Below, piece by piece: positions 1 through 64,000 of a stretch of DNA of 64,000 nt. The stretch's first letter is position 1, and every line of letters starts with the position of its first letter. Both the position numbers and the translations under genes were made by a program. The notes beneath the pieces were generated by a model, which made no database searches, was not told where the DNA came from, and worked only from the letters and a program-made list of their open reading frames with translations. The stretch lies in the NCBI GenBank assembly GCA_021154885.1, contig JAJKHS010000045.1, forward strand, positions 1 through 64,000, read 5' to 3'. The stretch is from Thermoanaerobaculum sp. (GTDB taxonomy: Bacteria > Acidobacteriota > Thermoanaerobaculia > Multivoradales > UBA5704).

Positions 1-149
1 AGGTCCCCCTCGTTGAGGGAGAACGCCCAGAGGATGAAGCCGGGAAGCACGGGCGAGCCATCCTCGGCGGTGATGACCGGCAGCGTCGCGCGCAGCCGGT
101 TCACCGGGTTGTGGGCCGGCGAGAAACGGGGAGGAGGATCCAGCAGCAT
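1..149 (-). CDS. Partial hypothetical protein, C-terminus outside window
   Basis: The minus strand has an ATG at 147-149 followed by an open frame that runs off the window edge after about 49 codons. The visible N-terminus is proline-rich and then reads as ordinary globular protein (RLRATLPVITAEDG..., ...FILWAFSLNEGD). It begins only 9 nt after the stop of the 95-aa protein upstream, so it is probably the last visible member of the same minus-strand operon. There is no signal peptide or recognisable motif in the visible part and I do not assign a function. Confidence 0.5.
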   Translation of the reverse strand, partial: MLLDPPPRFSPAHNPVNRLRATLPVITAEDGSPVLPGFILWAFSLNEGD

Positions 150-158
150 GGCGTGGGC

Positions 159-446
159 TCAATCCTCATCCTCGCGACGGAGGTCGAGGTCCGCGATGGG
201 CCGCGGGTCGTCGTCCTCCACGCTCCGGCTCTCCGGCTGATAGTCGGCCGCCGCGAGGAGGTCGTCGATCAGGGGGTCCAGGCAGTTTTGAATGCCGTTG
301 GCGATGACGGTGCGGATCTCCGTCTCCACGTCCGGCTCGCCTTCGAGGTCTCCCTGCGAGGTCTCTTGCGCCGACGGCGGAACACTCGCCTGCACGCCCA
401 GGAGCCGGTAGCGGATCGACTTCAGATCTCCTGCGACAGCCCACAT
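159..446 (-). CDS. Small acidic hypothetical protein (95 aa)
   Basis: This is a 95-residue protein starting at an ATG (444-446) preceded by a purine-rich AAGGAAGG ribosome site. A longer reading back to 581 is open but has no better start signal. It has an N-terminal helical stretch, a central acidic part (DVETEIRTVIANGIQNCLDPLIDDLL) and a highly charged tail rich in Asp, Glu and Arg. No family is recognised. It lies in an operon with a small zinc finger and two HTH-like proteins upstream and an unknown gene starting 9 nt downstream. Its role may be as a small adaptor in that system, which is inference from position only. Confidence 0.5.
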   Translation of the reverse strand: MWAVAGDLKSIRYRLLGVQASVPPSAQETSQGDLEGEPDVETEIRTVIANGIQNCLDPLIDDLLAAADYQPESRSVEDDDPRPIADLDLRREDED

Positions 447-587
447 TTCCTTCCTTGCGCCTTCGATCACCGTATGGCCTCCATTTGGTCTGCTCAACGG
501 CTTCGGTCCGGAATGCCTCGCCAAAGAGTCTCCAGAGCGCCGGTTGACTGCCTGAGCCCCCAGGACCTGCATTGACGGCACCGCCGT

Positions 588-884
588 TCAGCCCTCGTCT
601 TTGACACCGCCCTGAGCCTCTTGAAGAAGCGCTTCCAGGTCAGACAGGGAGACACCGTAGAAACGCAGAAGACGGTCCAGAGTGTCGAGCCGGAGGGTCT
701 TTCCGGGGCGTTCCTGAAGCATCCTGTTGCCGAATCGCCGAGGGGGTCTGTGTTCCAGGAGAGCCAGGTTCTCCTTGACCAGACCCGCTCCCGCCGCAAC
801 CTCCCTCACTGACCTTGCCCCCCGTAGTTTCCGGAGGACGACCGGCAGCCCGGCAAACAGCACCAGCGGCTTGACGTTCGTCAT
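588..884 (-). CDS. Small XRE-like helix-turn-helix protein
   Basis: This 98-aa protein has an N-terminal region (about residues 12-50) with the spacing of a lambda-repressor/XRE helix-turn-helix: LRKLRGARSVREVAAGAG, then a turn and a second helix. It ends with a helix typical of XRE C-terminal caps (LDTLDRLLRFYGVSLSDLEALL). Its ATG overlaps the stop of the upstream gene as ATGA (881-884), indicating translational coupling. It probably binds DNA and regulates its own operon, but it could also act as an antitoxin-like partner of a neighbouring protein. The HTH assignment is by pattern, without alignment. Confidence 0.6.
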   Translation of the reverse strand: MTNVKPLVLFAGLPVVLRKLRGARSVREVAAGAGLVKENLALLEHRPPRRFGNRMLQERPGKTLRLDTLDRLLRFYGVSLSDLEALLQEAQGGVKDEG

Positions 885-1525
885 GGAATCTCCCCGCGCT
901 CGCCTTCGTCACGGAGGATGAGCCTCTGCAAGTCCGCCAGGCGCTCCCCCTCCTCTTCGCTGGGAGAGGCCAACTGGCCAAGATAGACAAACTCCGCCGC
1001 CAGGAGCTTCCTCAGAGCCCGCACGGCCTCACGCCGGTTCCGCCCGGAAGCCGTGCTTCCCGCATCGGCGCAGAAGGCAGAGAAGGCCTTGCCGTCCGAA
1101 ACCACGGAGACCGGAATCGGCTTGCGTAGCGTCAACCCGACGACGGGGAGAGTGGAGATCCAGGTGGTCGAGGAGGCTGGCCCTTGCGTCAGCGCCTTGA
1201 TTCGCGCCCTGGCAAGCCTTGTCATCGCTTCGAGAGTGCTCGCCAGGGTCTTGAGGTCTCGCAGGGTGTACCGGTGCTGATCGACGTCCCCTTCCACCTT
1301 GAACTTGGACGCGACCGGCCGTTCCTCATGATGTCTCCTCAGCAGATCCAGGTCCGCGGGGGAGAGAAACAGCCGGCCGGGTTTTTCCCGTTGGACGGTC
1401 AACAAGCCCTGCCGTTCGAGCTCGTGGACGTACCGCAGCACCAGCTCATACGGAAGTCCCAGCAGGGACGAAGCGTCCGTGGGGCTGAGCCTGTCCGCAT
1501 CCATTTCCAGCTCCCGCGCTGTCAT
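881..1525 (-). CDS. Hypothetical protein with winged-helix-like N-terminus
   Basis: This is a 214-aa protein. The ATG at 1523-1525 was chosen because it overlaps the stop of the upstream zinc-finger gene as ATGA; longer readings are open but lie over that gene. Residues 1-70 look like a winged helix-turn-helix (SLLGLPYELVLRYVHELERQGLL, then a wing and a short final helix). The remainder is basic with a glycine-poor central part containing a hydrophobic stretch (TTWISTLPVVGLTL) and a Glu-rich tail. The function is unknown. Overlaps on both sides place it in a coupled operon with the zinc finger and the XRE protein. Confidence 0.55.
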   Translation of the reverse strand: MTARELEMDADRLSPTDASSLLGLPYELVLRYVHELERQGLLTVQREKPGRLFLSPADLDLLRRHHEERPVASKFKVEGDVDQHRYTLRDLKTLASTLEAMTRLARARIKALTQGPASSTTWISTLPVVGLTLRKPIPVSVVSDGKAFSAFCADAGSTASGRNRREAVRALRKLLAAEFVYLGQLASPSEEEGERLADLQRLILRDEGERGEIP

Positions 1526-1683
1526 CGCCGCCTCCAGAGCCGGCCGGTCACTTCGCGGCATTGCGGGCAGCCGGTCAGCAGGTGGCGGACGATGGAGGCC
1601 ACCTGCGGCCGCGGGAGCTCGCTGCGCAGGAAGCGCTCCAGTTGACTGGGGTGGGGATGTCTCTGGCTGATTGCCGGCAGCAC
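1522..1683 (-). CDS. Very small zinc-finger (zf-HC2 / anti-sigma type) protein
   Basis: This 53-aa protein starts with GTG at 1681-1683, preceded by an AGGAGG ribosome site. It has the layout of the short anti-sigma-type zinc finger: HPHPSQLERFLRSEL..., then RHLLTGCPQC at residues 33-42, giving His-x4-Cys-x2-Cys. It stops in an ATGA overlap with the next gene. Proteins of this kind are usually zinc-binding and attached to sigma factors or larger receptors; here it stands alone at the head of an operon. No membrane segment is present. It may act as a small cytoplasmic partner of the downstream HTH proteins, which is inference. Confidence 0.7.
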   Translation of the reverse strand: MLPAISQRHPHPSQLERFLRSELPRPQVASIVRHLLTGCPQCREVTGRLWRRR

Positions 1684-1887
1684 GGCTCTGCTCCTCCTTC
1701 AGCGGCTGCACGTCGAGGCGCGAGTCCGCAGGCCTCGGAGGCTACGCGGCTCCCCATCGCGGCGAGCCACGTCCCGTCGATTCTCCCGGGAAGTACACAG
1801 GCCGAGGTGATTTTTCTAGTTCGTGTCACGAAAAGACGGCCAGCGGCAACCTCCTTATGAAGGGAACCCGAGGAAGGAGAAAAGCCC
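1684..1887. promoter_or_regulatory. Divergent regulatory region with palindromic operator candidate
   Basis: This is the only spacer between the minus-strand zinc-finger operon and the plus-strand HTH-TPR gene. At 1820-1832 it contains the palindrome TTCGTG-T-CACGAA, extended outward by TTTTTC on the left and AAAAG on the right. It sits about 55 bp before the HTH-TPR start codon, a natural autoregulatory position. The ribosome site of the plus gene is AGGAAGGAG at 1870-1878. Confidence 0.45.
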
Positions 1888-3357
1888 ATGCCACGCCCTG
1901 TCCCCCCGCCGGAAAGCCTCGCCCTGACCACCCTGCGGCGGGCTCGCGGCTTGACTGAAGGCGATCTGGCGGCCCTGAGCGGCATCTCCAAGGGGCTCAT
2001 CTCGCGCTACGAGCTTGGCACCGACCGCCTGTCCCGCGAGAAGCTGGAGGAGGTCGCCGCAGTGATGAGTTATGAGCCCGTCGACGTCGATGCCGTCCTC
2101 TCCGGCATCCTCCGGGCCACCACCCGGCCGCCCCTTGGTCCTCTTTCACCGGTGGACCCCACGCCCGCCGAGCGCCGCCGCATCCGCCGAGCGCTCGGCC
2201 GCCTGGCCCAGGCGGAGCTGGAAAGGATGGAAGAGCAATTCATCAAGCACCTGCGTGAGACACGCGCGCAGCGCGACCGGAACGCAGCCGAAGACCTCGT
2301 GCGGTGGCTGCTGGAAGAGCCGGACCCGCGAGCACGGCGCGAGTTGGTCGAGGGCTCGCGGCAATATCATCAGTGGGCGGTCGCGGAACGCCTCTGCCAC
2401 GAGAGCGAGCGGGCGGCGGCCGGGAGCGCCGAGAAGGCCTTGGAGCTGGCGTGGCTGGCCCTGCGCGCAGCCGAGCTGGCGCCTGGAGATCCGGTCTGGT
2501 GCCAGCGGCTCCTGGGTTACGTCTGGCTCTTCATTGCGAACGCGAGGCGGGTGGGGGGTGATCTGCCGGCCGCAGCTCAGGGCTTCCCCAAGGCATCGGA
2601 GCTCTGGCAGGCTGGCGCCGCGGCGGACCCGGGCCTTCTCGCCGCATGGCGCTTGCCCGACGGTGAAGCCTCCTGGCGCCGCCAAGGGAACCCCGATAGA
2701 GCCCTGGCACTCCACGAGAAGGCTTTGGCGCTAGCTCCGCCGGAGGCGAAGGGGCGTATTCTTCTCAACAAGGCGGTAACTTTGGAGCTGATGGGCGAGC
2801 CTGAAAGAGCCCTCGCCACGCTAGAGGAGGCGAATTCGCGTATCGACAGGCTCCGCGAGCCGCAATGCCTGTTTGCCTTGCAGTTCAATCGCGCTGTGAA
2901 CCTTTGCCACCTTCAAAAGTTCGCAGAAGCCGAGGCCCTCCTAGAATCAATCGGGGAGAGGGCGCTGGCCCTTGGGCGCGAACTCAATGTGCTCCGGGTA
3001 CTCTGGCTTCACGCCCGGATCGACGCCGGGCTTGGCCGGGAGCGGGAGGCCGAAGCGGCCTTCGAGAAGGTGCGCCAGGGATTCCGAGCACGAGGGATAG
3101 CCTACGACTTCGCGAAGGCAACCCTCGAGCTTGCCGTTCTCTTCCGCGGCCAGGGGCGCTTGGCGGATGTCAAGGCACTGGCGAAGCAGTCACTGTGGAT
3201 TTTCGAGGCGCAACGAGTTCACGCCGAGGCCGAGAAGGCTCTGCGGCTCTTCTGCGAGGCGGCCGAGGCGGAGCGGCTCACCGTGGAGCTGGCGCGGCGC
3301 ATCCTGCGGTATCTTGAAAGGGCGCAGCATGACCCGGGGCTTCGATTCGAGGAATGA
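1888..3357 (+). CDS. HTH-TPR transcription factor, paralogue 1
   Basis: This is a 489-aa cytoplasmic protein. Residues about 10-65 form an XRE-type helix-turn-helix (LRRARGLTEGDLAALSGISK..., then SRYELGTDRLSREKLEEVAAVM). From about 130 onward the protein is built of TPR-like helical pairs (for example ALALHEKALALAP, AVTLELMGEPERALATLEEA). HTH followed by TPR is the architecture of RRNPP peptide-sensing regulators, in which the TPR groove binds a small exported peptide. The start has a strong AGGAAGGAG site. It is a clear paralogue of the gene at 3887, sharing motifs such as NARRVGG / NAQRVGG, AWRLPDG and ILLNKAVT. It converges on the repeat-peptide gene at 3399-3776. Peptide sensing is inference. 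Confidence 0.8.
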   Translation: MPRPVPPPESLALTTLRRARGLTEGDLAALSGISKGLISRYELGTDRLSREKLEEVAAVMSYEPVDVDAVLSGILRATTRPPLGPLSPVDPTPAERRRIRRALGRLAQAELERMEEQFIKHLRETRAQRDRNAAEDLVRWLLEEPDPRARRELVEGSRQYHQWAVAERLCHESERAAAGSAEKALELAWLALRAAELAPGDPVWCQRLLGYVWLFIANARRVGGDLPAAAQGFPKASELWQAGAAADPGLLAAWRLPDGEASWRRQGNPDRALALHEKALALAPPEAKGRILLNKAVTLELMGEPERALATLEEANSRIDRLREPQCLFALQFNRAVNLCHLQKFAEAEALLESIGERALALGRELNVLRVLWLHARIDAGLGREREAEAAFEKVRQGFRARGIAYDFAKATLELAVLFRGQGRLADVKALAKQSLWIFEAQRVHAEAEKALRLFCEAAEAERLTVELARRILRYLERAQHDPGLRFEE

Positions 3358-3398
3358 CCGGCGGGCTGGCAACCGCCTGCCCGCCAGACCGATGGATC

Positions 3399-3776
3399 TC
3401 AGCTCTTGCAGCGGCCATCTGGATCGAGACCGCACCCGTTGTCCGCGCCGGCCGGTTGCACTGGCGCAGCACCGGGTCCGGACAGGCAGCGGCCCCAGGG
3501 ATCGATGGCGCAGCCGTTGTCCGCGCTGGCCGGCTGTGCGTGAGCGGCGCCGGTGCCAGGAAGGCAGCGGCCCGAGGGATCGAGGCCGCAGCCGTTCTTC
3601 TCCCAAAGGCCGGCAAGCCAGCTCCACAGGCTGGCGAACGGGGCTGTACTCTCGTAAAGGCCAGGATGGGTCCGAACGGCTCGATCGGGTGGTGCCGCCG
3701 CGGCGGCCCAAGGGAGGAGGACGGCGAGGATGAGCAGCAGTGCGACGGCTCTGCACACCAAGGGGATTCGCGACAT
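3399..3776 (-). CDS. Secreted small protein with three 26-aa-spaced NGC-DP-GRC repeats
   Basis: This 125-aa protein starts at ATG 3774-3776, behind an AAAGGAG site. Residues 1-28 are a clear Sec signal peptide (basic start, LLLILAVLLPW core, AAAAA cleavage region). The mature part has a Trp-rich amphipathic stretch (FASLWSWLAGLW) and then three copies of a Cys loop, NGCGLDPSGRC, NGCAIDPWGRC and NGCGLDPDGRC, beginning at residues 61, 87 and 113, a period of exactly 26. Each loop is C-x7-C and could close as a disulfide. The spacers are Ala/Pro/Gln-rich, like processing linkers of multi-copy pheromone precursors. It is convergent with HTH-TPR 1 and divergent from HTH-TPR 2. A precursor of signalling peptides is the favoured but unproven reading; a structural secreted protein is possible. 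Confidence 0.7.
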   Translation of the reverse strand: MSRIPLVCRAVALLLILAVLLPWAAAAAPPDRAVRTHPGLYESTAPFASLWSWLAGLWEKNGCGLDPSGRCLPGTGAAHAQPASADNGCAIDPWGRCLSGPGAAPVQPAGADNGCGLDPDGRCKS

Positions 3777-3853
3777 GGAGATCTCCTTTCTGGAGTAAAC
3801 CGGGCTGCCTTGCTCGGCCTCCCGGCTGGTTGGAAGAGAAAAAACACACTGCC

Positions 3854-3872
3854 GTGCACGCTGAGTGTGCAC
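3854..3872. promoter_or_regulatory. Paired GTGCAC boxes, candidate operator
   Basis: Two identical palindromic hexamers GTGCAC occur at 3854-3859 and 3867-3872, 13 bp apart, both followed by GC. They lie in the 110-bp spacer between the divergent repeat-peptide gene and HTH-TPR 2, just before the latter's ribosome site. The location suits a regulator that controls both genes. No experimental support. Confidence 0.35.
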
Positions 3873-3886
3873 GCGGGGAGATGGAG

Positions 3887-5251
3887 ATGAAAGAGCCCAT
3901 GGAGCCGGAGGACCAGTTGGTGCTGCTGCCCCTTCTGCGGGCCTTCCACGGCTGTTCCCAGGAGGAGCTGGCCGCCCGCGCGGGCCTCGACGCCAGCACG
4001 GTGCGACGCTACGAGAAAGGCCGGCCGATGACGCGTAAGAGTTGGGAGCAGATCGTGGAAGGCTCTGGGTTGCCGCTGGCGCTCGTCGAGACGTGTCTCC
4101 TGCCAGCCATCCGCGCCGGCCGTGCCGTCTTGACGCTCGTCAGCCCGTTCCAGGGCCTAGGCTCCGGCACAGAGTTGGACAGAGCCCTGGCCGAAGCGCG
4201 CCACGCTGCGTTCACCGCCCTCCTCGGAGAGCTGGCCGGCGGCTCAATCGCTTCTGCGGCTGCCGAGGTCTCCTGGGAGGACAAGACCTGGCGTTTTGTG
4301 GAAGCTCTCTGCTCCGAGAGCGAAGTCGTCGCCTCTGAAGACGCGAAGCGTGCTTTGAAGCTCGCCGAGCTGGCCCTCCGCTTTGCCGAGCGGGCGCCGG
4401 GGAAAGGGGAACGCCGGTCGAAGCTCGAAGGCTATGCCTGGATCTTCCTCGGCAACGCTCAGCGCGTGGGCGGAGCTCTGCCTGCGGCAGACGCGGCCTT
4501 CGCGCGCGCCGCAAAGCTTTGGGAGGCTTGGACAGGCGGCACTCCGATCACTCTCCAGGCCTGGCGCTTGCCGGATGGCAAAGCTTCCCTCCGCCGGCAC
4601 CAGGGGCGCTTCGCGGAAGCTTTGGATCTGCACGATCGTGCTTTCGCCCTCGCCCCGCTGGCCCGCATCCTTCTTAACAAGGCCGTCACCTATGAGCACC
4701 AAGGCGAGCCCGAGCAGGCCCTTTCCACACTTCAGGAGGCTGAGGCGCGGATCGACGCCGCCCGCGAGCCGCGGCTCCTCTTCGGCGTGCGCTTCAACCG
4801 CATTGTCAACCTCATCCACATGGAGCGATACGCAGAGGCCGCGCGCAGTCTACCCGCCGTCAAATCCATGGTGGAGTCCGCCGACAAGCCGCTCGACCGC
4901 GTCCGGGTGGTCTGGCTTGAATCGAAGATCGCCGCCGGTTTCGGTCGCCGGGCGGAGGCCGAGGAGTTGCTCGACCGCGTTCGCCGGGAATTCCTCTCGC
5001 GGGAGATCGCCTACGACGCGGCGGTGGCCAGCCTGGAGCTGGCGGTGCTCTATCTGGAGGATGGGAGGAGCGCGGAGGTGAGGACCATCGCCGCCGAGCT
5101 GGCGCCGATCTTTGCCGCCCAGCGCGTGGCCCGCGAGACCCTGGCATCCGTCGATCTCTTCTGCAAGGCCGTCCAGCAGGAGACCGTCACCGCGGAGCTG
5201 GCGCGCGGGTGGTTGAAAGAGCTGAGCCGTGCGGGGTCCTCAAGGGGATAA
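3887..5251 (+). CDS. HTH-TPR transcription factor, paralogue 2
   Basis: This is a 454-aa protein if started at ATG 3887, which has GGGGAG 7 nt upstream; ATGs at 3881 and 3899 are alternatives. The N-terminus has a canonical XRE helix-turn-helix (LRAFHGCSQEELAARAGLDA, STVRRYEKGR). The rest is all-helical TPR-like repeat (ALDLHDRAFALAP, ILLNKAVTYEHQGEPEQALSTLQEAEARID). It matches paralogue 1 almost throughout the TPR part, but its HTH helices differ, implying a different DNA target. It is divergent from the secreted repeat protein at 3399-3776 across a 110-bp spacer with paired GTGCAC boxes. The probable role is regulation of that gene in response to a bound peptide (inference from RRNPP architecture). 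Confidence 0.8.
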   Translation: MKEPMEPEDQLVLLPLLRAFHGCSQEELAARAGLDASTVRRYEKGRPMTRKSWEQIVEGSGLPLALVETCLLPAIRAGRAVLTLVSPFQGLGSGTELDRALAEARHAAFTALLGELAGGSIASAAAEVSWEDKTWRFVEALCSESEVVASEDAKRALKLAELALRFAERAPGKGERRSKLEGYAWIFLGNAQRVGGALPAADAAFARAAKLWEAWTGGTPITLQAWRLPDGKASLRRHQGRFAEALDLHDRAFALAPLARILLNKAVTYEHQGEPEQALSTLQEAEARIDAAREPRLLFGVRFNRIVNLIHMERYAEAARSLPAVKSMVESADKPLDRVRVVWLESKIAAGFGRRAEAEELLDRVRREFLSREIAYDAAVASLELAVLYLEDGRSAEVRTIAAELAPIFAAQRVARETLASVDLFCKAVQQETVTAELARGWLKELSRAGSSRG

Positions 5252-5313
5252 TCGGGCTGGCGCCTGGTCGCTGCACTCCCTGACCTCTTTTAATGGCCGG
5301 TCGAACGGCATAG

Positions 5314-5472
5314 GCGCTAACTTTGGCCTCGATGCCTAGGGTAGGGGCGGGTCTGGACGGCAGGTTGGGGGCTCGACCCGCCCTGGCGGAGGACTGTCTC
5401 GCAGCCGCTGCAGGGCGGGTCGAGTCCCCTCCCGCCCGTCCAGACCCGCCCTACCCTAAACAAAGTTAGCGC
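5314..5472. repeat. MITE-like element with 12-bp terminal inverted repeats
   Basis: GCGCTAACTTTG at 5314-5325 is the exact reverse complement of CAAAGTTAGCGC at 5461-5472. Inside, further inverted blocks pair GGGCGGGTCTGGACGG (near 5346) with CCGTCCAGACCCGCCC (near 5437), and GGCTCGACCCGCCCTG with CAGGGCGGGTCGAG around the centre, so the 159-bp unit can fold into one long hairpin. The 9-mer GGTCGAACG occurs just outside both ends (5299-5307 and 5479-5487) and may be a duplicated target. The element has no coding capacity. Confidence 0.65.
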
Positions 5473-5492
5473 GTATGCGGTCGAACGCGGCA

Positions 5493-5765
5493 GCGATGAC
5501 TGCTGCCAAGCCAGCAATGACTCCTGCCGGGCCAACGACGACTGCTGCCGGGCCAGCGATGACTGCTGCCAAGCCAGCAATGACTGCTGCCAAGCCAGCG
5601 ACGACTGCTGCCAAGGCAGCAATGACTGCTGCCGAGCCAGCGACGACTGCTGCCGAGCCAGCGATGACTGCTGCCAAGCCAGCGACGACTGCTGCCGAGC
5701 CAGCGATGACTGCTGCCGCGGCAGCGATGGCTGCTGCCGAGACAGCGACGGCTGCTGCCGAGGTC
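5493..5765. repeat. 21-bp tandem repeat array, about 13 units
   Basis: Consecutive 21-bp units of the type GCGATGACTGCTGCCAAGCC run from 5493 to 5744 (12 full units) with a degenerate thirteenth to about 5765. Units differ mainly at GCGATG/GCGACG/GCAATG and AAG/GAG/GGG positions. Because 21 is a multiple of three, several frames stay open on both strands, and one plus frame would read MTAAKPA-type heptapeptides continuously into the DUF5684 gene. I see no ribosome site before it and treat it as a non-coding minisatellite. Confidence 0.7.
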
Positions 5766-5924
5766 GTGGGGACTGCGGAGGAGCTTGCAGGCCTGACGGC
5801 GGGACCAGGGTCTTGCCGCGCGTGTTCATCCATCCTCCACGAATTGACGGGCTTCGCCCCCCGGCATACAGTTTCGCCTGGACCGTCAGGAGTCTGTGGC
5901 GCTTTATTCAGAAAAGGAGGAGGT

Positions 5925-6341
5925 ATGCTCTCGACCGTGCCATTCCTTGCGCTGATGCAGTCGGACGCCGGGGACCGGGGAGCCGGCGGACTGCTGGCCG
6001 GCTGCTTCGGCGGCCTTGGCTGTATCGTCTGGCTCGCCTTGGTCATCCTGATCGTCGCCGGCCTGTGGAAGACGTTCGAGAAGGCGGGGCACCCCGGCTG
6101 GGCCGCCATCGTGCCGATCTACAATGTTTACATCCTCACTCTCATCGCGGGCCGTGACATCCTGTGGTTCATCCTGTCGCTCATCCCGTTCGTCAACATC
6201 GTGGCCGCGGTTCTGATCTCGCTCGACGTCGCCAGGAAGTTCGGCAAGGACACCCTCTTCGGGCTCGGCCTCGCCTTCCTGGGCTTCATCTTCTATCCCA
6301 TCCTGGGCTTCGGGGACGCGCAGTACAACCCCAACGCCTGA
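5925..6341 (+). CDS. DUF5684-type small membrane protein
   Basis: This is a 138-aa integral membrane protein with about four hydrophobic segments. The start ATG at 5925 is preceded by a textbook GGAGGAGGT site; upstream in-frame sequence is the tandem repeat array and is not included. The motif FEKAGHPGWAAIVPIYNVYIL followed by a paired helix (DILWFILSLIPFVNIVAAVLISLDVARKFGKD) is the hallmark of the DUF5684 family, often found alone or linked to signal peptidase genes. Its biochemical role is unknown. It ends 12 bp before the stop of the convergent SpoIIE phosphatase gene. Confidence 0.8.
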   Translation: MLSTVPFLALMQSDAGDRGAGGLLAGCFGGLGCIVWLALVILIVAGLWKTFEKAGHPGWAAIVPIYNVYILTLIAGRDILWFILSLIPFVNIVAAVLISLDVARKFGKDTLFGLGLAFLGFIFYPILGFGDAQYNPNA

Positions 6342-6353
6342 CGGGACGGAAGC

Positions 6354-8753
6354 TTAGGGCAGGCGCAGGACGAGGATCGTCTGGTCGTCCTCGCGGGGAG
6401 CGTGGGCGGTGAAGCGCGTCACGTCGGCGAGGACGCCGTCGCGCGTCCCTTCGGGGCCGCGGCCGACGTGGCGGGAGAGGCTCGCCTCCAGGCGCTCGAA
6501 GCCGAACATCTCGTCGCTCCCCTCCCGCCGCGCTTCGACGACGCCGTCGCTGAAGAGGAACAGCGTGTCGCCCGGCGCGAGCCGGGCGGTCCGCGCCTCG
6601 ATCGGCAGCACTCCCCGCACGCCGAGCGGGTAGGCGATCGATTCCAGGGGATCGACCTGCCCGCTGGCGCTGATGCGATAGGGATGCAGATGGCCGGCAC
6701 TGGCGTAGACCATCTCCAGCCGCCGCGGATCGATCACGGCATAGCAGAGGGTGGTCAGCAGCCTTTTGCGGGCGGTCTGGTAGACGGTGCGGTTCAAGGT
6801 GTTGAAGACGGCGGCGACCTCGGGGTCGAAGGTCACCTGTACGGCGAGCGCCGACTTGGCCATCGACATGATGAGGCCGGAGGAGACGCCGTGGCCGGCG
6901 ACGTCCCCCACCGCCACGGCGAGACGGCCGTCCTCCAGCGCCAGCACGTCGTAGAAGTCCCCACCCACCTCGGAGGCGGGGAGGTAGGCGTGCGCGATGT
7001 CCACCCCCGCGAGCCGCGGCGGCAGATCGGGGAGGATCGAGCTCTGGATCCCCCGCGCCGTCTCCAGCTCCACCCGCTGGCGCTCGCGCTCGGCGATGCG
7101 CCGCACGTGCGGCGGCACGTCCTCGTAGCGGTATTCCAGCTCCTTGCCGCTGCCGAGGTGGCGCAGGCTGGCGAGGAGCGGCACGGCGAGCAGGCCGAGG
7201 GCGAGCCAGCCCTGGAATTGCAGGCTCCGGTTCCCGGCGGTCAGCAGGGGATAGGCGGAGAAGAGGATCTGGGCCACGAGGCCGGCCAGGAGCGTCGTCA
7301 GCAGATCGGTGGTCAGGAAGAGGAGCACGAGCACGGCGGCGGGGACGAGGGCAATCGCGAAGCTCCAGCCCAGCGGCACGGCCAGGGTCAGGGGAGGGAC
7401 GATGACGGCCGCCACCAGCACCGCGGCCAGGGAGCCCCCCCAGACCCCGAGGCGCCGGGCGGACACGGGCAGAATCCAGAGGACGATCGTGAGGAGGAAC
7501 GGGAAGACGATCGCGATCTCGTCCGTAACCAGCTCGACGCCCGGCCACCGGGAGTCGGCGCGCATCATCAGCGTCGAGGACGGCCATCCTCCCCCCGCCC
7601 GCAAAGCGAGCAGCAACGCCGCGGTACCTCCCGCGGTCGCGAGCCCCGCCATCCACCCCTGGAAGGCGGAGCGGGCGACCGTCCCGTTCGCCAGCTTCCC
7701 TTGGAACAGGGCATCGAAGGCCGCCAGCTTGTGCCCCCAGCGCTCGCGGCAGATCGATTCGCCCACCGACCAGGCGAAGAAGGCCAGCACGGCCGCCGGC
7801 AGGACCAGGAAGACCATCTCGAACAGGACGACGAGCCAGGTGTTCTGCTCGCGGGTGGCGGCGCCGGTGCCGCTGTCCTCGGAGTTCACCCGGCTGGAGA
7901 GCAGCATCAGCAGCAAGCCCAGGGCCACCACCACGAGGAAGATCTGGGCACCGCGGCGCACGCCGATCTCCCCTTCGTGATAGCGCTTCAGGAAGGGAAA
8001 TGCCAGCAGGCCGGCCAGCACGAAGAACCAGACGACCCGGATCAGGCCCAGGATGTTGAGACCCCGGAGCTCGCCCATGAGCGTCTTCTCCCGCGGATCG
8101 TCCAGCCAGTCGCCGAAGCCCGTGAGGCGGTCGCCGCCGAAGGAGACCCGGACGCCATGGGAGCTTCCCGCCGCCAGGGGGTTGCGCCGGTCGCGGTAGC
8201 GCAAGGTCAGATCGGTGCGGGCGGCGAGCTGTTGGCTGCGGACCTCCGGCGGGTCGTAGTGGGAGAGGTCCACCCCCTCCCGGGTCAGGAAGGCGTCGGC
8301 CCGCGCCCGCGCCTCCTGCGGCTGGATCGGCGCCCCCTTGGCCTCCGGTTCGAGACGGAGCTGGAGCCCGAGGACCTTGCCCGCCGGCGAGATCACGGCC
8401 TCGTAGGTCCAGTCGTACCGCTGCGCTCCGGGTGGGTAGACGTGGACCTCCCAGGGGACGAGGTGGCTGGGCAGCTCCGAGTCCCACACGCTCCGGGCGC
8501 GCCCATGGTCCAGAGCGAGCTGGAGCCGGCGTTCCAGCATCACGCCCTGCCTGAGCCGCGCCACCACGTAGGGATCTTTGACCGGCTCGCCCAGATCGCG
8601 GAGGCGCTCGAGGGCGATGCCCACCGCCTCGGAGCGCGAGACCGACCAGTCCCTGGGGAGGAAGGGGAACGCCCGCGGGTAGGCCCAGACCAGCAGGACC
8701 AGCCCGGCGACGCCGGCGAGCAGCCAGAGGGCGAGAGAGCGGGGGTTGCGCAT
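6354..8753 (-). CDS. Membrane-bound SpoIIE/PP2C-type serine phosphatase 1
   Basis: This is a 799-aa protein. It has one N-terminal TM helix (about residues 8-25), a periplasmic-type domain to about 230, then roughly nine TM helices to about 540, and a cytoplasmic SpoIIE (RsbU-like PP2C) phosphatase domain at about 560-799. Metal-binding Asp motifs are intact: EVGGDFYDV, VGDVAGHG, FSDGVVEA and EDDQT. Such enzymes dephosphorylate anti-anti-sigma factors or similar proteins in response to a membrane-sensed signal. No anti-sigma partner gene adjoins it. It is related to the tandem pair at 31888-36536 in domain order. It has its own promoter region, shared with repeat A1 upstream. Confidence 0.85.
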   Translation of the reverse strand: MRNPRSLALWLLAGVAGLVLLVWAYPRAFPFLPRDWSVSRSEAVGIALERLRDLGEPVKDPYVVARLRQGVMLERRLQLALDHGRARSVWDSELPSHLVPWEVHVYPPGAQRYDWTYEAVISPAGKVLGLQLRLEPEAKGAPIQPQEARARADAFLTREGVDLSHYDPPEVRSQQLAARTDLTLRYRDRRNPLAAGSSHGVRVSFGGDRLTGFGDWLDDPREKTLMGELRGLNILGLIRVVWFFVLAGLLAFPFLKRYHEGEIGVRRGAQIFLVVVALGLLLMLLSSRVNSEDSGTGAATREQNTWLVVLFEMVFLVLPAAVLAFFAWSVGESICRERWGHKLAAFDALFQGKLANGTVARSAFQGWMAGLATAGGTAALLLALRAGGGWPSSTLMMRADSRWPGVELVTDEIAIVFPFLLTIVLWILPVSARRLGVWGGSLAAVLVAAVIVPPLTLAVPLGWSFAIALVPAAVLVLLFLTTDLLTTLLAGLVAQILFSAYPLLTAGNRSLQFQGWLALGLLAVPLLASLRHLGSGKELEYRYEDVPPHVRRIAERERQRVELETARGIQSSILPDLPPRLAGVDIAHAYLPASEVGGDFYDVLALEDGRLAVAVGDVAGHGVSSGLIMSMAKSALAVQVTFDPEVAAVFNTLNRTVYQTARKRLLTTLCYAVIDPRRLEMVYASAGHLHPYRISASGQVDPLESIAYPLGVRGVLPIEARTARLAPGDTLFLFSDGVVEARREGSDEMFGFERLEASLSRHVGRGPEGTRDGVLADVTRFTAHAPREDDQTILVLRLP

Positions 8754-8791
8754 GAAGGAGGTACGAGGGCGGGGCGGTGGAGGTTGCTTCT

Positions 8792-8880
8792 CCCTGGGAC
8801 CGCCGGCGTCCCGCCGGCCTACTAACTCCGTTTTTGTAAAAGCAAAGTTAGTTGCCGGCGGGACGCCGGCGGTCCCAGGG
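8792..8880. repeat. REP-like hairpin A1 (27-bp perfect arms)
   Basis: The arm at 8792-8818 (CCCTGGGACCGCCGG...) is the perfect reverse complement of 8854-8880. The 35-nt loop contains a second inverted pair, ACTAACT and AGTTAGT, plus CAAAGTTAG, which is also the end of the element at 5314-5472. The same 27-bp arms recur without mismatch at 38597-38685. It lies between the SpoIIE phosphatase and mdh. Confidence 0.85.
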
Positions 8881-8913
8881 GGCCCGGGTCCTGGGGTCCC
8901 AGGGGTCCCGGGC

Positions 8914-9843
8914 TCACCCCTTCGGCAGCGCCTCGACCAGCGACTTCACGGCCGTTGCCGACTTGTCGAGCTGGGCCTTCTCCTCGACCGTCAGCTTGAG
9001 CTCGACGACGCTCTCCATGCCGCCGCGGCCGAGCTTGCAGGGCACGCCGATGAACAGGTCGCGGTAGCCGTACTCGCCCTGAAGATAAACGGCGCAGGGG
9101 AGGATCTTCTTCTTGTCGTGAAGGATGGCCGCCACCATCTCGTAGGAGGAGGCTCCCGGCGCGTAATAGGCGGAGCCCGTCTTGTAGTAGTTGACGATCT
9201 CGGCGCCGCCGTTGCGGGTGCGGTCGTTGATCTTCTCGATCGTCTCGGCGTCCAGGAGCTGCGGCAGGGGGACGCCGTTGACCGTGGCGTAGCGGGGCAG
9301 CGGCACCATGGTGTCGCCGTGACCGCCGAGCACGAAGGCGTCGACGTCCTCCACCGAGACGTTCAGCTTCTCGGCGATGAACCAGCGCATGCGGGCCGCG
9401 TCGAGGACGCCGGCCATGCCGAACACCCGCTCGCGGGGGAAGCCGGAGACGCGGCGGGCCACTTCGCACATGGCGTCGAGGGGATTGGTGACGATGATGA
9501 GGATGGTCTCGGGCGAGCGCGATACGAGCTGCCGCACCACTTCGGAGACGATCGCGGTGTTCTTGGCCAGCAGGTCGTCGCGGCTCATGCCCGGCTTGCG
9601 GGCCAGGCCGGCGGTGACCACGCAGACCTGCGAGCCGGCGGTGGGGTCGTAGTCGCCGCCGCCCGTGATGCGGGCGTTGAAGCCCAGCACCGGGGCCGAC
9701 TCCATCATGTCAAGCGCCTTGCCGGTGGCGAGCTCGGCGGCCACATCCACCATGACCACGTCGGCCAGGTCCGCCTGGGCGATCAGTTGGGCGCAGGTCG
9801 CGCCCACATTGCCGGCGCCCACCACGGTGACTTTGTATCGCAT
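8914..9843 (-). CDS. mdh: Malate dehydrogenase
   Basis: This 309-aa enzyme oxidises malate to oxaloacetate with NAD in the TCA cycle. The start ATG at 9841-9843 lies 8 nt after GGGAG; an in-frame ATG 21 nt upstream is less well placed. The N-terminal Rossmann motif is VVGAGNVGATCA. The LDH-like MDH signatures are all present: TAGLARKPGMSR with the substrate-binding Arg pair, VTNPLDAMCEV, GMAGVLDAARMRWFIAEKL, and the catalytic GGHGDTMVPLPR with His. The length and motifs fit the tetrameric bacterial type. It is 22 bp downstream of icd on the same strand, making an icd-mdh unit. Confidence 0.95.
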   Translation of the reverse strand: MRYKVTVVGAGNVGATCAQLIAQADLADVVMVDVAAELATGKALDMMESAPVLGFNARITGGGDYDPTAGSQVCVVTAGLARKPGMSRDDLLAKNTAIVSEVVRQLVSRSPETILIIVTNPLDAMCEVARRVSGFPRERVFGMAGVLDAARMRWFIAEKLNVSVEDVDAFVLGGHGDTMVPLPRYATVNGVPLPQLLDAETIEKINDRTRNGGAEIVNYYKTGSAYYAPGASSYEMVAAILHDKKKILPCAVYLQGEYGYRDLFIGVPCKLGRGGMESVVELKLTVEEKAQLDKSATAVKSLVEALPKG

Positions 9844-9865
9844 CGAAGAATCTCCCAAATCCAAA

Positions 9866-11116
<1,251 letters not shown>

Positions 11117-11240
11117 GGCCCGTGCTCCTCCTGAAGGGTGATGAGATAAGATGGTGCAACGCGCCGGCTGGAACGGGCGCGCGCGGTACGGTATCACACC
11201 CCTGGGAGCGCCCGGCGTGGCTGGTATAGACTCAGGAGCC

Positions 11241-11558
11241 ATGACCATCCAGGCCCCGAGCTCCCGCGTCCGTCTACCTTTCGACGCCCTGGATGCGTTC
11301 TGTCGCAAGTGGCAGGTCCGGGAGCTTGCCCTCTTCGGCTCGGTCCTGCGGGAAGACTTCTCGCCGGAAAGTGACGTGGACGTGCTGGTGACCTTCGATC
11401 GGGAGGCGCCGTGGAGTCTCTGGGACGTCATCGCCATGCGTGGGGAGTTGGAAGAGATGCTGGGGCGCAAGGTGGACCTCGTCGAGAAGGACGCCATCCG
11501 AAATCCCTTCCGGCGCCGCGAGATCCTCCGCACCCATCAGGTGGTCTATGCAGCCTGA
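11241..11558 (+). CDS. MNT-type nucleotidyltransferase (MntA-like antitoxin)
   Basis: This 105-aa protein is a minimal nucleotidyltransferase. The pol-beta motif [18 protein letters not shown] holds the G-S and D-x-D catalytic signature (residues about 32-50), and a further Asp appears in KVDLVEK. In MNT-HEPN modules this enzyme adds AMP to the HEPN toxin and silences it. Start ATG 11241 has AGGAG upstream and also a TATAGA -10 box at 11225-11230, only 10 nt before the ATG. The downstream gene overlaps by 11 nt and is a HEPN remnant (11548-11652), so this antitoxin appears to have lost its functional toxin. Confidence 0.85.
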
Positions 11559-11652
11559 GGAGAGGGATGCGGCCTATCTCTGGGTTGTCGAGGAGGATCT
11601 GCCAGGGCTCGCCCAAGCTCTCGAAAAGTTGATCTCCTTGGAAACGGCTTGA
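11548..11652 (+). pseudogene. HEPN (HepT-like) toxin with internal deletion
   Basis: This 34-codon frame begins 11 nt inside the end of the MNT gene, the usual overlap for MNT-HEPN pairs. Its first residues ([12 protein letters not shown]) match the usual N-terminus of HepT/DUF86 proteins, while the rest (VVEEDLPGLAQALEKLI) matches their C-terminus. About 70-90 central residues, including the Arg-x4-6-His RNase motif, are absent. The two parts join at the sequence LW, which occurs near both family ends, so a short-homology deletion is plausible. It keeps the frame and may still be translated, but cannot be an active HEPN nuclease. Family comparison is from memory. Confidence 0.6.
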
Positions 11653-11667
11653 CGCGAGGACTGCCCC

Positions 11668-12552
11668 TTGCGTCTCCTTCTCCTCTTCCTCGTGCTCGCC
11701 GCCGTCGCCCTCGCCGGCACCCCCTCGGGCGACGTCCGCCAGGAGCTCCTGCGACTCGTCAATCAGGAGCGGCAGGCGGCTGGATCGCCTCCCTTGCGCC
11801 TCTCCCCCGCCCTCTCCCAGGTGGCGCAGTGGCACGCCGGGGAGATCGCCCATCGCATCGGCTCGCTGCGGCTGCCGGCCAACACCACCGACGCCCTCGA
11901 CGAGCGGATCAGGCGGGCGGGCTACGTCGCCCACCAGTGGACCGAGAGCCTCCAGGCCTCCAGCCAGGATGTCGCGACCGTGCTGCGCCACTGGCGGCAG
12001 CGCGATGCCGAAACCTTCCGCAAGCTCCTCGATCCCCAGGTGCGGGACCTCGGGCTCGGCGTCGACCGGCTCGACGGCATGCCCCTCTACGTCTTCCTCT
12101 ACGCCGTGCCCGAGGCCGAGCACTTCGCCCGCCAGACCCAGGGCCTGCGCGACCTCGGCCAGGTGCGGGCTGCCGTCCTGGCCGCCGTCAACGCCGAGCG
12201 CCAGCGGGCCGGCGTGCCTCCCCTCAGCGCCAACTCCAAGCTGGATCAGGCCGCCCAGCGCCACGCCGAGGACATGCTGGCCCGCCACTACTTCGCCCAC
12301 GAGAGCCCCGAGGGCCACACCATCCGCGAGCGCGCGAAAGACGCCGGCTACGACTGGCGGGCCATCGGCGAGAACATCGCGGAGGGTCAGACCTCGGTCG
12401 CCGAGGTGATGAGCACCTGGATGCACAGCCCCGGGCACCGCCGCAACATTCTCAGCCGCGACTTCAAGGAGCTGGGCACCGGCCTCGCCCTGGGCCCGAG
12501 CGGCGGCGGCTACCAGGTGGAGTGGGTGCAGGATTTCGGGACGCGGAAATAG
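11668..12552 (+). CDS. Secreted protein with two CAP/SCP domains
   Basis: This 294-aa protein starts with TTG (11668) behind GAGG; residues 1-16 form a signal peptide. Residues about 22-150 resemble a degenerate CAP domain (LLRLVNQERQAAGSPPLRLSP, VAQWHAGEIA), and residues 165-293 are a full one: VNAERQRAGVPPLS, HAEDMLARHYFAHESPEG, GENIAEG, MHSPGHRRNIL, YQVEWVQDFG. The conserved His and Glu of the CAP cavity are present in the second copy. CAP proteins in bacteria are extracellular and of varied, mostly unknown function. Duplication of the domain is the notable feature. It ends 7 bp before the stop of the convergent two-TM gene. Confidence 0.85.
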   Translation: MRLLLLFLVLAAVALAGTPSGDVRQELLRLVNQERQAAGSPPLRLSPALSQVAQWHAGEIAHRIGSLRLPANTTDALDERIRRAGYVAHQWTESLQASSQDVATVLRHWRQRDAETFRKLLDPQVRDLGLGVDRLDGMPLYVFLYAVPEAEHFARQTQGLRDLGQVRAAVLAAVNAERQRAGVPPLSANSKLDQAAQRHAEDMLARHYFAHESPEGHTIRERAKDAGYDWRAIGENIAEGQTSVAEVMSTWMHSPGHRRNILSRDFKELGTGLALGPSGGGYQVEWVQDFGTRK

Positions 12553-12559
12553 GGGCGGA

Positions 12560-12949
12560 TCAGCGCAGTTGCAGATAGGCCGCGACGGCGGCGAGGCCGA
12601 GCGGCAGGTGCAGCCCCCAGACCGCGGGTCTCCCGAGCGCCGCGATCCAGTCGCCCAGCGCCAGGGGTCCAGGGCTCATCACGAAGCTCGGGGCAGCCGC
12701 CTTGATGGCGTCCTCCCACAGCTTGCGGAACTTCCTTTCCAGCGCCAGGAAATAGCCGTCCAGCCCCCAGAGCGCCAGCACGGGCACCAGGGCCACCAGG
12801 GCCATCGCCGCCTTCGCGTCCCTGGCCGCGAGGCCCAGGATGGCCGAGGTCAGCGTCACACTCCACCCCTTAAGCAGGAACGAGTTGGTGGCCATCCGTG
12901 AGGTCGCCGCCTGGAGCAGGTCGAAGTACTTCAGCCGGTCGTCCGCCAT
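12560..12949 (-). CDS. Two-TM protein, SLATT-like candidate effector
   Basis: This 129-aa protein starts at ATG 12947-12949 behind AGGAGG. An N-terminal helix (KYFDLLQAATSRMATNSFLLKG) precedes two TM helices (about residues 28-45 and 47-65), and the second runs into a charged helix, LDGYFLALERKFRKLWED. This order of helix, 2TM and basic helix with an ER.FR motif is that of SLATT-type pore-forming effectors found next to nucleotide-sensing proteins. A third hydrophobic stretch at the C-terminus (VWGLHLPLGLAAVAAYL) may be another TM segment. It begins 24 bp after the SLOG gene in the same operon. The effector role is inference. Confidence 0.65.
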   Translation of the reverse strand: MADDRLKYFDLLQAATSRMATNSFLLKGWSVTLTSAILGLAARDAKAAMALVALVPVLALWGLDGYFLALERKFRKLWEDAIKAAAPSFVMSPGPLALGDWIAALGRPAVWGLHLPLGLAAVAAYLQLR

Positions 12950-12973
12950 CTCGTCCTCCTTTAGATAAATCAG

Positions 12974-13765
12974 CTAGATCAGCTCGTGAACGAGGACCTG
13001 CACGATGAGGGGATAGGGGATCACGGGCCGATCCCCCTCACGGGACCTCAGCTCCCCATGTTCCTTCAGAGGGTTCATGACCTCCGTGTCGATGGCCCGC
13101 ACGCCGGGCTCGCGGCGCTCGACCAGCCGGGCCGCAGCGCCGCCCGTCGTGGCCAGAGCATAGACCGGCGCGTCCTGCCGGAGCTCGCGGAAGATCCGGA
13201 GCTCGTCGAAGATTCCCTGCATGCCGCCGATGGCGACCATGGCGACGGGCTGCATCTCGCCGATCATCCGCCGGCGCATCTCCTCCATGCTCCCGGGGCA
13301 GGGGGGTTCGTCGCGAGGCGCCTCGGGGTCGAAGCGCTCGCCGTCGACCGCGTCGATCCAATGGAGGTTGGCATAGCCTAGGCGGAACATCATCAGCGTT
13401 TCGTCCGGCAGGAACCCCTCGAAGGCCCGGGACTGGTAGATCTCGATGGGGACGGCCGGCGGCCGTTCCCGCCGCCCGTCCGCCTCGGCCCCGAGGGGGG
13501 CAAGGTACTCGCCGGCCACCATGGCCACCAGGGGCGAGATGGCGGGATGGCCGCCGAAGACCAGGGTCCCGCCTTCCACGAAGACGGCCCGGGAGAGACT
13601 GATGACGGCGTCCTCGATCTGCCGGTGGGCGTCCGCGCCGCCGTAGAACTGCGGCCGCTCCCGGGTGGGAACGCTGGCGGAGAGGAACAGCCGCTGCCCA
13701 CGCAGCCGGCCGCCCTCCAGCCGCGCGTCTTTCCCCGTCATATCCCCCGTCATAGGCCCCGTCAC
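12974..13765 (-). CDS. SLOG-domain protein (candidate nucleotide sensor)
   Basis: This is a 263-aa protein from GTG 13763-13765, which overlaps the TIR stop as GTGA; in-frame ATGs at 13753 and 13741 are alternatives. The core is a Rossmann-like SLOG domain: RLFLSASVP at about 25-33, EGGTLVFGGHPAISPLVAMVA at 64-84, and GGMQGIFDELRIF at 180-192, the glycine loop plus acidic residue typical of SLOG/LOG nucleotide-binding sites. SLOG domains of Thoeris ThsA bind TIR-made cyclic ADP-ribose isomers. Here the domain stands alone, between a TIR gene upstream and a two-TM protein downstream, so it may relay a signal to the membrane effector. Sensor role is inferred from family and context. Confidence 0.75.
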   Translation of the reverse strand: MTGPMTGDMTGKDARLEGGRLRGQRLFLSASVPTRERPQFYGGADAHRQIEDAVISLSRAVFVEGGTLVFGGHPAISPLVAMVAGEYLAPLGAEADGRRERPPAVPIEIYQSRAFEGFLPDETLMMFRLGYANLHWIDAVDGERFDPEAPRDEPPCPGSMEEMRRRMIGEMQPVAMVAIGGMQGIFDELRIFRELRQDAPVYALATTGGAAARLVERREPGVRAIDTEVMNPLKEHGELRSREGDRPVIPYPLIVQVLVHELI

Positions 13766-15027
13766 AGCTCACCTCGCGCCATCCGCCCGGCGGCTTCCAT
13801 GAGGTGCCCCTCGTCGACCAGCGCGATCTGGCAGAGGCCGGCCAGCCAGCCCGTCCGCTGCATGCGCAGGGGCTCCATCAGACGGGAGAGGCCGATCACC
13901 ACCCCCCGCACCGGCGCCCGGGCGTATTGGGAGGTGGTCTGGAAGTCCGGCAGCTCGGGAGGGCGCGGCGTCAGCCAGACCCGGTACTCCAGGGACTTCT
14001 CCCGGATCGGTACGTGCAGGATGCCGTACTCGTCGAAGAAGTGGCCGTAGACCTTCTCGCGCCAGAGGGCGCCCTGGAGCGACAGCCGCAAGGCCTGCCG
14101 CCGCTGCACCAGCGCCCGGTCGTGCTCCCGCTTGACCCGCTCGACCACGTCCCTCAGGACCTCGGGCTCCAGCACCGCCGACGCCGAGAAGGAGCCGCCC
14201 GCGAAGTCGCCGGCCGAGAGGTGCCGGCGCACCGACTCGTCGATCCCGGGCGCCGGTCGGCCCCCCGGCGGCTGGAGGGCGAAGAGGCCCAGCCCACACG
14301 TCTTCGCCACGTTGATCTCGTACAGGGTCCACTCCGAGTCGAGGATACCCGCCGACTCCAGCAGCAGGACCATGGATTTGTCGCCCAGCTCCTGGGTGAG
14401 ACGGGTCTGGAAGTCGACGCCGGGAGCGATCCGGAAGTGGTCCAGGAAGACGTCGAAATTTTCGTGCGCCAGCGCGTCGAAGAGCTGGATGGCGAGGGCC
14501 GCGGACTCCTTCTGACGGTAGCTGATGAAGATCCGCGCGCTCTCGGAGGTCAGTCCAGCCAGGGCGAAGATGGCGGGCAGCGCCTCGGCGATGGAGCGCG
14601 ACCAGAACTCGACGTTGAAGCGGCGGAATCCCGGCGGCAGGAGCGTCGTCACTCCTTGCCGGGCGGCGAGGGGAAAGACCGGCAGGGTCAGGTGGAGGGG
14701 CTCCAGGGCGAGCCAGGGAGCGAACCAGGGCTTCTCCTCCAGGGCCGCCGTTTCGCTCCCCACCAGCAGCAGCACCTTGCGGCAGGAGGGCTCCAGACGG
14801 GCCAGGTCCTCACCAGGCCGGTCCTCCTTCTTCACCTCCGGCGCCAGGGCCTCGATCTCCCGGATCAGCTCCTCGCGCAGCGCCACGGCGTGGGTGATCG
14901 CGTCGGGCGAGCCGCCGTGCGCCAGGACGATCCGGATGGGATTGACGATCGGCAGGCCGGTGAAGCCGGCACACGCGAAGCCCCCGTCCTCCTCTTCCCA
15001 CTGCAGAATGACGGGAACGGGGCTCAT
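13762..15027 (-). CDS. TIR-domain protein (candidate NADase)
   Basis: This is a 421-aa protein starting at ATG 15025-15027. The N-terminal 160 residues are unassigned. A TIR domain occupies about 164-300: SARIFISYRQKESAALAIQLFDAL (box 1), FDVFLDHFRIAPGVDFQTRL, MVLLLESAGILDSEWTLYEI. The Glu at about 237 in EWTLYEI sits where the catalytic Glu of NAD-cleaving TIRs lies. The C-terminal 120 residues are another unassigned domain. Its stop overlaps the SLOG gene start, so the two are translationally coupled. TIR enzymes in defence cleave NAD or make a cyclic nucleotide signal. A SirB1-like gene ends 19 bp upstream on the same strand. No strong ribosome site is visible. Confidence 0.8.
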   Translation of the reverse strand: MSPVPVILQWEEEDGGFACAGFTGLPIVNPIRIVLAHGGSPDAITHAVALREELIREIEALAPEVKKEDRPGEDLARLEPSCRKVLLLVGSETAALEEKPWFAPWLALEPLHLTLPVFPLAARQGVTTLLPPGFRRFNVEFWSRSIAEALPAIFALAGLTSESARIFISYRQKESAALAIQLFDALAHENFDVFLDHFRIAPGVDFQTRLTQELGDKSMVLLLESAGILDSEWTLYEINVAKTCGLGLFALQPPGGRPAPGIDESVRRHLSAGDFAGGSFSASAVLEPEVLRDVVERVKREHDRALVQRRQALRLSLQGALWREKVYGHFFDEYGILHVPIREKSLEYRVWLTPRPPELPDFQTTSQYARAPVRGVVIGLSRLMEPLRMQRTGWLAGLCQIALVDEGHLMEAAGRMARGEL

Positions 15028-15046
15028 GGTGTTTGCTTTGAATGCC

Positions 15047-15880
15047 TCAATGCACCTGCGCCATCCGTCGCCGCGCCTCCACCAGCAGCTCCTCCACCGC
15101 TTCGGTGTCCGGGGCTTCGGGCTCCAGGGCGAGGTAGCGCTCGAGGTCCTCGATTCCCCGTTGCGGGTCGGCCCAGCGCAGGGAGAGGAGGCCGCGGTCG
15201 CGGCGGGCGCCGACATCGTCGGGATCGAGGAGCAGCACGCGATCCAGCACCCCGATCACCCGCAGGGGCTCGCTCTGATTGAGGTAGATCCCCCGCAGGT
15301 TGTTGAGCATGCGCACCAGAATCTGCCGCGGGCTCGACGGCCGCAGCAGGCGGGAGTCGAAGGGGAGCGAGCCGCCGCTCAGCTTCTCCAGCATCTGGCG
15401 GCAGTCCTCCTCGGTCAGCAGGCGGCCGTGGTCGAAAGGATCGAGGAGGAGCCGGGGCTGGGCCGAGTGCCGCAGCAGGAAGTGGCCGGGAAAGCCCACC
15501 CCCACCAGCGGCACGCCCGCCCGCCGGCCCACCTCCATGTAGACCAGTGCCAGGGTGATGGGGATGCCCAGCCCGCGGTCCAGCACCTCGTTGAGGAAGC
15601 TGTTGCGGGGGTCGTAGTAGTCCTCGGCGTTGCCCCGCAGGCCGACCTCGCCGGAGAGGAAATCGGCCAGGCGCTCCACCCGGCCGAGCTCGTCCTCCAC
15701 CCCCTGGAGGCGGGGGCGCAGGCGCTCCCCCATCTCGTCCAGGCGGGCCAGCCAGGCGGACGGGTCGAGACCCGGCTGCTCCTCGGCGGCGATCCACAGC
15801 GCCGCCTCCGCCAGGTCGATGCGCTCGTCCGGGAGAACGGCGATGGCCGCGAAGCGGTCGCGAGGGGATTCCATATCCAT
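15047..15880 (-). CDS. SirB1-family transglutaminase-like/TPR protein
   Basis: This 277-aa cytoplasmic protein has the SirB1 layout: a transglutaminase-like domain (NSFLNEVLDRGLGIPITLALVYMEVGRRAG and VGFPGHFLLRH) followed by a short TPR-like tail (GVLDRVLLLDPDDVGARRDRGLL, DLERYLALEP). The usual Cys of active transglutaminases is not obvious, as in other SirB1 proteins, whose molecular role is poorly known. Start ATG 15878-15880 is chosen; a second ATG lies six bases downstream. It is upstream of the TIR gene by 19 bp and may be co-transcribed with the defence-like operon, but SirB1 genes are common housekeeping neighbours elsewhere. Confidence 0.85.
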   Translation of the reverse strand: MDMESPRDRFAAIAVLPDERIDLAEAALWIAAEEQPGLDPSAWLARLDEMGERLRPRLQGVEDELGRVERLADFLSGEVGLRGNAEDYYDPRNSFLNEVLDRGLGIPITLALVYMEVGRRAGVPLVGVGFPGHFLLRHSAQPRLLLDPFDHGRLLTEEDCRQMLEKLSGGSLPFDSRLLRPSSPRQILVRMLNNLRGIYLNQSEPLRVIGVLDRVLLLDPDDVGARRDRGLLSLRWADPQRGIEDLERYLALEPEAPDTEAVEELLVEARRRMAQVH

Positions 15881-15961
15881 ATGGACAAGGATAACCGGAA
15901 CGCCTCGCCGGGCGCTGGTATATCGTAAATCCCCCGGGAACCGGGTCCCAGAGGAGAGCCC

Positions 15962-16579
15962 ATGGAGCGAATCAACACCGGCATCCTGATCTTCGACGAC
16001 GTGGAGGTCCTGGACTTCGCCGGGCCTTTCGAGGTCTTCTCGCGCCCCCGCCTGGTGCCGGGGGTCGAGTCCCGCCGGTCCGACGACAGCGCCCCGTTCA
16101 ACGTCTTCACGGTGGCGAAGACCCGCGATCCCATCACCGCCACCGGCGCCCTCACGGTCGTCCCCCGCTATGGCTTCGCGGACGCGCCGGCGATCGACCT
16201 GCTGCTGGTCCCGGGCGGCTTCGGCTCCCGCCGTCTCCTCCACGACGAGGAGACCCTGGACTGGATCCGCCGCACGGCCGCCGCGGCGAGGCACGTCACC
16301 TCGGTCTGCACCGGTGCCCTCCTCCTCGGCCAGGCCGGTCTCCTCCAGGGCCGCCGGGCCACCACCCACTGGGCCTCTCTCGACCTGCTGGAATCCCTGA
16401 ACGTGGGCGTCACCGTCGAGCGCGACCTGCGGATGGTGGACGACGACGTCATCACCTCCGCCGGCGTCGCCTCCGGGATCGACATGGCCTTCTACCTCGT
16501 GGAGAGCCTCTTCGGCCGCGAGGTGGCGGACGAGACGGCGAAGTACATCGAGTACCGGCGGGTCGAGCCGGCGGGGTGA
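15962..16579 (+). CDS. DJ-1/PfpI family protein, isonitrile-hydratase-like
   Basis: This 205-aa protein has the DJ-1/PfpI fold: GILIFDDVEVLDFAGPFEVFS at the N-terminus with the conserved acidic residues, and the nucleophile elbow SVCTGALLLGQAGLL with Cys at about residue 118, followed by ATTHW. This pattern is closest to isonitrile hydratase and to the amidase-like domain of AraC-type regulators; no DNA-binding domain is present here. The start is ATG 15962 behind AGAGGAG. It is divergent from the SirB1 gene with an 81-bp spacer. The exact substrate cannot be told from sequence. Confidence 0.85.
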   Translation: MERINTGILIFDDVEVLDFAGPFEVFSRPRLVPGVESRRSDDSAPFNVFTVAKTRDPITATGALTVVPRYGFADAPAIDLLLVPGGFGSRRLLHDEETLDWIRRTAAAARHVTSVCTGALLLGQAGLLQGRRATTHWASLDLLESLNVGVTVERDLRMVDDDVITSAGVASGIDMAFYLVESLFGREVADETAKYIEYRRVEPAG

Positions 16580-16835
16580 GGCCCTGGCACGATCTTCGAA
16601 TCCCCCGCGGATCGGGTGTTTGACCCCGGCCGGGCCTGAGCCCCTGCCGCCTTGAGTGGAACGATGTCAAATATTCCCTGCAGTCCTCTTCCCTTTTCCG
16701 GCCGCCTGGGCTAACATCACGCCAATGCTGAGTGCCTAGCACGCAAGTCTTGGAATGTGGGGTCCCGGGATCTGGTTGTGCTGTGTACGCAGAGACCGCA
16801 AGCCATGAGGCGGTGCGGTCGGCAAGGAGAATCAG

Positions 16836-19352
<2,517 letters not shown>

Positions 19353-19412
19353 TCCGGGCCTGAGCTTCGCGATACCCGGCCGTCGCCTCCCCGGAGGCGG
19401 CGGCCCGTACCC

Positions 19413-19441
19413 TTGACCTCGACGCGATCTGCCGCTATAGT
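19413..19441 (+). promoter_or_regulatory. Strong sigma-70-type promoter pointing into an antisense gene
   Basis: TTGACC at 19413-19418 and TATAGT at 19436-19441 are separated by exactly 17 bp. Nine bases after the -10 box is an ATG (19451) opening only an 8-codon frame, MATPIEKI, stopped at 19477. Beyond it lies the 3' end of the opposite-strand gene 19455-20840. The promoter may be the remains of a lost gene or may make an antisense RNA. Confidence 0.6.
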
Positions 19442-19454
19442 GAGGACGTCATGG

Positions 19455-20840
19455 CTACCCCGATCGAGAAGATCTGACCGCCTCCTCCTTCCCTGCCGGA
19501 GTCACACGCAGGCTCACGCCTGTGAGCTTTTGCACGTAGCATTCGACTTGCCCTCCGAGCTCCGGAAATCCTGGCTGCAGGATCGTGAACAACTCCCGGC
19601 AGTCCTCGGCAGGGAAGATCGGATCGTCTCCGTACCAGAACTTGTAGATTCGATTCAACTCGAAGTCGAGTACGGCATAGAGCAGCTTGAGCGCCTCCAA
19701 CCCCAACGCTCTCGGGGTTCCTCCAGCCCAATTCTGGAACCGCTTTTCAATGGCCTCTACCAGTTCCTTTCGTTTCGTGCTTTTCGCGAGTTTCCTCTGA
19801 TAGCCGGCAAACGTCTCTGCGGGCCCCATCAGGTCTAAAAGCTCTCGCACCGAATCCATCGGCAGCTCTGAGCGCGCCTGCACCAGAAAAGTGGACCAGC
19901 ACTGGACCAGCAGCGACTCTCCCATGCGGTCCATGAGATAGAAGCCGCCGCTGCTGTCAATCTCCCGCATCCTCCGCATTGAGAACAAGAGATAGAAGCA
20001 TACCTCCCGACAGCTCTCCTGAGTCCTCATCCCGCGAAATTCCGCAAGGCGTGACTTCAGGGTCAGAAGCCCACTGAGGAGCGGGACATAGAGATCTATA
20101 TTGTTCTTATGGCTTATCGGCAGCATGGTATTCCATGCCTGCCGCTCCTGGGCCAACCACTGCTGACGCTGCTGGAAATACCAGCCCAGAAGAGCCAGGG
20201 CGAGCGGCAGCGCCAGGGTCCCGACCAGGGAGAACAGCGAATCCGCGACCTGCGCCGCCACCTGCAGCCCTGGCGAGGCCAGCCGGATGGGCCCCAGCTC
20301 AACGGTCTCTTGAAATGGCTTCTGGCCGACCTTCCCGGCGAAGCTCCCCGTGACAAAAACCAAACCTTGCCGTTCCGCAGGTGTCATTTCCACCCATAGA
20401 GTGAGCCGTCTACCGGCAGGCACCCGGACCCTTGCCGCGGACAAGGGGAGGAACCCCGGCCCGATTCCCCCGACCCTGAGCTCCCCCTGTTTTCCCGCCG
20501 GGGCCGGCAGAGGCCTGAAGCCTGGAGAATAGAGCCTCAGATTTTCCACCTCCGCATCCTGCGCCGCGGAATTGACGAAGGTGAACCAGACTTTGAAGGG
20601 CTCACCGACGAGAGCCCGGTTCCGATCCACCCAGCCTCGGATCCATAGTCCCGTCTCCTTCGAGCCAGCCTCCACGCTCTGCTTGGCAGCCACTCCCTCC
20701 GCCAGGTCGCGGAAGGGCATGAGCAGGCCGCGAGCCACGGTGAGAGCCGCCACGACGACAAGGACGACCATCGCGACCCACCACCATGAAGGGAGCCTTG
20801 AAGGCACCTGCGGCACCTTGGATGTCGGCAAGAGAGGCAT
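19455..20840 (-). CDS. Two-TM hypothetical protein with extracytoplasmic domain
   Basis: This 461-aa protein starts at ATG 20838-20840, 6 nt after GGAG. A first TM helix (about 18-42: WWWVAMVVLVVVAALTVA) is followed by an Ig-like beta-rich domain (about 60-195, with WIRGWVDRNRALVGEPFKVW and phrases such as PAGRRLTLWVEMTP) and a second TM helix (about 204-225). The remaining 230 residues are helical and cytoplasmic by topology, without a motif I recognise. I do not know the family. The gene has somewhat lower GC than its neighbours. A strong plus-strand promoter at 19413-19441 fires against its 3' end. Confidence 0.65.
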   Translation of the reverse strand: MPLLPTSKVPQVPSRLPSWWWVAMVVLVVVAALTVARGLLMPFRDLAEGVAAKQSVEAGSKETGLWIRGWVDRNRALVGEPFKVWFTFVNSAAQDAEVENLRLYSPGFRPLPAPAGKQGELRVGGIGPGFLPLSAARVRVPAGRRLTLWVEMTPAERQGLVFVTGSFAGKVGQKPFQETVELGPIRLASPGLQVAAQVADSLFSLVGTLALPLALALLGWYFQQRQQWLAQERQAWNTMLPISHKNNIDLYVPLLSGLLTLKSRLAEFRGMRTQESCREVCFYLLFSMRRMREIDSSGGFYLMDRMGESLLVQCWSTFLVQARSELPMDSVRELLDLMGPAETFAGYQRKLAKSTKRKELVEAIEKRFQNWAGGTPRALGLEALKLLYAVLDFELNRIYKFWYGDDPIFPAEDCRELFTILQPGFPELGGQVECYVQKLTGVSLRVTPAGKEEAVRSSRSG

Positions 20841-20901
20841 ATTTGCTCCATCAGATACCTTAGCACCTCGATGGCCCCTTGCGGGGATATGCCGATTTTT
20901 C

Positions 20902-22044
20902 TCAGGGCTCGATCTCGACCCGGTGCGTCTTCGCCCCCGGCTGGCTGAAGCGGACGAGCCGCTCAGCTTCTTCCACCACCGCCGAGCGGACCGGGCGGGC
21001 GAGCCGGTCGAACGGCCGCAGCGTCAGCGTCGCCTCGCGCCGCTTCTCCGCGACCGACCAGGTGCCGGCGATCATGCCGTCGACCAGGAACGTCGGCAGC
21101 ACCTGGAGATTGGCGCGCACGTAGACCTTCTCCCGGTGCTCGTCCGGCAGGATGCGCTGCCGACGCCGCGAGGAGTAGGCGAGCATCACGTTGTCGAACC
21201 CGGGCAGCAGGCGCACCGGCGCCGGGACCTCGGGATCCGGCCGCGGCGCCTCGGGCAGGTCGTAGAGCAAGCGTCCCGCATCGACCTCGAAGCGCACCAG
21301 CTCGGGCGCGAGACGATCGAGGACCGCCCGCACCGGCGGCGTCTTCCACCCGATCCAGTCCGCCACGTCGTCGGCCGCGGCAGGCCCGAAAGCCCGCAGG
21401 TGGCGGCGGACGACGGTGGTCAGCACCTCCTCGGGAGACGAAGCCGCGGTCTCTGAGGACATGGGCGCGGCTGCCAGGGAGGCGGGCGCACGCTCCCAGC
21501 GGCCGTCGGCGGCGACCCGGACGAAGGCGCTCGTCCCGCGGAAGGGGCGCCACTTGTACTGCCGCTGCAAGGCGAGCTCCTTCTCGTCGAGAGCGCCGGG
21601 ATGCCGGGCGAGCCAGTCCTCGATGAAATCGGAGATCTCGTCGCCGCCGCGGGGAACGGCCGCCGTCCAGGCCAGGAGCTCCGAGCGCAGCGTCTCCATC
21701 TGCGGGAACGGCTCCTTGGAGACCCGACGCCAGTCCGTGGCCCCGGAGGCCTCCACGGCCGCCGCGTAGCCCGGGTGCTCGCGCGCGCTGACCAGATGGA
21801 GCGTGCCGCGCAGCAGGGTGCCCACGACGAGCTGGTGCCCCTCCAGCGCGCGGTAGAGATCCTCCACCGCGAAGTCGCGCACCCGCGACCAGAGCGCGAC
21901 GGCGACGCCCGGCCAGTACTGCGCCTGTAACGCGCCGATCGACTCGACCGCCTCGACGAGCGGGCTCTCCGCTGGCGCGAGCAGACCCTGCCGCGCCAGC
22001 AGGGCGCGGTTGAGGGCGCGAGGTGTCAACGGTTCGCCGGTCAT
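20902..22044 (-). CDS. Winged-helix protein of the AlkZ/YcaQ-like family
   Basis: This 380-aa protein carries the hallmarks of the winged-helix DNA-binding family that includes the DNA glycosylase AlkZ: LNRALLARQGLL near the N-terminus, IGALQAQYWPGVAVALWSRV with the Q-x-Q motif that in AlkZ holds the catalytic glutamines, GTLLRGTLHLV, and a C-terminal domain with PGFDNVMLAYSSRRRQRILPDEH and VDGMIAGTW. AlkZ-type enzymes unhook or excise bulky and crosslinked bases. Many members are of unknown substrate, so the call stops at the family. Start ATG 22042-22044 follows GGAGGA closely. It is divergent from the Phd antitoxin gene. Confidence 0.8.
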   Translation of the reverse strand: MTGEPLTPRALNRALLARQGLLAPAESPLVEAVESIGALQAQYWPGVAVALWSRVRDFAVEDLYRALEGHQLVVGTLLRGTLHLVSAREHPGYAAAVEASGATDWRRVSKEPFPQMETLRSELLAWTAAVPRGGDEISDFIEDWLARHPGALDEKELALQRQYKWRPFRGTSAFVRVAADGRWERAPASLAAAPMSSETAASSPEEVLTTVVRRHLRAFGPAAADDVADWIGWKTPPVRAVLDRLAPELVRFEVDAGRLLYDLPEAPRPDPEVPAPVRLLPGFDNVMLAYSSRRRQRILPDEHREKVYVRANLQVLPTFLVDGMIAGTWSVAEKRREATLTLRPFDRLARPVRSAVVEEAERLVRFSQPGAKTHRVEIEP

Positions 22045-22094
22045 TCCTCCAGAAGTTACCACGTCTGGTTTCGGGGTGGCGTGACACGCTCTGG

Positions 22095-22127
22095 TTGACC
22101 CGCTGGGCATGGGTCACTTAAAAGTGA
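22095..22127 (+). promoter_or_regulatory. Promoter with overlapping palindromic operator for the Phd gene
   Basis: TTGACC (22095-22100), a 17-bp spacer and TTAAAA (22118-22123) make a promoter whose start would fall 1-2 nt before the ATG at 22132, so the message may be leaderless. The inverted repeat TCACTT-AA-AAGTGA (22114-22127) covers the -10 box, the expected place for antitoxin autorepression. Confidence 0.55.
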
Positions 22128-22131
22128 TCAC

Positions 22132-22395
22132 ATGCGCGAGATCCGGGCTTCCGAGTTCAAGGCGAAGTGTCTGGCGATCCTGGACGAGGTCGAGAGGACG
22201 GGGGAAACTGTGGTCATTCTCAAACGAGGGCGCCCCGTGGCTCGTCTGGTCCCTCCAATCCTGGGGCAGGAGAAATATCCACAGCGGTCCCTGGGGGGAA
22301 CCGTTGAAATTCTGGGAGACATCCTCGAGCCTGTACTTCCAGCGAAGCCTGCAGATCTCGAGCACTGCGCTCGTACTCCTCGCGCGAGTAGGTAG
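22132..22395 (+). CDS. Phd/YefM-type antitoxin without adjacent toxin
   Basis: This is an 87-aa protein. Residues 1-41 are the Phd/YefM DNA-binding fold (MREIRASEFKAKCLAILDEV, ERTGETVVILKRGRPVARLV). It continues with the usual linker to the toxin-binding segment (GGTVEILGDILEPVL), after which the sequence departs into a short basic tail (HCARTPRASR). A VapC/PIN or Doc toxin gene would normally follow or overlap, but here the next bases are the end of an opposite-strand ParE/RelE gene. The toxin has probably been deleted, with the antitoxin C-terminus altered at the junction. The promoter and operator immediately upstream look intact, so it may still be expressed. Confidence 0.8.
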   Translation: MREIRASEFKAKCLAILDEVERTGETVVILKRGRPVARLVPPILGQEKYPQRSLGGTVEILGDILEPVLPAKPADLEHCARTPRASR

Positions 22396-22396
22396 G

Positions 22397-22693
22397 CTAC
22401 GGCCGGCGCGGCCAACGGCGCGGATTGCGTGAGGTGTGCACCACGCCCAGGATTGACACAATATCGCCCTTCGATGCGTAGAACACGCCGTACGGGAAAC
22501 GCGAAAGGAGAGCGCGACGAACGCCGCGTTGGGTCTCGGCATAAAGCCAGGGCGACTGAGCGATGATTTCGAACTGGGCCTCCAGCGCCTCGACGAGCTC
22601 GTTGCCGAGACCTGGAACCTGTTCTTCGTACCACTCGTAAGCCTCGCCGATCTCGCGAACCGCCCGGTCCGAGACCGCTAACCGGTACGCCAT
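22397..22693 (-). CDS. ParE/RelE-superfamily toxin
   Basis: This 98-aa protein has the ParE/RelE fold signature: RLAVSDRAVREIGEAYEWYEEQVPGLGNELVEALE at the N-terminus, SPWLYAETQRGVRRALLSRFPYGVFY in the centre and VVHTSRNPRRW at the C-terminus, the place of catalytic or gyrase-contacting residues. Start ATG 22691-22693 lies inside the end of the antitoxin gene (16-nt overlap), the standard order antitoxin-then-toxin. Whether it cleaves mRNA on the ribosome or poisons gyrase cannot be decided here. It converges on the orphan Phd gene with a 1-bp gap. Confidence 0.85.
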   Translation of the reverse strand: MAYRLAVSDRAVREIGEAYEWYEEQVPGLGNELVEALEAQFEIIAQSPWLYAETQRGVRRALLSRFPYGVFYASKGDIVSILGVVHTSRNPRRWPRRP

Positions 22694-22911
22694 CGGCCTT
22701 GAACGATCCGCTCGCGAACTTCTTCCCAAGGAATGCCAGCCTCGGGATTGGCCTCGAACTCGGCGAGTCGTCGATCAAGCTCGGCTTTCAGCTCGTCGGA
22801 CACGGGTACCGCCTCCGGTACAGCGGCAATACTGTCCCAAATGAGCTCAACCAGCCGGATGCGTTCGGTGACAGGCAGTTCAAGAATTTCGTCCACAGGA
22901 AGGGGCCTCAT
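22678..22911 (-). CDS. Addiction-module antitoxin (RelB/ParD-like, PF09720 type)
   Basis: This 77-aa protein starts at ATG 22909-22911. It follows the pattern of the short 'addiction module component' antitoxins: an N-terminal helix LPVDEILELPVTERIRLVELIWDSIAA, then VSDELKAELDRRLAEFEANPEAGIPWEEVRERI. The second part wraps around the ParE/RelE toxin in known structures. It overlaps the toxin gene by 16 nt. Longer open readings upstream lack support. Autoregulation is expected, but I see no clear palindrome in the 73-bp gap to the MFS gene. Confidence 0.85.
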   Translation of the reverse strand: MRPLPVDEILELPVTERIRLVELIWDSIAAVPEAVPVSDELKAELDRRLAEFEANPEAGIPWEEVRERIVQGRWRTG

Positions 22912-22984
22912 AGGACAAGCGTAGCATGAGACTATCTGCCCAGGCGCGCCTGGGAGCGCCGTCATTGCCTCGACGCCATCCATG

Positions 22985-24526
22985 CTACCGCCCCTCCCCC
23001 GCCATCCGCGCCCGCTCCCACCGGCTCTCCTCGTCGCCCGGCAACCGCCGGGCGGCGTAGAGGGCACAGGCGAGGGAGAGGCCGTTCGCGAGCAATGCCC
23101 AGAGGAGCGCCGGGCGCAGGCCGCCGAGAGCGACGCTCAGGCGCCCGACGGTGTAGGGTCCCAAAGCGAGGCCGATGAAGGTGACGACCAGGAGGTAGGC
23201 CGCCGAGGCGACGGCGCGCATGCGCGGCAGGACGAGGTCCTGCACCGTCGAGGCGGCAGGACCGAGCCAGAGCGAGGTGACGACGAATAACGGCACGCAC
23301 AACAGGTAGGCGACCGTGAGGCTGGGCGCCTGCAGCAGCAGGACCGCGAGCGGCACCGGCAGCACCGCCGCGAGCATCACCACCCGCAGGCGTCCGCTGG
23401 GCGAGCGCCGCCGCAGGCGATCGGCGAGAATGCCACCCAGGGTCACCCCCAGCCAACCGCTGCCCGCGGCGATCCCGCCCAGGATGAGCCCCATGCGCGC
23501 GACGTTCTCGCCATGGGTGCGAATCAGGTAGGGCGGTATCCAGAAGCCGTAGCTGTAGCTGGTGAACGCGAGCAGGGCGACCGCCAGGTTGGAGGCCTGG
23601 AGAGACGGTGTCCGCAGCACGAGCGCGAAGCAGGCCGGATCGCGCAGGCGGAGCGATTGCGCCCAGGAGACCGCGGCGTAGAGTCCGACGGCCAGCGAGT
23701 ACCACTGGGCCGGATTGCCGAGCAGGCGGGTCAGTCCGGCGGCGGCCGACACGCAGGCGACCGCCGCCAGGAGGTTCGCCGCCAAAGTCCGCCAGCGGCC
23801 GCCGCGCAGCCACAGGTTCGCCAGCGTGAAGGGCGGCAGCACCGCCAAGAGCTCGCGCCAGAACTCTCGCCACGGACGGTTCTCGGCGATGGCGACGACG
23901 CCGTCGGCCTGGCCGCGCACCGGCTCGCGCAACGAGCGCACCCAGAGGGCGAGCAGCAGGCCGGGGATGCCGACCACCAGGAACGCCACCTGCCAGCCGC
24001 GCAGTCCCAGGGGCGGTGTGGCCCCGGCCCAGGCGACGTCCCAGCGGTCGACGATCAGGCCGCCGATGCCCAGCCCCAGGCCGCTGCCGATGTAGATGCC
24101 GCTCGAATAGACGGCGAGGGCGGTCGCCCGCCGCGCGGCGGGATAGTAATCGGAGAGCAACGAGTAGGCCGCCGGGCTGGCGCTCGCCTCGCCGACGCCG
24201 ACCCCGAAGCGCGCCAGCGCAAGCTGCGGGAAGCTCCGGGCCAGCCCCGAGAGCGCCGTCATGGCGCTCCAGGCGGCGAGACCCCAGGCGATCAGGCGCC
24301 GGCGGTCCCACACGTCGGCCAGCCTTCCGAGCGGGATGCCGAAGATAGCGAAGAAGACGGCGAAGGCGGTGCCGTAGAGGAAGCCCATCTGGGCGTCGGT
24401 GGCGCCCAGGTCGGCCTTGATGCGCTCGGCGAGGATGGCGAGGATCTGGCGGTCGAGGAAGTTCAGGACGTAGACGACCACCAGGACGCCGAGGACGTAG
24501 CGAGGGTAGCGGCGGTCGTCGTTCAT
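22985..24526 (-). CDS. MFS transporter (Spinster-like)
   Basis: This 513-aa integral membrane protein has about 12 TM helices, with a long central loop carrying additional hydrophobic stretches. The N-terminal MFS signature VYVLNFLDRQILAILAERI and the loop-2/3 motif GIPLGRLADVWDRRRLIAWGL (G-x3-D-R-x-x-R type) are clear, as is ARFGVGVGEASASPAAYSLLSDYYPAARRATALAVYSSG, typical of the Spinster-like branch. Substrates of bacterial members are diverse, including sugar-phosphates, lipids and drugs. The middle part (residues about 215-320) is longer than usual. It starts at ATG 24524-24526 and is divergent from the large secreted protein gene. Confidence 0.9.
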   Translation of the reverse strand: MNDDRRYPRYVLGVLVVVYVLNFLDRQILAILAERIKADLGATDAQMGFLYGTAFAVFFAIFGIPLGRLADVWDRRRLIAWGLAAWSAMTALSGLARSFPQLALARFGVGVGEASASPAAYSLLSDYYPAARRATALAVYSSGIYIGSGLGLGIGGLIVDRWDVAWAGATPPLGLRGWQVAFLVVGIPGLLLALWVRSLREPVRGQADGVVAIAENRPWREFWRELLAVLPPFTLANLWLRGGRWRTLAANLLAAVACVSAAAGLTRLLGNPAQWYSLAVGLYAAVSWAQSLRLRDPACFALVLRTPSLQASNLAVALLAFTSYSYGFWIPPYLIRTHGENVARMGLILGGIAAGSGWLGVTLGGILADRLRRRSPSGRLRVVMLAAVLPVPLAVLLLQAPSLTVAYLLCVPLFVVTSLWLGPAASTVQDLVLPRMRAVASAAYLLVVTFIGLALGPYTVGRLSVALGGLRPALLWALLANGLSLACALYAARRLPGDEESRWERARMAGEGR

Positions 24527-24651
24527 GTCGGAGCGGCCCGGGGCATCGTATCATCGGCAGCCCGCTGAAAACGCGAGTCCACGTCCGTCTACCCGGGAGA
24601 GACGCCTGTGCCGAAGAACCGGTCTCGGTGATCTTTGCCCAGGAGGGAATT

Positions 24652-27600
24652 ATGCCTCGCGAAACCCGCATCGCAATGTCAATCCTGCTCTGCGTTCAAC
24701 TGCTCGCCCCGGTGGGCCCCGCCGCTGCCTCCGACGGCGCTCGCCACTGCAAGAAGGACTGCGCGGAGGCCGATTACAAAAAGACGACAGGGCCCGTGAC
24801 CCTGGAAATCGGCCAGCCCTCGGTGTGGTCCCTGGCCCAGGCGCATTACCTTCTCACCAAGATGCACCGGACCAACCGCTCCTTGGACACCAGGATGCCC
24901 ACCATCGATCAGCTCGACGCCAGCCGGGCGAACGCGAGCAAGCTTGAGATCCTGCGGACCCTGCTGCAGGTGGACGCCGGTTTCGACCAGTCGGTGGGCC
25001 TCAAGAACCAGGTCGAGCTCCAACATTTCCGGGAGAAGGAGGAGCGCAAGGTCCAGGCGCAGATCCAGCTTCAGCAACGGCAGGCCGCTCTGCAACAGCT
25101 CGATCAGGAGCTCCTGGACCTCAACCAGCAGAGCGCGGTGCTGACGGTACAGGACGGCCTGGCCGACAAGGCGCGCGGCAGCGCTCCGCCGTCCGATGCG
25201 GACCGCCAGCGCAAGGAGCAGATCGCGAGCCTGGCAGTCCAGATCAACGCCAAGCAGGCGCAACGCACCGCTCTCCAGACGGAGATCACGAGCCTGACCA
25301 CCACGGCCACTGGGGATGTTGCAACCCCCAACGTCTCAGTCGGATCACCCCCAACCTCCACTCCCGCTCTGGGCTCCAGCTTCACGAGCCCCGCCACGGC
25401 CGGGGGCGCCGACTCCACAGCTCTCAAGGATTTCGCGTCGCAGGCCGTAAAGTCCTTCGCGAGCTCGCCCAGCCTCGCCGCCTCTGCCGCTCTGGACAAC
25501 TTCGTGGGCATGCAGTACGAGATCATCGCCAAGCAGCTCACCCTGCTGCGGGACGAGGCCGGGCCGGACGAGCGGGTCGTGTTCTTCGAGCTCCCCACCT
25601 CCATCTACACGGTCGACCGGTGGGCGAACGATCTGATTGCACAGGTGGAATGGAAGGTCACGAAGATCTACGACCAGAAGCCCAAGGCTGATATCGTCTG
25701 CCGTTCCCTCGAAGGCCAGGATTCTCCGATCGCTCTGTTCAAGCAGTTGAGATTTCTGCCCGGCGCCAAGAGCTCGTCCTGTCTCGGGGAGCTGAAACAA
25801 AAGGCCATCAAGGCCGCACTGCAGGAGGAAGGGTGGTCAGCAAGCGAGATCGAGGCACGGGCGCGCAACGTCACCGACGATGACCTTGACAGCGGTATCT
25901 TCAAGACCCTGGGCTTCGATAAAAGCGGATCCGGTTCCACGTACTCGATCACCCTGGACATGATTCGGAAGGCGTACGATACCGAGCATGAAGATCAATC
26001 GACAGAGCTCGATCCCTCCCAGGCCCGCGCCTTGGAGATCATCCCGCGACAGAGCGCATTGAACGTCAATGAATATCAGGCCACCACCAACAATACCGGT
26101 TTCCTCGGTCTGCTGAAGCTGCTGTCCGGATTCGGGGCACAGATCAACTTCCAGCGACAGAAGGAGCTCTATCAGGACTTCCTGCAGCAGGACGTCTATG
26201 CTTCGGGCTTTGGCAAGGGTACGGCCTCCTTCGGCTGGACTTTCGGACCGCTCCCCGGCAGCCGCCGGCTCGCTCCCGGCCAACGAACGACCTACGCCGT
26301 GCTCACGGTGCCCAGGAAAGCTCTCGCCGTCCGGATCACAGCAGACGCCTGGGCCTTCCCCAACAAGGTCGAGCCGGAGAAGAGAGACCTCGTCCGGCAT
26401 CGCAGTTTCCTGGTCCGGATCCCGAGCGAGGAGACGGAACGGTTCTGGGTCAAGAGCGCGGTCTACGCGCCCGTCCAGAAGGGAAAGGCGACGACGGTCC
26501 TCGTGCAGGGCAACGGTCTCTCGCCCCAACTCGGGGTTCTGGTCAACGGCGTCTCACTCAAGCGGGCCCTGTCGATCTCGCGCGCTGAGAGTGACGAGCC
26601 GGAGATCACATTCCCGGACTCCAGCGTCCAGGGAGAGTTCGAGCTCACCAACTCCAGCAATCTCGTCCTGCGTTTCTCCATGGGCAAGGATTTCGTCGGC
26701 ACGCCTATCATCACGCTGGTGACCCCCGAGAGGACCAGCGCGATCAACTCCTTCCCCATGGAGGTGAATTCCAGCCATCAGTCGCTCGCCGACGCGAGCC
26801 TTCGCGAGCCTATGTTCTCGGACGACTTCAAGATCGAAGACAAGCTCGAAAAGGCGTCCGCTCAATCCATCGGCTCGGGGACCACCTACTACGACCAGAT
26901 CCAGGAGGCTCTGGACGACAAAGACTGTCAGGCCGATAAAAAATATGCCTTCTACCGGCTCAACGGTACGGGCCTGCGCCCAGGGGCCGAAATCGCTATC
27001 AACGATACAACCCTGAGGTTCATACCTCTCTCCGAGCTCTCCGGAGAGATTTATAGAAGCCTCTGCGACGGAGAGCCCGTACACCAACCCCTGATGACCC
27101 AGGAGACCACTCACTCCTACCTTCTTTATTTCGAGGTGCCCAAGCTCCTCCGTTGGCCGGTCCGGTATCGGCAACCGACGCGCCAGAGCTTCGACGAGTT
27201 CCGCTTCGAGCACGTCCTCTCTCCAGCAGGCTTCAAATCGGAGCTGCGCAACTATCAGTTTAACCAGTCCGCAGGGGTGAGGGAGGTCGACCTGACCCTC
27301 TCGTTTCCAGAGAACCTCGATGATACGCGGACGCCTCGCGTCTGCGTCAACCTCCCCCGGAAGACTCCGCAACGCTGCCAAGACGTGCGCAAGGACCAGG
27401 ACGGCAAGTTCCGCGTCCACTGTGACGTTTCCGCGGATCAGGATGAACGGGATTTCGTCAGCTTCGAGGTGCAGGCAGAGCTGAAGCCCGAGGAGGAGCC
27501 GGTGAAGCAGGCTCCCAAGGACGGGCAGAAGCCCCAAGCCGTGGCGGCGAAGCAGGCTCCCGACCCACCCGCCAAGAAGGCCGAATCGGAGACGAAAACC

Positions 27601-27939
27601 TGGCTCTTCGATCTCAACCTGCCGGTGAAGCCTCTGCTGAAAGAGCCACCGGTTACGGTCAAGGCCCAGCAGCAGGCCGTGCTCCGAGGGATCAACCTTC
27701 AGAAAGTACTCGTAGTCCTGTTCGGCAATCAGACGGCTACGATCGATTCGGCGGCTTCCAATCTGCCTGTCCAACTCACCGTCAAAATCCCTCCCAAGGA
27801 CGTCCCCGCCGGCCAGAAAGAGCAGGTACCGATCATCTTCCAGACGGATCAGGGGCCGATCCCCACCGGCTTTACCTTCGAGTACGCCGGCCCGCCGTTA
27901 CCCAAGCAGGTGAAACCGGCAAAGGAATGGGAGCACTGA
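24652..27939 (+). CDS. Large secreted protein of unknown function (1095 aa)
   Basis: ATG 24652 has AGGAGG at ideal spacing. Residues 1-27 are a signal peptide ending in GPAAA. Residues 100-230 are strongly helical and coiled-coil-like (EEERKVQAQIQLQQRQAALQ..., DQELLDLNQQ). A central region (about 390-560) is mixed and the remainder is beta-rich with repeated Ig- or IPT-like phrases (TTVLVQGNGLSPQLGVLVNG, KQQAVLRGINLQKVLVVLFGN). A lysine/proline linker (about 945-985) separates the last beta domain. No catalytic motif is recognised. The ending suggests an envelope or surface protein with IPT-like binding modules; this is a shape-based guess. It is monocistronic and followed by two hairpins. 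Confidence 0.75.
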   Translation: MPRETRIAMSILLCVQLLAPVGPAAASDGARHCKKDCAEADYKKTTGPVTLEIGQPSVWSLAQAHYLLTKMHRTNRSLDTRMPTIDQLDASRANASKLEILRTLLQVDAGFDQSVGLKNQVELQHFREKEERKVQAQIQLQQRQAALQQLDQELLDLNQQSAVLTVQDGLADKARGSAPPSDADRQRKEQIASLAVQINAKQAQRTALQTEITSLTTTATGDVATPNVSVGSPPTSTPALGSSFTSPATAGGADSTALKDFASQAVKSFASSPSLAASAALDNFVGMQYEIIAKQLTLLRDEAGPDERVVFFELPTSIYTVDRWANDLIAQVEWKVTKIYDQKPKADIVCRSLEGQDSPIALFKQLRFLPGAKSSSCLGELKQKAIKAALQEEGWSASEIEARARNVTDDDLDSGIFKTLGFDKSGSGSTYSITLDMIRKAYDTEHEDQSTELDPSQARALEIIPRQSALNVNEYQATTNNTGFLGLLKLLSGFGAQINFQRQKELYQDFLQQDVYASGFGKGTASFGWTFGPLPGSRRLAPGQRTTYAVLTVPRKALAVRITADAWAFPNKVEPEKRDLVRHRSFLVRIPSEETERFWVKSAVYAPVQKGKATTVLVQGNGLSPQLGVLVNGVSLKRALSISRAESDEPEITFPDSSVQGEFELTNSSNLVLRFSMGKDFVGTPIITLVTPERTSAINSFPMEVNSSHQSLADASLREPMFSDDFKIEDKLEKASAQSIGSGTTYYDQIQEALDDKDCQADKKYAFYRLNGTGLRPGAEIAINDTTLRFIPLSELSGEIYRSLCDGEPVHQPLMTQETTHSYLLYFEVPKLLRWPVRYRQPTRQSFDEFRFEHVLSPAGFKSELRNYQFNQSAGVREVDLTLSFPENLDDTRTPRVCVNLPRKTPQRCQDVRKDQDGKFRVHCDVSADQDERDFVSFEVQAELKPEEEPVKQAPKDGQKPQAVAAKQAPDPPAKKAESETKTWLFDLNLPVKPLLKEPPVTVKAQQQAVLRGINLQKVLVVLFGNQTATIDSAASNLPVQLTVKIPPKDVPAGQKEQVPIIFQTDQGPIPTGFTFEYAGPPLPKQVKPAKEWEH

Positions 27940-27957
27940 AGCTGAAGAGGAGCTGAT

Positions 27958-27978
27958 GGGCGGGGCTCGTCCCCGCCC
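27958..27978 (+). terminator. Hairpin after the large secreted protein gene
   Basis: GGGCGGGG (27958-27965) pairs perfectly with CCCCGCCC (27971-27978) around a 5-nt loop, 18 bp after the stop codon at 27939. There is no U tract, so it may work with Rho or simply stabilise the 3' end. Confidence 0.5.
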
Positions 27979-28049
27979 TCAACGCTCGCTCGGCAGCTTC
28001 TTGAGCACCACGTAAGCCGATCTTCTCCACCGCGGCAGAGCGCAAGGCG

Positions 28050-28072
28050 CCGCAGGGCGGCGCGCCCTGCGG
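28050..28072 (-). terminator. Hairpin between convergent genes
   Basis: CCGCAGGGCG (28050-28059) and CGCCCTGCGG (28063-28072) form a perfect 10-bp stem with a 3-nt loop, 10 bp downstream of the stop of the alpha/beta-hydrolase gene read on the minus strand. No clear U run follows. Confidence 0.45.
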
Positions 28073-28082
28073 GTTGAGGGTG

Positions 28083-29456
28083 CTACCACGTCCGCTCCGC
28101 CGGCTTCCTCCCCTGGCTCAAAATCCACGTCGCGACATCGTTCACCACGGCCGCGTCCACGTGGCCCGGCTTTTCGTACTCGGCCGGGCCGCTCTTGCCC
28201 TCGCCGGCGAGGAAGAGGTGGTCGAGCCTGGGGTAGGACTTGAAGGTGACGTTGGGCTTGCCCGTCAGGCCCTTCTTCCAGGCCGCGAAATCGGTCATCG
28301 TCACCTGATAGTCGCGCTCGCCCTGGAGGATCAGCAGGGGCTGGGGGAGGTACTTGGAGCCCTGGACCGGATCGTAGCCCTGGAGGTCGAGCCAGTAGGA
28401 GGCGGGGGCGCCGAGGGCGGCCTCGGCGGCGCCGGGCTTGAGGGCCTTGACCTTCGCCACCTCGGCGCGCAGACCTTCGATCTGCTTCTTTTCCGGCTCG
28501 GTGACGATGCCGTCCAGGGCGGCGAGGTAGGAGACCTGCTCGAGGATGAGGTCCTCCATGGGCCGCGCCGCTCCCGCCATTACGATGAGCCCGGCGAGGG
28601 CCGGCTGGCTCTGGCCGATGCGCGGCAGGAGCATGCCGCCCAGGCTGTGGCCAAGGACAAAGACCCGCCGCGGATCGATCCCTTCGCTGCTGCGCAGCAG
28701 GGCGAGGGCGGTCAGGGCGTCGGTCACCGTCTCCTGCTGGACGGTGAAGCCGGGGACCTCCGCGATCTTGCCGGCGTACTGGCGGGTGCGCTTCTCGTAT
28801 CGCAGCACGGCGATCCCGCGTGAGGCGAGCCCCAGGGCCAGGTCGCGGAAGGGCTTGTTGGCCGCGACCGTCTCGTCGCGGTCGTTGGGTCCCGAGCCGT
28901 GGACGAGCACCACGGCCGGAAAAGGGCCGGGCCCCACCGGCAGGGTCAGCGTGCCGGGGAGGCTCCACTCGCCCGAGCCTACGGTGATGTCGCGCTCGCG
29001 GTAGGAGTCCGGCTTCGCATAGGCGGGAGGCGCCGGGTCGGGCGGCATCGTGGCCGGCTGGACGGGGACGATGAAGAAACCGACCACGTGCCCCCCTTCA
29101 TCAATCACCACCTTGAGGTCCACCGTCTGCTTCTCGAAAGCCGTGGTCACGAACACGAAGTCGTACGGTCCCGGCTTCTCGGCGCGGCTGGCGACCCGCC
29201 GCTTGTAGGCGCCCAACTGGGTCTGGATGCCCGTCCAGATCTCGCTCAGCTTCGCCGCCGGAGCCGCCTTCTTCATCGGTCCGCCCTCCAGCGCGGCAGC
29301 GGCCGGGTAGTCCCCCTTGAGCAGCAGATCGACGAATTGGGTGGCGATGGCCACGGGGTCCTTCGGCGCTGCGAGGGTCGGCGGCGGCGCCTGGGCGAGC
29401 AGGGCGTGGGCGGCCAGGAGGAGGGGGAGGAGGAGGCGGGTGACTTGGCTGGTCAT
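28083..29456 (-). CDS. Secreted alpha/beta hydrolase with DUF3887-like N-terminus
   Basis: This is a 457-aa protein starting at ATG 29454-29456 (AGAGGA upstream), with a signal peptide of about 21 residues (LLLPLLLAAHALLAQ). Residues 30-140 resemble the small DUF3887 alpha+beta domain (AIATQFVDLLLKGDYPAAAAL, VVIDEGGHVVGFFIVP). The alpha/beta-hydrolase domain has the oxyanion segment VVLVHGSGPNDRDET, the nucleophile elbow LGHSLGGML, and late acidic and His positions (LILQGERDYQVTM, LDHLFLAGEG). It is probably an exported esterase or peptidase of the type annotated as dienelactone-hydrolase-like. Its upstream region contains repeat element B1. Confidence 0.88.
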   Translation of the reverse strand: MTSQVTRLLLPLLLAAHALLAQAPPPTLAAPKDPVAIATQFVDLLLKGDYPAAAALEGGPMKKAAPAAKLSEIWTGIQTQLGAYKRRVASRAEKPGPYDFVFVTTAFEKQTVDLKVVIDEGGHVVGFFIVPVQPATMPPDPAPPAYAKPDSYRERDITVGSGEWSLPGTLTLPVGPGPFPAVVLVHGSGPNDRDETVAANKPFRDLALGLASRGIAVLRYEKRTRQYAGKIAEVPGFTVQQETVTDALTALALLRSSEGIDPRRVFVLGHSLGGMLLPRIGQSQPALAGLIVMAGAARPMEDLILEQVSYLAALDGIVTEPEKKQIEGLRAEVAKVKALKPGAAEAALGAPASYWLDLQGYDPVQGSKYLPQPLLILQGERDYQVTMTDFAAWKKGLTGKPNVTFKSYPRLDHLFLAGEGKSGPAEYEKPGHVDAAVVNDVATWILSQGRKPAERTW

Positions 29457-29530
29457 GAGGTCCTCTGAGAGGGAGCCCATAGTATGCCGGGCGGTGGGAG
29501 GTGGTAAATCGGACTCTCGCAGGCGCCCCT

Positions 29531-29755
29531 TCGGGGCGGGCCCTCACTCTCCCAACCCTCTCTCTCCCAGCCTCCCCCCCGCCCGCCGGGAGAGAGAGGG
29601 CTTCAAAAAAAACGGAGTTAGTGGCCGGCGAGACGCCGGCGCTCCCAGGGGTTCTTGCTTCTGCTGGTTTCAGACTAACCACTCCCTCTTCTCCCGGCGG
29701 ACGGGGGGGAGGCTGGGAGAAGAGGGCCGGGGTGATGAGGGTCTTGGGCGGGCGG
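29531..29755. repeat. Composite repeat B1 (two hairpins) in a 359-bp gene-free stretch
   Basis: The region 29457-29815 holds no gene. It contains a left hairpin (CTCTCTCCCAGCC paired with GCCGGGAGAGAGAGG, about 29559-29601) and a right hairpin (CCCTCTTCTCCCGG paired with GGGAGAAGAGGGCC, about 29686-29732), ending in GGGGTGATGAGGG. The same left and right modules with CTAACCACTCCCTCTTC between recur at 40030-40222, and a related pair at 44440-44645. A half copy of the A-type repeat lies between the two hairpins. Confidence 0.7.
29613..29650. repeat. Half copy of REP-like repeat A (A3)
   Basis: AACGGAGTTAGT followed by one 27-nt arm at 29624-29650 matches the reverse complement of the left half of A1 (8792-8830), with two differences in the 27-nt arm. 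The partner arm is missing, so this copy cannot form the long stem. Confidence 0.7.
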
Positions 29756-29815
29756 AAAGGTCAGCGTCCGGGTGATCCGGAGTGATGAGGGTCTTCTGCC
29801 ATACTCCCTCCACCC

Positions 29816-31099
29816 ATGTCCCGCCGCCATCGCCGCCGCCACCGGCTGTTCCGCCCCATCCTCCGCCCGTTTCCCGGGCGCAAGCTGCCGCCCGACCTGC
29901 GGGTGGGACGCGTCGAGAAGCTCGCCGCGGCGCTGCCTGAAGGCCTCGCGGACCCCGGCTTCGAGGTGCTGATGCGGCGCATCGACGGCGCTCCCTTCTT
30001 CGGCGGCAACCGGGTGGACGTCTTCTTCACCGGCCGCGACGCCTTCGCCGCCATGCGCGAGTCCGGGGAGGCCGCCCAGCGGGAGGTCCTCCTGGAGTCC
30101 TACATCTTCAAGGACGACTCCACGGGCCGGCAGTTTCTGACGGGGATGAAGGCGGCGGCCGAGCGGGGGCTCACGGTGCGGGTGCTGGCCGACGCCCTCG
30201 GCTCCTCCGCCACCCACGCCGAGTTCTGGCAGGAGATGGAGAGCTCCGGCATCGAGGTGCGGCTCTTCCATCCTCTGTTCAAGGGGCTGTGGTACCAGCC
30301 TTTCCGCGACCACCGCAAGATCCTGGTCCTCGACCGCGAGGTGGCCTTCACCGGCGGCATGAACATCGGCGAGGAGTATGGGTCGTTCCGCCGCCGCCCC
30401 AAGCCGGGGGAGACCTGGCGGGACACCCACGTGCGGGTCACCGGTCCGGCAGCCTGGGAGATGGCCGTGGTCTTCTCCGAGGGGTGGGTGCACGCCAGCG
30501 GCGAGACGTTCGAAATCGATCCGCTCCCGGCCGACCTGGCGGACGCCCCGGGATCGCGGGTCATGGTGCTCGACTCGCGGCCCAACCGCGGCCAGGCCGA
30601 GTCGGCGGCGGCGTTGGCGGCCATCGGATCGGCGGCGAGACGGACGCTGTGGATCACCAACGCCTACTTCGCCCCCGGCCACCAGGGGCTCGACGTCCTT
30701 GGCGACGCCGCGGCCCGCGGCGTGGACGTCCGCCTCCTCCTCCCCGGCAAGACGGACGTGCCCATCGTCCGCCGCGCCGGCCACGGCTACTACGGAGCGC
30801 TGCTCGAGCGGGGGGTGCGGATCTTCGAGTACCAGGCCGCCATCCTCCACGCCAAGACGCTGGTGGCGGACGGCCTCGTCTCCGTCGTCGGCTCGACGAA
30901 CCTCGATTTCCGCTCCTTCGTCTTCAACGCCGAGTGCGACCTGCTGATCCTCTGCCCCATCACGGCGGCGACGCTGGAAGAGGCGTTCCTGAAAGATCTG
31001 GAGAGCGCCGAAGAGGTCAAGCTGGAAGACTGGCGCCGCCGCCCGCTGACCAAGAAGATCGGCGACCGCGTGGCGCGGTGGCTGTCGCCGTTGCTGTAG
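29816..31099 (+). CDS. Cardiolipin-synthase-like phospholipase D protein
   Basis: This 427-aa protein has two HKD half-sites of the phospholipase D superfamily: FRDHRKILVLDREVAFTGGMN (about residues 165-185) and ILHAKTLVADGLVSVVGSTN (about 343-362). Between them lies the usual NAYFAPGHQGL segment. The bacterial cardiolipin synthases ClsB/ClsC have this form, without the N-terminal TM helices of ClsA; here the N-terminus is instead very basic (RRHRRRHRLF), suggesting peripheral attachment to anionic membranes. It probably condenses phosphatidyl groups to cardiolipin; other phosphatidyl transfers are possible. A CATACT box lies 10 nt before the ATG at 29816. Confidence 0.88.
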   Translation: MSRRHRRRHRLFRPILRPFPGRKLPPDLRVGRVEKLAAALPEGLADPGFEVLMRRIDGAPFFGGNRVDVFFTGRDAFAAMRESGEAAQREVLLESYIFKDDSTGRQFLTGMKAAAERGLTVRVLADALGSSATHAEFWQEMESSGIEVRLFHPLFKGLWYQPFRDHRKILVLDREVAFTGGMNIGEEYGSFRRRPKPGETWRDTHVRVTGPAAWEMAVVFSEGWVHASGETFEIDPLPADLADAPGSRVMVLDSRPNRGQAESAAALAAIGSAARRTLWITNAYFAPGHQGLDVLGDAAARGVDVRLLLPGKTDVPIVRRAGHGYYGALLERGVRIFEYQAAILHAKTLVADGLVSVVGSTNLDFRSFVFNAECDLLILCPITAATLEEAFLKDLESAEEVKLEDWRRRPLTKKIGDRVARWLSPLL

Positions 31100-31107
31100 A
31101 ATCCGGC

Positions 31108-31503
31108 TTATGGCGCAGCGAATCCCGGCTCTTTCAACAAAACCTTCTCAAAGGTGATGAGGAAGTCGCAACCCGCGCTTCGAGCGTGCTCGCGGATCAT
31201 GTAGTCGGCGAAGTCCCCGCGTCCCGAAGCATAGGCTTCCAGAGCCCTTGCGAAGCAGTCCCTGGCAGAAAAGGTCAGATGGCTCGCATGCAGCAGGCTT
31301 TCCAGAACCGGTACGATTTCTCGCCGACGAAACTTGTAAGTAGTCTCCAGGACCCAAACGGTCTCGCAGAGCACCACGTCGGAGACGTAGCATGGGTCAT
31401 TGGCTTCGATAGCTCGCCTGAAAACTCTCGTCGCACGCTCTGTCTGAACCGGATCGTCCTCGACGACGAAACGCACGAGGACGTTCGTGTCGATCGCGAT
31501 CAC
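31108..31503 (-). CDS. vapC: VapC-type PIN-domain ribonuclease toxin
   Basis: This 131-aa protein starts with GTG at 31501-31503, overlapping the antitoxin stop (GTGA). The PIN-domain acidic residues are in place: AIDTNVLVRFVVEDD (Asp5), SDVVLCETVWVLE (Glu47), a central acidic cluster (SGRGDFADYM) and CDFLITFEK. VapC toxins cleave tRNA or rRNA. It is paired with an AbrB-type VapB immediately upstream. It converges with the phospholipase-D gene with an 8-bp gap. The module looks intact. Confidence 0.9.
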   Translation of the reverse strand: MIAIDTNVLVRFVVEDDPVQTERATRVFRRAIEANDPCYVSDVVLCETVWVLETTYKFRRREIVPVLESLLHASHLTFSARDCFARALEAYASGRGDFADYMIREHARSAGCDFLITFEKVLLKEPGFAAP

Positions 31504-31739
31504 TTGCGAGTGGCCGCCTTGCGGATGCCTGCGTTCATGTCCTCGATGGTCACTCCCCTGATTCGTGGCTTGAGGATGCCACAGAGAGACATGAGGTCCA
31601 CGGTGTCGGGGCGCAGCTCGACGACGCCGTCTTCCCGGACCTGGAACGACACCCGGTGGCCAGCTTCGAGGCCGAGGCTGTCTCGAACTTCCTTGGGAAT
31701 CGTGATCTGGCCTTTGCTGGTGACGGTTGCGGTAGGCAT
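31500..31739 (-). CDS. vapB: VapB-type antitoxin (AbrB/SpoVT fold)
   Basis: This is a 79-aa protein whose N-terminus is a textbook AbrB/MazE swapped-hairpin DNA-binding domain: TATVTSKGQITIPKEVRDSLGLEAGHRVSF. The tail (GVTIEDMNAGIRKAATRK) is the toxin-binding segment. It is translationally coupled to vapC by a 4-nt overlap. A palindrome covering the -10 region upstream is the likely autoregulatory site. Confidence 0.9.
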   Translation of the reverse strand: MPTATVTSKGQITIPKEVRDSLGLEAGHRVSFQVREDGVVELRPDTVDLMSLCGILKPRIRGVTIEDMNAGIRKAATRK

Positions 31740-31758
31740 ACTTACTTCTCCTGAAATT

Positions 31759-31796
31759 CCTTACAGTATAGTAAGGAGCTTCAGCGGCTCCGTCAA
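31759..31796 (-). promoter_or_regulatory. vapBC promoter with palindromic operator
   Basis: Read on the minus strand, TTGACG (31791-31796) is followed after 17 bp by TACTAT (31768-31773) within CTTACTATACTGTAAG. The plus-strand sequence CCTTAC-AGTATA-GTAAGG (31759-31776) is a perfect 6-bp inverted repeat centred on the -10 box, 20 bp before the vapB start, as expected for VapBC autorepression. Confidence 0.65.
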
Positions 31797-31887
31797 GGAG
31801 CCCATCCCAGGACGCATTCAGGATGGCGTAGGATGACGGACGAGATCCCCGAACCCCCGGGACCGTCCCGCGTATCTTAGTAAAGCC

Positions 31888-34194
31888 ATGGCCACCTCCC
31901 CTCCCACCCGCACGGGCCTCCTCCTGCTCGGCGTCGTCCTCGGCCTGCTGGCCTTCGGAGTGGGACTGGCGCTCGCCGAGGCGTACCTGCCCGAGTGGCG
32001 GCAGGGCCGGCCGCTGAGCAAGACGTTCTATCGCGAGCGCTATCGGGAGCTGGCGGCGCGGGCCGGCTTCGTGCTCGCTCCCGGCGAGCCGCAGATCCTC
32101 CTGGTGACGCGCGGCCCCGAGCACCTGGAACCCTATCGCGCGCTGGGCGACGAGGGGACCCGCTGGCTCCTCGCCACCCGCAGCGCCGTCCGCGTCGAGG
32201 TCGTCCACGGCGTGACCGGCCCCGGCGCCGAGGATCCCGCCAACTTCGGCGTCGACTTCTCCTTCGGCGGCGAGCCGCAGCTCCTGACGTGGTGGCCTTC
32301 GGGGCTGGGGCTCTCTTCCTTCTACCGGATGCCGGACCCGAATTCCTCCGCACGGCTGGTGGAATCCCTGGCGCCATTGCTGCTCGCTCCCGGCGAGGCG
32401 CTCAGTCCCCCGCGGACCGACACGATCGTGAACGTCGTGCGGATCCTCTATCCGCTCCGCAATGGGAGCCGTCCCCAGCACCTGCTGGCTTTCGCCGTCG
32501 GGGGGAGCGTCTCCGCCGCCCGCGGACCCGGAGACATCACGGCCGCCAACGCCCTCGGGTCGGACTTCCTGGCCCGCCCCATGGCGCTGTTCTGGCAGGC
32601 CGCCGTCCTCTTCCTCGGCCTCGGGGCCCTTTTCGCGGCCCTGCTCGTGCGGCGCCGGATCAGCCTGCGCAACGGTCTCCTGCTCGCGCTGGCCGGGCTG
32701 GCCACCTTGCGGCCGACGCCGGGGCTCTTCGCCGGCCCCGGGTGGATCGCACCGGCCGTGATGGCGGGCGTGGCGCTGTGGACCTTCCTGCTCTGGTCGT
32801 GCGCCGAGTCGCTGCTGCGCTCCAACGACGCCGGCTTCACCACCAGCCTGGACGCGCTGCTGGCCGGCCGGCTCGGGTCTCGCGGCGGCCGCGGCCTGCT
32901 CGTCGGATTCGCCTGCGGCGCGGGGCTCGCCGGCGTGCGCTTCACTTTCGCCGCTCTCGCCGAGGCCCTGCCCGGCGTCTGGCTGAACCGTCCCGCCGTC
33001 GAGCTCCCCCTCTTCCGCCCGCACGACAGCCCGGTGGCGAGCGGCGTCGAGCTGGCGGGTGGCGTGGCGCTGGCGCTCGCCCTCGCCCTGCGCATCCTGC
33101 CCGTGCGCTGGGCGCCGGTGGCAGCGGCGCTCGCCGCCGGCTTCTTCCTGACGCCGCTGCCGGTCCAGCCCGCGCTCGCCGGGTTCGCCGTCAACGCCGT
33201 CTTCGCCGGCTTCCTGGTCTGGATCGTTCGCCGCCACGGGATCACGGCCCTGCTGGCCGCCGCCGTCGTCTCCTGCCTGCTGGCCGGCGCGGCTCTGGCG
33301 GGCCGCTACCCGGACTGGATGCCGGCCGCGCTCGCCGCCACGGCGGGGCTGGCCGTGGCCATCCTCCTCCTGGGGTTCCTGGGCCTGCGGCGCCCGGCGG
33401 CGGCCGAGACCGAGCGGCTGGCGCCGCCGGCCTTCGTGCGGCGGCTGGCGGAGGAGCGGCGGTTCCGCGACGAGATGGGGCTGCTGGCCAAGATGCAGCG
33501 CGGCCTGCTGCCGCGTACGCTGCCGCGGCTCGACGGCTGGGAGCTCGCCGCCCGCTCGCTGATCGCCAACGAGGCGGGAGGCGACCTCTACGACGTCCTG
33601 GCCGACGACGCGGGCTTTCTCTGGATCGCGGCCGGCGACGTCGCCGGGCACGGCTACTCCTGCGCCATCGCCCAGGCCATGACCAAGGCGGCGCTCGCCA
33701 GCCTCGTCGGCCGCGGACGCACGCCGGCCGAGGTCCTCGCCCGCGCCGATCGCGTGCTGCGCGCCGCCGGCCCGACGCGGAACTTCACCAGTCTCGCCCT
33801 GCTGCGGCTGCGCCCCGAGACCGGCGAGGGGCTGCTGAGCAACGCCGGCCATCCCTATCCGCTGCTGGCGCGGGATGGCGCGGTAGAGGAGCTGGCCCTG
33901 CCTTCGCTGCCCCTCGGCCAGGGGCCGGCCCGCCGCTACGAGGACCTCCCCGTGCTCCTGGCGCCCGGGAGCGTCCTCGTCTTCTGCTCGGACGGCGTGT
34001 TCGAGGCCGCGGACCCGCAGGATCAGCTCTACGGCTACGAGCGCCCGCGCGAGACGCTGCGCGCGGCGGCCGGCCGCCCGGCGGAGAGGATCCTGGAGGC
34101 GCTGCTCGCCGATTGGCGGCGGCACCTGCGCAGCGCTCAGCCGCTCGACGACACCACGGTGCTGGTGCTGAAGCGCCGCGGAGGAGAGGCATGA
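31888..34194 (+). CDS. Membrane-bound SpoIIE/PP2C-type serine phosphatase 2
   Basis: This is a 768-aa protein with an N-terminal TM helix (about 10-30), a soluble extracytoplasmic domain (30-225), then a block of about eight TM helices (230-505), and a cytoplasmic SpoIIE phosphatase domain (530-768). Metal ligands are kept: EAGGDLYDVLADD, AGDVAGHGYS, FCSDGVFEA and LDDTTVLVLKR. It begins at ATG 31888 with a TATCTT box 9 nt upstream and ends in an ATGA overlap with its near-identical-architecture neighbour. Both probably sense an envelope signal and dephosphorylate an anti-anti-sigma-type or other Ser/Thr-phosphorylated protein, which is not encoded nearby. Confidence 0.85.
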   Translation: MATSPPTRTGLLLLGVVLGLLAFGVGLALAEAYLPEWRQGRPLSKTFYRERYRELAARAGFVLAPGEPQILLVTRGPEHLEPYRALGDEGTRWLLATRSAVRVEVVHGVTGPGAEDPANFGVDFSFGGEPQLLTWWPSGLGLSSFYRMPDPNSSARLVESLAPLLLAPGEALSPPRTDTIVNVVRILYPLRNGSRPQHLLAFAVGGSVSAARGPGDITAANALGSDFLARPMALFWQAAVLFLGLGALFAALLVRRRISLRNGLLLALAGLATLRPTPGLFAGPGWIAPAVMAGVALWTFLLWSCAESLLRSNDAGFTTSLDALLAGRLGSRGGRGLLVGFACGAGLAGVRFTFAALAEALPGVWLNRPAVELPLFRPHDSPVASGVELAGGVALALALALRILPVRWAPVAAALAAGFFLTPLPVQPALAGFAVNAVFAGFLVWIVRRHGITALLAAAVVSCLLAGAALAGRYPDWMPAALAATAGLAVAILLLGFLGLRRPAAAETERLAPPAFVRRLAEERRFRDEMGLLAKMQRGLLPRTLPRLDGWELAARSLIANEAGGDLYDVLADDAGFLWIAAGDVAGHGYSCAIAQAMTKAALASLVGRGRTPAEVLARADRVLRAAGPTRNFTSLALLRLRPETGEGLLSNAGHPYPLLARDGAVEELALPSLPLGQGPARRYEDLPVLLAPGSVLVFCSDGVFEAADPQDQLYGYERPRETLRAAAGRPAERILEALLADWRRHLRSAQPLDDTTVLVLKRRGGEA

Positions 34195-36536
34195 CGATGA
34201 AGACCGCCGCGGCGGACCGCCAGCGCCTCGGCCTCGCCCTGGCCGCGGGTCTCGCCGCCTTCGCGCTGGGAGCGGCCCTGGCCTTCGCCTTCCTGCCGGA
34301 GTGGCGCAGCGGCCAGCCCGCCGCTCCCGGTGTCTTCGCGCGGGAGTACCGACGCATTGCCCGCCAAGCCGGGCTCGAGCTCCCGGCAGAGGCGCCGAGC
34401 GTCGCGCTGGCCCTGCGGCGGGACGACCTCGCGGAGGCCTACTCCTTTCTCGGCGAGAAGGGCGCCGGCTGGCTCACGTCGTCGCGCACCGCTCTCCAGG
34501 TCCACGCCTTCCAAGGCGCGCACCTGCCGGGAACGGCTGGAAGCCAGGAGTTGCACGCCTACTTCTCCGCGGCCGGCCGCCCGCTCACCCTGTCCTGGGA
34601 GTACCTCAGCGCCCCTCTCTTCCAGCCCGACAATCGAGCCCGGCTGGCGGACCTGGCGCGCAGCTTCGCCTCGGAGCTGCGGGCGCCGGGAGAGTCGTTC
34701 GGCAAGCAGGTGCGCGGCAGCCTGGCCGTCGCCTCCGCCTCCGCCTGGGAGCTCTACGACCTGGCCGGGAGCGAGCCGCCACAGGTCATCTACCTGGGGT
34801 CCTCGCCGCCGCAGACGGCCTTCGCCAGCCGGGGGCAGGGCCGCATCGGGGACCCCCGCGTCCTGGCGCCGGACGCGAGCCTGCGCCGGCATTTCCTCTC
34901 GGGCCTCCTCTTCCTGCCGGTGGTCATCGCCGTCGGCGGGATCTTCCTCGCCCTGCTGCTGCGGGCGCGGATCGACCTCGTCAACGGCGCTCTCCTGGCG
35001 TTGATCGCCCTGCTGTCCACGGACCCCCGCTGGCTCTTCAAGTACCTGCCCGCCGCCCCCTGGCTGACCGTGATCGGCTGGACGTTCAGCGCTCCCGGCC
35101 TGGCCCTGGCCATCTTCCTGACCTGGTCGGCCGGCGAGTCGCTGCTGCGCTCGATCCACCCGGATTTCACCACCAGCCTCGACAACCTGCGGCACGGCAC
35201 GCTCGGTCCGCGCGGCGGCCGGGCGCTGCTCGTGGGCTTCGCCGCGGGCGCCGCGCTCGGGGGATGGAAGCTCGCCCTCTACGCGTTGGCGGTGGTGGCT
35301 CCCGGCGTCTCGCCCGCCGGGCCGAGCCTCGCCGTCCCCCCTTTCGGGACCAGCGGCAGCCCGGTGGCGAGCGGCATCTCCCTCGCCGCCGGCATCGCCC
35401 TGGCGGTGGCGCTCGCGGCGCGGCTGCTGCCCGGCCGCTGGGCCCGCTGGGCGCCCTGGGCCGCGGCGCTCGTCGCGGGCTACGCGCTCTCGCCGCTCCA
35501 GCTCTTCCCCTACCCCGCCGAGCTGGCGGCGAACGCGCTCTTCGCCGGCCTGCTGACCTGGGTCTGCCGGCGCTTCGGCCTCACCGCTCTGCTGGTGGCC
35601 TCGGTGGTCTCGCTGCTGCTGCCGGCGGCGCTCTTCTCGGCCCTGTACGCGCGCTGGCTGCCGGGCACCCTCGGGGCGACGGCGTCCATCGCGGCCGGCC
35701 TCCTGGTCCTCGGCTTCGTGGGCCAGGCGCGCGCCGCGCGCGTCGAGTCCGGCTACCTGCCGCCGCCGCCGTTCATGCGCCGGCTGGAGCAGGAGCGACG
35801 GCTGCGCCACGAGGTGGACCTGCTGGCGCGCATGCAGGTGGGGCTCCTGCCGCGCGAGATGCCGCGCCTCGACGGCTGGGAGGTCGCCGCCCGCTCGGTG
35901 CTGGCCAGCGAGGCCGGAGGCGACCTCTACGATTTCCTGCGCGACGACGCCGGGCGCCTGTGGATCGCCACCGGCGACGTGGCCGGCCATGGCTACTCCT
36001 GCGCCGTGATGCAGGCGATGGTGAAGGCAGGGCTGGTGAGCCTGGTGGCGCCGGAGGAGACGCCGGCCCGCGTCCTCTCCCAGCTCGACCGCGTGCTGCG
36101 CGGCGCCGGTACCGAGCACAGCTTCACCACCCTGGCCCTGATCCGCCTCGATCCGGCCACCGGCGAGGCCCTGCTCGCCAACGCTGGCCACCCCTATCCG
36201 CTGGTGTTCGCCCGCGGTGGTGGTGGTGGTGGAGACACCGTGGAGATCGCGCTGCCGGGTCTCCCCCTGGGCCAGGGTCCCCTGCGCACCTACCAGGACC
36301 GCCCCTTCGACCTGCCGGCCGGCAGCGTCCTCCTCCTCTGCTCCGACGGCCTGTTCGAGACCCTCGACCGCAACGGCAACGCCTACGGCTTCGAGCGCGC
36401 CCGCGAGGTCCTGCGCGTGATGGGCCACCGTCCGCCGCTGGAAATCGTGGACGCCCTGCTCAACGACTGCCGCCGCCACCTCGGCGCCGAAGAGCCGCCG
36501 GACGACGTCACGGTGGTGGTGGTGAAAAGGGTGTGA
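34191..36536 (+). CDS. Membrane-bound SpoIIE/PP2C-type serine phosphatase 3
   Basis: This is a 781-aa protein, translationally coupled to phosphatase 2 (ATGA at 34191-34194) and preceded by GGAGAGG. The architecture is the same: TM helix, external domain, multi-TM block, SpoIIE domain (about 545-781) with EAGGDLYDFLRDD, TGDVAGHGYS, LCSDGLFET and PDDVTVVVVKR. The pair shares diagnostic phrases such as GESLLRS / AESLLRS with F.TSLD, and NAVFAG / NALFAG, indicating tandem duplication. The external domains differ more than the phosphatase domains, suggesting separate inputs to one output. A polyglycine run (about residues 679-684) coded by GGT repeats is a local oddity and may be slippage-prone. 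Confidence 0.85.
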   Translation: MTMKTAAADRQRLGLALAAGLAAFALGAALAFAFLPEWRSGQPAAPGVFAREYRRIARQAGLELPAEAPSVALALRRDDLAEAYSFLGEKGAGWLTSSRTALQVHAFQGAHLPGTAGSQELHAYFSAAGRPLTLSWEYLSAPLFQPDNRARLADLARSFASELRAPGESFGKQVRGSLAVASASAWELYDLAGSEPPQVIYLGSSPPQTAFASRGQGRIGDPRVLAPDASLRRHFLSGLLFLPVVIAVGGIFLALLLRARIDLVNGALLALIALLSTDPRWLFKYLPAAPWLTVIGWTFSAPGLALAIFLTWSAGESLLRSIHPDFTTSLDNLRHGTLGPRGGRALLVGFAAGAALGGWKLALYALAVVAPGVSPAGPSLAVPPFGTSGSPVASGISLAAGIALAVALAARLLPGRWARWAPWAAALVAGYALSPLQLFPYPAELAANALFAGLLTWVCRRFGLTALLVASVVSLLLPAALFSALYARWLPGTLGATASIAAGLLVLGFVGQARAARVESGYLPPPPFMRRLEQERRLRHEVDLLARMQVGLLPREMPRLDGWEVAARSVLASEAGGDLYDFLRDDAGRLWIATGDVAGHGYSCAVMQAMVKAGLVSLVAPEETPARVLSQLDRVLRGAGTEHSFTTLALIRLDPATGEALLANAGHPYPLVFARGGGGGGDTVEIALPGLPLGQGPLRTYQDRPFDLPAGSVLLLCSDGLFETLDRNGNAYGFERAREVLRVMGHRPPLEIVDALLNDCRRHLGAEEPPDDVTVVVVKRV

Positions 36537-36539
36537 GCA

Positions 36540-36652
36540 ACAGGGACTTCAGGGACAGCAGGGACAGCAGGGACTTCAGGATCAGGGACGGCAAAGAGGC
36601 CTCTTCGTCCCTGAAGTCACTGAAGTCCCTGGGGTCCCTGAAGTCCCTCGCC
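36540..36652. repeat. GGGACTTCA / TGAAGTCCC inverted repeat cluster
   Basis: Between two convergent genes, repeated units AGGGACTTC and AGGGACAGC on the left (36541-36590) face TCCCTGAAGTC units on the right (36608-36645), so several alternative stems can form, centred on AGAGGCCTCTT near 36602. It probably works as a bidirectional terminator or is a REP-like element; no coding content. Confidence 0.6.
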
Positions 36653-36655
36653 CCC

Positions 36656-37588
36656 CTACCCCCGCTTCCGCTCCCGCCGCTGCCCGAAGAGCATCTTCTG
36701 CTCCAGCGCCGCCCGCTGGGCGCGATAGAACGCCTGCAGGAAAGGCCTCACGGGTACCTGCCAGCGATCGGCGGACCAGCCGACCTTGAGCTTGATCTTC
36801 TCGCAGACGTCCTCCAGAACGCGCCCGTCGAGCGTCCCCTGGTCGTCGCGGCGCAGCAGATCCTCCAGCACCTGCAGCTCGTGGATGCCATAGATGTCGA
36901 GCTGCTCGCGGGTGAAGGGGAACTCCTCCGCGGGCGGCGGCGGAGGCGGCGGGGCCGGCATGCCGGTGGGCCGCGGCCGCATGGCTGGCCGCACGGTGGC
37001 GCGGTCCGAGAGGTCGGAGAGCAGCACCGCCTTCGGCACCTTGACCACCAGCGTGCCCGCCACCAGGTCGCCGCAGCGCAGGCGGTCCTGGTTGAAGAAG
37101 GGCATCAGGGCGAAGACCGCCAGCCACCCCAGGGCGAGGAGCTGCCCCCAGCCGGGCGATTCCGGCAGCATCGCCCCAGGCGCGAGCAGGGCGATCAGCG
37201 GCAGGTAAAACTCCAGGTTGCGCATCAGGTTGCGGGCGAACACGGCCTCGGCGGTCAGCGGTCCGCCGTCGCGCGAGATCACGCGCAGGCCCATCCGCCG
37301 CTTGCCAGGGGTTACGCCGCCGCCGCGGATCTCGAAATGCACGAAGTAGAAGTTCCACAGCAGGAAGCCCACCAGCAGCGCGAACGACAGTCCCACCGCA
37401 GGCAGCCCCACCAGCGCGACGAGGAGCGCCAGCAGCCAGACGAGGATCGTGCCGCCTACGATTACCAGCATGTCCAGGAGGAACGCCGCCAATCGGTCGC
37501 CCACGCCGGCCACCGCGAACGGCAGGGAGATCCCCTCCGGCGTCGGCACCCGGTGGATGCGCTCCTTATCGAGCGAGATCGCGGTCAC
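36656..37588 (-). CDS. RDD-family membrane protein
   Basis: This is a 310-aa protein starting at GTG 37586-37588 within the end of the SpoIIM gene (23-nt overlap). The RDD signature is split over TM helices: VGDRLAAFLLDMLVIVGG (Arg-Asp), PGKRRMGLRVISRDGGP, and FNQDRLRCGDLVAGTLVV (Asp). There are four to five TM segments up to residue 185, then a Pro-rich linker (PAPPPPPPP) and a soluble helical tail with EQLDIYGIHELQVLEDLLRR. RDD proteins are proposed transporters or membrane scaffolds; the role here is unknown. It is the last gene of the MoxR/DUF58-type cluster. Confidence 0.88.
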   Translation of the reverse strand: MTAISLDKERIHRVPTPEGISLPFAVAGVGDRLAAFLLDMLVIVGGTILVWLLALLVALVGLPAVGLSFALLVGFLLWNFYFVHFEIRGGGVTPGKRRMGLRVISRDGGPLTAEAVFARNLMRNLEFYLPLIALLAPGAMLPESPGWGQLLALGWLAVFALMPFFNQDRLRCGDLVAGTLVVKVPKAVLLSDLSDRATVRPAMRPRPTGMPAPPPPPPPAEEFPFTREQLDIYGIHELQVLEDLLRRDDQGTLDGRVLEDVCEKIKLKVGWSADRWQVPVRPFLQAFYRAQRAALEQKMLFGQRRERKRG

Positions 37589-38576
37589 GGTTTCGCCCCA
37601 CGGTGAAGAAGTACCAGGTCCAGAAGACGAGGGTCAGGGCGGCGAGGGTCCAGCGCACGCCCACGTCCTGCACGAGCTGACGAAAGAAGCCCTCGATTGC
37701 TCCCGCGACGAGGAACATGACGACCGCGCCCACGGCCAGCAGCGCCACTTCGCGCCCCTGGAGCGCCAGGTTGCGCAGCCGCGTGTGGCGCCCGGGGAAG
37801 ACCAGGGCCCGGCCGAGCACCATGCCGGCCGCGCCGCACAGGCAGAGGGCACCGATCTCGGTGACGCCATGCGGGAGGATCCACGCCCAGAGCTCCGGCC
37901 CCAGCCCGCGCGAAGCGTAGAGCGCCGCCATGGCTCCCAGCGTCAGGCCGGTTTCGAGGAGCAGGAAGATCACCGGCACGCCGGCCGCGAAGCCGAGGGC
38001 GAAGCAGAGCATCCCCACCTTCGAGTTGTGGGTGAAGAGGAAGGTGGCAAAGATCGACAGCTCCCCTCTCCCCCGGCCGTAGAGCACGTCCCGCAGCTCC
38101 TTGGTCGAGGCCGCGGGGGTGCGCCCCTGGGCCATGGCCTCCCCCACGAAGCTGTAGTAGCGCTCCGGATCGGCCTTCGTCATCTGGTAGCCGGCGAGCA
38201 CGCCCAGGGCCACCAGCGCGAAGGAGAGCGCCACGAAGCCGAAGTAGCGGCGCACCACGTCCGGAAAATCGTGGCGGAAGAACTCGATCACCGCCTCCTC
38301 CGGCCGCCGCTTGGCGCCATAGACGCAGATGTAGGCGCGGCCCACGAGGGCGTTCAGATAGTCGAGGAGGTTCTTGTCCAGGCTGATGGCGGTCGCGACC
38401 GACAGCGAGCTCGCGGCGCCGCGGTAGAGCACCGGCAGCCGGTTGAGCTCCGCCGCCGTGAGGTTCCGCAACCCCTTCGTCTCCACCCGTTCCAGCAGCA
38501 TCTCCAGCTCGCGCCAGGCCTCCTCGCGCTCGCGGCGGAACTGGGCGGATTTAAGGATGAAGGTGGGCGCGGTCAT
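37566..38576 (-). CDS. Stage II sporulation protein M (SpoIIM)-like membrane protein
   Basis: This is a 336-aa protein. The N-terminal 105 residues are soluble and helical (WRELEMLLERVETKGLRNLTAAELNRLPVLYR), followed by about six TM helices. The SpoIIM family pattern is seen in ELSIFATFLFTHNSKVGMLCFALGFAAGVPVIFLL and ILPHGVTEIGALCLCGAAGM. In Bacillus, SpoIIM is part of an engulfment machine, but non-sporulating bacteria carry it in MoxR clusters, with unknown envelope function. Start ATG 38574-38576. Repeat A2 lies just upstream, between this gene and DUF58. Confidence 0.9.
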   Translation of the reverse strand: MTAPTFILKSAQFRREREEAWRELEMLLERVETKGLRNLTAAELNRLPVLYRGAASSLSVATAISLDKNLLDYLNALVGRAYICVYGAKRRPEEAVIEFFRHDFPDVVRRYFGFVALSFALVALGVLAGYQMTKADPERYYSFVGEAMAQGRTPAASTKELRDVLYGRGRGELSIFATFLFTHNSKVGMLCFALGFAAGVPVIFLLLETGLTLGAMAALYASRGLGPELWAWILPHGVTEIGALCLCGAAGMVLGRALVFPGRHTRLRNLALQGREVALLAVGAVVMFLVAGAIEGFFRQLVQDVGVRWTLAALTLVFWTWYFFTVGRNRDRDLAR

Positions 38577-38596
38577 GGGATTTTGGCTTTCACATC

Positions 38597-38685
38597 CCCT
38601 GGGACCGCCGGCGTCCCGCCGGCCTGCTAACTCTGCTTTTGAAAAGCCAAGTAAGTCGGCCGGCGGGACGCCGGCGGTCCCAGGG
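38597..38685. repeat. REP-like hairpin A2 (27-bp perfect arms)
   Basis: Arms 38597-38623 and 38659-38685 are perfect reverse complements of each other and identical to those of A1 at 8792-8880. The loop differs (GCTAACTCTGCTTTTG...) but keeps the CTAACT motif. Total length is again 89 bp. Confidence 0.85.
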
Positions 38686-38701
38686 GGTTCGCGACATATC
38701 T

Positions 38702-40009
38702 CTAAATCCTCTCCCGCCGCTTGATGTCCAGATACGTATTGATCAGCCGCGGCGAAACCTGCCCCGGCGCCGCGTCGATGGGATAGATCCCCAGCCGCCG
38801 CAGCCGCCGCAGCACCACTTCGCGATCGCGCAGCAGGCCGCCGGCCACCACGGCGCGGTTGAGCTCGACGATGCCCTTGGGCTCCTGGGCGGCGACGGCG
38901 GCGAGGCCGGGGTCCTGGAGGGCCACGAAGACCACCACGTGACGGCGCGACAGGCGGTCCAGGTTCTCCACCATCAGCTCGGCGGTGATGGTGTCCACGA
39001 AATCCGTCAGCACCACGATCAGCGAGCGCCGGGAGAGGCGCTGGCCGATCGCGGTCAGGCCGAGCGTGAAATTGGTCTCGCGGTCCGAGTAGTCCACCTG
39101 GCCCGCCATCTGGCTGAGGATCTGAAAGCCCCTCAACCCGCCCTTGGGCTCGACGTAGAGGCCCGGCTTCGAGTCGAACGTCGCGAGCCCCACGCGGTCG
39201 CCCGCCCGCAGCGAGATGTAGGCCAGCAGCAGGGCGGCGTTGACCGCGTGGTCGACCTTGGGAACGCCGGCCAGCGGCTCGCACATCAAGTGGCCGGTGT
39301 CCACGGCGATCACCACCTGGTGATTGCGCTCGGCCCGGAACTGACGGGCCACCAGCTTGCGGTGACGGGCCGAGGCCTTCCAGTCGAGCGTCCGGCGATC
39401 GTCGCCCACGGTGTACTCGCGCAGCGAATCGAACTCCGTGCCGTCCCCCTTGTAGCGCTCGATCTTCAAGCCCGCGCGGAACTCGCGATCGGTCAGGAAG
39501 CGCAGCGCCATGGTCTTCACCGGCCGGATGTTGGGCACCACCGGCGCCTGGCGCATGAGGTCCAGCCGCGCCACCGCCGCTATCAGCCCCAGGGGACCGG
39601 CGTAGCGCACCCAGGCGCGCTCCACCACGATCCTCCCGCGGCGCGTGGGAGCGAGACGGAAACGCAGCCCCGTCCCCTCCCGCGACGCCCGGCCCCGGAG
39701 CTGCGGCTGCGGCAGAAGCCGGTCCGACAGATCGATCGCCACCGTCACCGGCACCCGCCGCGCGGAAGGCACCGCCACCGTCAGCACCGCCTCCTCCTCC
39801 TCGCCGATGTAGAGCGTCCCCGGCATCGCCAGCGCCCCGGTCACACCCATCCGCCGCGGCACCATCAAAGCGTCCGCGCCCAGAGCCACCACCAGCCCGC
39901 CGAGATAAATCGGCCAAAGCGCCCACAGCCGGGCATCCACCGCCGCCGGCAGCAACGCCACGGCCAGGCCCACCACGGCGACGACGATGGCACGGCGAGT
40001 CGGTCGCAT
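38702..40009 (-). CDS. DUF58 (vWA-like) domain protein
   Basis: This 435-aa protein begins at ATG 40007-40009; two TM helices (about 8-45: AIVVAVVGLAVALLPAA, LWPIYLGGLVVALGA) anchor it. The DUF58 signature DGTEFDSLREYTVGDDRRTLDWKASAR is complete and is followed by a von Willebrand A-like fold with a partial MIDAS motif (VVIAVDTGHLM, and VLTDFVD). DUF58 proteins work with MoxR AAA+ ATPases in cofactor insertion or surface assembly. The MoxR gene is the next upstream gene in this cluster, 266 bp away across repeat B2. Confidence 0.9.
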   Translation of the reverse strand: MRPTRRAIVVAVVGLAVALLPAAVDARLWALWPIYLGGLVVALGADALMVPRRMGVTGALAMPGTLYIGEEEEAVLTVAVPSARRVPVTVAIDLSDRLLPQPQLRGRASREGTGLRFRLAPTRRGRIVVERAWVRYAGPLGLIAAVARLDLMRQAPVVPNIRPVKTMALRFLTDREFRAGLKIERYKGDGTEFDSLREYTVGDDRRTLDWKASARHRKLVARQFRAERNHQVVIAVDTGHLMCEPLAGVPKVDHAVNAALLLAYISLRAGDRVGLATFDSKPGLYVEPKGGLRGFQILSQMAGQVDYSDRETNFTLGLTAIGQRLSRRSLIVVLTDFVDTITAELMVENLDRLSRRHVVVFVALQDPGLAAVAAQEPKGIVELNRAVVAGGLLRDREVVLRRLRRLGIYPIDAAPGQVSPRLINTYLDIKRRERI

Positions 40010-40029
40010 CAGCGGCTCCCGACTCCCCA

Positions 40030-40222
40030 ACCCCGCCCCTTCGGGGCGGGGCCCTCACTCCCCCGACCCCTCTCTCCCAGCCTCCCCCCCGCCGGCCGGG
40101 AGAGAGGGGAGGAAGACAAGAAACAACAGGGAAACTGTCTTTGCTTTTTCAAGACTAACCACTCCCTCTTCTCCCGGCGGACGGGGGGGAGGCCGGGAGA
40201 AGAGGGCCGGGGTGATGAGGGC
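40030..40222. repeat. Composite repeat B2 (two hairpins)
   Basis: The gap between MoxR and DUF58 holds the left hairpin (TCTCTCCCAGCC ... GGCCGGGAGAGA, about 40069-40106) and the right hairpin (CCCTCTTCTCCCGG ... CCGGGAGAAGAGGG, about 40163-40206), with GACTAACCACTCCCTC in between and GGGGTGATGAGGG at the end. It is the same module as B1 at 29531-29755 without the inserted A half-copy. A further GC hairpin, CCCCGCCCCTTCGGGGCGGGG, starts at 40031. Confidence 0.7.
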
Positions 40223-40275
40223 CCCGCCGGCGCCGCCCCGCCCCGATTCATGAATGCCGTTCGAATCGGCATAGG

Positions 40276-41209
<934 letters not shown>

Positions 41210-41232
<23 letters not shown>

Positions 41233-42535
41233 TCGTCATCTCCACACGCCAGTCATACAACCTCTGAGCGATCCAGGCCGCGTCCCCTTCGCCGCGCCGC
41301 CCCTCGGGGAGCCGCCGGAGATCCGTCTCCAGGGCAGCGAGATTCAACCTCTTCCCATGCCCTTCGCTGAGCCGCTGGAGCCGGGCCAGCCGCTCGGTCT
41401 CCGGCAGATCGGGCGGCAGGAAGTAGTAGGCGGCCACCGCCCGCGTCGTCTGCTGGAAATAGCGCATGGCGCTGTCGGCGGCGTGGCCGCCCCCGGCCAG
41501 CAGCTCCGCGGTATTGCCGATCAGGACCGCCTTGCCCGCCGCCAGCCCGGCCGCGGCCGGCAGCGGCTTGCCGAAGCGCCCCATGCCCGCCCAGAGCACC
41601 ACGCCCAGCAGCACCAGCCCCTGGAGCACGGCGAGCACCATGGGAAAGCGCAACGCCTCGGCGAGCAGGCCCGGCGTCCGGTTGAAGCCGTGAACCGTCT
41701 CGTCGAACACCACGCCCTGGGCCGCCAGCTCGCGAGCGAAGAGCTGATAGACCGCGGCGGCGTTCTCCCCCCGGCCGAGGCCCTGATTGTTCAGCAGATC
41801 CGGATCGGCGATCACCACCACCTGCGGCCGGCCGGACCTCGCCGGCCGGCGCGCCACCAGCAGGCCGCCGTCACATTGGATCACCGGCTCCAGCCCCTCG
41901 ATTGGCAGCAGAAGCTGGACGGGCGTCTCGACGTCCAGTTGGAGGGCCAAGGGCGCGTCCCCGTTGTGCCAGCTCGCCTGGCAGCCCCTGGCGCTCCGCA
42001 ATCGCCGCGCTGTCACGGGAAGGTCCGGATCCTTCAGACCCTGGAGAACCCAATGCACCTGCCAGGACGGCATCAGCTCCACTTTCTCCAGCCACTCCGG
42101 CTTGTCCTTCCGCGGCTCGCTCGGAATCCACTTGGGGAGCACGACGACGAGCGGCGCCTGGCGGTCCCGGGCCTCCTGCCAGAGGGTCTCCAGGCGCGGC
42201 GAGCTGCCTCCCCGCCGGGGGTCCGGCTCGGCCACCACCAGCGGATGATCGGGGCCCACCCCGCTCCCCGCCGACGCCTGGCGGGACGTCGCGCCGAGCC
42301 CCAGGGCCCGCAGCAGCTCGGCCACGCCACGATAGCCGAGAGCGCTGCGGCTGAAGGTGTCGGCCCCGGGCGCCGGCCGCCCCTCCAGGTCGCGGCCAAA
42401 GGCGAGGAGCAGCAGGAAGATCGCGAACGACGTGGCGGCGATCCCCACGGCCCAGGCCACCCGGCGGCGGGAGAAGCCCCCCTCGAGCTCCGTCTCGGCG
42501 GCGGTCTCCTGATCCGGCTGATCCGGCTCCCTCAC
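41210..42535 (-). CDS. DUF4350-type membrane protein
   Basis: This is a 441-aa protein starting with GTG 42533-42535 in a GTGA overlap with the DUF4129 gene. An N-terminal TM helix (about 25-45) is followed by a large extracytoplasmic domain with the DUF4350 pattern: [53 protein letters not shown] second TM helix (about 305-325: [21 protein letters not shown]) leads to a cytoplasmic tail. DUF4350 proteins accompany MoxR/DUF58/DUF4129 genes with unknown molecular function. Confidence 0.88.
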
Positions 42536-43248
42536 GCCGGCCTCCGGACGAGCGAGCGGAAACGCTCGAGACTGCGCTGATAGTCCTCCGGTCCCGCGGC
42601 CTCGCCGCCGAAGAGGGTGCGCTCCACGGCCCGTACCAGCTCGTCGAACGCCGTCCGCGACTCGCTTCTCAAGGGGAGGAGACGGGCGAGCTCGCGGCTG
42701 GTGCGGGAGGGCTGGACCGTCATATGAGCGCGGGCTGCGAAGTGGTGGATGGCCGCCAGCAGCAGCGCGTGAATGGCCTCGCCATAGCGCCCCTCGGCGG
42801 CCAGCCGGGTGGCGTCCTCCAGGTCCGGCTCGCGCTCCGGCCCGGCCGCCGCGCCCGTGCCCTGCACCTCCCCCTCGCCGCCGGCGCGCGCCCGTCCCAA
42901 CCTCTCCGCCACGGCCCGCACCACCCAGGCCAGGACGAGAGCGATCACCGCGACCAGCAGGACGAGGAAGACGATCCGCGTCAGCTCGGCCCCGGCGCTG
43001 ATCACCGGCGCAGCCGCCGCGGGGAGGCTGACGCCGCCGGAGGACGGCCGAGGCCGGCTCTCGTCGAGGTCCTGCGGCGCCTCGTGCTCCGGCAGCCGCG
43101 TCTGATACCGCGGATCGGCGAGGATCGCCCGCGCCCGCTCCGGGACCCCGGTTGGGCGCGCCGGCGCGCTCTGGCCCCTCGCCGGCGCGCCCAGGAGAGC
43201 CGCGCCGGCCAGGAGCAGCGCCGGGAGGAGGTGCCGCCCCCTCCCCAA
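42532..43248 (-). CDS. DUF4129-type membrane protein
   Basis: This protein has about 238 aa if started at TTG 43246-43248; start choice is uncertain because no ribosome site is clear and longer frames overlap the upstream gene. A signal-like segment (LLPALLLAGAALLGAPARG) and a TM helix (about residues 104-125: IVFLVLLVAVIALVLAWVV) flank an Arg/Pro-rich linker. The C-terminal 100 residues are the DUF4129 domain (EDATRLAAEGRYGEAIHALLLAAIHHFAARAHM, RTSRELARLLP, FDELVRAVERTLFGGEAAGPEDYQR). It is the usual partner of MoxR, DUF58 and DUF4350 proteins. Confidence 0.85.
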   Translation of the reverse strand: MGRGRHLLPALLLAGAALLGAPARGQSAPARPTGVPERARAILADPRYQTRLPEHEAPQDLDESRPRPSSGGVSLPAAAAPVISAGAELTRIVFLVLLVAVIALVLAWVVRAVAERLGRARAGGEGEVQGTGAAAGPEREPDLEDATRLAAEGRYGEAIHALLLAAIHHFAARAHMTVQPSRTSRELARLLPLRSESRTAFDELVRAVERTLFGGEAAGPEDYQRSLERFRSLVRRPA

Positions 43249-43255
43249 CGCACGC

Positions 43256-44293
43256 TCAGGCGAAGACCGAGGAGATCTGATCAACGTCGACCGATTCTTT
43301 GACGCTGCGCAGGCGGTAGTACATGACCGCCACGGCCGTGGCACGGAGGCCGATGGTCAGGACGTTGACGGTGCTCGAGATCATCAGCAACGTGCCCAGA
43401 TCGTGGGCCGGGACGATCGCGATCCGCACCAGGATTTGTTCGAGGACCCCCAGCACGAACAAGAGGCCGAAGACCTGCCAGCGGAAGCCCTCCGTGAGGT
43501 GAGCGCTGCGCCGCAAGGCGTCGGAGACTCCAGGCCGCTCCTCGATGGTAACGGGGACGACCACGGCGAACATCGCGGCCAGGATGAAGCCCGGAACCAG
43601 GCAAAACACGGCCCCCAATCCTACCGCGCACCCGGCCACGATGCCCACGCCCAGGACCGGGAAGAAGCGCGAGAACGCCACCCGCAGGCAGTCCATCAAG
43701 GAAGGGCTTTGGCCGCGCATCTGCTGATAGACGCCGTAGGTGAGCCCCGCCGTCGTCAACTGACCCAGGATGATCTGCACCAGGAGCGCCAGAAAGAAGA
43801 AGGAGAGCGCCGTGGCCGGGCTCCTGTGAGCTTGCAGGAGGTAGGCTGCAAAAGCGAACACAGGCAGGGAGATCAGGGCGCTCAGCAGCGCGAAGGGAAT
43901 GAAGTTGGAGAAGAAGATGGAGAACGCCTCGCCCAGGACCTTCCCGAGCTCGAAGGTCCCCAGGAAGTCCTGGCCGGTCGCAGAGAACGACGAGAAGGTC
44001 GGCGCCACGCTCCCCGGCCCGCCATAGACCGTGCCCCCGGCCGCAACCGGCGGCGGATCGCCGAAGCCGCCGCCAGCCGGAGCGAGGACCCTCCCCCCGG
44101 CGATCACCGGCGGCGGCGGGATGAAAGACGGCGGCGGGGATGCCGCGACCGGGGCGAACGCGGGCGGCGTGCCCGGCGGCCCCGCCGCGCCAGCCGCGCC
44201 AAAGACCGGCCCCTTGTAGCGGCTGATGATCACGCCGCACCGCATGCACTCCACACCATCAGGCTGTTCAAAGCCGCACTTCGGGCAGATCAT
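43256..44293 (-). CDS. Zinc-ribbon multi-TM membrane protein
   Basis: This is a 345-aa protein. The N-terminus is a short zinc ribbon, CPKCGFEQPDGVECMRCGVI (Cys pairs at 3/6 and 16/19). A long Pro/Gly-rich low-complexity linker (about 35-95) follows, and then six TM helices with a pattern like the DUF975 / YIP1 / glycerophosphodiesterase-membrane-domain proteins (TFELGKVLGEAFSIFFSNFIPFALL, LVPGFILAAMFAVVVPVTIEERPGVSDALRRS). It probably organises or senses the membrane; function unknown. It is the first gene of the MoxR cluster on this strand, 7 bp from the DUF4129 start. Confidence 0.8.
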   Translation of the reverse strand: MICPKCGFEQPDGVECMRCGVIISRYKGPVFGAAGAAGPPGTPPAFAPVAASPPPSFIPPPPVIAGGRVLAPAGGGFGDPPPVAAGGTVYGGPGSVAPTFSSFSATGQDFLGTFELGKVLGEAFSIFFSNFIPFALLSALISLPVFAFAAYLLQAHRSPATALSFFFLALLVQIILGQLTTAGLTYGVYQQMRGQSPSLMDCLRVAFSRFFPVLGVGIVAGCAVGLGAVFCLVPGFILAAMFAVVVPVTIEERPGVSDALRRSAHLTEGFRWQVFGLLFVLGVLEQILVRIAIVPAHDLGTLLMISSTVNVLTIGLRATAVAVMYYRLRSVKESVDVDQISSVFA

Positions 44294-44345
44294 GCCGGAG
44301 ACCCTCCGTCGTCATCCAGGAGTTGCCAAACGCCGGCATTCCATT

Positions 44346-44432
44346 TCACGGGCCGGCCGGAACAGCCTCGATTTCCTCGTCGCTGAAGTGGCAGAGATCG
44401 TAGAACGGCCGAGAGAGGGCGTCAAGGAACTC
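44346..44432 (-). pseudogene. Possible C-terminal gene fragment cut by repeat B3
   Basis: A minus-strand frame reading EFLDALSRPFYDLCHFSDEE, then IEAVPAGP and a stop at 44346-44348, looks like the end of an ordinary protein, but it runs directly into repeat B3 with no start or ribosome site. It may be the remnant of a gene interrupted by the repeat. The family is unknown and it could also be a chance frame. Confidence 0.25.
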
Positions 44433-44439
44433 CCCCTCC

Positions 44440-44645
44440 CAAGACCCTCATCACCCCGGCCCTCTTCTCCCGCCCCCTCCCAACCCCCCTCCCCGGGAGA
44501 AGAGGGAGAAAGCAAGAAAAGACGACAAGGACAGCAAAGACAAAAAGGACGAGGGAGACCAGCAAGAGCGCTCCAACCGGGTTCCCCTCTCCCGGGGAGG
44601 GGGGTGGCGAGGGGGCGGGAGAGGGGACAGGGGTGAGGGCCCTCG
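44440..44645. repeat. Composite repeat B3 in a 388-bp gene-free gap
   Basis: This copy begins with CCCTCATCACCCCGGCCCTC, the reverse complement of the end of B1 and B2, and forms a first hairpin (CCCTCTTCTCCC with GGGAGAAGAGGG, about 44460-44510). A purine-rich A/G spacer (44511-44570) is followed by a second hairpin (CCCTCTCCCGGGGAGGGG, then GGGGCGGGAGAGGGG). The rest of the gap 44294-44681 holds only the fragment at 44346-44432. Confidence 0.65.
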
Positions 44646-44681
44646 GGCGGGGCGCTCTGAGACAAAGATAACTCCCCGGGC

Positions 44682-45212
44682 TCAGTACCCCCCCGCCTCC
44701 TCCAGCCCATGCTCCCGAGTGGGTACCAGAAAGCTCCGCTTGCACGTCAGGAACACGGTCCCATCGGCCTTGATCCCGCGGGTGGCGCAGGTGACCACCC
44801 CCAGCGTGGGGCGCGAGCGCGACAGGCGCTTCTTCAGGAACTCGCTCTCGGCGTAGAGCGTGTCGCCCACGAAGACCGGCGCCAGCAGGCGGATCTCCTC
44901 CCACCCCAGATTGGCGACCCCCTTGGCGCTGGTGCCGTTGACGCTCATGCCGGTGACGATTGACAGGGTGACCAGACTGGAGACCAGGGGCCGTCCCCAC
45001 TCCGACTTCGCGGCATAGGCGGCGTCGACGTGGAGCGGGTGGGGGTTGAGCGACAGCAGCGACTGCCAGACGTTGTCCGCCTCCGTCACCGTCCGCCCCG
45101 GCCGGTGCTCCACGATCTCCCCCACCACGACGTCCTCAAAGAAGAGGCCCCGGCTCTCCCGGAACCGGCCCTCCCCCACCTTCTTGTAGGCGCGAATGTC
45201 TCCAAGGCTCAT
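44682..45212 (-). CDS. MaoC-family (R)-hydratase-like hot-dog protein
   Basis: This 176-aa protein starts at ATG 45210-45212 behind GAGGAGGAG. It has one hot-dog domain: GLFFEDVVVGEIVEHRPGRTVTEADN, then LSLNPHPLHVDAAYAAKSEWGRPLVSSLVTLSIVTGM with the hydratase Asp/His pair (N-P-H-P-L-H-V-D), and a strand pair containing FVGDTLYAESEFL. MaoC-type enzymes hydrate enoyl-CoA or mesaconyl-CoA-like substrates; the short length and motif are like the MaoC/NodN group. Its specific substrate cannot be told. It is monocistronic. Confidence 0.85.
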   Translation of the reverse strand: MSLGDIRAYKKVGEGRFRESRGLFFEDVVVGEIVEHRPGRTVTEADNVWQSLLSLNPHPLHVDAAYAAKSEWGRPLVSSLVTLSIVTGMSVNGTSAKGVANLGWEEIRLLAPVFVGDTLYAESEFLKKRLSRSRPTLGVVTCATRGIKADGTVFLTCKRSFLVPTREHGLEEAGGY

Positions 45213-45306
45213 GGCATCTCCTCCTCGGACGAGGATCTTAGCAGAAATCTCGCCTCTCCTTCCAATACAACCCTCACCTCCCGATTCATCTTCCAATACT
45301 ACCCTA

Positions 45307-45335
45307 TTGACATTCGTGAAAACAGGTCCTACCAT
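45307..45335 (+). promoter_or_regulatory. Sigma-70-type promoter for the coiled-coil gene
   Basis: A perfect TTGACA at 45307-45312 is followed after 17 bp by TACCAT (45330-45335). The untranslated leader to the ATG at 45504 would be about 160 nt, rich in short repeats and long enough to hold a regulatory structure. Upstream, CTTCCAATAC is repeated at 45258 and 45290. Confidence 0.6.
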
Positions 45336-45503
45336 TGCCGACCAGTTCAGCCCTGGCCAGAGCGGACTCAGTGAAGCACAGTGAGTTTTCGGAGTTGTTG
45401 AAGGACCGGACCCGTAGCCGGAGCAGGCAAAAACCTCCGGGGCTTTGCGGGAAGCCCACGGAAACTAACCGGGACCGGAAGGTTCCAAGAAAGGAGCAGG
45501 ACA

Positions 45504-45923
45504 ATGTCTTCAAACGGTAAAGCAGGAACGGAGGTCATCGGTCGATGGAAGGTGATGGGCACCAACCTGAAGTCGCAACTCGAGGCCATGCCGCAGTTGA
45601 CGCCACGCTACACCGAATTGGTGAAGCTGACGACAGATGCGGAAGCTCTGGAGAATCGGCAGGCGCAGCTCAAGGCCGACCTCCAAGGGGTCAACCGTCA
45701 GCGCCGCGAACTCGCCAAGGCCGGCGAGGACCTCCGCAACCGCGTCGGCGCCATCCTCAAGGCCGAGCACGGGTTCACCAGTGAGCGACTCCTGGAATTC
45801 GGTCTCAAGCCGAGGCGCCCGCGGGGTCGCGCCAAGAAGAAGGGCCAGACCACCACGACTACCCCCTCCACTCCGGAGCCGGCGCCAGCGCCCGCACCGG
45901 CGACTCACTCCACCACCAAGTAA
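45504..45923 (+). CDS. Small coiled-coil protein with basic and Thr/Pro tail
   Basis: This 139-aa protein has AAGGAG 8 nt before ATG 45504. Residues 15-95 are a long helical coiled coil (LKSQLEAMPQLTPRYTELV, LENRQAQLKADLQGVNRQRR); 100-113 are very basic (RRPRGRAKKKG), and the tail is T/P/A repeats. The basic patch could bind nucleic acid, but no family is recognised. It has its own strong promoter, a long 5' leader and a clear intrinsic terminator, so it is probably expressed at a high level as a single-gene unit. Function unknown. Confidence 0.7.
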   Translation: MSSNGKAGTEVIGRWKVMGTNLKSQLEAMPQLTPRYTELVKLTTDAEALENRQAQLKADLQGVNRQRRELAKAGEDLRNRVGAILKAEHGFTSERLLEFGLKPRRPRGRAKKKGQTTTTTPSTPEPAPAPAPATHSTTK

Positions 45924-45939
45924 TCTCCGCAACAACCCA

Positions 45940-45966
45940 GGGGGCCGCAAGGCCCCCTTCTTTTTT
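45940..45966 (+). terminator. Rho-independent terminator
   Basis: The GGGGGCC (45940-45946) / GGCCCCC (45951-45957) stem with a GCAA loop is followed by TTCTTTTTT. It is the best intrinsic terminator in the window and closes the coiled-coil gene. Confidence 0.9.
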
Positions 45967-45982
45967 GCTCGTCCGCAGCCCT

Positions 45983-46235
45983 GCACAATTCAGCGCATTG
46001 GATTTTTGACTCAAATTTTCGCTGCGCCATTCAGAGCATTGGATTTTTTGATCAAATCTCGTCTGAAAAAGTCAGATCACCGTCGATTTGACTAAATTTT
46101 CCCTGAAAAAGTCAGATCACCCGTTGGGCTGGTCAAATTTTGGACGGGCCGAGCAAATCTCGGGCGATCTGAGCAAATTCTCGTTGCGCCGAGCAAATTT
46201 CGCATCGGCGATTCAATTCGTTGAATTTTAACCGG
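45983..46235. repeat. AT-rich array of degenerate ~41-bp repeats
   Basis: About six units, each ending in a variant of TCAAATTTTC, run from 45983 to 46235. ATTCAGCGCATTGGATTTTT (45988) returns as ATTCAGAGCATTGGATTTTT at 46029 (41 bp). CTGAAAAAGTCAGATCACC occurs identically at 46063-46081 and 46103-46121 (40 bp) and contains its own small inverted repeat CTGA...TCAG. Later units read GCCGAGCAAATCTC, CTGAGCAAATTCTC and GCCGAGCAAATTTC. The region is much richer in A/T than its surroundings. It has no gene; the whole gap is 45924-46360. Confidence 0.65.
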
Positions 46236-46360
46236 GCCCTGAGCCCTCTGTAACAGAACCACGCCTTCCCACGCCCAACCCTGCAAGTCGCCCGGTCCGC
46301 CGAGGCTTCCAGGTCTCACCGGACCGCCAGCTTCACTCTCTGCAGAAAGGGGATTCAGAC

Positions 46361-46726
46361 ATGAGAAAGCTCCTGGTCAAGATGGGGATGGCCGCGGCCC
46401 TCCTCGCCACCGCCGCCGTCGCGCTCCCTGGCGCCGCAAGCGGCGCCTCGCTCTACTGGGCCTCCACAGGCGTGAACACGAATTCGGTCCGCACCTGCTT
46501 CACCTTCGCCGGGGACGCGATGCGGAACCTCCACTTCCAGAACATCCGCCGGTCGCCCAGCGAAGTGGCGGGCTCGGCGCCCGGAGTCTACGCCGCCATC
46601 ACCTGCGTCGGCACCGCCCCGCGCGTCACCGCCGTCGTCATGGTCACCGGCGACAACGGCGGCACCGTCGCCCAGACTCGGGACGCGCTGCGCAACAAGA
46701 TCGCCGGCATCGTGAATTTCGACTAG
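46361..46726 (+). CDS. Small secreted hypothetical protein
   Basis: This 121-aa protein starts at ATG 46361 behind AAAGGGG. Residues 1-28 are a signal peptide (LLVKMGMAAALLATAAVALPGAASG). The mature 93 residues contain two Cys (RTCFTF, AITCVG), which can form a disulfide, and phrases such as VTAVVMVTGDNGGTVAQTRDALRNKIAGIV that suggest an alpha/beta fold. No family is recognised. It lies immediately after the AT-rich repeat array, which might act as its 5' regulatory region. Confidence 0.7.
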   Translation: MRKLLVKMGMAAALLATAAVALPGAASGASLYWASTGVNTNSVRTCFTFAGDAMRNLHFQNIRRSPSEVAGSAPGVYAAITCVGTAPRVTAVVMVTGDNGGTVAQTRDALRNKIAGIVNFD

Positions 46727-46804
46727 TCGGAAGCTCCCCGAAAGAGCCGTCTCGGATGCCTCCGCGGATGCCCACCTCCGCCCCGAAGGGGCCAAGGCAT
46801 GTAG

Positions 46805-46841
46805 CCCGGGGTCAGAGCGCCGAAGGCGCGGCGACCCCGGG
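46805..46841. repeat. Nested GC hairpin
   Basis: CCCGGGGTC (46805-46813) pairs with GACCCCGGG (46833-46841), and inside GCGCC (46817-46821) pairs with GGCGC (46825-46829) around GAA. It lies in the 200-bp gap after the small secreted protein and could serve as a terminator or a short mobile palindrome. Confidence 0.55.
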
Positions 46842-46894
46842 TAGGCGGATCCCATTCCCCCCCAAGCCCCGGCAGGGGCGGCGGATCGGCAGCG

Positions 46895-46900
46895 TATAAT
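46895..46900 (+). promoter_or_regulatory. Consensus -10 box
   Basis: A perfect TATAAT lies 26 nt before the GTG start of the nitrilase-family gene. No good -35 hexamer is present at the proper distance, so activation by a regulator is possible. Confidence 0.45.
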
Positions 46901-46926
46901 GCCTACGTTCCCTGGGACGAATTCCC

Positions 46927-47688
46927 GTGAAAGTCGCCGCCTACCAAGCTCCTCTTCTTCCTTGCGGCTCCATGGACGCCGTCGAGCTCATTCGCAAACA
47001 AATTGACTGGTGTCAATCCGAGGGGGTGGAAATCCTCTGTTGCCCGGAGGCTGTGCTGGGAGGTCTGGCGGACTACACGGCACGCCCGACCGAGATTGCG
47101 ATTGACGTGGAAAGCGGTCAGCTCAGCGCCGTACTTACACCCCTTGCAAGCGACACGGTGACGACAATTCTGGGGTTTACCGAGATTTCCGGAACGGGTC
47201 AGCTCTACAACTCGGCAGCGGTGTTTCACAAGGGAGCCGTCGTCGGCTTGTATCGCAAGCTGCATCCGGCGATCAGGAAGTCGATCTATCAGGCTGGCGA
47301 CCGAACCCCGGTCTTCAGGGTTGACGGTCTGACCTTCGGCATCGTCATCTGCAACGACTCCAACTATCCCGAGCCCGCGAGAGTCATGGCCTCCCAGGGA
47401 GCGACGGCGCTGTTCGTGCCTACGAACAACGGTCTCCCTCTGGAAAAGGCGGAGGTCGTCGCTGACGCGAGGAATGCCGACATCGCTCGGGCGAGAGAAA
47501 ACAGGGTGTCGGTCATCCGTGCTGACGTCGCAGGCCGCACTGCGGACCTGGTGTCCTACGGATCGTCCGGTATCGTCGATCCTGAGGGAACGGTCCTTCA
47601 GTCAGCGCGGCGACTCACCGAGGATCTCCTGGTGGCAGACCTTGACACTGCCCCGCGGGAGAACCTATGGACGACTGGTTCAGCGTAG
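46927..47688 (+). CDS. Carbon-nitrogen hydrolase (nitrilase superfamily)
   Basis: This 253-aa protein starts with GTG at 46927. The catalytic triad of the family is intact: Glu41 (CPEAVLGG), Lys111 (GLYRKLHPAI) and Cys142 (VICNDSNYPEP). Members hydrolyse amides, nitriles or N-carbamoyl groups. It ends 22 nt inside the start of a phytanoyl-CoA-dioxygenase-type gene, which indicates coupled translation and a joint pathway. The substrate is unknown. Codon use and GC are slightly lower than in neighbours, hinting at a later acquisition. Confidence 0.9.
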   Translation: MKVAAYQAPLLPCGSMDAVELIRKQIDWCQSEGVEILCCPEAVLGGLADYTARPTEIAIDVESGQLSAVLTPLASDTVTTILGFTEISGTGQLYNSAAVFHKGAVVGLYRKLHPAIRKSIYQAGDRTPVFRVDGLTFGIVICNDSNYPEPARVMASQGATALFVPTNNGLPLEKAEVVADARNADIARARENRVSVIRADVAGRTADLVSYGSSGIVDPEGTVLQSARRLTEDLLVADLDTAPRENLWTTGSA

Positions 47689-48401
47689 TCGATGCGCGCT
47701 GCGAGCTGTCCGCGGGCGCGGTTCAGGAGCTGCGCGACGTGGGCTTCGTCGTCATTCCTGGCCCGGTGGCGCCCGACCGGATGGCGCAATTTGCCGAGGC
47801 TTACGATGCCGCCGTGGCCTGCGCCACTCCAGAGGACGTAGCGATAGGTAGCACCACAACCCGAGTCAACGACTTCGTCAATCGCGGCCCAGAATTCGAT
47901 GGGCTGTACGTGTACGAACCCGTCCTCGAGGCGTGTTGTCGCATCATCGGTCAACCCTTCAAGCTCAGCACGATGCATGCGAGGACTGTGCGACCCTACT
48001 CACGGGCACAAAATCTTCACGTGGACTTCAAGCGCGAGGGGGATGGCTGGCCGATGGTGGGGTTCATCCTGATGGTGGATGAGTTTCGAACGGATAACGG
48101 GGCCACTCGTTTCGTGCCGGGCTCCCACAAATGGCCCACGATCCCGGCCGACTTTCCGCAGGATCCATCTGCGGACTATGAGGGCCAGGTACTGGCGTGT
48201 GGCCCGGCGGGTTCAGTCATCGTCTACAACGGGTCGGCCTGGCACGGACACACGACAAATCGGGTCGGCGAGCCTCGGCGTTCAATCCAAGGCGCCTATA
48301 TCCGCCGTGATGCCGAGCCGGCGGTCAACCAGGCTGCGCGCATACGTCCGGAGACTCTCGGTCGCATTGGTCACCTCGCGAAATACGTGCTGGCCATCTG
48401 A
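47667..48401 (+). CDS. Phytanoyl-CoA dioxygenase (PhyH) family protein
   Basis: This 244-aa protein has the 2-oxoglutarate/Fe(II) oxygenase metal triad: His118-x-Asp120 (NLHVDFK) and His193 (NGSAWHGHTTN), with the distal Arg for 2-oxoglutarate in GEPRRSIQGAYIRR. The double-stranded beta-helix phrases DNGATRFVPGSHKWP and GPAGSVIVYNGS are typical. Such enzymes hydroxylate small molecules including amino acids, lipids and natural products. The overlap with the nitrilase-like gene suggests a two-step conversion, for example hydroxylation plus amide hydrolysis, but the substrate cannot be inferred. Confidence 0.9.
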   Translation: MDDWFSVVDARCELSAGAVQELRDVGFVVIPGPVAPDRMAQFAEAYDAAVACATPEDVAIGSTTTRVNDFVNRGPEFDGLYVYEPVLEACCRIIGQPFKLSTMHARTVRPYSRAQNLHVDFKREGDGWPMVGFILMVDEFRTDNGATRFVPGSHKWPTIPADFPQDPSADYEGQVLACGPAGSVIVYNGSAWHGHTTNRVGEPRRSIQGAYIRRDAEPAVNQAARIRPETLGRIGHLAKYVLAI

Positions 48402-48433
48402 ACTGGAGACGAGCCTTCTGCTATCTTCCGTCA

Positions 48434-48964
48434 ATGACAGCCTCCGACCAATCTGAAGTCTGGCTGCGCGGCCCCGTTCCCGAGGTCCTGTCCCTGCTGC
48501 AGCCTGTCGCCCATGCGCTCCTCCAAGCCGTGGAGGAGGTGCGCCGTGTCGTGGGGCCGCTCTCGCCCGATCACCTCTGGGCTCGTCCTGGCGGGGCTGC
48601 CTCGGTGGGGTTCCACGTCCACCATGCCGCAGGCAGCCTGGACCGGCTTTTCACCTACGCCCGGGGCGAGGGGCTCTCCGCGGAGCAAAGAGCGTTTCTC
48701 GATGCGGAGGCGTCGCCCGGATCTCCGCCCGCGCAAGCCGCGACCCTCGTGTCGGCCTTCGAGCTGCAGGTCGGTCGTGCTCTCGCGCAGCTCCGCGGTA
48801 CGCGAGAGTCCGCACTGCTCGACGCACGAGGAGTCGGCCGCCTCCAATTGCCCTCGACGGTGCTCGGGCTGCTGTTCCATGCCGCCGAGCACACGCAACG
48901 GCATGTGGGGCAGATCGTCACCACTGCCAGGATCGTGCAGGCTCTCGGGAACGGCGCCTCCTGA
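48434..48964 (+). CDS. DinB-superfamily protein
   Basis: This 176-aa four-helix protein has the three metal-site His positions of DinB/YfiT-like proteins: VGFHVHHAAGSLDRLFTYA (helix 2) and LLFHAAEHTQRHVGQIVTTARI (helix 4). DinB-like proteins bind a divalent metal and often act as thiol transferases or have unknown function. A TATCTT box ends only 6 nt before the ATG at 48434, so the message may be leaderless. It follows the PhyH gene by 32 bp. Confidence 0.82.
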   Translation: MTASDQSEVWLRGPVPEVLSLLQPVAHALLQAVEEVRRVVGPLSPDHLWARPGGAASVGFHVHHAAGSLDRLFTYARGEGLSAEQRAFLDAEASPGSPPAQAATLVSAFELQVGRALAQLRGTRESALLDARGVGRLQLPSTVLGLLFHAAEHTQRHVGQIVTTARIVQALGNGAS

Positions 48965-49042
48965 CGGTATGATTCGTTGGGCGACTGCGATAGAATCTCC
49001 GCTACGAGATCGCGACGGGGCCAGAAAGCCCGGGAGCCTGCA

Positions 49043-49753
49043 ATGATCTACCTCGGAATCCTCGCACTGCTGAGCCTGCTGGTCGTCATTCATGAGCTCG
49101 GCCACTTGGCCGCCGCCAGACTGGCCGGCATTCCGGTCGCCGGCTTCTCCGTCGGCTTTGGCCCGAAGCTGTGGACGCGGCGCTGGGGACAGGTCGAGTA
49201 CTCGCTGCGGGCGCTCCCCCTGGGTGGATTCGTGATGCCCGCCATAACCGACGAACAGGAATTCAGGGCGCTCCCCCTGAGAAAGCGGCTGGCCTTCTTT
49301 CTCGGCGGCCCGCTCGCCAATCTCATCGCCACCCTTCCTCTCTTCTCCATCCTCAACGGAACCGCGCGGGGCTGGTCGTCCTACCAGATCCTGATCGCGC
49401 CGTTCCAGCAGGTGGCCGCCGCCTGCTGGCAGCTCCTGGTTCTTCTCGCCAGCCTTTTTTCGCACCCGGAGTCGCTCTCGGGAGTCGTCGGGATCGTGGT
49501 CGAAGGCGGGCGTGCGGCTCAAAGTGGAATGGGACTGGGCGTCGCAATCTCATTGAGTCTTTCGCTTGCCGTGTGCAATCTGCTCCCCATCCCCGTGCTC
49601 GATGGCGGACAGATCACCCTGGCCTGCCTGGAAGCGCTCTTCCCTCGCTTCGTGAAGCTACGAGTGCCCTTGACCGTGCTGGGCATGATCGTCCTGGCAG
49701 TCCTCATGGTCTACAGCAACGTCCACGACCTGGTCCGCTATTTGAGGACGTAA
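49043..49753 (+). CDS. M50 site-2 protease without PDZ domain
   Basis: This is a 236-aa integral membrane metalloprotease. The zinc motif His17-Glu18-x-x-His21 (VVIHELGHLAAARLAGI) is at the N-terminus, followed by FSVGFGPKLWTRRWGQVEYSLRALPLGGFV, and the third ligand region NLLPIPVLDGGQI is near the C-terminus. RseP-type enzymes cut anti-sigma factors inside the membrane; those normally have one or two PDZ domains in between, which are missing here. The start is ATG 49043 behind GGGAG. It may act on small membrane regulators. It converges with the Shedu-like gene with a 28-bp gap. Confidence 0.88.
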   Translation: MIYLGILALLSLLVVIHELGHLAAARLAGIPVAGFSVGFGPKLWTRRWGQVEYSLRALPLGGFVMPAITDEQEFRALPLRKRLAFFLGGPLANLIATLPLFSILNGTARGWSSYQILIAPFQQVAAACWQLLVLLASLFSHPESLSGVVGIVVEGGRAAQSGMGLGVAISLSLSLAVCNLLPIPVLDGGQITLACLEALFPRFVKLRVPLTVLGMIVLAVLMVYSNVHDLVRYLRT

Positions 49754-49781
49754 TTTGAGGACGTAGGCGCCGCTTTGGGCG

Positions 49782-50822
49782 CTAAGTAGTCGCGCCGGGC
49801 TCGGAGAGCTGCCCTGGAGCTCTTGCGGTGAGCCGGCGTTCGAAAATCTGGATCGTCGATTCCGAGATCGCCAGCACGTCGTCATAAGTCAGGAGAAGGA
49901 TCCGGCTGTTCTCCAGGCTCAGGTCTCGGAGGGCATCGAGCTCACCTTCGGCGACCGGTGTCCTGCCCGCGACGAGAATGACGCTGGATCGGTACATTCG
50001 CGAGACAGACTGCTTCCTGAAGTTTAACCGGCTGGAGATCTCCCATCGATGCTCATCGATCGAACGAAGGTATTTTCGTGCTTGGGCGAAGGCGTCTGAC
50101 AGGCTCACACTGGGCCTCCAGACTTCGATCAGCTTGCTCTTTACCAAGAGCGGTGTATCAGGTCTTTTCAGCTCGACGATGTCGGCATAGCCAAGAGAGC
50201 TTGCAAGCATCAGATCAGCTCGCGCATCAAGCCGCAGCTTAGGCTCGTTCCACAGGACGTTGCCGTACTGAGATCCCAGCATCCAAGGATGCCTGCGAAA
50301 AAGCTCCTGATAGACGGATTCCTTGTGCTTCTTCTTCTCCTGCGATGCCAGCAGTCCGCGCAATTCTTCAATCGCAGAGCGGAAGGTTTTCAGGGCTGCG
50401 ATCGTGGCCAGCACGTCAATCCCTTCCGCTGATGTTGGTGTCTCTTCAAGAATGTCCCGGATCTTCTCGGGATCGGGCTCTGGAGAGGCGATGGAGTCCA
50501 GAAGGTCGCGAACGGCGACTTCGGCCTCAGCGCCGACAGCCGAGGAAACAACTTTGGACGAAAGGACAGAAAGTACTTCTGTGATACCCGCTTGGTTCAA
50601 CGAGAAGAAGTGAGTTGCCGCGGCCTCTTGGTCCCACGTGATGAAGTAGCCTTCGCCCTCACGGTATCCGAGCCAAACAGTCCGATCTTCCTCTCGAAGA
50701 AGGATGGAAAGCCAACTCTCGTCATAGCCCGAGATCTCGACCTCTCGAAGGCCAAGACGCGCAATCTCGGCCGCCAGCAAGCTCTGGGCAGCCTGCATCG
50801 GTGAGTCTGTGGTGTCGCCCAT
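49782..50822 (-). CDS. Shedu-type (DUF4263) defence nuclease
   Basis: This 346-aa protein starts at ATG 50820-50822 after GGGGGA. The N-terminal 160 residues are a variable domain. The DUF4263 core begins with VYQELFRRHPWMLG (about 170-183) and carries the PD-(D/E)xK nuclease motif Asp203 (RADLML), Glu217-x-Lys219 (DIVELKRP), followed by ARKYLRSIDEHRWEI. This is the SduA signature of the Shedu antiphage system, a single-gene defence in which the nuclease is released on infection. It is a stand-alone gene beside a truncated lectin and a RAYT-like gene, an arrangement expected in an accessory patch. Confidence 0.85.
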   Translation of the reverse strand: MGDTTDSPMQAAQSLLAAEIARLGLREVEISGYDESWLSILLREEDRTVWLGYREGEGYFITWDQEAAATHFFSLNQAGITEVLSVLSSKVVSSAVGAEAEVAVRDLLDSIASPEPDPEKIRDILEETPTSAEGIDVLATIAALKTFRSAIEELRGLLASQEKKKHKESVYQELFRRHPWMLGSQYGNVLWNEPKLRLDARADLMLASSLGYADIVELKRPDTPLLVKSKLIEVWRPSVSLSDAFAQARKYLRSIDEHRWEISSRLNFRKQSVSRMYRSSVILVAGRTPVAEGELDALRDLSLENSRILLLTYDDVLAISESTIQIFERRLTARAPGQLSEPGATT

Positions 50823-50931
50823 GCCTCGTCCCCCATCCTGTACTTCGGGACAAGTCTAACACCGTCTCCTCCCCTCGGATCCTGGTGCTGATCGCTCTCG
50901 GCGTGTTCAAGTAGCCGCGACTTTCGACTCA

Positions 50932-51936
50932 TCAGTCGAAGATGCCACCGCGCGGGACCCAGCTCACGCCGTCGAAAAGAAAGAGAGCGCCGCTCTGGCC
51001 GCGGATCAGCGCGCCGCCCGGGATGGCGGTCGGAGAGCCGGAAACGTTGCCGCCGTGGCTGGCGAAGGCCCATTTCCCCGCCAAGAAGGTGAAGGTCGCA
51101 AGGTTGCCCGCGGCCGTCCGCGCGTACATGGTGACAGTACCGTTCTTGAGCGACGCGCTGGGGCTGCCGGCGATCGGCGTGCCAAGAGAACCGGAGGCGG
51201 CCGAGAGCGAGGCCCACTGCCAGGCTCCACCGTTGACCTGCACCGCCTCCCAGAGCTGGCTGCTCGCATCGCGGATGCAGGCCCGCAGCGTCCCGCCTCC
51301 AGTCGCCAAGGCGGAGGGGAAGTCGAGGAGCGTGCCGCCGACCATCTCCAGCGTCCAGGGGGCGATCCCAGTTGTCGAGCGTAGATGGTAAAGCGTGCGA
51401 TCCCAGCCGCGGAAAAAGATGTCCAGGTGATTGGCGCCCGACGTCACGAGCGCGGGCGTTCCCAGGCCGAGCGCGTTGTTGGAGACGAGCTCTCTCTGGA
51501 CGGCGCCGCCGGTCCACCACCAGTGATAAAGCTTGTAATCGCCGCCGAGCGCGATGACGTCAAAGCGGTTGACACCCCAGGAAACGGCGACCGGATCCGT
51601 GATGACCACGCCGTTCATCGGCTGGACGAACCACTTGCCGGAACTGTGGAAAATGTGGAGAAGCCGGTTGCCTGGATCGCGGAAGAAGCCGTCGACGGTG
51701 TGGACGGTGTTCTGGAAGACGGCGGGCACGCCCACCAGGGCGGAACCGGTGTCTATCCAGCCGCTGACCCCGTTGTGCCCAGAATAAGCGCCAGAGATTT
51801 TTTGAAGAGGAGCGGCCCCATGGAACCGACCCGGCGTTTTCCCACCCTCCTGAGAGGCTGATCCTCCGCCCTCCGAAGCTCCCAAGCAATCTTTTTCGAG
51901 CTCTCCGGACACACCTCCGGCCCTGCGAGCGGGCAC
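50932..51936 (-). CDS. PLL-like beta-propeller lectin, probably 5'-truncated
   Basis: This is a 334-aa frame starting with GTG 51934-51936. From about residue 50 on it is made of repeated blades of about 48 residues with the pattern ...LDIFFRGWDRTLYHL..., DFPSALATGGGTLRAC..., FDVIALGGDYKLYHWWWTGG, as in PLL-type (Photorhabdus lectin) sugar-binding propellers. The first 45 residues are low-complexity and no signal peptide is present, although such proteins are usually exported. The 5' end lies 60 bp from the RAYT-like gene, so the true start may have been lost. Confidence 0.6.
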   Translation of the reverse strand: MPARRAGGVSGELEKDCLGASEGGGSASQEGGKTPGRFHGAAPLQKISGAYSGHNGVSGWIDTGSALVGVPAVFQNTVHTVDGFFRDPGNRLLHIFHSSGKWFVQPMNGVVITDPVAVSWGVNRFDVIALGGDYKLYHWWWTGGAVQRELVSNNALGLGTPALVTSGANHLDIFFRGWDRTLYHLRSTTGIAPWTLEMVGGTLLDFPSALATGGGTLRACIRDASSQLWEAVQVNGGAWQWASLSAASGSLGTPIAGSPSASLKNGTVTMYARTAAGNLATFTFLAGKWAFASHGGNVSGSPTAIPGGALIRGQSGALFLFDGVSWVPRGGIFD

Positions 51937-51996
51937 GCTCAGCCGACTGGCCCTCCGACGGGCGGCACCTCTGTCAAAGATCGCGTCCCGGCCTGC

Positions 51997-52917
51997 CTAT
52001 CCCGCGACGAAGGGTAGCGCCGGGGGGAAGCTGCCGACGGGGAAGGGAGCGGTTCGATCCCCTCGTCGCAGCTTCTCGGCGGCGTCGCGGAAGGCTTTCA
52101 CGAACCAGGAATAGGCGTCGGAGAAAGCCTTTCGCGCCACCTGGGTCGCGGCGCGAACGAGCTGCGCGGTCGAGCGGGCGAGTTTCTCCGGGCGGTACAG
52201 AGGGTCCCGAGCGAGAATCGTCTCGGCTCCCAAAACCCGCGTCCCCCTCTCTTCTCTCGCGACGGCAGCTTCGACTTCGATCTCTTTTCCAAGAGAAGCG
52301 ACGCGCTCGCGGTACTCCTCCTCGGAGAGATGAGCCCAGCAGGGGATCGGCGACAGGATCACCGTCTCGGCTGTCGCATACTTGAGCCGACCATGTTCCT
52401 CTCCCCGACTCCGCGCCGCAGTCTCCTGGCTGCGGTCGAACCAATGGCCGGTCAGGGGTCTCCCTTCGAGCAGGGCCGGCATGGAGTGGACGCCGGGCCA
52501 CTCATCAATCCGTTCCACGAGTTGCCCTTGAACCGGCTGGGCCAGGACGTGCTTCAAGCACTCGATCTGGGCGGCGTCCTCGCCGGTGACCACGGTCATG
52601 TCATAGCGCCGTTCGAAAACCGTTCCCTGCCAACCGGTGAGGCGGTTGACCTCCAAGGCCAGCTTGGATTTGAAGTTCCGCATGAAATCTGTCGTCTGTT
52701 GGGCGTCGTCGACGGTCAGCAGCAGGTGGAAGAGGTTGGAGATCGCCGAAACCGCGTGGATTTCGACTTCGCAGTCCCGCTGGGCTTTGCCGAGGACGCC
52801 CAGGAAGAGGTCGTTGAATTCGGGACCGGGGCGGAACAGGTCGCGCCCCTGGATGGTCCGGCAGGTGACGTGCACGAGGGACTTGGGTTCGGGTACGTAG
52901 CGAAGTTTTCTAGGCAT
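51997..52917 (-). CDS. REP-associated tyrosine-transposase-like (RAYT) protein, probably inactive
   Basis: This 306-aa protein has the Y1 transposase fold of the IS200/RAYT group: LVHVTCRTIQGRDLFRPG at the start, FNDLFLGVLGKAQRD, and the helix CLKHVLAQPVQGQLVERIDEWPG, where active members have a Tyr. The HUH pair should read His-x-His within ISN-x-x-H-LLL; here it is NLFHLLL (residues 61-67), so the first His is Leu. The usual Tyr position is His123. Both changes point to loss of the strand-nicking activity. The C-terminal 100 residues are an extra helical part. RAYTs spread REP hairpins like those found elsewhere in this window. Confidence 0.75.
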   Translation of the reverse strand: MPRKLRYVPEPKSLVHVTCRTIQGRDLFRPGPEFNDLFLGVLGKAQRDCEVEIHAVSAISNLFHLLLTVDDAQQTTDFMRNFKSKLALEVNRLTGWQGTVFERRYDMTVVTGEDAAQIECLKHVLAQPVQGQLVERIDEWPGVHSMPALLEGRPLTGHWFDRSQETAARSRGEEHGRLKYATAETVILSPIPCWAHLSEEEYRERVASLGKEIEVEAAVAREERGTRVLGAETILARDPLYRPEKLARSTAQLVRAATQVARKAFSDAYSWFVKAFRDAAEKLRRGDRTAPFPVGSFPPALPFVAG

Positions 52918-53091
52918 ACCTATAAGAACGGAAAAACTCGCTCTCGTCGCTCAACGATTTTCAGTCGTCGTCGCGAGGGGTATCGGTCACCTGACAGGGG
53001 TCTCCTCCCAGAGGAGAAGATGCGGGATGCAACAAGCCGCCCTTCTTCGGCTGGCCGGAGCGGAGAGCTGTGCCCAGAGAGATGGAGCTGC

Positions 53092-53097
53092 TATGAT
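53092..53097 (+). promoter_or_regulatory. Candidate -10 box for the methyltransferase gene
   Basis: TATGAT lies 34 nt before ATG 53132; the hexamer 17 bp upstream (TGTGCC) is a poor -35. The 214-bp region between the RAYT-like gene and this gene has no other clear feature. Confidence 0.3.
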
Positions 53098-53131
53098 GCC
53101 TCTCCACCGCTGAAGACGAAGAGGATCGACC

Positions 53132-53983
53132 ATGGCCATCGACAACATCTCTGACACCGCACGCTGGGTGGCGGTCTACCGCGCCCTGGAGACCGCCCGC
53201 CCCGACGCGATCTTCCGGGATCCGTTCGCCGAACGGCTGGCAGGCGAGCGCGGGCACCAGATCATGGAGGAGATGCCGTCCGGGCGTGCCTATGCCTGGC
53301 CGATGATCGTGCGCACAGCGGTGTTCGACGAGATCATTCTCGAAGCCGTGCAAAAGAGACAGGCGGATCTCGTGTTGAATCTCGCCGCAGGATTGGATGC
53401 ACGCCCGTGGCGGCTGCCGTTGCCTCCCTCGCTGCGCTGGGTGGACGTCGACCTCCCCGAGATTCTCAATTACAAGACCGAAACGCTGCGCAATGAAAAG
53501 CCCGTGTGCCGCTATGAAGCGGTGACGATCGACTTGAGAGACGCGCCGAAGCGCCAGGCGCTCTTCGCCGAGCTCGGCGCCGCTGCATCGCGCGCGATCG
53601 TCGTCACCGAGGGACTGCTGATCTATCTCGCGCCGGAGCAGGTCGCGGCGCTCGCCACCGATCTCCACGCACAGCCCGGCTTCCGGGAGTGGCTGATCGA
53701 TCTGGCGAGCCCGCAACTGCTCCAGAGGATGAACCGGACGTGGGGAAAGAACCTGGCGGCGGGCGGAGCGCCGTTCCGGTTTGCGCCGGCGGAAGGAACG
53801 GAGTTTTTCCGGCCGTACGGCTGGCGCGAGGCGCTGTTCCGGTCGAACTGGGACGAGGCCAAGCGGCTGAAGCGGACGATGAAGGGAATCTGGTTCTGGA
53901 ATTTGATCGGACGATTGTCCCCGCCGCGGGTTCGCGAAGGGTTCCGGCGATTTTCCGGGTTCGTCCTGCTGGCGAGGGAGTGA
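53132..53983 (+). CDS. SAM-dependent methyltransferase of the LCMT-like family
   Basis: This 283-aa protein belongs to the leucine-carboxyl-methyltransferase-like group: SDTARWVAVYRALETARPDAIFRDPFAERL at the N-terminus, the SAM-binding loop LVLNLAAGLDARPWRLPLP, the acidic WVDVDLPEILNYKTETL and IVVTEGLLIYLAPEQV. Bacterial members methylate carboxylates or natural-product precursors; the substrate here is unknown. It has its own start region and is not clearly linked to neighbours. Confidence 0.85.
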   Translation: MAIDNISDTARWVAVYRALETARPDAIFRDPFAERLAGERGHQIMEEMPSGRAYAWPMIVRTAVFDEIILEAVQKRQADLVLNLAAGLDARPWRLPLPPSLRWVDVDLPEILNYKTETLRNEKPVCRYEAVTIDLRDAPKRQALFAELGAAASRAIVVTEGLLIYLAPEQVAALATDLHAQPGFREWLIDLASPQLLQRMNRTWGKNLAAGGAPFRFAPAEGTEFFRPYGWREALFRSNWDEAKRLKRTMKGIWFWNLIGRLSPPRVREGFRRFSGFVLLARE

Positions 53984-54046
53984 GAGGCGGCGAGAACGCG
54001 CAAGGCCGTACAAGACGGACGCGCCGCGCGCTGGTAGAATCCCGTC

Positions 54047-55219
54047 ATGGCTACCCCCTCGCTTCGTACGTGTACGGTCAATGTCCTCCTCTTCGCGCTC
54101 AGCGCTCTACCGGGCCGCGCCATCGTCATCCGCGATGACGTGCCCGAGGCGGAATCGATCGCTCTCGGCACCCGCTATCCGGCCACCGGTCACTTCAACG
54201 ACAGCGTCGCCTGTACCCTCATCCGGCCGCGCTGGGCGCTCACCGCGGCCCATGTCGCCGAGGAACAGCAACCATTCGTCGACTACTACGTCACGTTCGC
54301 CGGGCGGCGCTACCAGGTGGAAAAGATCATCTTTCATCCGCAGCGCGTGGCGGGCGCGGTCGACAGCTCGGAGGATCTCGCTCTGCTCAAGCTCGATCGC
54401 GATGTCGAGGGCGTCGAGCCGGTGCCCCTCTACTCGCAGCAGGACGAGGTCGACCTTCCGATCACCCGAGTGGGCTGGGGAATGACGGGCACCGGCAAAA
54501 CCGGAGCGACCGGCGAGCGGAGTCGAGTGCCTCGCGGCATGACGAACCGGATCGAAGCCGTTTTCCAGGATTCGTTCATCACCACCTTTGACGCTCCGCC
54601 GGCCGGCACGAAGCTCGAAGGCGCCACGGGGCCGGGAGACAGCGGCGGCCCGGCGTTCGTCGAAGTCGCGGGGAAGACCTACCTTGCCGGCGTCGGCTCC
54701 TTCTCCACCGGCGGCGCAGAGAACGGACCCCTCGGCAAGTACGGAACCATCAACGCCTACTGCCGCGTATCCACCCACGTGGCATGGATCGACCGGACGA
54801 TCGCCGCGGATCCTCCCGCGACCATACCGTGGAGCGCGCTGGTGCGAAGCTCAGGGTCGTGGCCGAAGAGTGCGGCGGGTACCTGGTTGCAGAGCTTCCT
54901 GGCTCTGTTCAACGGCGGCGACGCCGCGCGGCTCGCCGGGTTCTATGCCTCCCATCGCCAGGTGAAGCCCGGCGCGGCGCCCGGCAAGCCGAATCTGGAC
55001 AAGCTCACCGAATCCTTTCACTCCCTCATCGAGACCTACGGCGCCTACGAGCTCTACGGCTACAAGACGGCCGGTCCCTACCGCATCGCGGCGCTCGTCT
55101 ACTCGCCAAAAGCCAAGCAGTGGCGGAGCCTGAATCTCGAGCTGGAGACGAAGGCGCCGTATCGGAGCAAGGATTTTTTCTCGGCCGACGAGAACGCGCC
55201 GAAGCGAGTTGGCCGGTAG
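54047..55219 (+). CDS. Secreted trypsin-like serine protease
   Basis: This is a 390-aa protein with a signal peptide (residues 1-25). The catalytic triad of the chymotrypsin family is complete: His69 (LTAAHVAEE), Asp110 (SSEDLALLKLD) and Ser199 (GPGDSGGPA). A C-terminal domain of about 110 residues (FLALFNGGDAARLAGFYASHR, ESFHSLIETYGAYELYGYKTAGPYRIAALVY) resembles an NTF2- or DUF3887-like fold. The TAGAAT box at 54035-54040 ends 6 nt before the ATG, so the mRNA is probably leaderless. It heads a long run of secreted-protein genes on this strand. Confidence 0.88.
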   Translation: MATPSLRTCTVNVLLFALSALPGRAIVIRDDVPEAESIALGTRYPATGHFNDSVACTLIRPRWALTAAHVAEEQQPFVDYYVTFAGRRYQVEKIIFHPQRVAGAVDSSEDLALLKLDRDVEGVEPVPLYSQQDEVDLPITRVGWGMTGTGKTGATGERSRVPRGMTNRIEAVFQDSFITTFDAPPAGTKLEGATGPGDSGGPAFVEVAGKTYLAGVGSFSTGGAENGPLGKYGTINAYCRVSTHVAWIDRTIAADPPATIPWSALVRSSGSWPKSAAGTWLQSFLALFNGGDAARLAGFYASHRQVKPGAAPGKPNLDKLTESFHSLIETYGAYELYGYKTAGPYRIAALVYSPKAKQWRSLNLELETKAPYRSKDFFSADENAPKRVGR

Positions 55220-55285
55220 AGCCAGCCCCCAAGCGGGCCGATCCCCCTATGCTTTTATGCTCTAATTTTGTAGAGGGGTAATCCC

Positions 55286-55918
55286 ATGGGTCGAACCATC
55301 CTGAGCGTCTTCCTCCTGTCGATCTGCGTGGCCGCAGTGCCCGCGGCGGCCGGCGTCAACTACTGGAGCCCGATCGGGCCGGAGGGCGGGACGGTCAAGA
55401 TCCTGACGGCGGCCCCGTCGAACGGCGGGATCCTCTACGCCGGCACCACGGGCGGCGTCTTCAAGAGCACCGACGGTGGCGCCCACTGGCTGCGGGCGAG
55501 CCGCGGCCTGCCGGCTGGCTCGTTCATAGGTAATCCGGTCGATCCCGGCGTCCTCTATCTGGGCACCGAACGCGCTTTCAGCCTTGATCGCTCGCAACGA
55601 ATCTGGCGCAGCAACGACGGCGGGCTCCACTGGCGCGCCTGGGGAGGCGGGATGCCGGAGAATTCGGGCGTTACCGACCTGCTGATCGATCCGCAAGAGC
55701 CGTCCATCCTGTACGCCGCCGTGGCGCAGCAGGGCGGCGGCCCTGCCGACCGCAGTGGCGTCTACTGGAGCCGCGACGGCGGACGGACCTTCAAGCCGCT
55801 GCGCGACGGCCTGCCCGGCGTCGTGCGGCAGTTGATCCAGGACCCCGTGAACCCGCGCGTGCTCTACGCCACGACCCCGAACGACGGCATTTATACCTTT
55901 ACGCGAGCTGGCCGATAG
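55286..55918 (+). CDS. Secreted BNR/Asp-box repeat protein
   Basis: This is a 210-aa protein with a signal peptide (1-22, LSVFLLSICVAAVPAAAG). It has at least four Asp-box motifs: GGVFKSTDGGAHWLRAS, RIWRSNDGGLHWRAW, GVYWSRDGGRTFKPL and GIYTFTRAGR. Between them are phrases like ILYAGTTGG, VLYLGTE, ILYAAV and VLYATTP, typical of BNR/sortilin-like propeller blades. It is too short for a closed seven-blade propeller by itself. There is no hydrolase signature. The ribosome site is GAGGGG before ATG 55286. Confidence 0.82.
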   Translation: MGRTILSVFLLSICVAAVPAAAGVNYWSPIGPEGGTVKILTAAPSNGGILYAGTTGGVFKSTDGGAHWLRASRGLPAGSFIGNPVDPGVLYLGTERAFSLDRSQRIWRSNDGGLHWRAWGGGMPENSGVTDLLIDPQEPSILYAAVAQQGGGPADRSGVYWSRDGGRTFKPLRDGLPGVVRQLIQDPVNPRVLYATTPNDGIYTFTRAGR

Positions 55919-56072
55919 GCAGGACGCATGCCGCCCATTGACTTTACGGTTTTGCTCTTCTAACCTGCGCACGCAAACAAGCTCTGTCAGGGTCCAGAAG
56001 GACCTTTGACATCTGTCATCCCTCTCCGTGGGCTTGGCTCTTGACGTGAGACTTCGAGGTGACGTGCGCGGT

Positions 56073-59000
56073 ATGAACAAGCATTGGACGGACGTGTCGG
56101 ATGGCCCAACGCATCGTGACCGGGAAACTCGGCGGCCAGCCCGGGGAGGGCGGCTCCGCAGCGTTTGGGTACCCCGGCGGCGGCCTATCTCGATCCCCAC
56201 CCTGTTGATCTTCGGGCTGATGGCCTGTGAGCCCTGGAACTTCGCCCAAGCTGGCCAACAAGCTCCCCGCGCCGTCGAGCTTGCCGCTCCGGAGCGCGCT
56301 CTGGCCCGGTTCGACAGCTCGCTCCGAACGGCCAGGAACCTCGCGGTCCGGTTGGACGGCCAGGCGGCCCGGGGCGAGGAGGATCTGTCGCCCGGCCTCG
56401 CGGCGCTCGCGTCCCGGCTCCAGGAGATCGCGGCCGCCGATTCCGAGATCCAGGCGGACTTCGACCAGATCGGCAAGCGCCTCAAGGCGACCGGCGTGCC
56501 GGCGGAGATCCTCAAACGGCACCAGGATGCCGTCGCCGACTACAGGGCGAACCTGAGCAGATTCCGCGGCGAAGTCGAGACCAGCCTGCGGCTGCACGAC
56601 GAGTGGAAGCAGGCCAGGAGCAAGGCGCTCGGGAAGGATGCACACGCCCGGTATCAGGCGCTCAAGGGGAAGCTCGCCGAGATGAGCGTCCATCTGCGGG
56701 ACAAGGTCAAGGACCCGGGGCACACCGCCCTCGATCCTCAGCGTTTGCCCCACCGGCGCGCGGATCTGCCGCGCAGGGAGCCTCGGCTCAAGGCGGCGGA
56801 CTTCGCCGCGCTCGCCAGCGCCGTCAAGCGTCCCAAGGACAAGGCTGCTCAGGCGCCGGTGCTGGGTCTCGGGATCAAGGCCGCCCTGCCTGGCCCCGAC
56901 GACCTGGCGGAGAGCCCGGAAGTGAAACTGACGCCCGAGATCCGGGCGCTCGCAACCCAGCTCGGCAACGACCCGATCCGCATCTACGAGTACGTCCGCG
57001 GCCAGATTGACTTCGTCCCCACGCACGGCTCGATTCAGGGCGCTTCGATGTGCCTGTCAACCCGCCGCTGCAACGATCTCGACACCGCATCGCTCCTGAT
57101 CGCCCTGCTGCGCGCCGCCGGCGTTCCCGCGCGCTATGCGGTGGGCACAGTCGAGCTGCCGATCGCCAAGGTCCAGAACTGGGTGGGTGGCTTCACCGAT
57201 CCGGCCGCGGCCCTGAACTTCATTTACAGCAGCGGAACGCCGGCGACCGCCCTGACCTCTGGAGGCAGCCCGGTCGCCGGCCGCTTGGAGCACACCTGGG
57301 TCGAGGCGTTCGTGGACTACGTTCCGTCGCGTGGCACCGTCCACGGACCGGGGGACTCGTGGGTCCCCCTCGATCCCAGCTTCAAGCAGTTCTCCTATCA
57401 GGACGGCATCGATCTCGCGGCCGCGACCGGCGGTTTCGACAGCGGACAGTTCTTCCAGCAGCTCGGGAATGGAGCGACCCTCAGCGACCCGGATGGAGCG
57501 GTCGCCGGCATCAATATCGCCGTGGCGAACCAGAAGCTGACGGATCTTCAGGGACAGATCGCGGCCTTTGTGAAGAGCCGGAACGCCTCGCCCAAGATGG
57601 AGGATGTGGTCGGCGGCAAAGCCATTCTGCCGCAGAGCTCTTCCGTGTTGCCCGGCTCGCTGCCCTATCGCGTGCTGGTTCGGGGGGCAGGGTTCGCCCG
57701 CGCACCCGACGCGCTACGCCACGGTCTCGACTTCGAAGTCACCTCCGCGGGTGGGCTCACTCCGGATTTGCGCTACACGGCGAGTCTCGCGGAGCTGGCC
57801 GGCAAGAGAATCACGCTGAGCTACTCGCCGGCGACTTCGGCGGACGAGGCTGCGCTCGAATCCTTTCTCCCCGCGGGATCGAATCCGTCGCCGGAGAGTC
57901 TCCCGACGACGATTCCGGCCTATCTGGTCCGCGTCAAACCGGAGTTGCGGATCGAGGGGACCGTCGTGGCCACGGGTGCGAGCTCGACTCTCGGCGCGTC
58001 AGGCCAGTTCAGCCTGATCTTCAATTCACCAGGCGCCGGTCCGCAGCGGGTGGACAACGTCCTGACCACCGGCACCTACAACGCAATCGTGCTCAATCTC
58101 GGAAGGATCGGCGATCCCGCCGCCCGGCAGGCCGACGTGCGGGCACGTCGCGACCGTCTCCAGGCCGGCGACAGCTCCGGTCTCAACAAGGATGACGTGC
58201 TGGGCGAATTCCTTCACGGCGAGGGCCTCCTCTACTGGAGCGAACTCGAGCTCTTCGACCGGGTGGCGATGGGCGGCAGGTCGATCGTGACCTCGCGCCT
58301 CCCGTCGGAGGGGATCTTCACCTACGACCTCAAGGTGACGAGTCTCTTCGGCGCTCCCCGCACGGTGAGCAGCGGCGCTCTGATCACCGATGTCGACAGA
58401 GATGTCCAGGCGGTCTTCGCCCGGAATGGAAATTCCCAGGCAGCCGTCGACTTCCTGTCGGTCACGGGAGCGTTCGCTTCAGGCGCCGAGTCAGCCATCT
58501 ACGACCAGGTGACCAACAGCCAGTCGACGGGCAAGGGGATCACGGCGGTCAGTTACCTCGCGGCCGCAGCGCAGCAGGGAATCCCCATCTTTCAGGTCAC
58601 CCGGGACAACGTGGCGCAGGTCCTGCCGAAGCTCCAGGTTTCCGCGGCGGTCAAGACCGACGTCCAGAATTCGGTCAATTCCGGCAAGGTGGTCACGATT
58701 CCGCAGCGCGAGTTCGTCAAGGACGGCTTCACGGGCATCGGCTACATCGTCTTCGACCTGGAAACCGGCAGCGGTGGATATCTGATCAGCGGCGGCCTGG
58801 CCGGCGGCGGATTTCAACTGCCGACGCTCAGTCCGATCACGACCTTTCTTCTGGGCGCTCTTCTCACTCTGCTGGGGATCTTTGCCTCTCCCCTGGCCGC
58901 CATCATCCTCGCCGTTCTGAGTTTCCTCCTCATAGCCTATGACGCGGTGTCCGGGTTGCTCGACTTCAGCCGGAAAAACCCGGATCTGTCGTCGGACGCT

Positions 59001-59297
59001 CTCGAGGCGATTGTGGCGCTGGTCGGGTTCATAGCAGTAGTCAGCATCGGATTGGCGATCGCCGGTCTCTTCGCGAGCTCGATTCTCGCGACGGTTGTCT
59101 ATGGGATGTTTTTCGCCTTCATGTCCGCGCTGATTCTCGGCATCCTCGATTTCTTTACGAGTGTATTCAGAAGCGAGACCACTCTGCCGTTGACGGGGCG
59201 CATGGGCAGAGCCCACGAGCAGCTCGCCCTCGCTCCATCCGCCAGATGGATGCTCCGGAAGCTGGACGTGCAGGTGAGCTGGGTGGGAAAGGTCTGA
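56073..59297 (+). CDS. Transglutaminase-fold secreted/membrane protein
   Basis: This is a 1074-aa protein if started at ATG 56073; an upstream GTG at 56028 is possible. A signal-like segment (ISIPTLLIFGLMACEPWNFAQA) follows a basic start. Residues about 70-200 are helical. A transglutaminase-like core lies at about 310-450: DPIRIYEYVRGQIDFVPTHG, RCNDLDTASLLIALLRAAGVPARYAVG, LEHTWVEAFVDY and WVPLDPSFK. His and Asp of the triad are present, but the usual Cys position reads Asn-Asp. Four TM helices occupy the last 180 residues. It may be a peptidoglycan- or toxin-linked scaffold. It is followed closely by the mosaic gene. Confidence 0.8.
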   Translation: MNKHWTDVSDGPTHRDRETRRPARGGRLRSVWVPRRRPISIPTLLIFGLMACEPWNFAQAGQQAPRAVELAAPERALARFDSSLRTARNLAVRLDGQAARGEEDLSPGLAALASRLQEIAAADSEIQADFDQIGKRLKATGVPAEILKRHQDAVADYRANLSRFRGEVETSLRLHDEWKQARSKALGKDAHARYQALKGKLAEMSVHLRDKVKDPGHTALDPQRLPHRRADLPRREPRLKAADFAALASAVKRPKDKAAQAPVLGLGIKAALPGPDDLAESPEVKLTPEIRALATQLGNDPIRIYEYVRGQIDFVPTHGSIQGASMCLSTRRCNDLDTASLLIALLRAAGVPARYAVGTVELPIAKVQNWVGGFTDPAAALNFIYSSGTPATALTSGGSPVAGRLEHTWVEAFVDYVPSRGTVHGPGDSWVPLDPSFKQFSYQDGIDLAAATGGFDSGQFFQQLGNGATLSDPDGAVAGINIAVANQKLTDLQGQIAAFVKSRNASPKMEDVVGGKAILPQSSSVLPGSLPYRVLVRGAGFARAPDALRHGLDFEVTSAGGLTPDLRYTASLAELAGKRITLSYSPATSADEAALESFLPAGSNPSPESLPTTIPAYLVRVKPELRIEGTVVATGASSTLGASGQFSLIFNSPGAGPQRVDNVLTTGTYNAIVLNLGRIGDPAARQADVRARRDRLQAGDSSGLNKDDVLGEFLHGEGLLYWSELELFDRVAMGGRSIVTSRLPSEGIFTYDLKVTSLFGAPRTVSSGALITDVDRDVQAVFARNGNSQAAVDFLSVTGAFASGAESAIYDQVTNSQSTGKGITAVSYLAAAAQQGIPIFQVTRDNVAQVLPKLQVSAAVKTDVQNSVNSGKVVTIPQREFVKDGFTGIGYIVFDLETGSGGYLISGGLAGGGFQLPTLSPITTFLLGALLTLLGIFASPLAAIILAVLSFLLIAYDAVSGLLDFSRKNPDLSSDALEAIVALVGFIAVVSIGLAIAGLFASSILATVVYGMFFAFMSALILGILDFFTSVFRSETTLPLTGRMGRAHEQLALAPSARWMLRKLDVQVSWVGKV

Positions 59298-59308
59298 AAG
59301 GAACGATC

Positions 59309-62300
59309 ATGATATCGAGCGCGCAACGACTGAATCAGACCCTCCTTGCCACCGTGCTCCTGCTGGCACTGCCGGGCCTTTGCCACGCCAGCAGCCTCGA
59401 CCAGGGCGTTGCCTTCCTCGCCGGCTCGCAGCAGGCGGATGGCGGCTGGACGAGCTCCAGGGTGCGTCCGGTCCAGGCGACGGCCGAGGCGTTGCGGGCT
59501 TTACAGGATCTCGGTACCGTGACGCCGGCCCGCGCGGCCGCCGCGGCCTTCCTCACGGCGACGGCGCCTGAGGACACCGACGATCTCGCCCGCCGGATCG
59601 AGGCGCTGGCCATCGAGGGGCGCGACGTCTCCCCTCTGGCCTCGCAACTCGTCGCCGCGGCCGCCACGGACGGCGGCTGGGGCCTCCTGCCGGACTACTC
59701 GTCCGACGCGTTGGATACCGCTCTCGCCCTGACCGCTCTCGCGCCGCGCTCGGGCGTCGACGACGCCGCGCGGCGGGGTCTCGGCGCTCTCCTCGGCGCG
59801 CAGTCCGCCGGCGGCTGGGCCTGCGTTCTCGGTGGAGACAGCGAGATCTTCTGCACCGCGCATGCCCTCCTCGGGCTCTCCCGGTACCAGACGCGGTTCC
59901 TGGTTTCCCAGGCGCTCGCCAGCGGCCGGTCGTTCCTCGGCGCGCGCTTCAACCCCGACGGCAGCTACGGACCGGCGGGCGACGACGCCGTGTTCAACAC
60001 CGCCCTCGCCGCCCTGGCCTGGGCCGCCGCCGGCCCGGTCGGGGCCGAGCGGCTCGCCACCATCGCCTTCCTCCAGTCCCGCCAGGGAGCGGACGGTAGT
60101 TGGGGAGGAGACGTCTACCAGACCGCACTCGCCTTGCGGGCGCTCAAGGCGCTGCTCTCTGCGCCGGTCTGCGGCGACGGCTTCATCAACCATCCGGGGG
60201 AGAGCTGCGACGGGTTGGATCTGGCCGGCAAGACCTGCGAGGCGTTCGGCCTGGGTGGGGGAAATCTCCGGTGCAGCGCGAGCTGCACGTTCGACACGAC
60301 CGGCTGCGCCGCCGCCCCGACCTGCGGAGACGGGGTGCGGAACCGGCCTTCGGAAGCGTGCGACGGGGCGGACCTTGGCGGCTCCATCTGCGCCAGCTTC
60401 GGCTTCCTGAGCGGCACCCTCGGCTGCCGCTCCGACTGCACCTTCGATACCTCGGCGTGCCATGGCGCGCCGTCCTGCGGGGACGGCATCATCAACCGGG
60501 CCTCGGAGCAATGTGACAAGAACGATCTCGGAGGGGCGACCTGCTCCTCGCTCGGCTTGCTCGGTGGAAACCTGAGCTGCCGCAACGACTGCACTCTGGA
60601 GACGGCGGGCTGCACCGGAGCCGGAAAGACCTCCCCTCAGGACATCGCCATCCAGCCGGCCTCGCCGGTCTGCACCGGCGGCAGCGAGACGCTGCCGCTC
60701 TCGATCGCCTTCCCGGCGGCGTCGACGATCGACAAAGTGGACATCTTCTTCCTGTTCGACGACACGGGCAGCTTCGCCGATATGGCGCCGGCGGTGGCCA
60801 CCATCTTCGGCTCGCTGGTGAACGATCTCCAGACGGCCCTGCCGAACGTCTCCTTCGGCTTCGGCGTCGGCCGCTTCGAGGACTACGGCGGGCCCGCGCG
60901 CTCCTTCAGCCTGGAGAACAGCCGCGGCCGGCCGTTCGTCCTCAACCAGCCGGTCATCACGGCGGATTCGCCGGGCTTCCTGTCGCTGATCAACTCGGCG
61001 CTCCAGCGCACCGCGCCGGGCTCGGGCGGCGATGGTCCCGAAGCCAATTACGAGGCGCTGTTCCAGATCGCGACCGGTGCCGGCTTCGACGGCAACGGCA
61101 ACGCCTCCCGGCTGGACAGCGGTGCCGCCGGAGCCGCGGCCACGCAGACGGCGCCCGGCGCGAGCGGGGACGTCCCCCCCTTCTCCTCGAACGTGGCGGC
61201 GACCTCCGGCTCGTCCGGCGGCGTGGGCTTCCGCTCGCGGGCTCTTCGCCTGGTGATCCAGGCCGGCGATTTCTGCCCGGTGGCAGCCTACAAGGCCGGC
61301 ACCCAGGTCCCGGCGGCGCTCACGGGAGCGGGTGGCGTCACGGTGCCGAGCGGCGCCCTGCAATGCTCGAACATCCTGGGCGCGAACCGCTTCGGTTTCG
61401 TGGGCAACGCGCCCTCGAAGACTGACAATACGGTGCCCAATGCCGTCGCCCCGCTGGGGGCCGTGACCCTGCCGGACGCCATCACCGCGTTGAACGGCAT
61501 GGGGATCTCCGTGATCGGCCTCGCTCCCGGCGGCACGGCGATCCGCAACCCTCTCGGGCCGAGCTTCTCGCCCAGCGCCTCGATGTCCGCCCTGGCACTG
61601 CTCACGGGGGCCGTCGACGCCGCGGGCAACCCTCTGGTCTTCGACGTCTCGGGCGGTATGGGGCCGCTCAAGAACGCCATCGTGCAGGCGGTCCGCGCCT
61701 CCGTCACCCGTCCGGTGGACGTCGCCGTGCGCCCGCGGGACCTGCCCGCCGGCGTCTCGTTCTCGGCGACGCCCCCGGTGATCCGGGCGGTGGGTCCCGG
61801 CGGGACCGCCGCCTTCCAGGTGACGATCGGGGGAAATGGCAGCGCGCTGAACGGCGACTTCGCGATCGACTTCGTGGACCTGATCAGCAACGCAACCCTG
61901 GGGACCGTGCCGGGCCATCTCGGCTGCGTGCCGGGGATCCCCGTGCCGCCGGATGCGGACGGCGATGGATTCCCGGCGGACAGGGACTGCAACGATCACG
62001 ATCCGAACGTCAATCCCGGAATGACGGAGATCCCGGGCAACGGCATCGACGACGACTGCAATCCGGCCACGCCGGACGAGGTCGCCCCGGCCACCCTGGT
62101 CTGCAGGCTGACCGCCAGCAGGCTCCGCTACACTCCGGGCGAGGTGGCCATGCTCTCGGGGACGCTGGAGAACCTCGACGGGGGCCTCTCGGTGAACGGC
62201 CTCACGGCGGTGCTCTCGGTCACCTCTCCCTCGGGTGCCACGGCCGGCACGGAGAGCCGGAGCCTCGCTCCTCTGCCGCCCTCCGGCAGGGCTCAGCCGT

Positions 62301-63139
62301 CGTTCCTGTTCGCGACTCTCGGCCAGGGCCCGGGACCGTACGCCGCGACCCTGCGCGTGACCCGGGGTGGCCAGGCGCTCGCCACCTGCTCGGCCACCTT
62401 CGAGGTGGAGAGCACGGCCACGACCGGAGCCGGGATCACGGGCGCCTTGAGCCTCGCTCCGGTGGTCGTCAACGCCGGCCAGCCGGTGCAAGCAACTTTC
62501 ACGATCGTGAACCAGGGGAACTCCGCCTTGCCGGACCTCCCGGTCCGCGTGATCCTGGCGGACCCTGATACCGGGCAGACGATGGGCGAGATCCGCGTCA
62601 GCACGGCGCTCGCCCAAGGCGGGACCTCCACGAACGGCGGCAGCTTCCCGACCTCCGGCCTGGCCCTCAAGACCTATCTGGCGGTCCTGCTGGTTGGCCT
62701 GCCGGGAGGGGAGCAGGCGCTGGACTTCAAGACGCTGACAGTCGTCAACAAGCCTCCAGTCTGCAGCGGCGCAACCGTAGCTCCGGGCCAGTTGTGGCCT
62801 CCCGATCACAAGCTCGTGCCGGTCGCGATCGCCGGCGTCGTCGATCCCGATGGAGATCCCGTGACGCTGACCGTGACCGGGATCACCCAGGACGAACCCG
62901 TCCAGGGGCAGGGCTCCGGCAACACCTGTGCCGACGCTACGGGCACCGGGACCGGCGCCGCGAGCCTGCGGGCCGAACGATCCGGCTCCGGAGACGGGCG
63001 CGTGTACCACGTCGGTTTCGTGGCCAATGATGGACGGGGAGGGCAGTGCAGCGGCGAGGTGACCGTGTGCGTTCCACACGACCGGAACCGGGCCTGCGTC
63101 GATCAAGGGAAGCTGTTCAGCTCGACGAGCTGCCACTGA
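59309..63139 (+). CDS. Large secreted mosaic protein (terpenoid-toroid, CGDG repeats, vWA, MopE, CARDB-like)
   Basis: This 1276-aa protein starts at ATG 59309 (AAAGGA) with a signal peptide of 27 residues. Domain order: an alpha/alpha-toroid like prenyltransferase/squalene-cyclase repeats (30-285; QQADGGW, AATDGGWGL, GADGSWGG), three Cys-rich CGDG...CD...C...C repeats (from 288; CGDGFINHPGESCDG, CGDGVRNRPSEACDG, CGDGIINRASEQCDK), a vWA-like domain (from about 474; VDIFFLFDDTGSFADM), a MopE-type metal motif near 884-918 (DADGDGFPADRDCNDHDP, GNGIDDDCN), a CARDB-like beta domain, and a final beta domain beginning PPVCSGATVAPGQLWPPDHK. It is probably a cell-surface or matrix protein binding metals or polymers; no catalysis is evident. 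Confidence 0.85.
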   Translation: MISSAQRLNQTLLATVLLLALPGLCHASSLDQGVAFLAGSQQADGGWTSSRVRPVQATAEALRALQDLGTVTPARAAAAAFLTATAPEDTDDLARRIEALAIEGRDVSPLASQLVAAAATDGGWGLLPDYSSDALDTALALTALAPRSGVDDAARRGLGALLGAQSAGGWACVLGGDSEIFCTAHALLGLSRYQTRFLVSQALASGRSFLGARFNPDGSYGPAGDDAVFNTALAALAWAAAGPVGAERLATIAFLQSRQGADGSWGGDVYQTALALRALKALLSAPVCGDGFINHPGESCDGLDLAGKTCEAFGLGGGNLRCSASCTFDTTGCAAAPTCGDGVRNRPSEACDGADLGGSICASFGFLSGTLGCRSDCTFDTSACHGAPSCGDGIINRASEQCDKNDLGGATCSSLGLLGGNLSCRNDCTLETAGCTGAGKTSPQDIAIQPASPVCTGGSETLPLSIAFPAASTIDKVDIFFLFDDTGSFADMAPAVATIFGSLVNDLQTALPNVSFGFGVGRFEDYGGPARSFSLENSRGRPFVLNQPVITADSPGFLSLINSALQRTAPGSGGDGPEANYEALFQIATGAGFDGNGNASRLDSGAAGAAATQTAPGASGDVPPFSSNVAATSGSSGGVGFRSRALRLVIQAGDFCPVAAYKAGTQVPAALTGAGGVTVPSGALQCSNILGANRFGFVGNAPSKTDNTVPNAVAPLGAVTLPDAITALNGMGISVIGLAPGGTAIRNPLGPSFSPSASMSALALLTGAVDAAGNPLVFDVSGGMGPLKNAIVQAVRASVTRPVDVAVRPRDLPAGVSFSATPPVIRAVGPGGTAAFQVTIGGNGSALNGDFAIDFVDLISNATLGTVPGHLGCVPGIPVPPDADGDGFPADRDCNDHDPNVNPGMTEIPGNGIDDDCNPATPDEVAPATLVCRLTASRLRYTPGEVAMLSGTLENLDGGLSVNGLTAVLSVTSPSGATAGTESRSLAPLPPSGRAQPSFLFATLGQGPGPYAATLRVTRGGQALATCSATFEVESTATTGAGITGALSLAPVVVNAGQPVQATFTIVNQGNSALPDLPVRVILADPDTGQTMGEIRVSTALAQGGTSTNGGSFPTSGLALKTYLAVLLVGLPGGEQALDFKTLTVVNKPPVCSGATVAPGQLWPPDHKLVPVAIAGVVDPDGDPVTLTVTGITQDEPVQGQGSGNTCADATGTGTGAASLRAERSGSGDGRVYHVGFVANDGRGGQCSGEVTVCVPHDRNRACVDQGKLFSSTSCH

Positions 63140-63168
63140 GCGGAGAAACGTTCATGCAAGGAGAATTC

Positions 63169-63687
63169 ATGAGAAGGACTCTGGTGGCCGCGGGCCTGTT
63201 CCTCTGCTTCCTTTCCGGCTCGGTATCCGCTCAGTTCACGGGAAACCCGTTCGTCTATGCCAACGCCGACGACCAGTTCCTTTCGTGCTACAGCATCGCC
63301 AGCCGGAGCTCGTACTACTGTCTCAACGTGAGCGATTTCAACGACCGGCAAATCTGCGCCGGTCTCGCGGATAGCAGTCAGACCCCCTGCCGGAGCATGA
63401 CGAACCGCAATCTTCAGCTCTCCTGCTTCGGCATGGCCTTCGCCCCCAACTTCCCCTCGAATTGCCGGGATATCACGGACGTAAACCTGCAACTGTTCTG
63501 TTACGGCGTATCGGGTTGGGACCCCTCGTTCTGCGTCAACATCCCGGACACCAACACGCGGCTCCTCTGCAACGCGATGGCGACCCGCAACTCCGCGAGC
63601 TGCAGCGGCATCAGCAACCCGAACGATCAGCAGTTCTGCTATGGCGTATCAGGTCACGACAGCTCCTTTTGCTGGAGCATTGAATAA
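63169..63687 (+). CDS. Small secreted Cys-rich repeat protein
   Basis: This is a 172-aa protein, ATG 63169 behind AAGGAG, with a signal peptide of 20 residues. The mature part has 13 Cys arranged in repeats of about 24 residues: LSCFGMA, LFCYGVSGWDPSFCVNI, LLCNAMATRNSASCSGI and QFCYGVSGHDSSFCWSI. The doublet FCYGVSG...SFC recurs nearly unchanged. It starts 29 bp after the mosaic gene and may be its partner on the surface. It could be a disulfide-knotted structural protein; no known family is claimed. Confidence 0.78.
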   Translation: MRRTLVAAGLFLCFLSGSVSAQFTGNPFVYANADDQFLSCYSIASRSSYYCLNVSDFNDRQICAGLADSSQTPCRSMTNRNLQLSCFGMAFAPNFPSNCRDITDVNLQLFCYGVSGWDPSFCVNIPDTNTRLLCNAMATRNSASCSGISNPNDQQFCYGVSGHDSSFCWSIE

Positions 63688-63688
63688 A

Positions 63689-64000
63689 TTGGATCTTGAG
63701 AGGCAGATCATTGCGCTCGGCGGCGGCGGATTCTCCATGGAGCCGGAGAACCTGACCCTCGACGAGTACGTGCTGGCGCAGGCGCGTTTACAATCGCCTG
63801 CCGTGCTCTTCATCCCCACCGCCAGCGGCGACGCCGACCCTTACGTCCTGCGTTTCTACACGGCGTTTTCCGGGCTCCCCTGCCGCCCCTCCCATCTGTC
63901 GCTCTTTCGCCGCACCCCGGACCTCCGGGCGTGCCTGCTGAGCCAGGACGTGATCTATGTCGGCGGCGGCAACACCAAGAGCATGCTGGGCGTCTGGCGC
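63689..64000 (+). CDS. Peptidase E (S51)-like protein, partial
   Basis: A TTG (63689) just after the previous stop opens a frame that continues beyond the window (104 codons). It reads RQIIALGGGGFSMEPENLTLDEYVL, then VLFIPTASGDADPYVLRFYTAFS and IYVGGGNTKSMLGVWR, the pattern of S51 peptidase E (alpha-aspartyl dipeptidase) family members. The catalytic Ser motif (GxSAG) would come after the window end. It is probably co-transcribed with the Cys-rich protein gene. Confidence 0.75.
   Translation, partial: MDLERQIIALGGGGFSMEPENLTLDEYVLAQARLQSPAVLFIPTASGDADPYVLRFYTAFSGLPCRPSHLSLFRRTPDLRACLLSQDVIYVGGGNTKSMLGVWR

Follow-up and report, generated by a model that had tools for sequence, protein, structure and literature searches.

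Candidate peptide-receptor modules with a shared DPxG tag and TPR regulators in Thermoanaerobaculia

The window analyzed here, a stretch of 64,000 nucleotides from a Thermoanaerobaculum sp. contig, contains near its start two regulator genes that flank a small gene on the opposite strand. The first regulator, HTH-TPR1 (1888..3357, plus strand; 489 aa), combines an XRE-type HTH with about 8 TPRs (Pfam HTH_3, E 6.8e-8; TPR_12, 4.6e-9) and is a candidate receptor encoded tail-to-tail with the small gene. The second, HTH-TPR2 (3881..5251, plus strand, alternative start at 3887; HTH_31, 1.3e-6; TPR_12, 1.6e-7), is divergent from it, and the two regulators are paralogues with 42% identity over the alignment and 49% over the TPR part. 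The small gene (3399..3776, minus strand), which has AAAGGAG upstream of its ATG, codes for a 125-aa Sec-type protein, the putative precursor, whose residues 1-27 (3696..3776, minus strand) resemble a signal peptide with an R-containing start, a hydrophobic core and AAAA. It carries three tags on the same strand: NGCGLDPSGRC at residues 61-71 (3564..3596), NGCAIDPWGRC at residues 87-97 (3486..3518) and NGCGLDPDGRC at residues 113-123 (3408..3440). Sequence and Pfam thus bear out the layout described in an earlier sequence-only reading, namely a Sec-type protein with NGC-xx-DP-x-GRC at residues 61, 87 and 113 between two paralogous HTH-TPR proteins. The precursor has no Pfam, NCBIfam or PADLOC name; a dN/dS of ~0.37, calculated with the paralogue on contig C43, supports its gene as coding.

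Two features that had been singled out at this locus are local in nature. The exact 26-aa spacing of the tags holds in the window, where it is due to a 78-bp tandem repeat (3421-3596), but is not kept in the relatives of the precursor. Likewise, two GTGCAC boxes (3854-3859 and 3867-3872) are indeed present in the divergent spacer that separates the precursor gene from the HTH-TPR2 gene (3777..3880, or to 3886 with the second ATG; 104 or 110 bp), which is presumably a shared promoter region. However, just 4 of the 44 precursor genes have GTGCAC upstream; the C43 paralogue has one at a distance similar to that in the window, and the boxes are of doubtful function because they are not conserved beyond it. 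Across the whole window GTGCAC occurs 6 times against 12.7 expected, and a search for a common operator or promoter recovered no convincing motif beyond Shine-Dalgarno-like and GC-rich words.

A contig scan with the window precursor (P0001) as query gave no match; a search with alignment A2 did, and the relatives it retrieved are Thermoanaerobaculia/Acidobacteria records. Based on such searches and the regions fetched with them, ~56 ORFs for TPR regulators were counted in the source genome, which is from an acidobacteriotum, together with ~44 small exported proteins that bear a tag; nearly all of the latter adjoin a regulator of one TPR family. The sequence-only reading had covered one of these ~44 precursor genes. 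The 44 paralogues share a similar N-terminal layout with signal-peptide-like starts, as judged by eye and hydropathy. The genomic association proposed between the repeat protein and HTH-TPR genes proved strong: of 25 paralogues retrieved with the window precursor alone, 24 have a TPR gene no more than 1 kb away, versus 2.1% expected from the genome. In other genomes, an adjacent TPR gene was present in 18 of 20 regions picked by the precursor profile alone; the two regions lacking it count against the interpretation favored below. Among 31 genomes of the order, all 13 with precursors also have TPR genes, and precursors are absent from all 10 that lack TPR genes.

The element conserved across these precursors is the tag [DKE]xGxx[IMLV]DP[ND]G, present in 1-6 copies per protein, and not the Cys loop noted in the sequence-only reading: the window form NGCxxDPxGRC belongs to a broader xGxxxDPxG type as one of its sub-types, and most relatives lack the cysteines. 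In the Cys form, a disulfide between the two cysteines could close the DPxG turn. Gene order follows the sub-type, in that Cys-type precursors usually have the receptor gene tail-to-tail, whereas non-Cys precursors lie directly upstream of it in the same direction. Tags are more alike within a protein (identity 0.54) than between loci (0.27; 0/2000 permutations), and 39 distinct tag cores occur in the 44 precursors. Between close relatives all copies can switch in concert, as in EAGSGMDPDG versus DGGAGMDPDG (four copies each) and KQGSGV versus KQGSAL (two copies each). Single-tag proteins make up 52 of 155 precursors, which weighs against the favored interpretation. An EF-hand or dockerin-like calcium loop was also considered for the tag and dismissed solely on its pattern.

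On the receptor side, the TPR family has two N-terminal output domains, the HTH and an anti-sigma-like ZAS domain; the latter class was invisible to the sequence-only reading because it examined the window alone. The ZAS-TPR proteins have an HxxxCxxC motif in which H23, C27 and C30 are at least 90% conserved (alignment A4), and weak, mostly sub-threshold zf-HC2 matches (1.2e-4 in L209, 7.7e-4 in L203). They share these features with the soluble ZAS proteins that act as anti-sigma factors for ECF sigma factors, but differ from them in having a long TPR domain and an adjacent tag precursor. The ZAS-TPR gene of distant relatives is directly preceded by an ECF sigma gene (L204, L206 and likely L208), whereas no adjacent sigma gene was noticed by the ZAS-TPR genes of the expanded families, whose neighbors were viewed without a sigma-domain search. 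A Foldseek search with the ZAS-TPR model matched DdvA (PDB 8rw5), a TPR-containing anti-sigma factor which, unlike the soluble ZAS-TPR proteins, is transmembrane and for which we know of no tag precursor.

The AF2 model of HTH-TPR1 (mean pLDDT 92.3) comprises the HTH followed by ~8 TPRs, and its best PDB match is Rap with its pheromone (Rap:CSF, E 5.5e-5), with PlcR-PapR7 also among the structural matches. TPR folds are, however, common, and the eukaryotic LGN and kinesin light chain match the TPR models about as well as Rap; hence, the fold alone is no proof of a pheromone receptor. At the sequence level, a PDB search recovered RapH only at 4.7e-5, below many unrelated TPR proteins, and no RRNPP subfamily model (Rap, Rgg, NprR, PlcR, PrgX, AimR) in Pfam or NCBIfam matched the window proteins. 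A weak Rgg_C match (E 0.06) was seen in one relative.

Conservation in the TPR groove, which the sequence-only reading had required, was also borne out: the concave face combines a near-invariant polar set (N218, R221, N334, R/K370, W373 and E/D414) with variable positions whose residues change along with the tag. Tag distance correlates with TPR distance (Mantel r 0.32, 0/2000). Phylogenetically independent contrasts pair the tag residues Asp +2, Gly -3 and Met -1 with K294 (11.0 vs 1.1), W337 (6.6 vs 0) and T367 (5.4 vs 0), respectively; in all, 40,180 associations were tested and the contrasts were chosen among the top 400, so that their p-values are nominal. The tag-associated columns cluster on helices A5/A6 (7/500 permutations); rank tests gave no significant enrichment over all helix A residues or over all canonical TPR ligand positions. 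The two window receptors have 6 of the 8 variable groove residues in common, an agreement seen in none of 50 pairs with comparable overall identity, and probably both read the tag of the precursor that they flank.

Taken together, the association and the groove lend partial support, at the level of sequence, to the core idea of a multi-copy precursor with HTH-TPR receptors outside Bacillota. We favor, with a probability of roughly 0.65, an interpretation in which the window locus belongs to a set of some 40 paralogous ligand-receptor modules in a Thermoanaerobaculia genome, in which cytoplasmic TPR receptors sense RRNPP-like peptide pheromones. The precursor would be exported by Sec and cut such that its repeated tags become free peptides, which would re-enter the cytoplasm via an oligopeptide permease; two SBP_bac_5 oligopeptide-binding protein genes are encoded that may serve in tag import. 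The tag would then sit in the TPR groove, with its invariant DPxG held by the near-invariant polar residues and its variable residues read by positions on TPR4-6, and binding would alter the output, acting on DNA through the HTH or on a sigma factor through the ZAS domain. Comparably, a conserved groove asparagine in RapJ, N225, holds the peptide main chain (PMC3601965), a role that N218 and N334 may have here. Weighing against this mechanism, in a Gram-negative cell the peptide must cross two membranes each way.

Alternatively, the TPR protein may bind the tags of precursor molecules not yet exported, so that each module gauges its own synthesis or the Sec load with neither a free peptide nor a cell-cell signal. 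The C-terminal tags would remain longest in the cytoplasm, sequence and model indicate soluble TPR proteins, the codirectional position of non-Cys precursors immediately upstream of the receptor gene is in keeping with such feedback, and direct tag-TPR contact would explain the covariation equally well. However, multi-copy tags separated by Pro/Ala/Gln linkers resemble peptides meant for excision, paired cysteines make most sense after export and SBP_bac_5 importers are present; we therefore consider export feedback unlikely. The many diverse small exported paralogues, with tags that switch between relatives, could also suggest secreted effectors or antimicrobial peptides (in kin recognition or bacteriocin-like), whose tags vary with their targets and whose neighbors are regulators or immunity-like TPR proteins. 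This appears distinctly improbable because the modules pair the tags with a cytoplasmic HTH- or ZAS-TPR protein instead of a membrane or periplasmic immunity protein, the groove residues of that protein track the tag, inspection of gene calls revealed no further recurring gene beside the modules, and PADLOC gives only weak HTH-domain matches. Finally, gene conversion alone can make the copies within a protein alike and neighboring genes share history (TPR versus signal-peptide distance, r 0.26), but that the tags are merely homogenized structural repeats correlated with the TPRs by common descent is very improbable, as the correlation persists with signal-peptide similarity removed (still 0.32) and in independent contrasts, the grooves of the two window receptors are unusually alike and the concave residues are near-invariant.

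Cytoplasmic HTH-TPR receptors for peptide pheromones are described for Bacillota and their phages, i.e., in Gram-positive hosts, whereas the tag modules belong to Acidobacteriota, and our literature search found no paper joining RRNPP or peptide-receptor signaling with Acidobacteria. Like RRNPP(A) quorum-sensing receptors and their Phr, PapR, NprX or AimP precursors, the modules pair a cytoplasmic HTH and TPR protein with an adjoining gene for a small exported precursor bearing a variable short peptide, and their multi-tag precursors recall the tandem pheromone copies known from Phr precursors (PMC11343458). They differ from those systems in their precursors of ~70-135 aa with a fixed xGxxxDPxG frame, the second, ZAS-bearing receptor class, the tail-to-tail order of the Cys class and an apparent genomic origin in sigma/anti-sigma operons. 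The tag-TPR system probably arose separately from RRNPP, from a sigma/anti-sigma operon.

Judged by sequence, the family resembles a large repertoire of private peptide-signaling channels that has not been described before. The fuller proposition is a separately evolved peptide-signaling language in a Gram-negative phylum, with dozens of private channels per cell, each a DPNG-framed and mostly repeated tag with its own TPR receptor derived from sigma/anti-sigma operons, and with outputs split between DNA binding and sigma-factor control; we give it an even chance. The Alo systems (AloR-AloP) of Paenibacillaceae likewise represent an expansion of RRNPP-like type, in which one genome encodes many peptide-receptor pairs, but they belong to Bacillota and have another precursor tag frame, whereas here ~44 precursor genes of one genome share a common one. 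These ~44 tag precursors would surpass the >25 pairs per genome called a record in 2020 (PMC7425212). With the tag frame fixed and many cognate pairs at hand, the family would serve as a ready-made data set on the specificity of peptide-TPR recognition, and it suggests predicted ligands for a phylum that is large and poorly cultured.

The window locus comprises two genes for HTH-TPR proteins on the forward strand, HTH-TPR1 (1888-3357) and HTH-TPR2 (3881 or 3887-5251), with Pfam HTH_3/HTH_31 and TPR_12 matches across both large proteins, and between them, on the reverse strand (3399-3776), the gene for a small exported protein of 125 aa (P0001). This protein opens with a region resembling a signal peptide and contains a Trp-rich segment (ASLWSWLAGLWEK) and NGCxxDPxGRC loops at residues 61, 87 and 113; no Pfam domain was matched in it. 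The layout described in the sequence-only reading, two HTH-TPR genes around an exported three-loop protein, is seen in these coordinates, loops and domains. An imperfect palindrome of ~175 bp (5305-5481) recurs in dozens of genomic copies (80 matches, both strands counted), including next to other TPR modules (C158:9055, C56:36494, C4:5575 and C120:9184), and is a MITE-like element that might have aided module spread or rearrangement. Directly after it starts a 21-bp unit repeated 13 times (5491-5762), whose translation gives the 7-aa repeats opening the ORF at 5475-6341.

Single-query searches of the source genome (8.2 Mb, 97% complete) gave 28 matches for P0001 and 63 for a second query, P0002. 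The same reading had made genomic association of the repeat protein with HTH-TPR genes a test, and a TPR match lies within 1 kb of 24 of the 25 distinct P0001 places (E < 0.05, counting two overlapping matches at one position once), against 2.1% of the genome within that distance (binomial p ~8e-40); the sole exception is the last member of a tandem triplet. The fetched regions of this genome hold 56 TPR ORFs plus 44 small genes, of which almost all are preceded by a recognisable ribosome-binding site, with start codons assigned by a simple rule, signal peptides assessed by eye and hydropathy, and precursors paired with receptors by gene neighbourhood. A profile of these candidate precursors found two further members adjoining TPR genes (on C84 and C120); it was built from TPR neighbours and is circular to that extent, from which these two loci, lying outside its building set, and the single-query P0001 test are exempt. 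Five pairs of precursor genes gave dN/dS values of 0.37-0.68, indicating purifying selection. At L062:6582-7882 and L067:4006-5145 precursor genes form tandem triplets alongside truncated TPR genes, which may illustrate module duplication and decay. In the 5' leaders of many precursors (among them L070, 5' of 5934, L075, 5' of 13997, and L076, 5' of 4490), a GC-rich palindrome with CCATGG at its centre (GGCCATGGAGGCC-like) sits ~30-70 bases ahead of the start; it may act as a hairpin in the RNA, encode a short upstream ORF or provide an alternative start.

Alignment revealed a common order of signal peptide, Trp-rich helix-like segment and short tags with the consensus [DKE]xGxx[IMLV]DP[ND]G. 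The Cys loop first noticed in the window is present there but is one sub-type of this tag and not the family motif. Across 155 precursors from several genomes, 52 have one tag, 53 two, 36 three, 11 four to six and three none, counts that depend on the search pattern. In 93 distinct multi-tag proteins, copy identity over seven positions is 0.54 within a protein versus 0.27 between proteins (0/2000 shuffles came near the former), and at positions -5/-3/-2/-1 it is 0.55/0.67/0.58/0.53 versus 0.13/0.20/0.14/0.18. All copies change jointly between close relatives (EAGSGMDPDG vs DGGAGMDPDG, each in four copies, with a slight edge difference in the first or last; KQGSGV twice vs KQGSAL twice), as they do between two neighbouring modules of one genome (DAGAEW vs DEGPGW), and the 44 precursors of the source genome have 39 different tag cores.

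Tag distance correlates with TPR distance over 109 cognate pairs (Mantel r 0.32, 0/2000), unchanged after taking out signal-peptide similarity. The most tag-associated TPR columns concentrate on helices A5/A6 (equalled in 7/500 permutations); enrichment across all ligand-facing positions failed a rank test. In phylogenetically independent contrasts, K294 accompanies Asp at tag position +2 (11.0 in favour, 1.1 opposed), W337 accompanies Gly at -3 (6.6 in favour, 0 opposed) and T367 accompanies Met at -1 (5.4 in favour, 0 opposed), with sign-test p of 0.006, 0.016 and 0.06 that are nominal because these were picked from the strongest 400 of 40,180 associations. TPR ligands are reported to be contacted on the concave side at positions 2, 5, 6, 9, 12 and 13 (PMC1261162). 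Conserved groove residues had likewise been set as a test; with the numbering anchored on the conserved Ala of helix B and the concave face assigned from it, the ligand-binding positions include N218 (108/109), R221 (106/109), N334 (91/108), R/K370, W373 and E/D414. In Rap, a groove Asn conserved in all B. subtilis Raps contacts the peptide main chain (PMC3601965). The TPR parts of HTH-TPR1 and HTH-TPR2 are 49% identical, yet agree at six of eight variable groove positions, picked from cognate pairs excluding HTH-TPR2, whereas 50 other pairs of comparable identity share 2.5 on average and none reaches six; therefore, both probably read one common tag. AlphaFold2 models of HTH-TPR1 and one ZAS-TPR protein (with an anti-sigma-like zinc domain) have mean pLDDT of 92.3 and 89.4. 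In the PDB, the HTH-TPR1 model is best matched by pheromone-bound Rap, PlcR with PapR7 being also listed; since LGN matches about as well, the modelled fold is compatible with a pheromone receptor but no proof of one.

The relatives belong to Thermoanaerobaculia/Acidobacteria. Of 31 genomes sampled from the order, 21 encode the TPR family, with 32 to at least 51 genes per genome in the source's own family among the matches listed, 11-29 in three other families and no match in a further one (f3). Precursors occur in 13 of the 31, all with TPR genes, and are absent from all 10 lacking these; class-wide, hits came from 20 of 149 genomes, in some cases as a lone weak match; three of the weak ones are in f3. 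In other genomes, a TPR gene adjoins the precursor in 18 of 20 regions selected on precursor-profile match alone, a test only partly free of the profile's circularity. Two precursors had no TPR gene in the region retrieved around them: L242:2849-3247, with six different tags (GWQMDPNG, SACDPNG, GWSVDPNG, SVIDPNG, SALDPSG, FSIDPNG), and L246:2815-3300, with four mutually similar ones.

Cys-type precursors mostly lie tail-to-tail with an HTH-TPR gene (31/43), half of these with an extra divergent HTH-TPR gene, matching the arrangement in the window; precursors of the non-Cys type are mostly immediately 5' of their own TPR gene in the same direction. A ZAS-like HxxxCxxC domain is found in 69 of 89 receptors of the codirectional non-Cys precursors and in none of 37 tail-to-tail receptors. 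In distant low-copy families an ECF sigma gene immediately precedes the ZAS-TPR gene (Sigma70_r2 8.7e-10 and 4.1e-8), and genes for small exported proteins lie 5' of the sigma gene or the ZAS-TPR gene (L204:536-901, L206:3500-3916, L203:3593-3898). The encoded proteins lack a full (DPNG) tag, two ending in DNGHIVP or ADGPHIED, and are possible ancestral ligands. We infer that the modules probably derive from a sigma/anti-sigma operon.

The precursor would likely be exported by Sec, putative proteases would free the tags, and these would re-enter the cell via an oligopeptide permease (two SBP_bac_5 genes were found); the tag is then predicted to bind the TPR groove and alter HTH or ZAS output. 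What the sequence data directly support are the genes, tags, association and covariation. The main rival has an unexported precursor, instead of a free re-imported tag, bound in the cytoplasm. In the open literature searched, with most subscription journals and preprints outside it, nothing joined RRNPP or peptide-receptor signalling with Acidobacteria. The tag modules are predicted to operate in the manner of RRNPP signalling; we keep them apart because no homology to RRNPP subfamilies was found (Pfam and NCBIfam, window proteins) and the hosts are not Bacillota. Closest to them in scale are the Paenibacillus Alo systems, of which some genomes have >25 pairs (PMC7425212).

What the first reader, a model, noticed from the sequence alone, without database searches (positions are those of the whole stretch)
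12560..15027. TIR - SLOG - two-TM operon: candidate Thoeris-like defence with a split sensor and a membrane effector
Seen: three tightly coupled minus-strand genes (GTGA overlap TIR/SLOG, 24-bp gap SLOG/2TM) coding for a 421-aa TIR protein with an apparent catalytic Glu (EWTLYEI), a free-standing SLOG domain with GG and GGMQGIFDE loops, and a 129-aa two-TM protein with a SLATT-like end. Known: in Thoeris, TIR (ThsB) makes a cyclic ADP-ribose isomer that a SLOG domain fused to SIR2 (ThsA) detects; type II Thoeris uses Macro-2TM. Inferred: here the SLOG is separate and may hand the signal to a membrane pore, a combination I do not recall as a named system.
Basis: partly seen in the sequence, partly recalled or inferred. 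Interest (0 to 1): 0.85.

Follow-up and report, generated by a model that had tools for sequence, protein, structure and literature searches.

The report
Three-gene TIR-SLOG-membrane defence cassette
An acidobacterial genome carries a compact three-gene cassette that pairs the signalling genes of a catalogued anti-phage system (type III Thoeris) with a small membrane protein, taken from a different family of TIR systems, as its likely killing part; it is a new combination of known parts, not a new kind of system.

Summary
The operon is real and its coordinates are right. The TIR (13762-15027) keeps the catalytic Glu. The SLOG (12974-13765) passes NCBI's curated cut-off for "Thoeris type III ThcA", and the TIR is its below-cut-off ThcB4 partner. 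The third protein (12560-12949) is PADLOC candidate PDC-M50A. It has three hydrophobic helices, not two, and no SLATT match. A congener has the empty site: the flanking genes abut with no insert, so the three genes behave as one 2.5-kb cassette. The TIR-SLOG pair is conserved in 13 of 13 pairs examined, but its effector changes: a phospholipase in E. coli, Pantoea, Serratia and others; this membrane protein here and, more loosely, in Arthrobacter and Sulfitobacter. Elsewhere the membrane protein sits beside a TIR with no SLOG. The "split sensor" idea is therefore possible but not favoured: the SLOG follows the TIR, not the effector, although its predicted fold is closest to the cADPR-binding SLOG of ThsA. 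Best reading: the TIR makes an NAD-derived signal, the SLOG binds or tunes it, and the three-helix protein breaches the membrane. Verdict: new variant of a known kind; no activity has been shown.

The parts
13762..15027 (-). TIR-domain protein, 421 aa (TIR core about residues 160-255, catalytic Glu E237); ThcB4-like predicted signal maker
   Evidence: Pfam TIR_2 2.9e-11; NCBIfam ThcB4 158.8 bits against cut-off 220; E237 aligned with the Glu of SARM1's WVHKE and invariant in the 11-sequence alignment
12974..13765 (-). Free-standing SLOG protein, 263 aa, ThcA-like (SLOG cluster3); loops GGMQGIFDE and TGGAA
   Evidence: NCBIfam ThcA 139.7 bits, over cut-off 110; Pfam LD_cluster3 1.9e-24; model pLDDT 83.8, top PDB match BcThsA SLOG with 3'cADPR
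12560..12949 (-). Three-helix membrane protein, 129 aa, PDC-M50A family; predicted membrane-damaging effector
   Evidence: PADLOC PDC-M50A 2.2e-29; hydropathy; model pLDDT 94.6 with helices 2-44, 54-83, 108-128; conserved family with invariant R18, S23, K27, W29, D64, L68, E71, R75
12950..12973 (-). 24-bp gap with Shine-Dalgarno AAAGGAGG before the membrane-protein gene
   Evidence: sequence
12553..15046 (.). 2.49-kb insert between convergent CAP (11668-12552 +) and transglutaminase/TPR (SirB1-like, 15047-15880 -) genes; absent from the same junction in a congener
   Evidence: L093 (G455): genes 8543-9469 + and 9463-10293 - overlap with nothing between; flank Pfam identities

Best explanation
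This is a minimal, horizontally moved Thoeris-type abortive-infection cassette. On phage infection the ThcB4-like TIR would use NAD+ to make an ADP-ribose-derived signal (inferred from the intact TIR active site). The ThcA-like SLOG, always encoded next to this TIR, would bind that signal or its precursor and set or relay it as a partner of the TIR. The three-helix PDC-M50A-type protein would then be gated, most likely through the conserved charged patch at the cytoplasmic stem of its TM1-TM2 hairpin (R18, S23, K27, D64, E71, R75), and would permeabilise the inner membrane, stopping phage growth at the cost of the cell. Shown here: gene content, homology, predicted folds, insertion as a unit, conservation of TIR with SLOG, exchange of effectors. 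Inferred: defence role, signal identity, SLOG role, pore activity.
For: The SLOG is over the curated ThcA cut-off and the TIR is a ThcB4 relative over most of the model. The E. coli ATCC 98082 plasmid locus (TIR, TIR, SLOG-phospholipase, TIR, TIR380, SLOG189, TIR) scores 452 and 252 bits on ThcB4 and ThcA, which anchors the comparison. The catalytic Glu is invariant. A SLOG follows the TIR in all six genome-scan relatives and in every other ThcB4-like pair seen, and the TIR and SLOG trees show the same three groups apart from the long-branched L021. The effector partner varies: SLOG-patatin L037, L072, L073, L119, L121; patatin alone L038; PDC-M50A here, in L041 and in L095. PDC-M50A lies next to a TIR in 19 of 21 viral-contig loci and 9 of 14 acidobacterial loci found by PDC-M50A alone, and in the seven plasmid loci opened. 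The empty site in a congener shows the three genes as one unit. No SLOG-patatin and no second PDC-M50A occur in this genome.
Against: No activity is shown. The contiguous TIR-SLOG-PDC-M50A order was found only here; in L041 the membrane gene is about 1.8 kb away and divergent, and in L095 about 6.5 kb away. ThcB4 is below its cut-off. The cassette sits among housekeeping genes, not in a defence island. Five of 14 acidobacterial PDC-M50A loci had no TIR neighbour detected. Elsewhere PDC-M50A normally pairs with a small ThsB-type TIR, which is not linked here (one unlinked copy at G000:C129).
Confidence: 0.68

Rival explanations
1. Split-sensor relay: the free SLOG is the only receptor of the TIR signal and, once loaded, binds and opens the membrane protein.
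For: The SLOG fold is closest to the cADPR-binding ThsA SLOG. The ThcA profile's best PDB sequence match, 7uxt, E 0.023, appears to be a full-length ThsA-type protein (name from memory). The membrane protein has no soluble sensor domain. The SLOG and membrane genes are adjacent and were inserted together.
Against: The same SLOG is kept where the effector has its own SLOG, and the same membrane family is driven by TIRs without any SLOG, so neither needs the other in general.
Confidence: 0.25
2. The SLOG is a negative element: it binds or hydrolyses the signal or NAD+ (LOG-like GGMxGxxxE loop) and sets a threshold, protecting the cell from leaky TIR activity; the membrane protein reads the free signal itself.
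For: A GGMxGxxxE loop resembling the LOG motif is present here and in most relatives. The SLOG tracks the TIR and not the effector. TIR-PDC-M50A pairs exist without SLOG.
Against: The Glu of the loop is lost in L038 and L039a and shifted in L037, which argues against conserved catalysis. No toxicity or enzyme data.
Confidence: 0.25
3. The two systems are only neighbours: the TIR-SLOG pair works with another effector elsewhere in the genome, and the membrane protein answers to the unlinked small TIR on contig 129.
For: A PDC-M50B-type TIR exists at G000:C129:17043, and PDC-M50A usually pairs with that TIR type.
Against: All three genes came into the locus together and are translationally coupled or spaced by 24 bp. 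No SLOG-patatin effector was found elsewhere in the genome, and no other PDC-M50A.
Confidence: 0.1
4. Not defence: a housekeeping or decayed TIR operon without anti-phage role.
For: Flanked by malate and isocitrate dehydrogenase, CAP, SirB1-like and Lon genes. The genome carries 41 TIR_2 matches.
Against: Open frames, intact active-site residues, patchy distribution (2 of 149 class genomes with a close TIR), an empty site, and relatives on plasmids and viral contigs.
Confidence: 0.1

Closest known systems
Thoeris type III (NCBIfam ThcA NF058525 / ThcB4 NF058526), E. coli ATCC 98082 plasmid locus
   Same: SLOG over ThcA cut-off; ThcB4-like TIR; same gene order TIR then SLOG, nearly touching
   Different: E. 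coli locus has five TIRs and a 538-aa SLOG-patatin phospholipase; here one TIR, no phospholipase, and a PDC-M50A membrane protein instead; ThcB4 score below cut-off
PADLOC candidate PDC-M50 (A = membrane protein, B = ThsB-like TIR)
   Same: Membrane protein matches PDC-M50A along nearly its whole length; a TIR lies in the same operon
   Different: Here the TIR is the long ThcB4 type, not the small PDC-M50B type, and a SLOG gene is added
Thoeris type I (ThsB TIR + ThsA SIR2-SLOG)
   Same: TIR plus SLOG; SLOG model best matches BcThsA SLOG with 3'cADPR
   Different: SLOG is free-standing, no SIR2 domain
Thoeris type II (TIR + Macro-2TM ThsA)
   Same: TIR plus small membrane protein
   Different: No macro domain; three helices with no sensor domain
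SLATT 2TM effectors (Burroughs/Aravind)
   Same: Small membrane protein beside nucleotide-signal genes
   Different: No Pfam SLATT match in 16 family members; a third hydrophobic helix

Membership tests
Thoeris (general) | TIR with NADase-type catalytic Glu | tested here: met
   E237 aligned with SARM1 WVHKE Glu, invariant in the 11-sequence alignment
Thoeris (general) | TIR makes an ADPR-type signal that activates a partner effector; phage protection | not testable with these tools
   needs biochemistry and phage assay
Thoeris type III | ThcA over curated cut-off | tested here: met
   139.7 vs 110 bits
Thoeris type III | ThcB4 over curated cut-off | tested here: not met
   158.8 vs 220 bits, E 1.7e-46; its close relatives L020 and L036 also fall short (184.9 and 172)
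Thoeris type III | several TIR genes plus SLOG-patatin in the locus, as in the E. coli locus that scores highest (whether this defines the type could not be read; source paper not found) | tested here: not met
   flanks are housekeeping genes; no SLOG-patatin in the genome
PDC-M50 | PDC-M50A membrane protein | tested here: met
   2.2e-29
PDC-M50 | adjacent small ThsB-like TIR (PDC-M50B) | tested here: not met
   only copy is on another contig
Thoeris type I | SIR2-SLOG fusion ThsA | tested here: not met
   no SIR2 match
Thoeris type II | macro-domain 2TM ThsA | tested here: not met
   no macro match
SLATT effectors | match to a SLATT family model | tested here: not met
   none at E<=1 in 16 members
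Thoeris types V and above (Yirmiya et al. 2025 preprint) | component list of each new type | not testable with these tools
   preprint not held

The most novel reading that the evidence does not exclude
TIR + SLOG is an effector-independent signal module: the SLOG is an obligate partner of the TIR (relay, co-synthase or threshold setter), and it plugs into unrelated executioners (phospholipase or a sensor-less three-helix pore). The three-gene cassette here would be the smallest complete form, with the SLOG passing the signal to the pore directly.
Probability: 0.3. Interest if true: 0.7.

Novelty: new variant of a known kind. Interest (0 to 1): 0.5.

Why it matters
It links two catalogued but separate TIR systems, type III Thoeris and PDC-M50, and shows that their signal makers and killers are exchanged. 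As a three-gene unit with a clean empty site, it is a tractable construct for asking what a free SLOG does in TIR signalling and how a membrane protein with no sensor domain is switched on by a TIR.

Tried and rejected
SLATT membership: rejected, no Pfam match in 16 members. Fold matches for the membrane protein: none at E<=0.001 in PDB or viral models; its profile matches no PDB sequence; weak 8xMP hits (best E 0.021, 2 of 16 members) were not pursued. Defence island: not seen, flanks are housekeeping. SLOG close relatives on plasmids: none. SLOG alignment too divergent for a viral-contig scan. Literature for type III Thoeris, ThcA and PDC-M50: no paper in the held library; Yirmiya et al. 2025 is not held. 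Atypical base composition: none, GC 0.69-0.71 like the flanks.

Full report
Observation. The TIR stop and SLOG start share GTGA, and the SLOG and membrane-protein genes are 24 bp apart with an AAAGGAGG Shine-Dalgarno. Domain matches are strong: TIR_2, SLOG cluster3, ThcA and ThcB4, PDC-M50A. Two details change. The small protein has three hydrophobic segments and three long helices in a high-confidence model. It has no SLATT match.

Anatomy. The TIR core aligns with SARM1 over the catalytic Glu. F167, S169, Y170, R171, D196, W233 and E237 are invariant in the 11-sequence alignment. The SLOG model (pLDDT 83.8) finds as best PDB match the BcThsA SLOG domain bound to 3'cADPR, E 1.3e-5, followed by DprA, YpsA, LOG and TRPM entries, so a nucleotide pocket is plausible. 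The GGMxGxxxE loop resembles the LOG motif, but the Glu is lost in L038 and L039a and shifted in L037, so binding is likelier than catalysis. The membrane protein belongs to a broad family with invariant R18, S23, K27, W29, D64, L68, E71 and R75. By the helix limits of the model (2-44 and 54-83) the charged ones should face each other at the cytoplasmic stem of the TM1-TM2 hairpin; this is an inference, coordinates were not inspected.

Insertion as a unit. The close TIR is absent from the other genomes of its genus and family that were searched, and in its class only one other genome has one. In the congener G455 the CAP gene and the SirB1-like gene, about 68% and 76% identical to the window's, overlap tail to tail by 7 bp with nothing between. 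In the window they are 2,494 bp apart and the three genes fill that space. Gain here is the simplest reading; loss in the congener is not excluded. The cassette has the GC of its host.

Relatives of the pair. One scan of 84,980 species genomes returned six TIR relatives, and all six have a SLOG directly after the TIR. So do L021, the Pantoea, Serratia and Sulfitobacter plasmids, an E. coli plasmid and a viral contig. TIR and SLOG trees recover the same three groups, apart from the long-branched L021. The partner effector differs: SLOG-patatin (L037, L072, L073, L119, L121), patatin alone (L038), PDC-M50A (window, L041, L095). PDC-M50A therefore occurs in all three groups and patatin in two: effectors have been exchanged.

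Relatives of the membrane protein. Searched on its own, it lies beside a TIR in 19 of 21 viral-contig loci (the other two, L109 and L118, could not be judged; in L118 the gene ends at the contig edge), in 9 of 14 acidobacterial loci, and in the seven plasmid loci opened. Mostly this is the small ThsB-type TIR that PADLOC calls PDC-M50B, with no SLOG. A TIR within 1 kb by chance in this TIR-rich genome (41 matches) would have probability about 0.01 per gene.

Reading. The SLOG goes with the TIR and not with the effector. It is kept where the effector has its own SLOG, and it is missing from most TIR-PDC-M50A pairs. That weakens the detached-sensor idea and favours a SLOG that works with the TIR on the signal, as relay, co-factor or threshold. 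The membrane protein is the most likely executioner, because it takes the place held by a phospholipase in related loci. Signal identity, SLOG role and pore activity are untested.

Known or new. Type III Thoeris is a curated NCBI name for ThcA and ThcB4; the locus that scores best on both models here is in E. coli. PDC-M50 is a PADLOC candidate. No paper on either was found in the held library, and the 2025 preprint that lists further TIR signalling systems could not be read, so the combination may already be described there. On what could be tested it is a new variant of a known kind.

Noticed in passing
L036:3867-5024; L039:2442-3631; L095:5351-6555: A small TIR gene is immediately followed by an Nmad2 gene (PF18753, nucleotide modification associated domain 2) in three distant ThcA/ThcB4 loci: a recurring TIR-Nmad2 pair.
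   Followed up: partly
L041:983-1363; L067:5502-5954; L068:4371-4802: A HIT-domain (nucleotide hydrolase) gene sits between or beside PDC-M50A and a TIR in three actinobacterial loci (L068 by its record annotation only); possibly a signal-processing accessory.
   Followed up: partly
window 11151-11652 (+): Nucleotidyltransferase (PF01909) followed by a short stretch reading DAAYLWVVEEDLPGLAQALEKLI, which looks like a shrunken HEPN partner; a possible decayed MNT-HEPN pair near the cassette.
   Followed up: no
G000 whole genome: 41 TIR_2 matches, many in long ORFs of 600-1460 aa: an unusually TIR-rich acidobacterial genome.
   Followed up: no
L121:1905-8579 (E. coli ATCC 98082 plasmid NZ_CP034659.1): Five TIR genes, a SLOG-patatin and a SLOG in one cluster; RefSeq still calls the phospholipase 'CBASS cGAMP-activated' and the ThcA 'hypothetical', although no CD-NTase is annotated in the 13 kb viewed.
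   Followed up: partly
G000:C129:17043-17513: The only small ThsB-type TIR (PDC-M50B) of the window's genome, without a PDC-M50A neighbour.
   Followed up: partly
L039: Two different TIR-SLOG pairs, from two separate tree groups, lie about 4 kb apart in one Rhodobacter locus.
   Followed up: no
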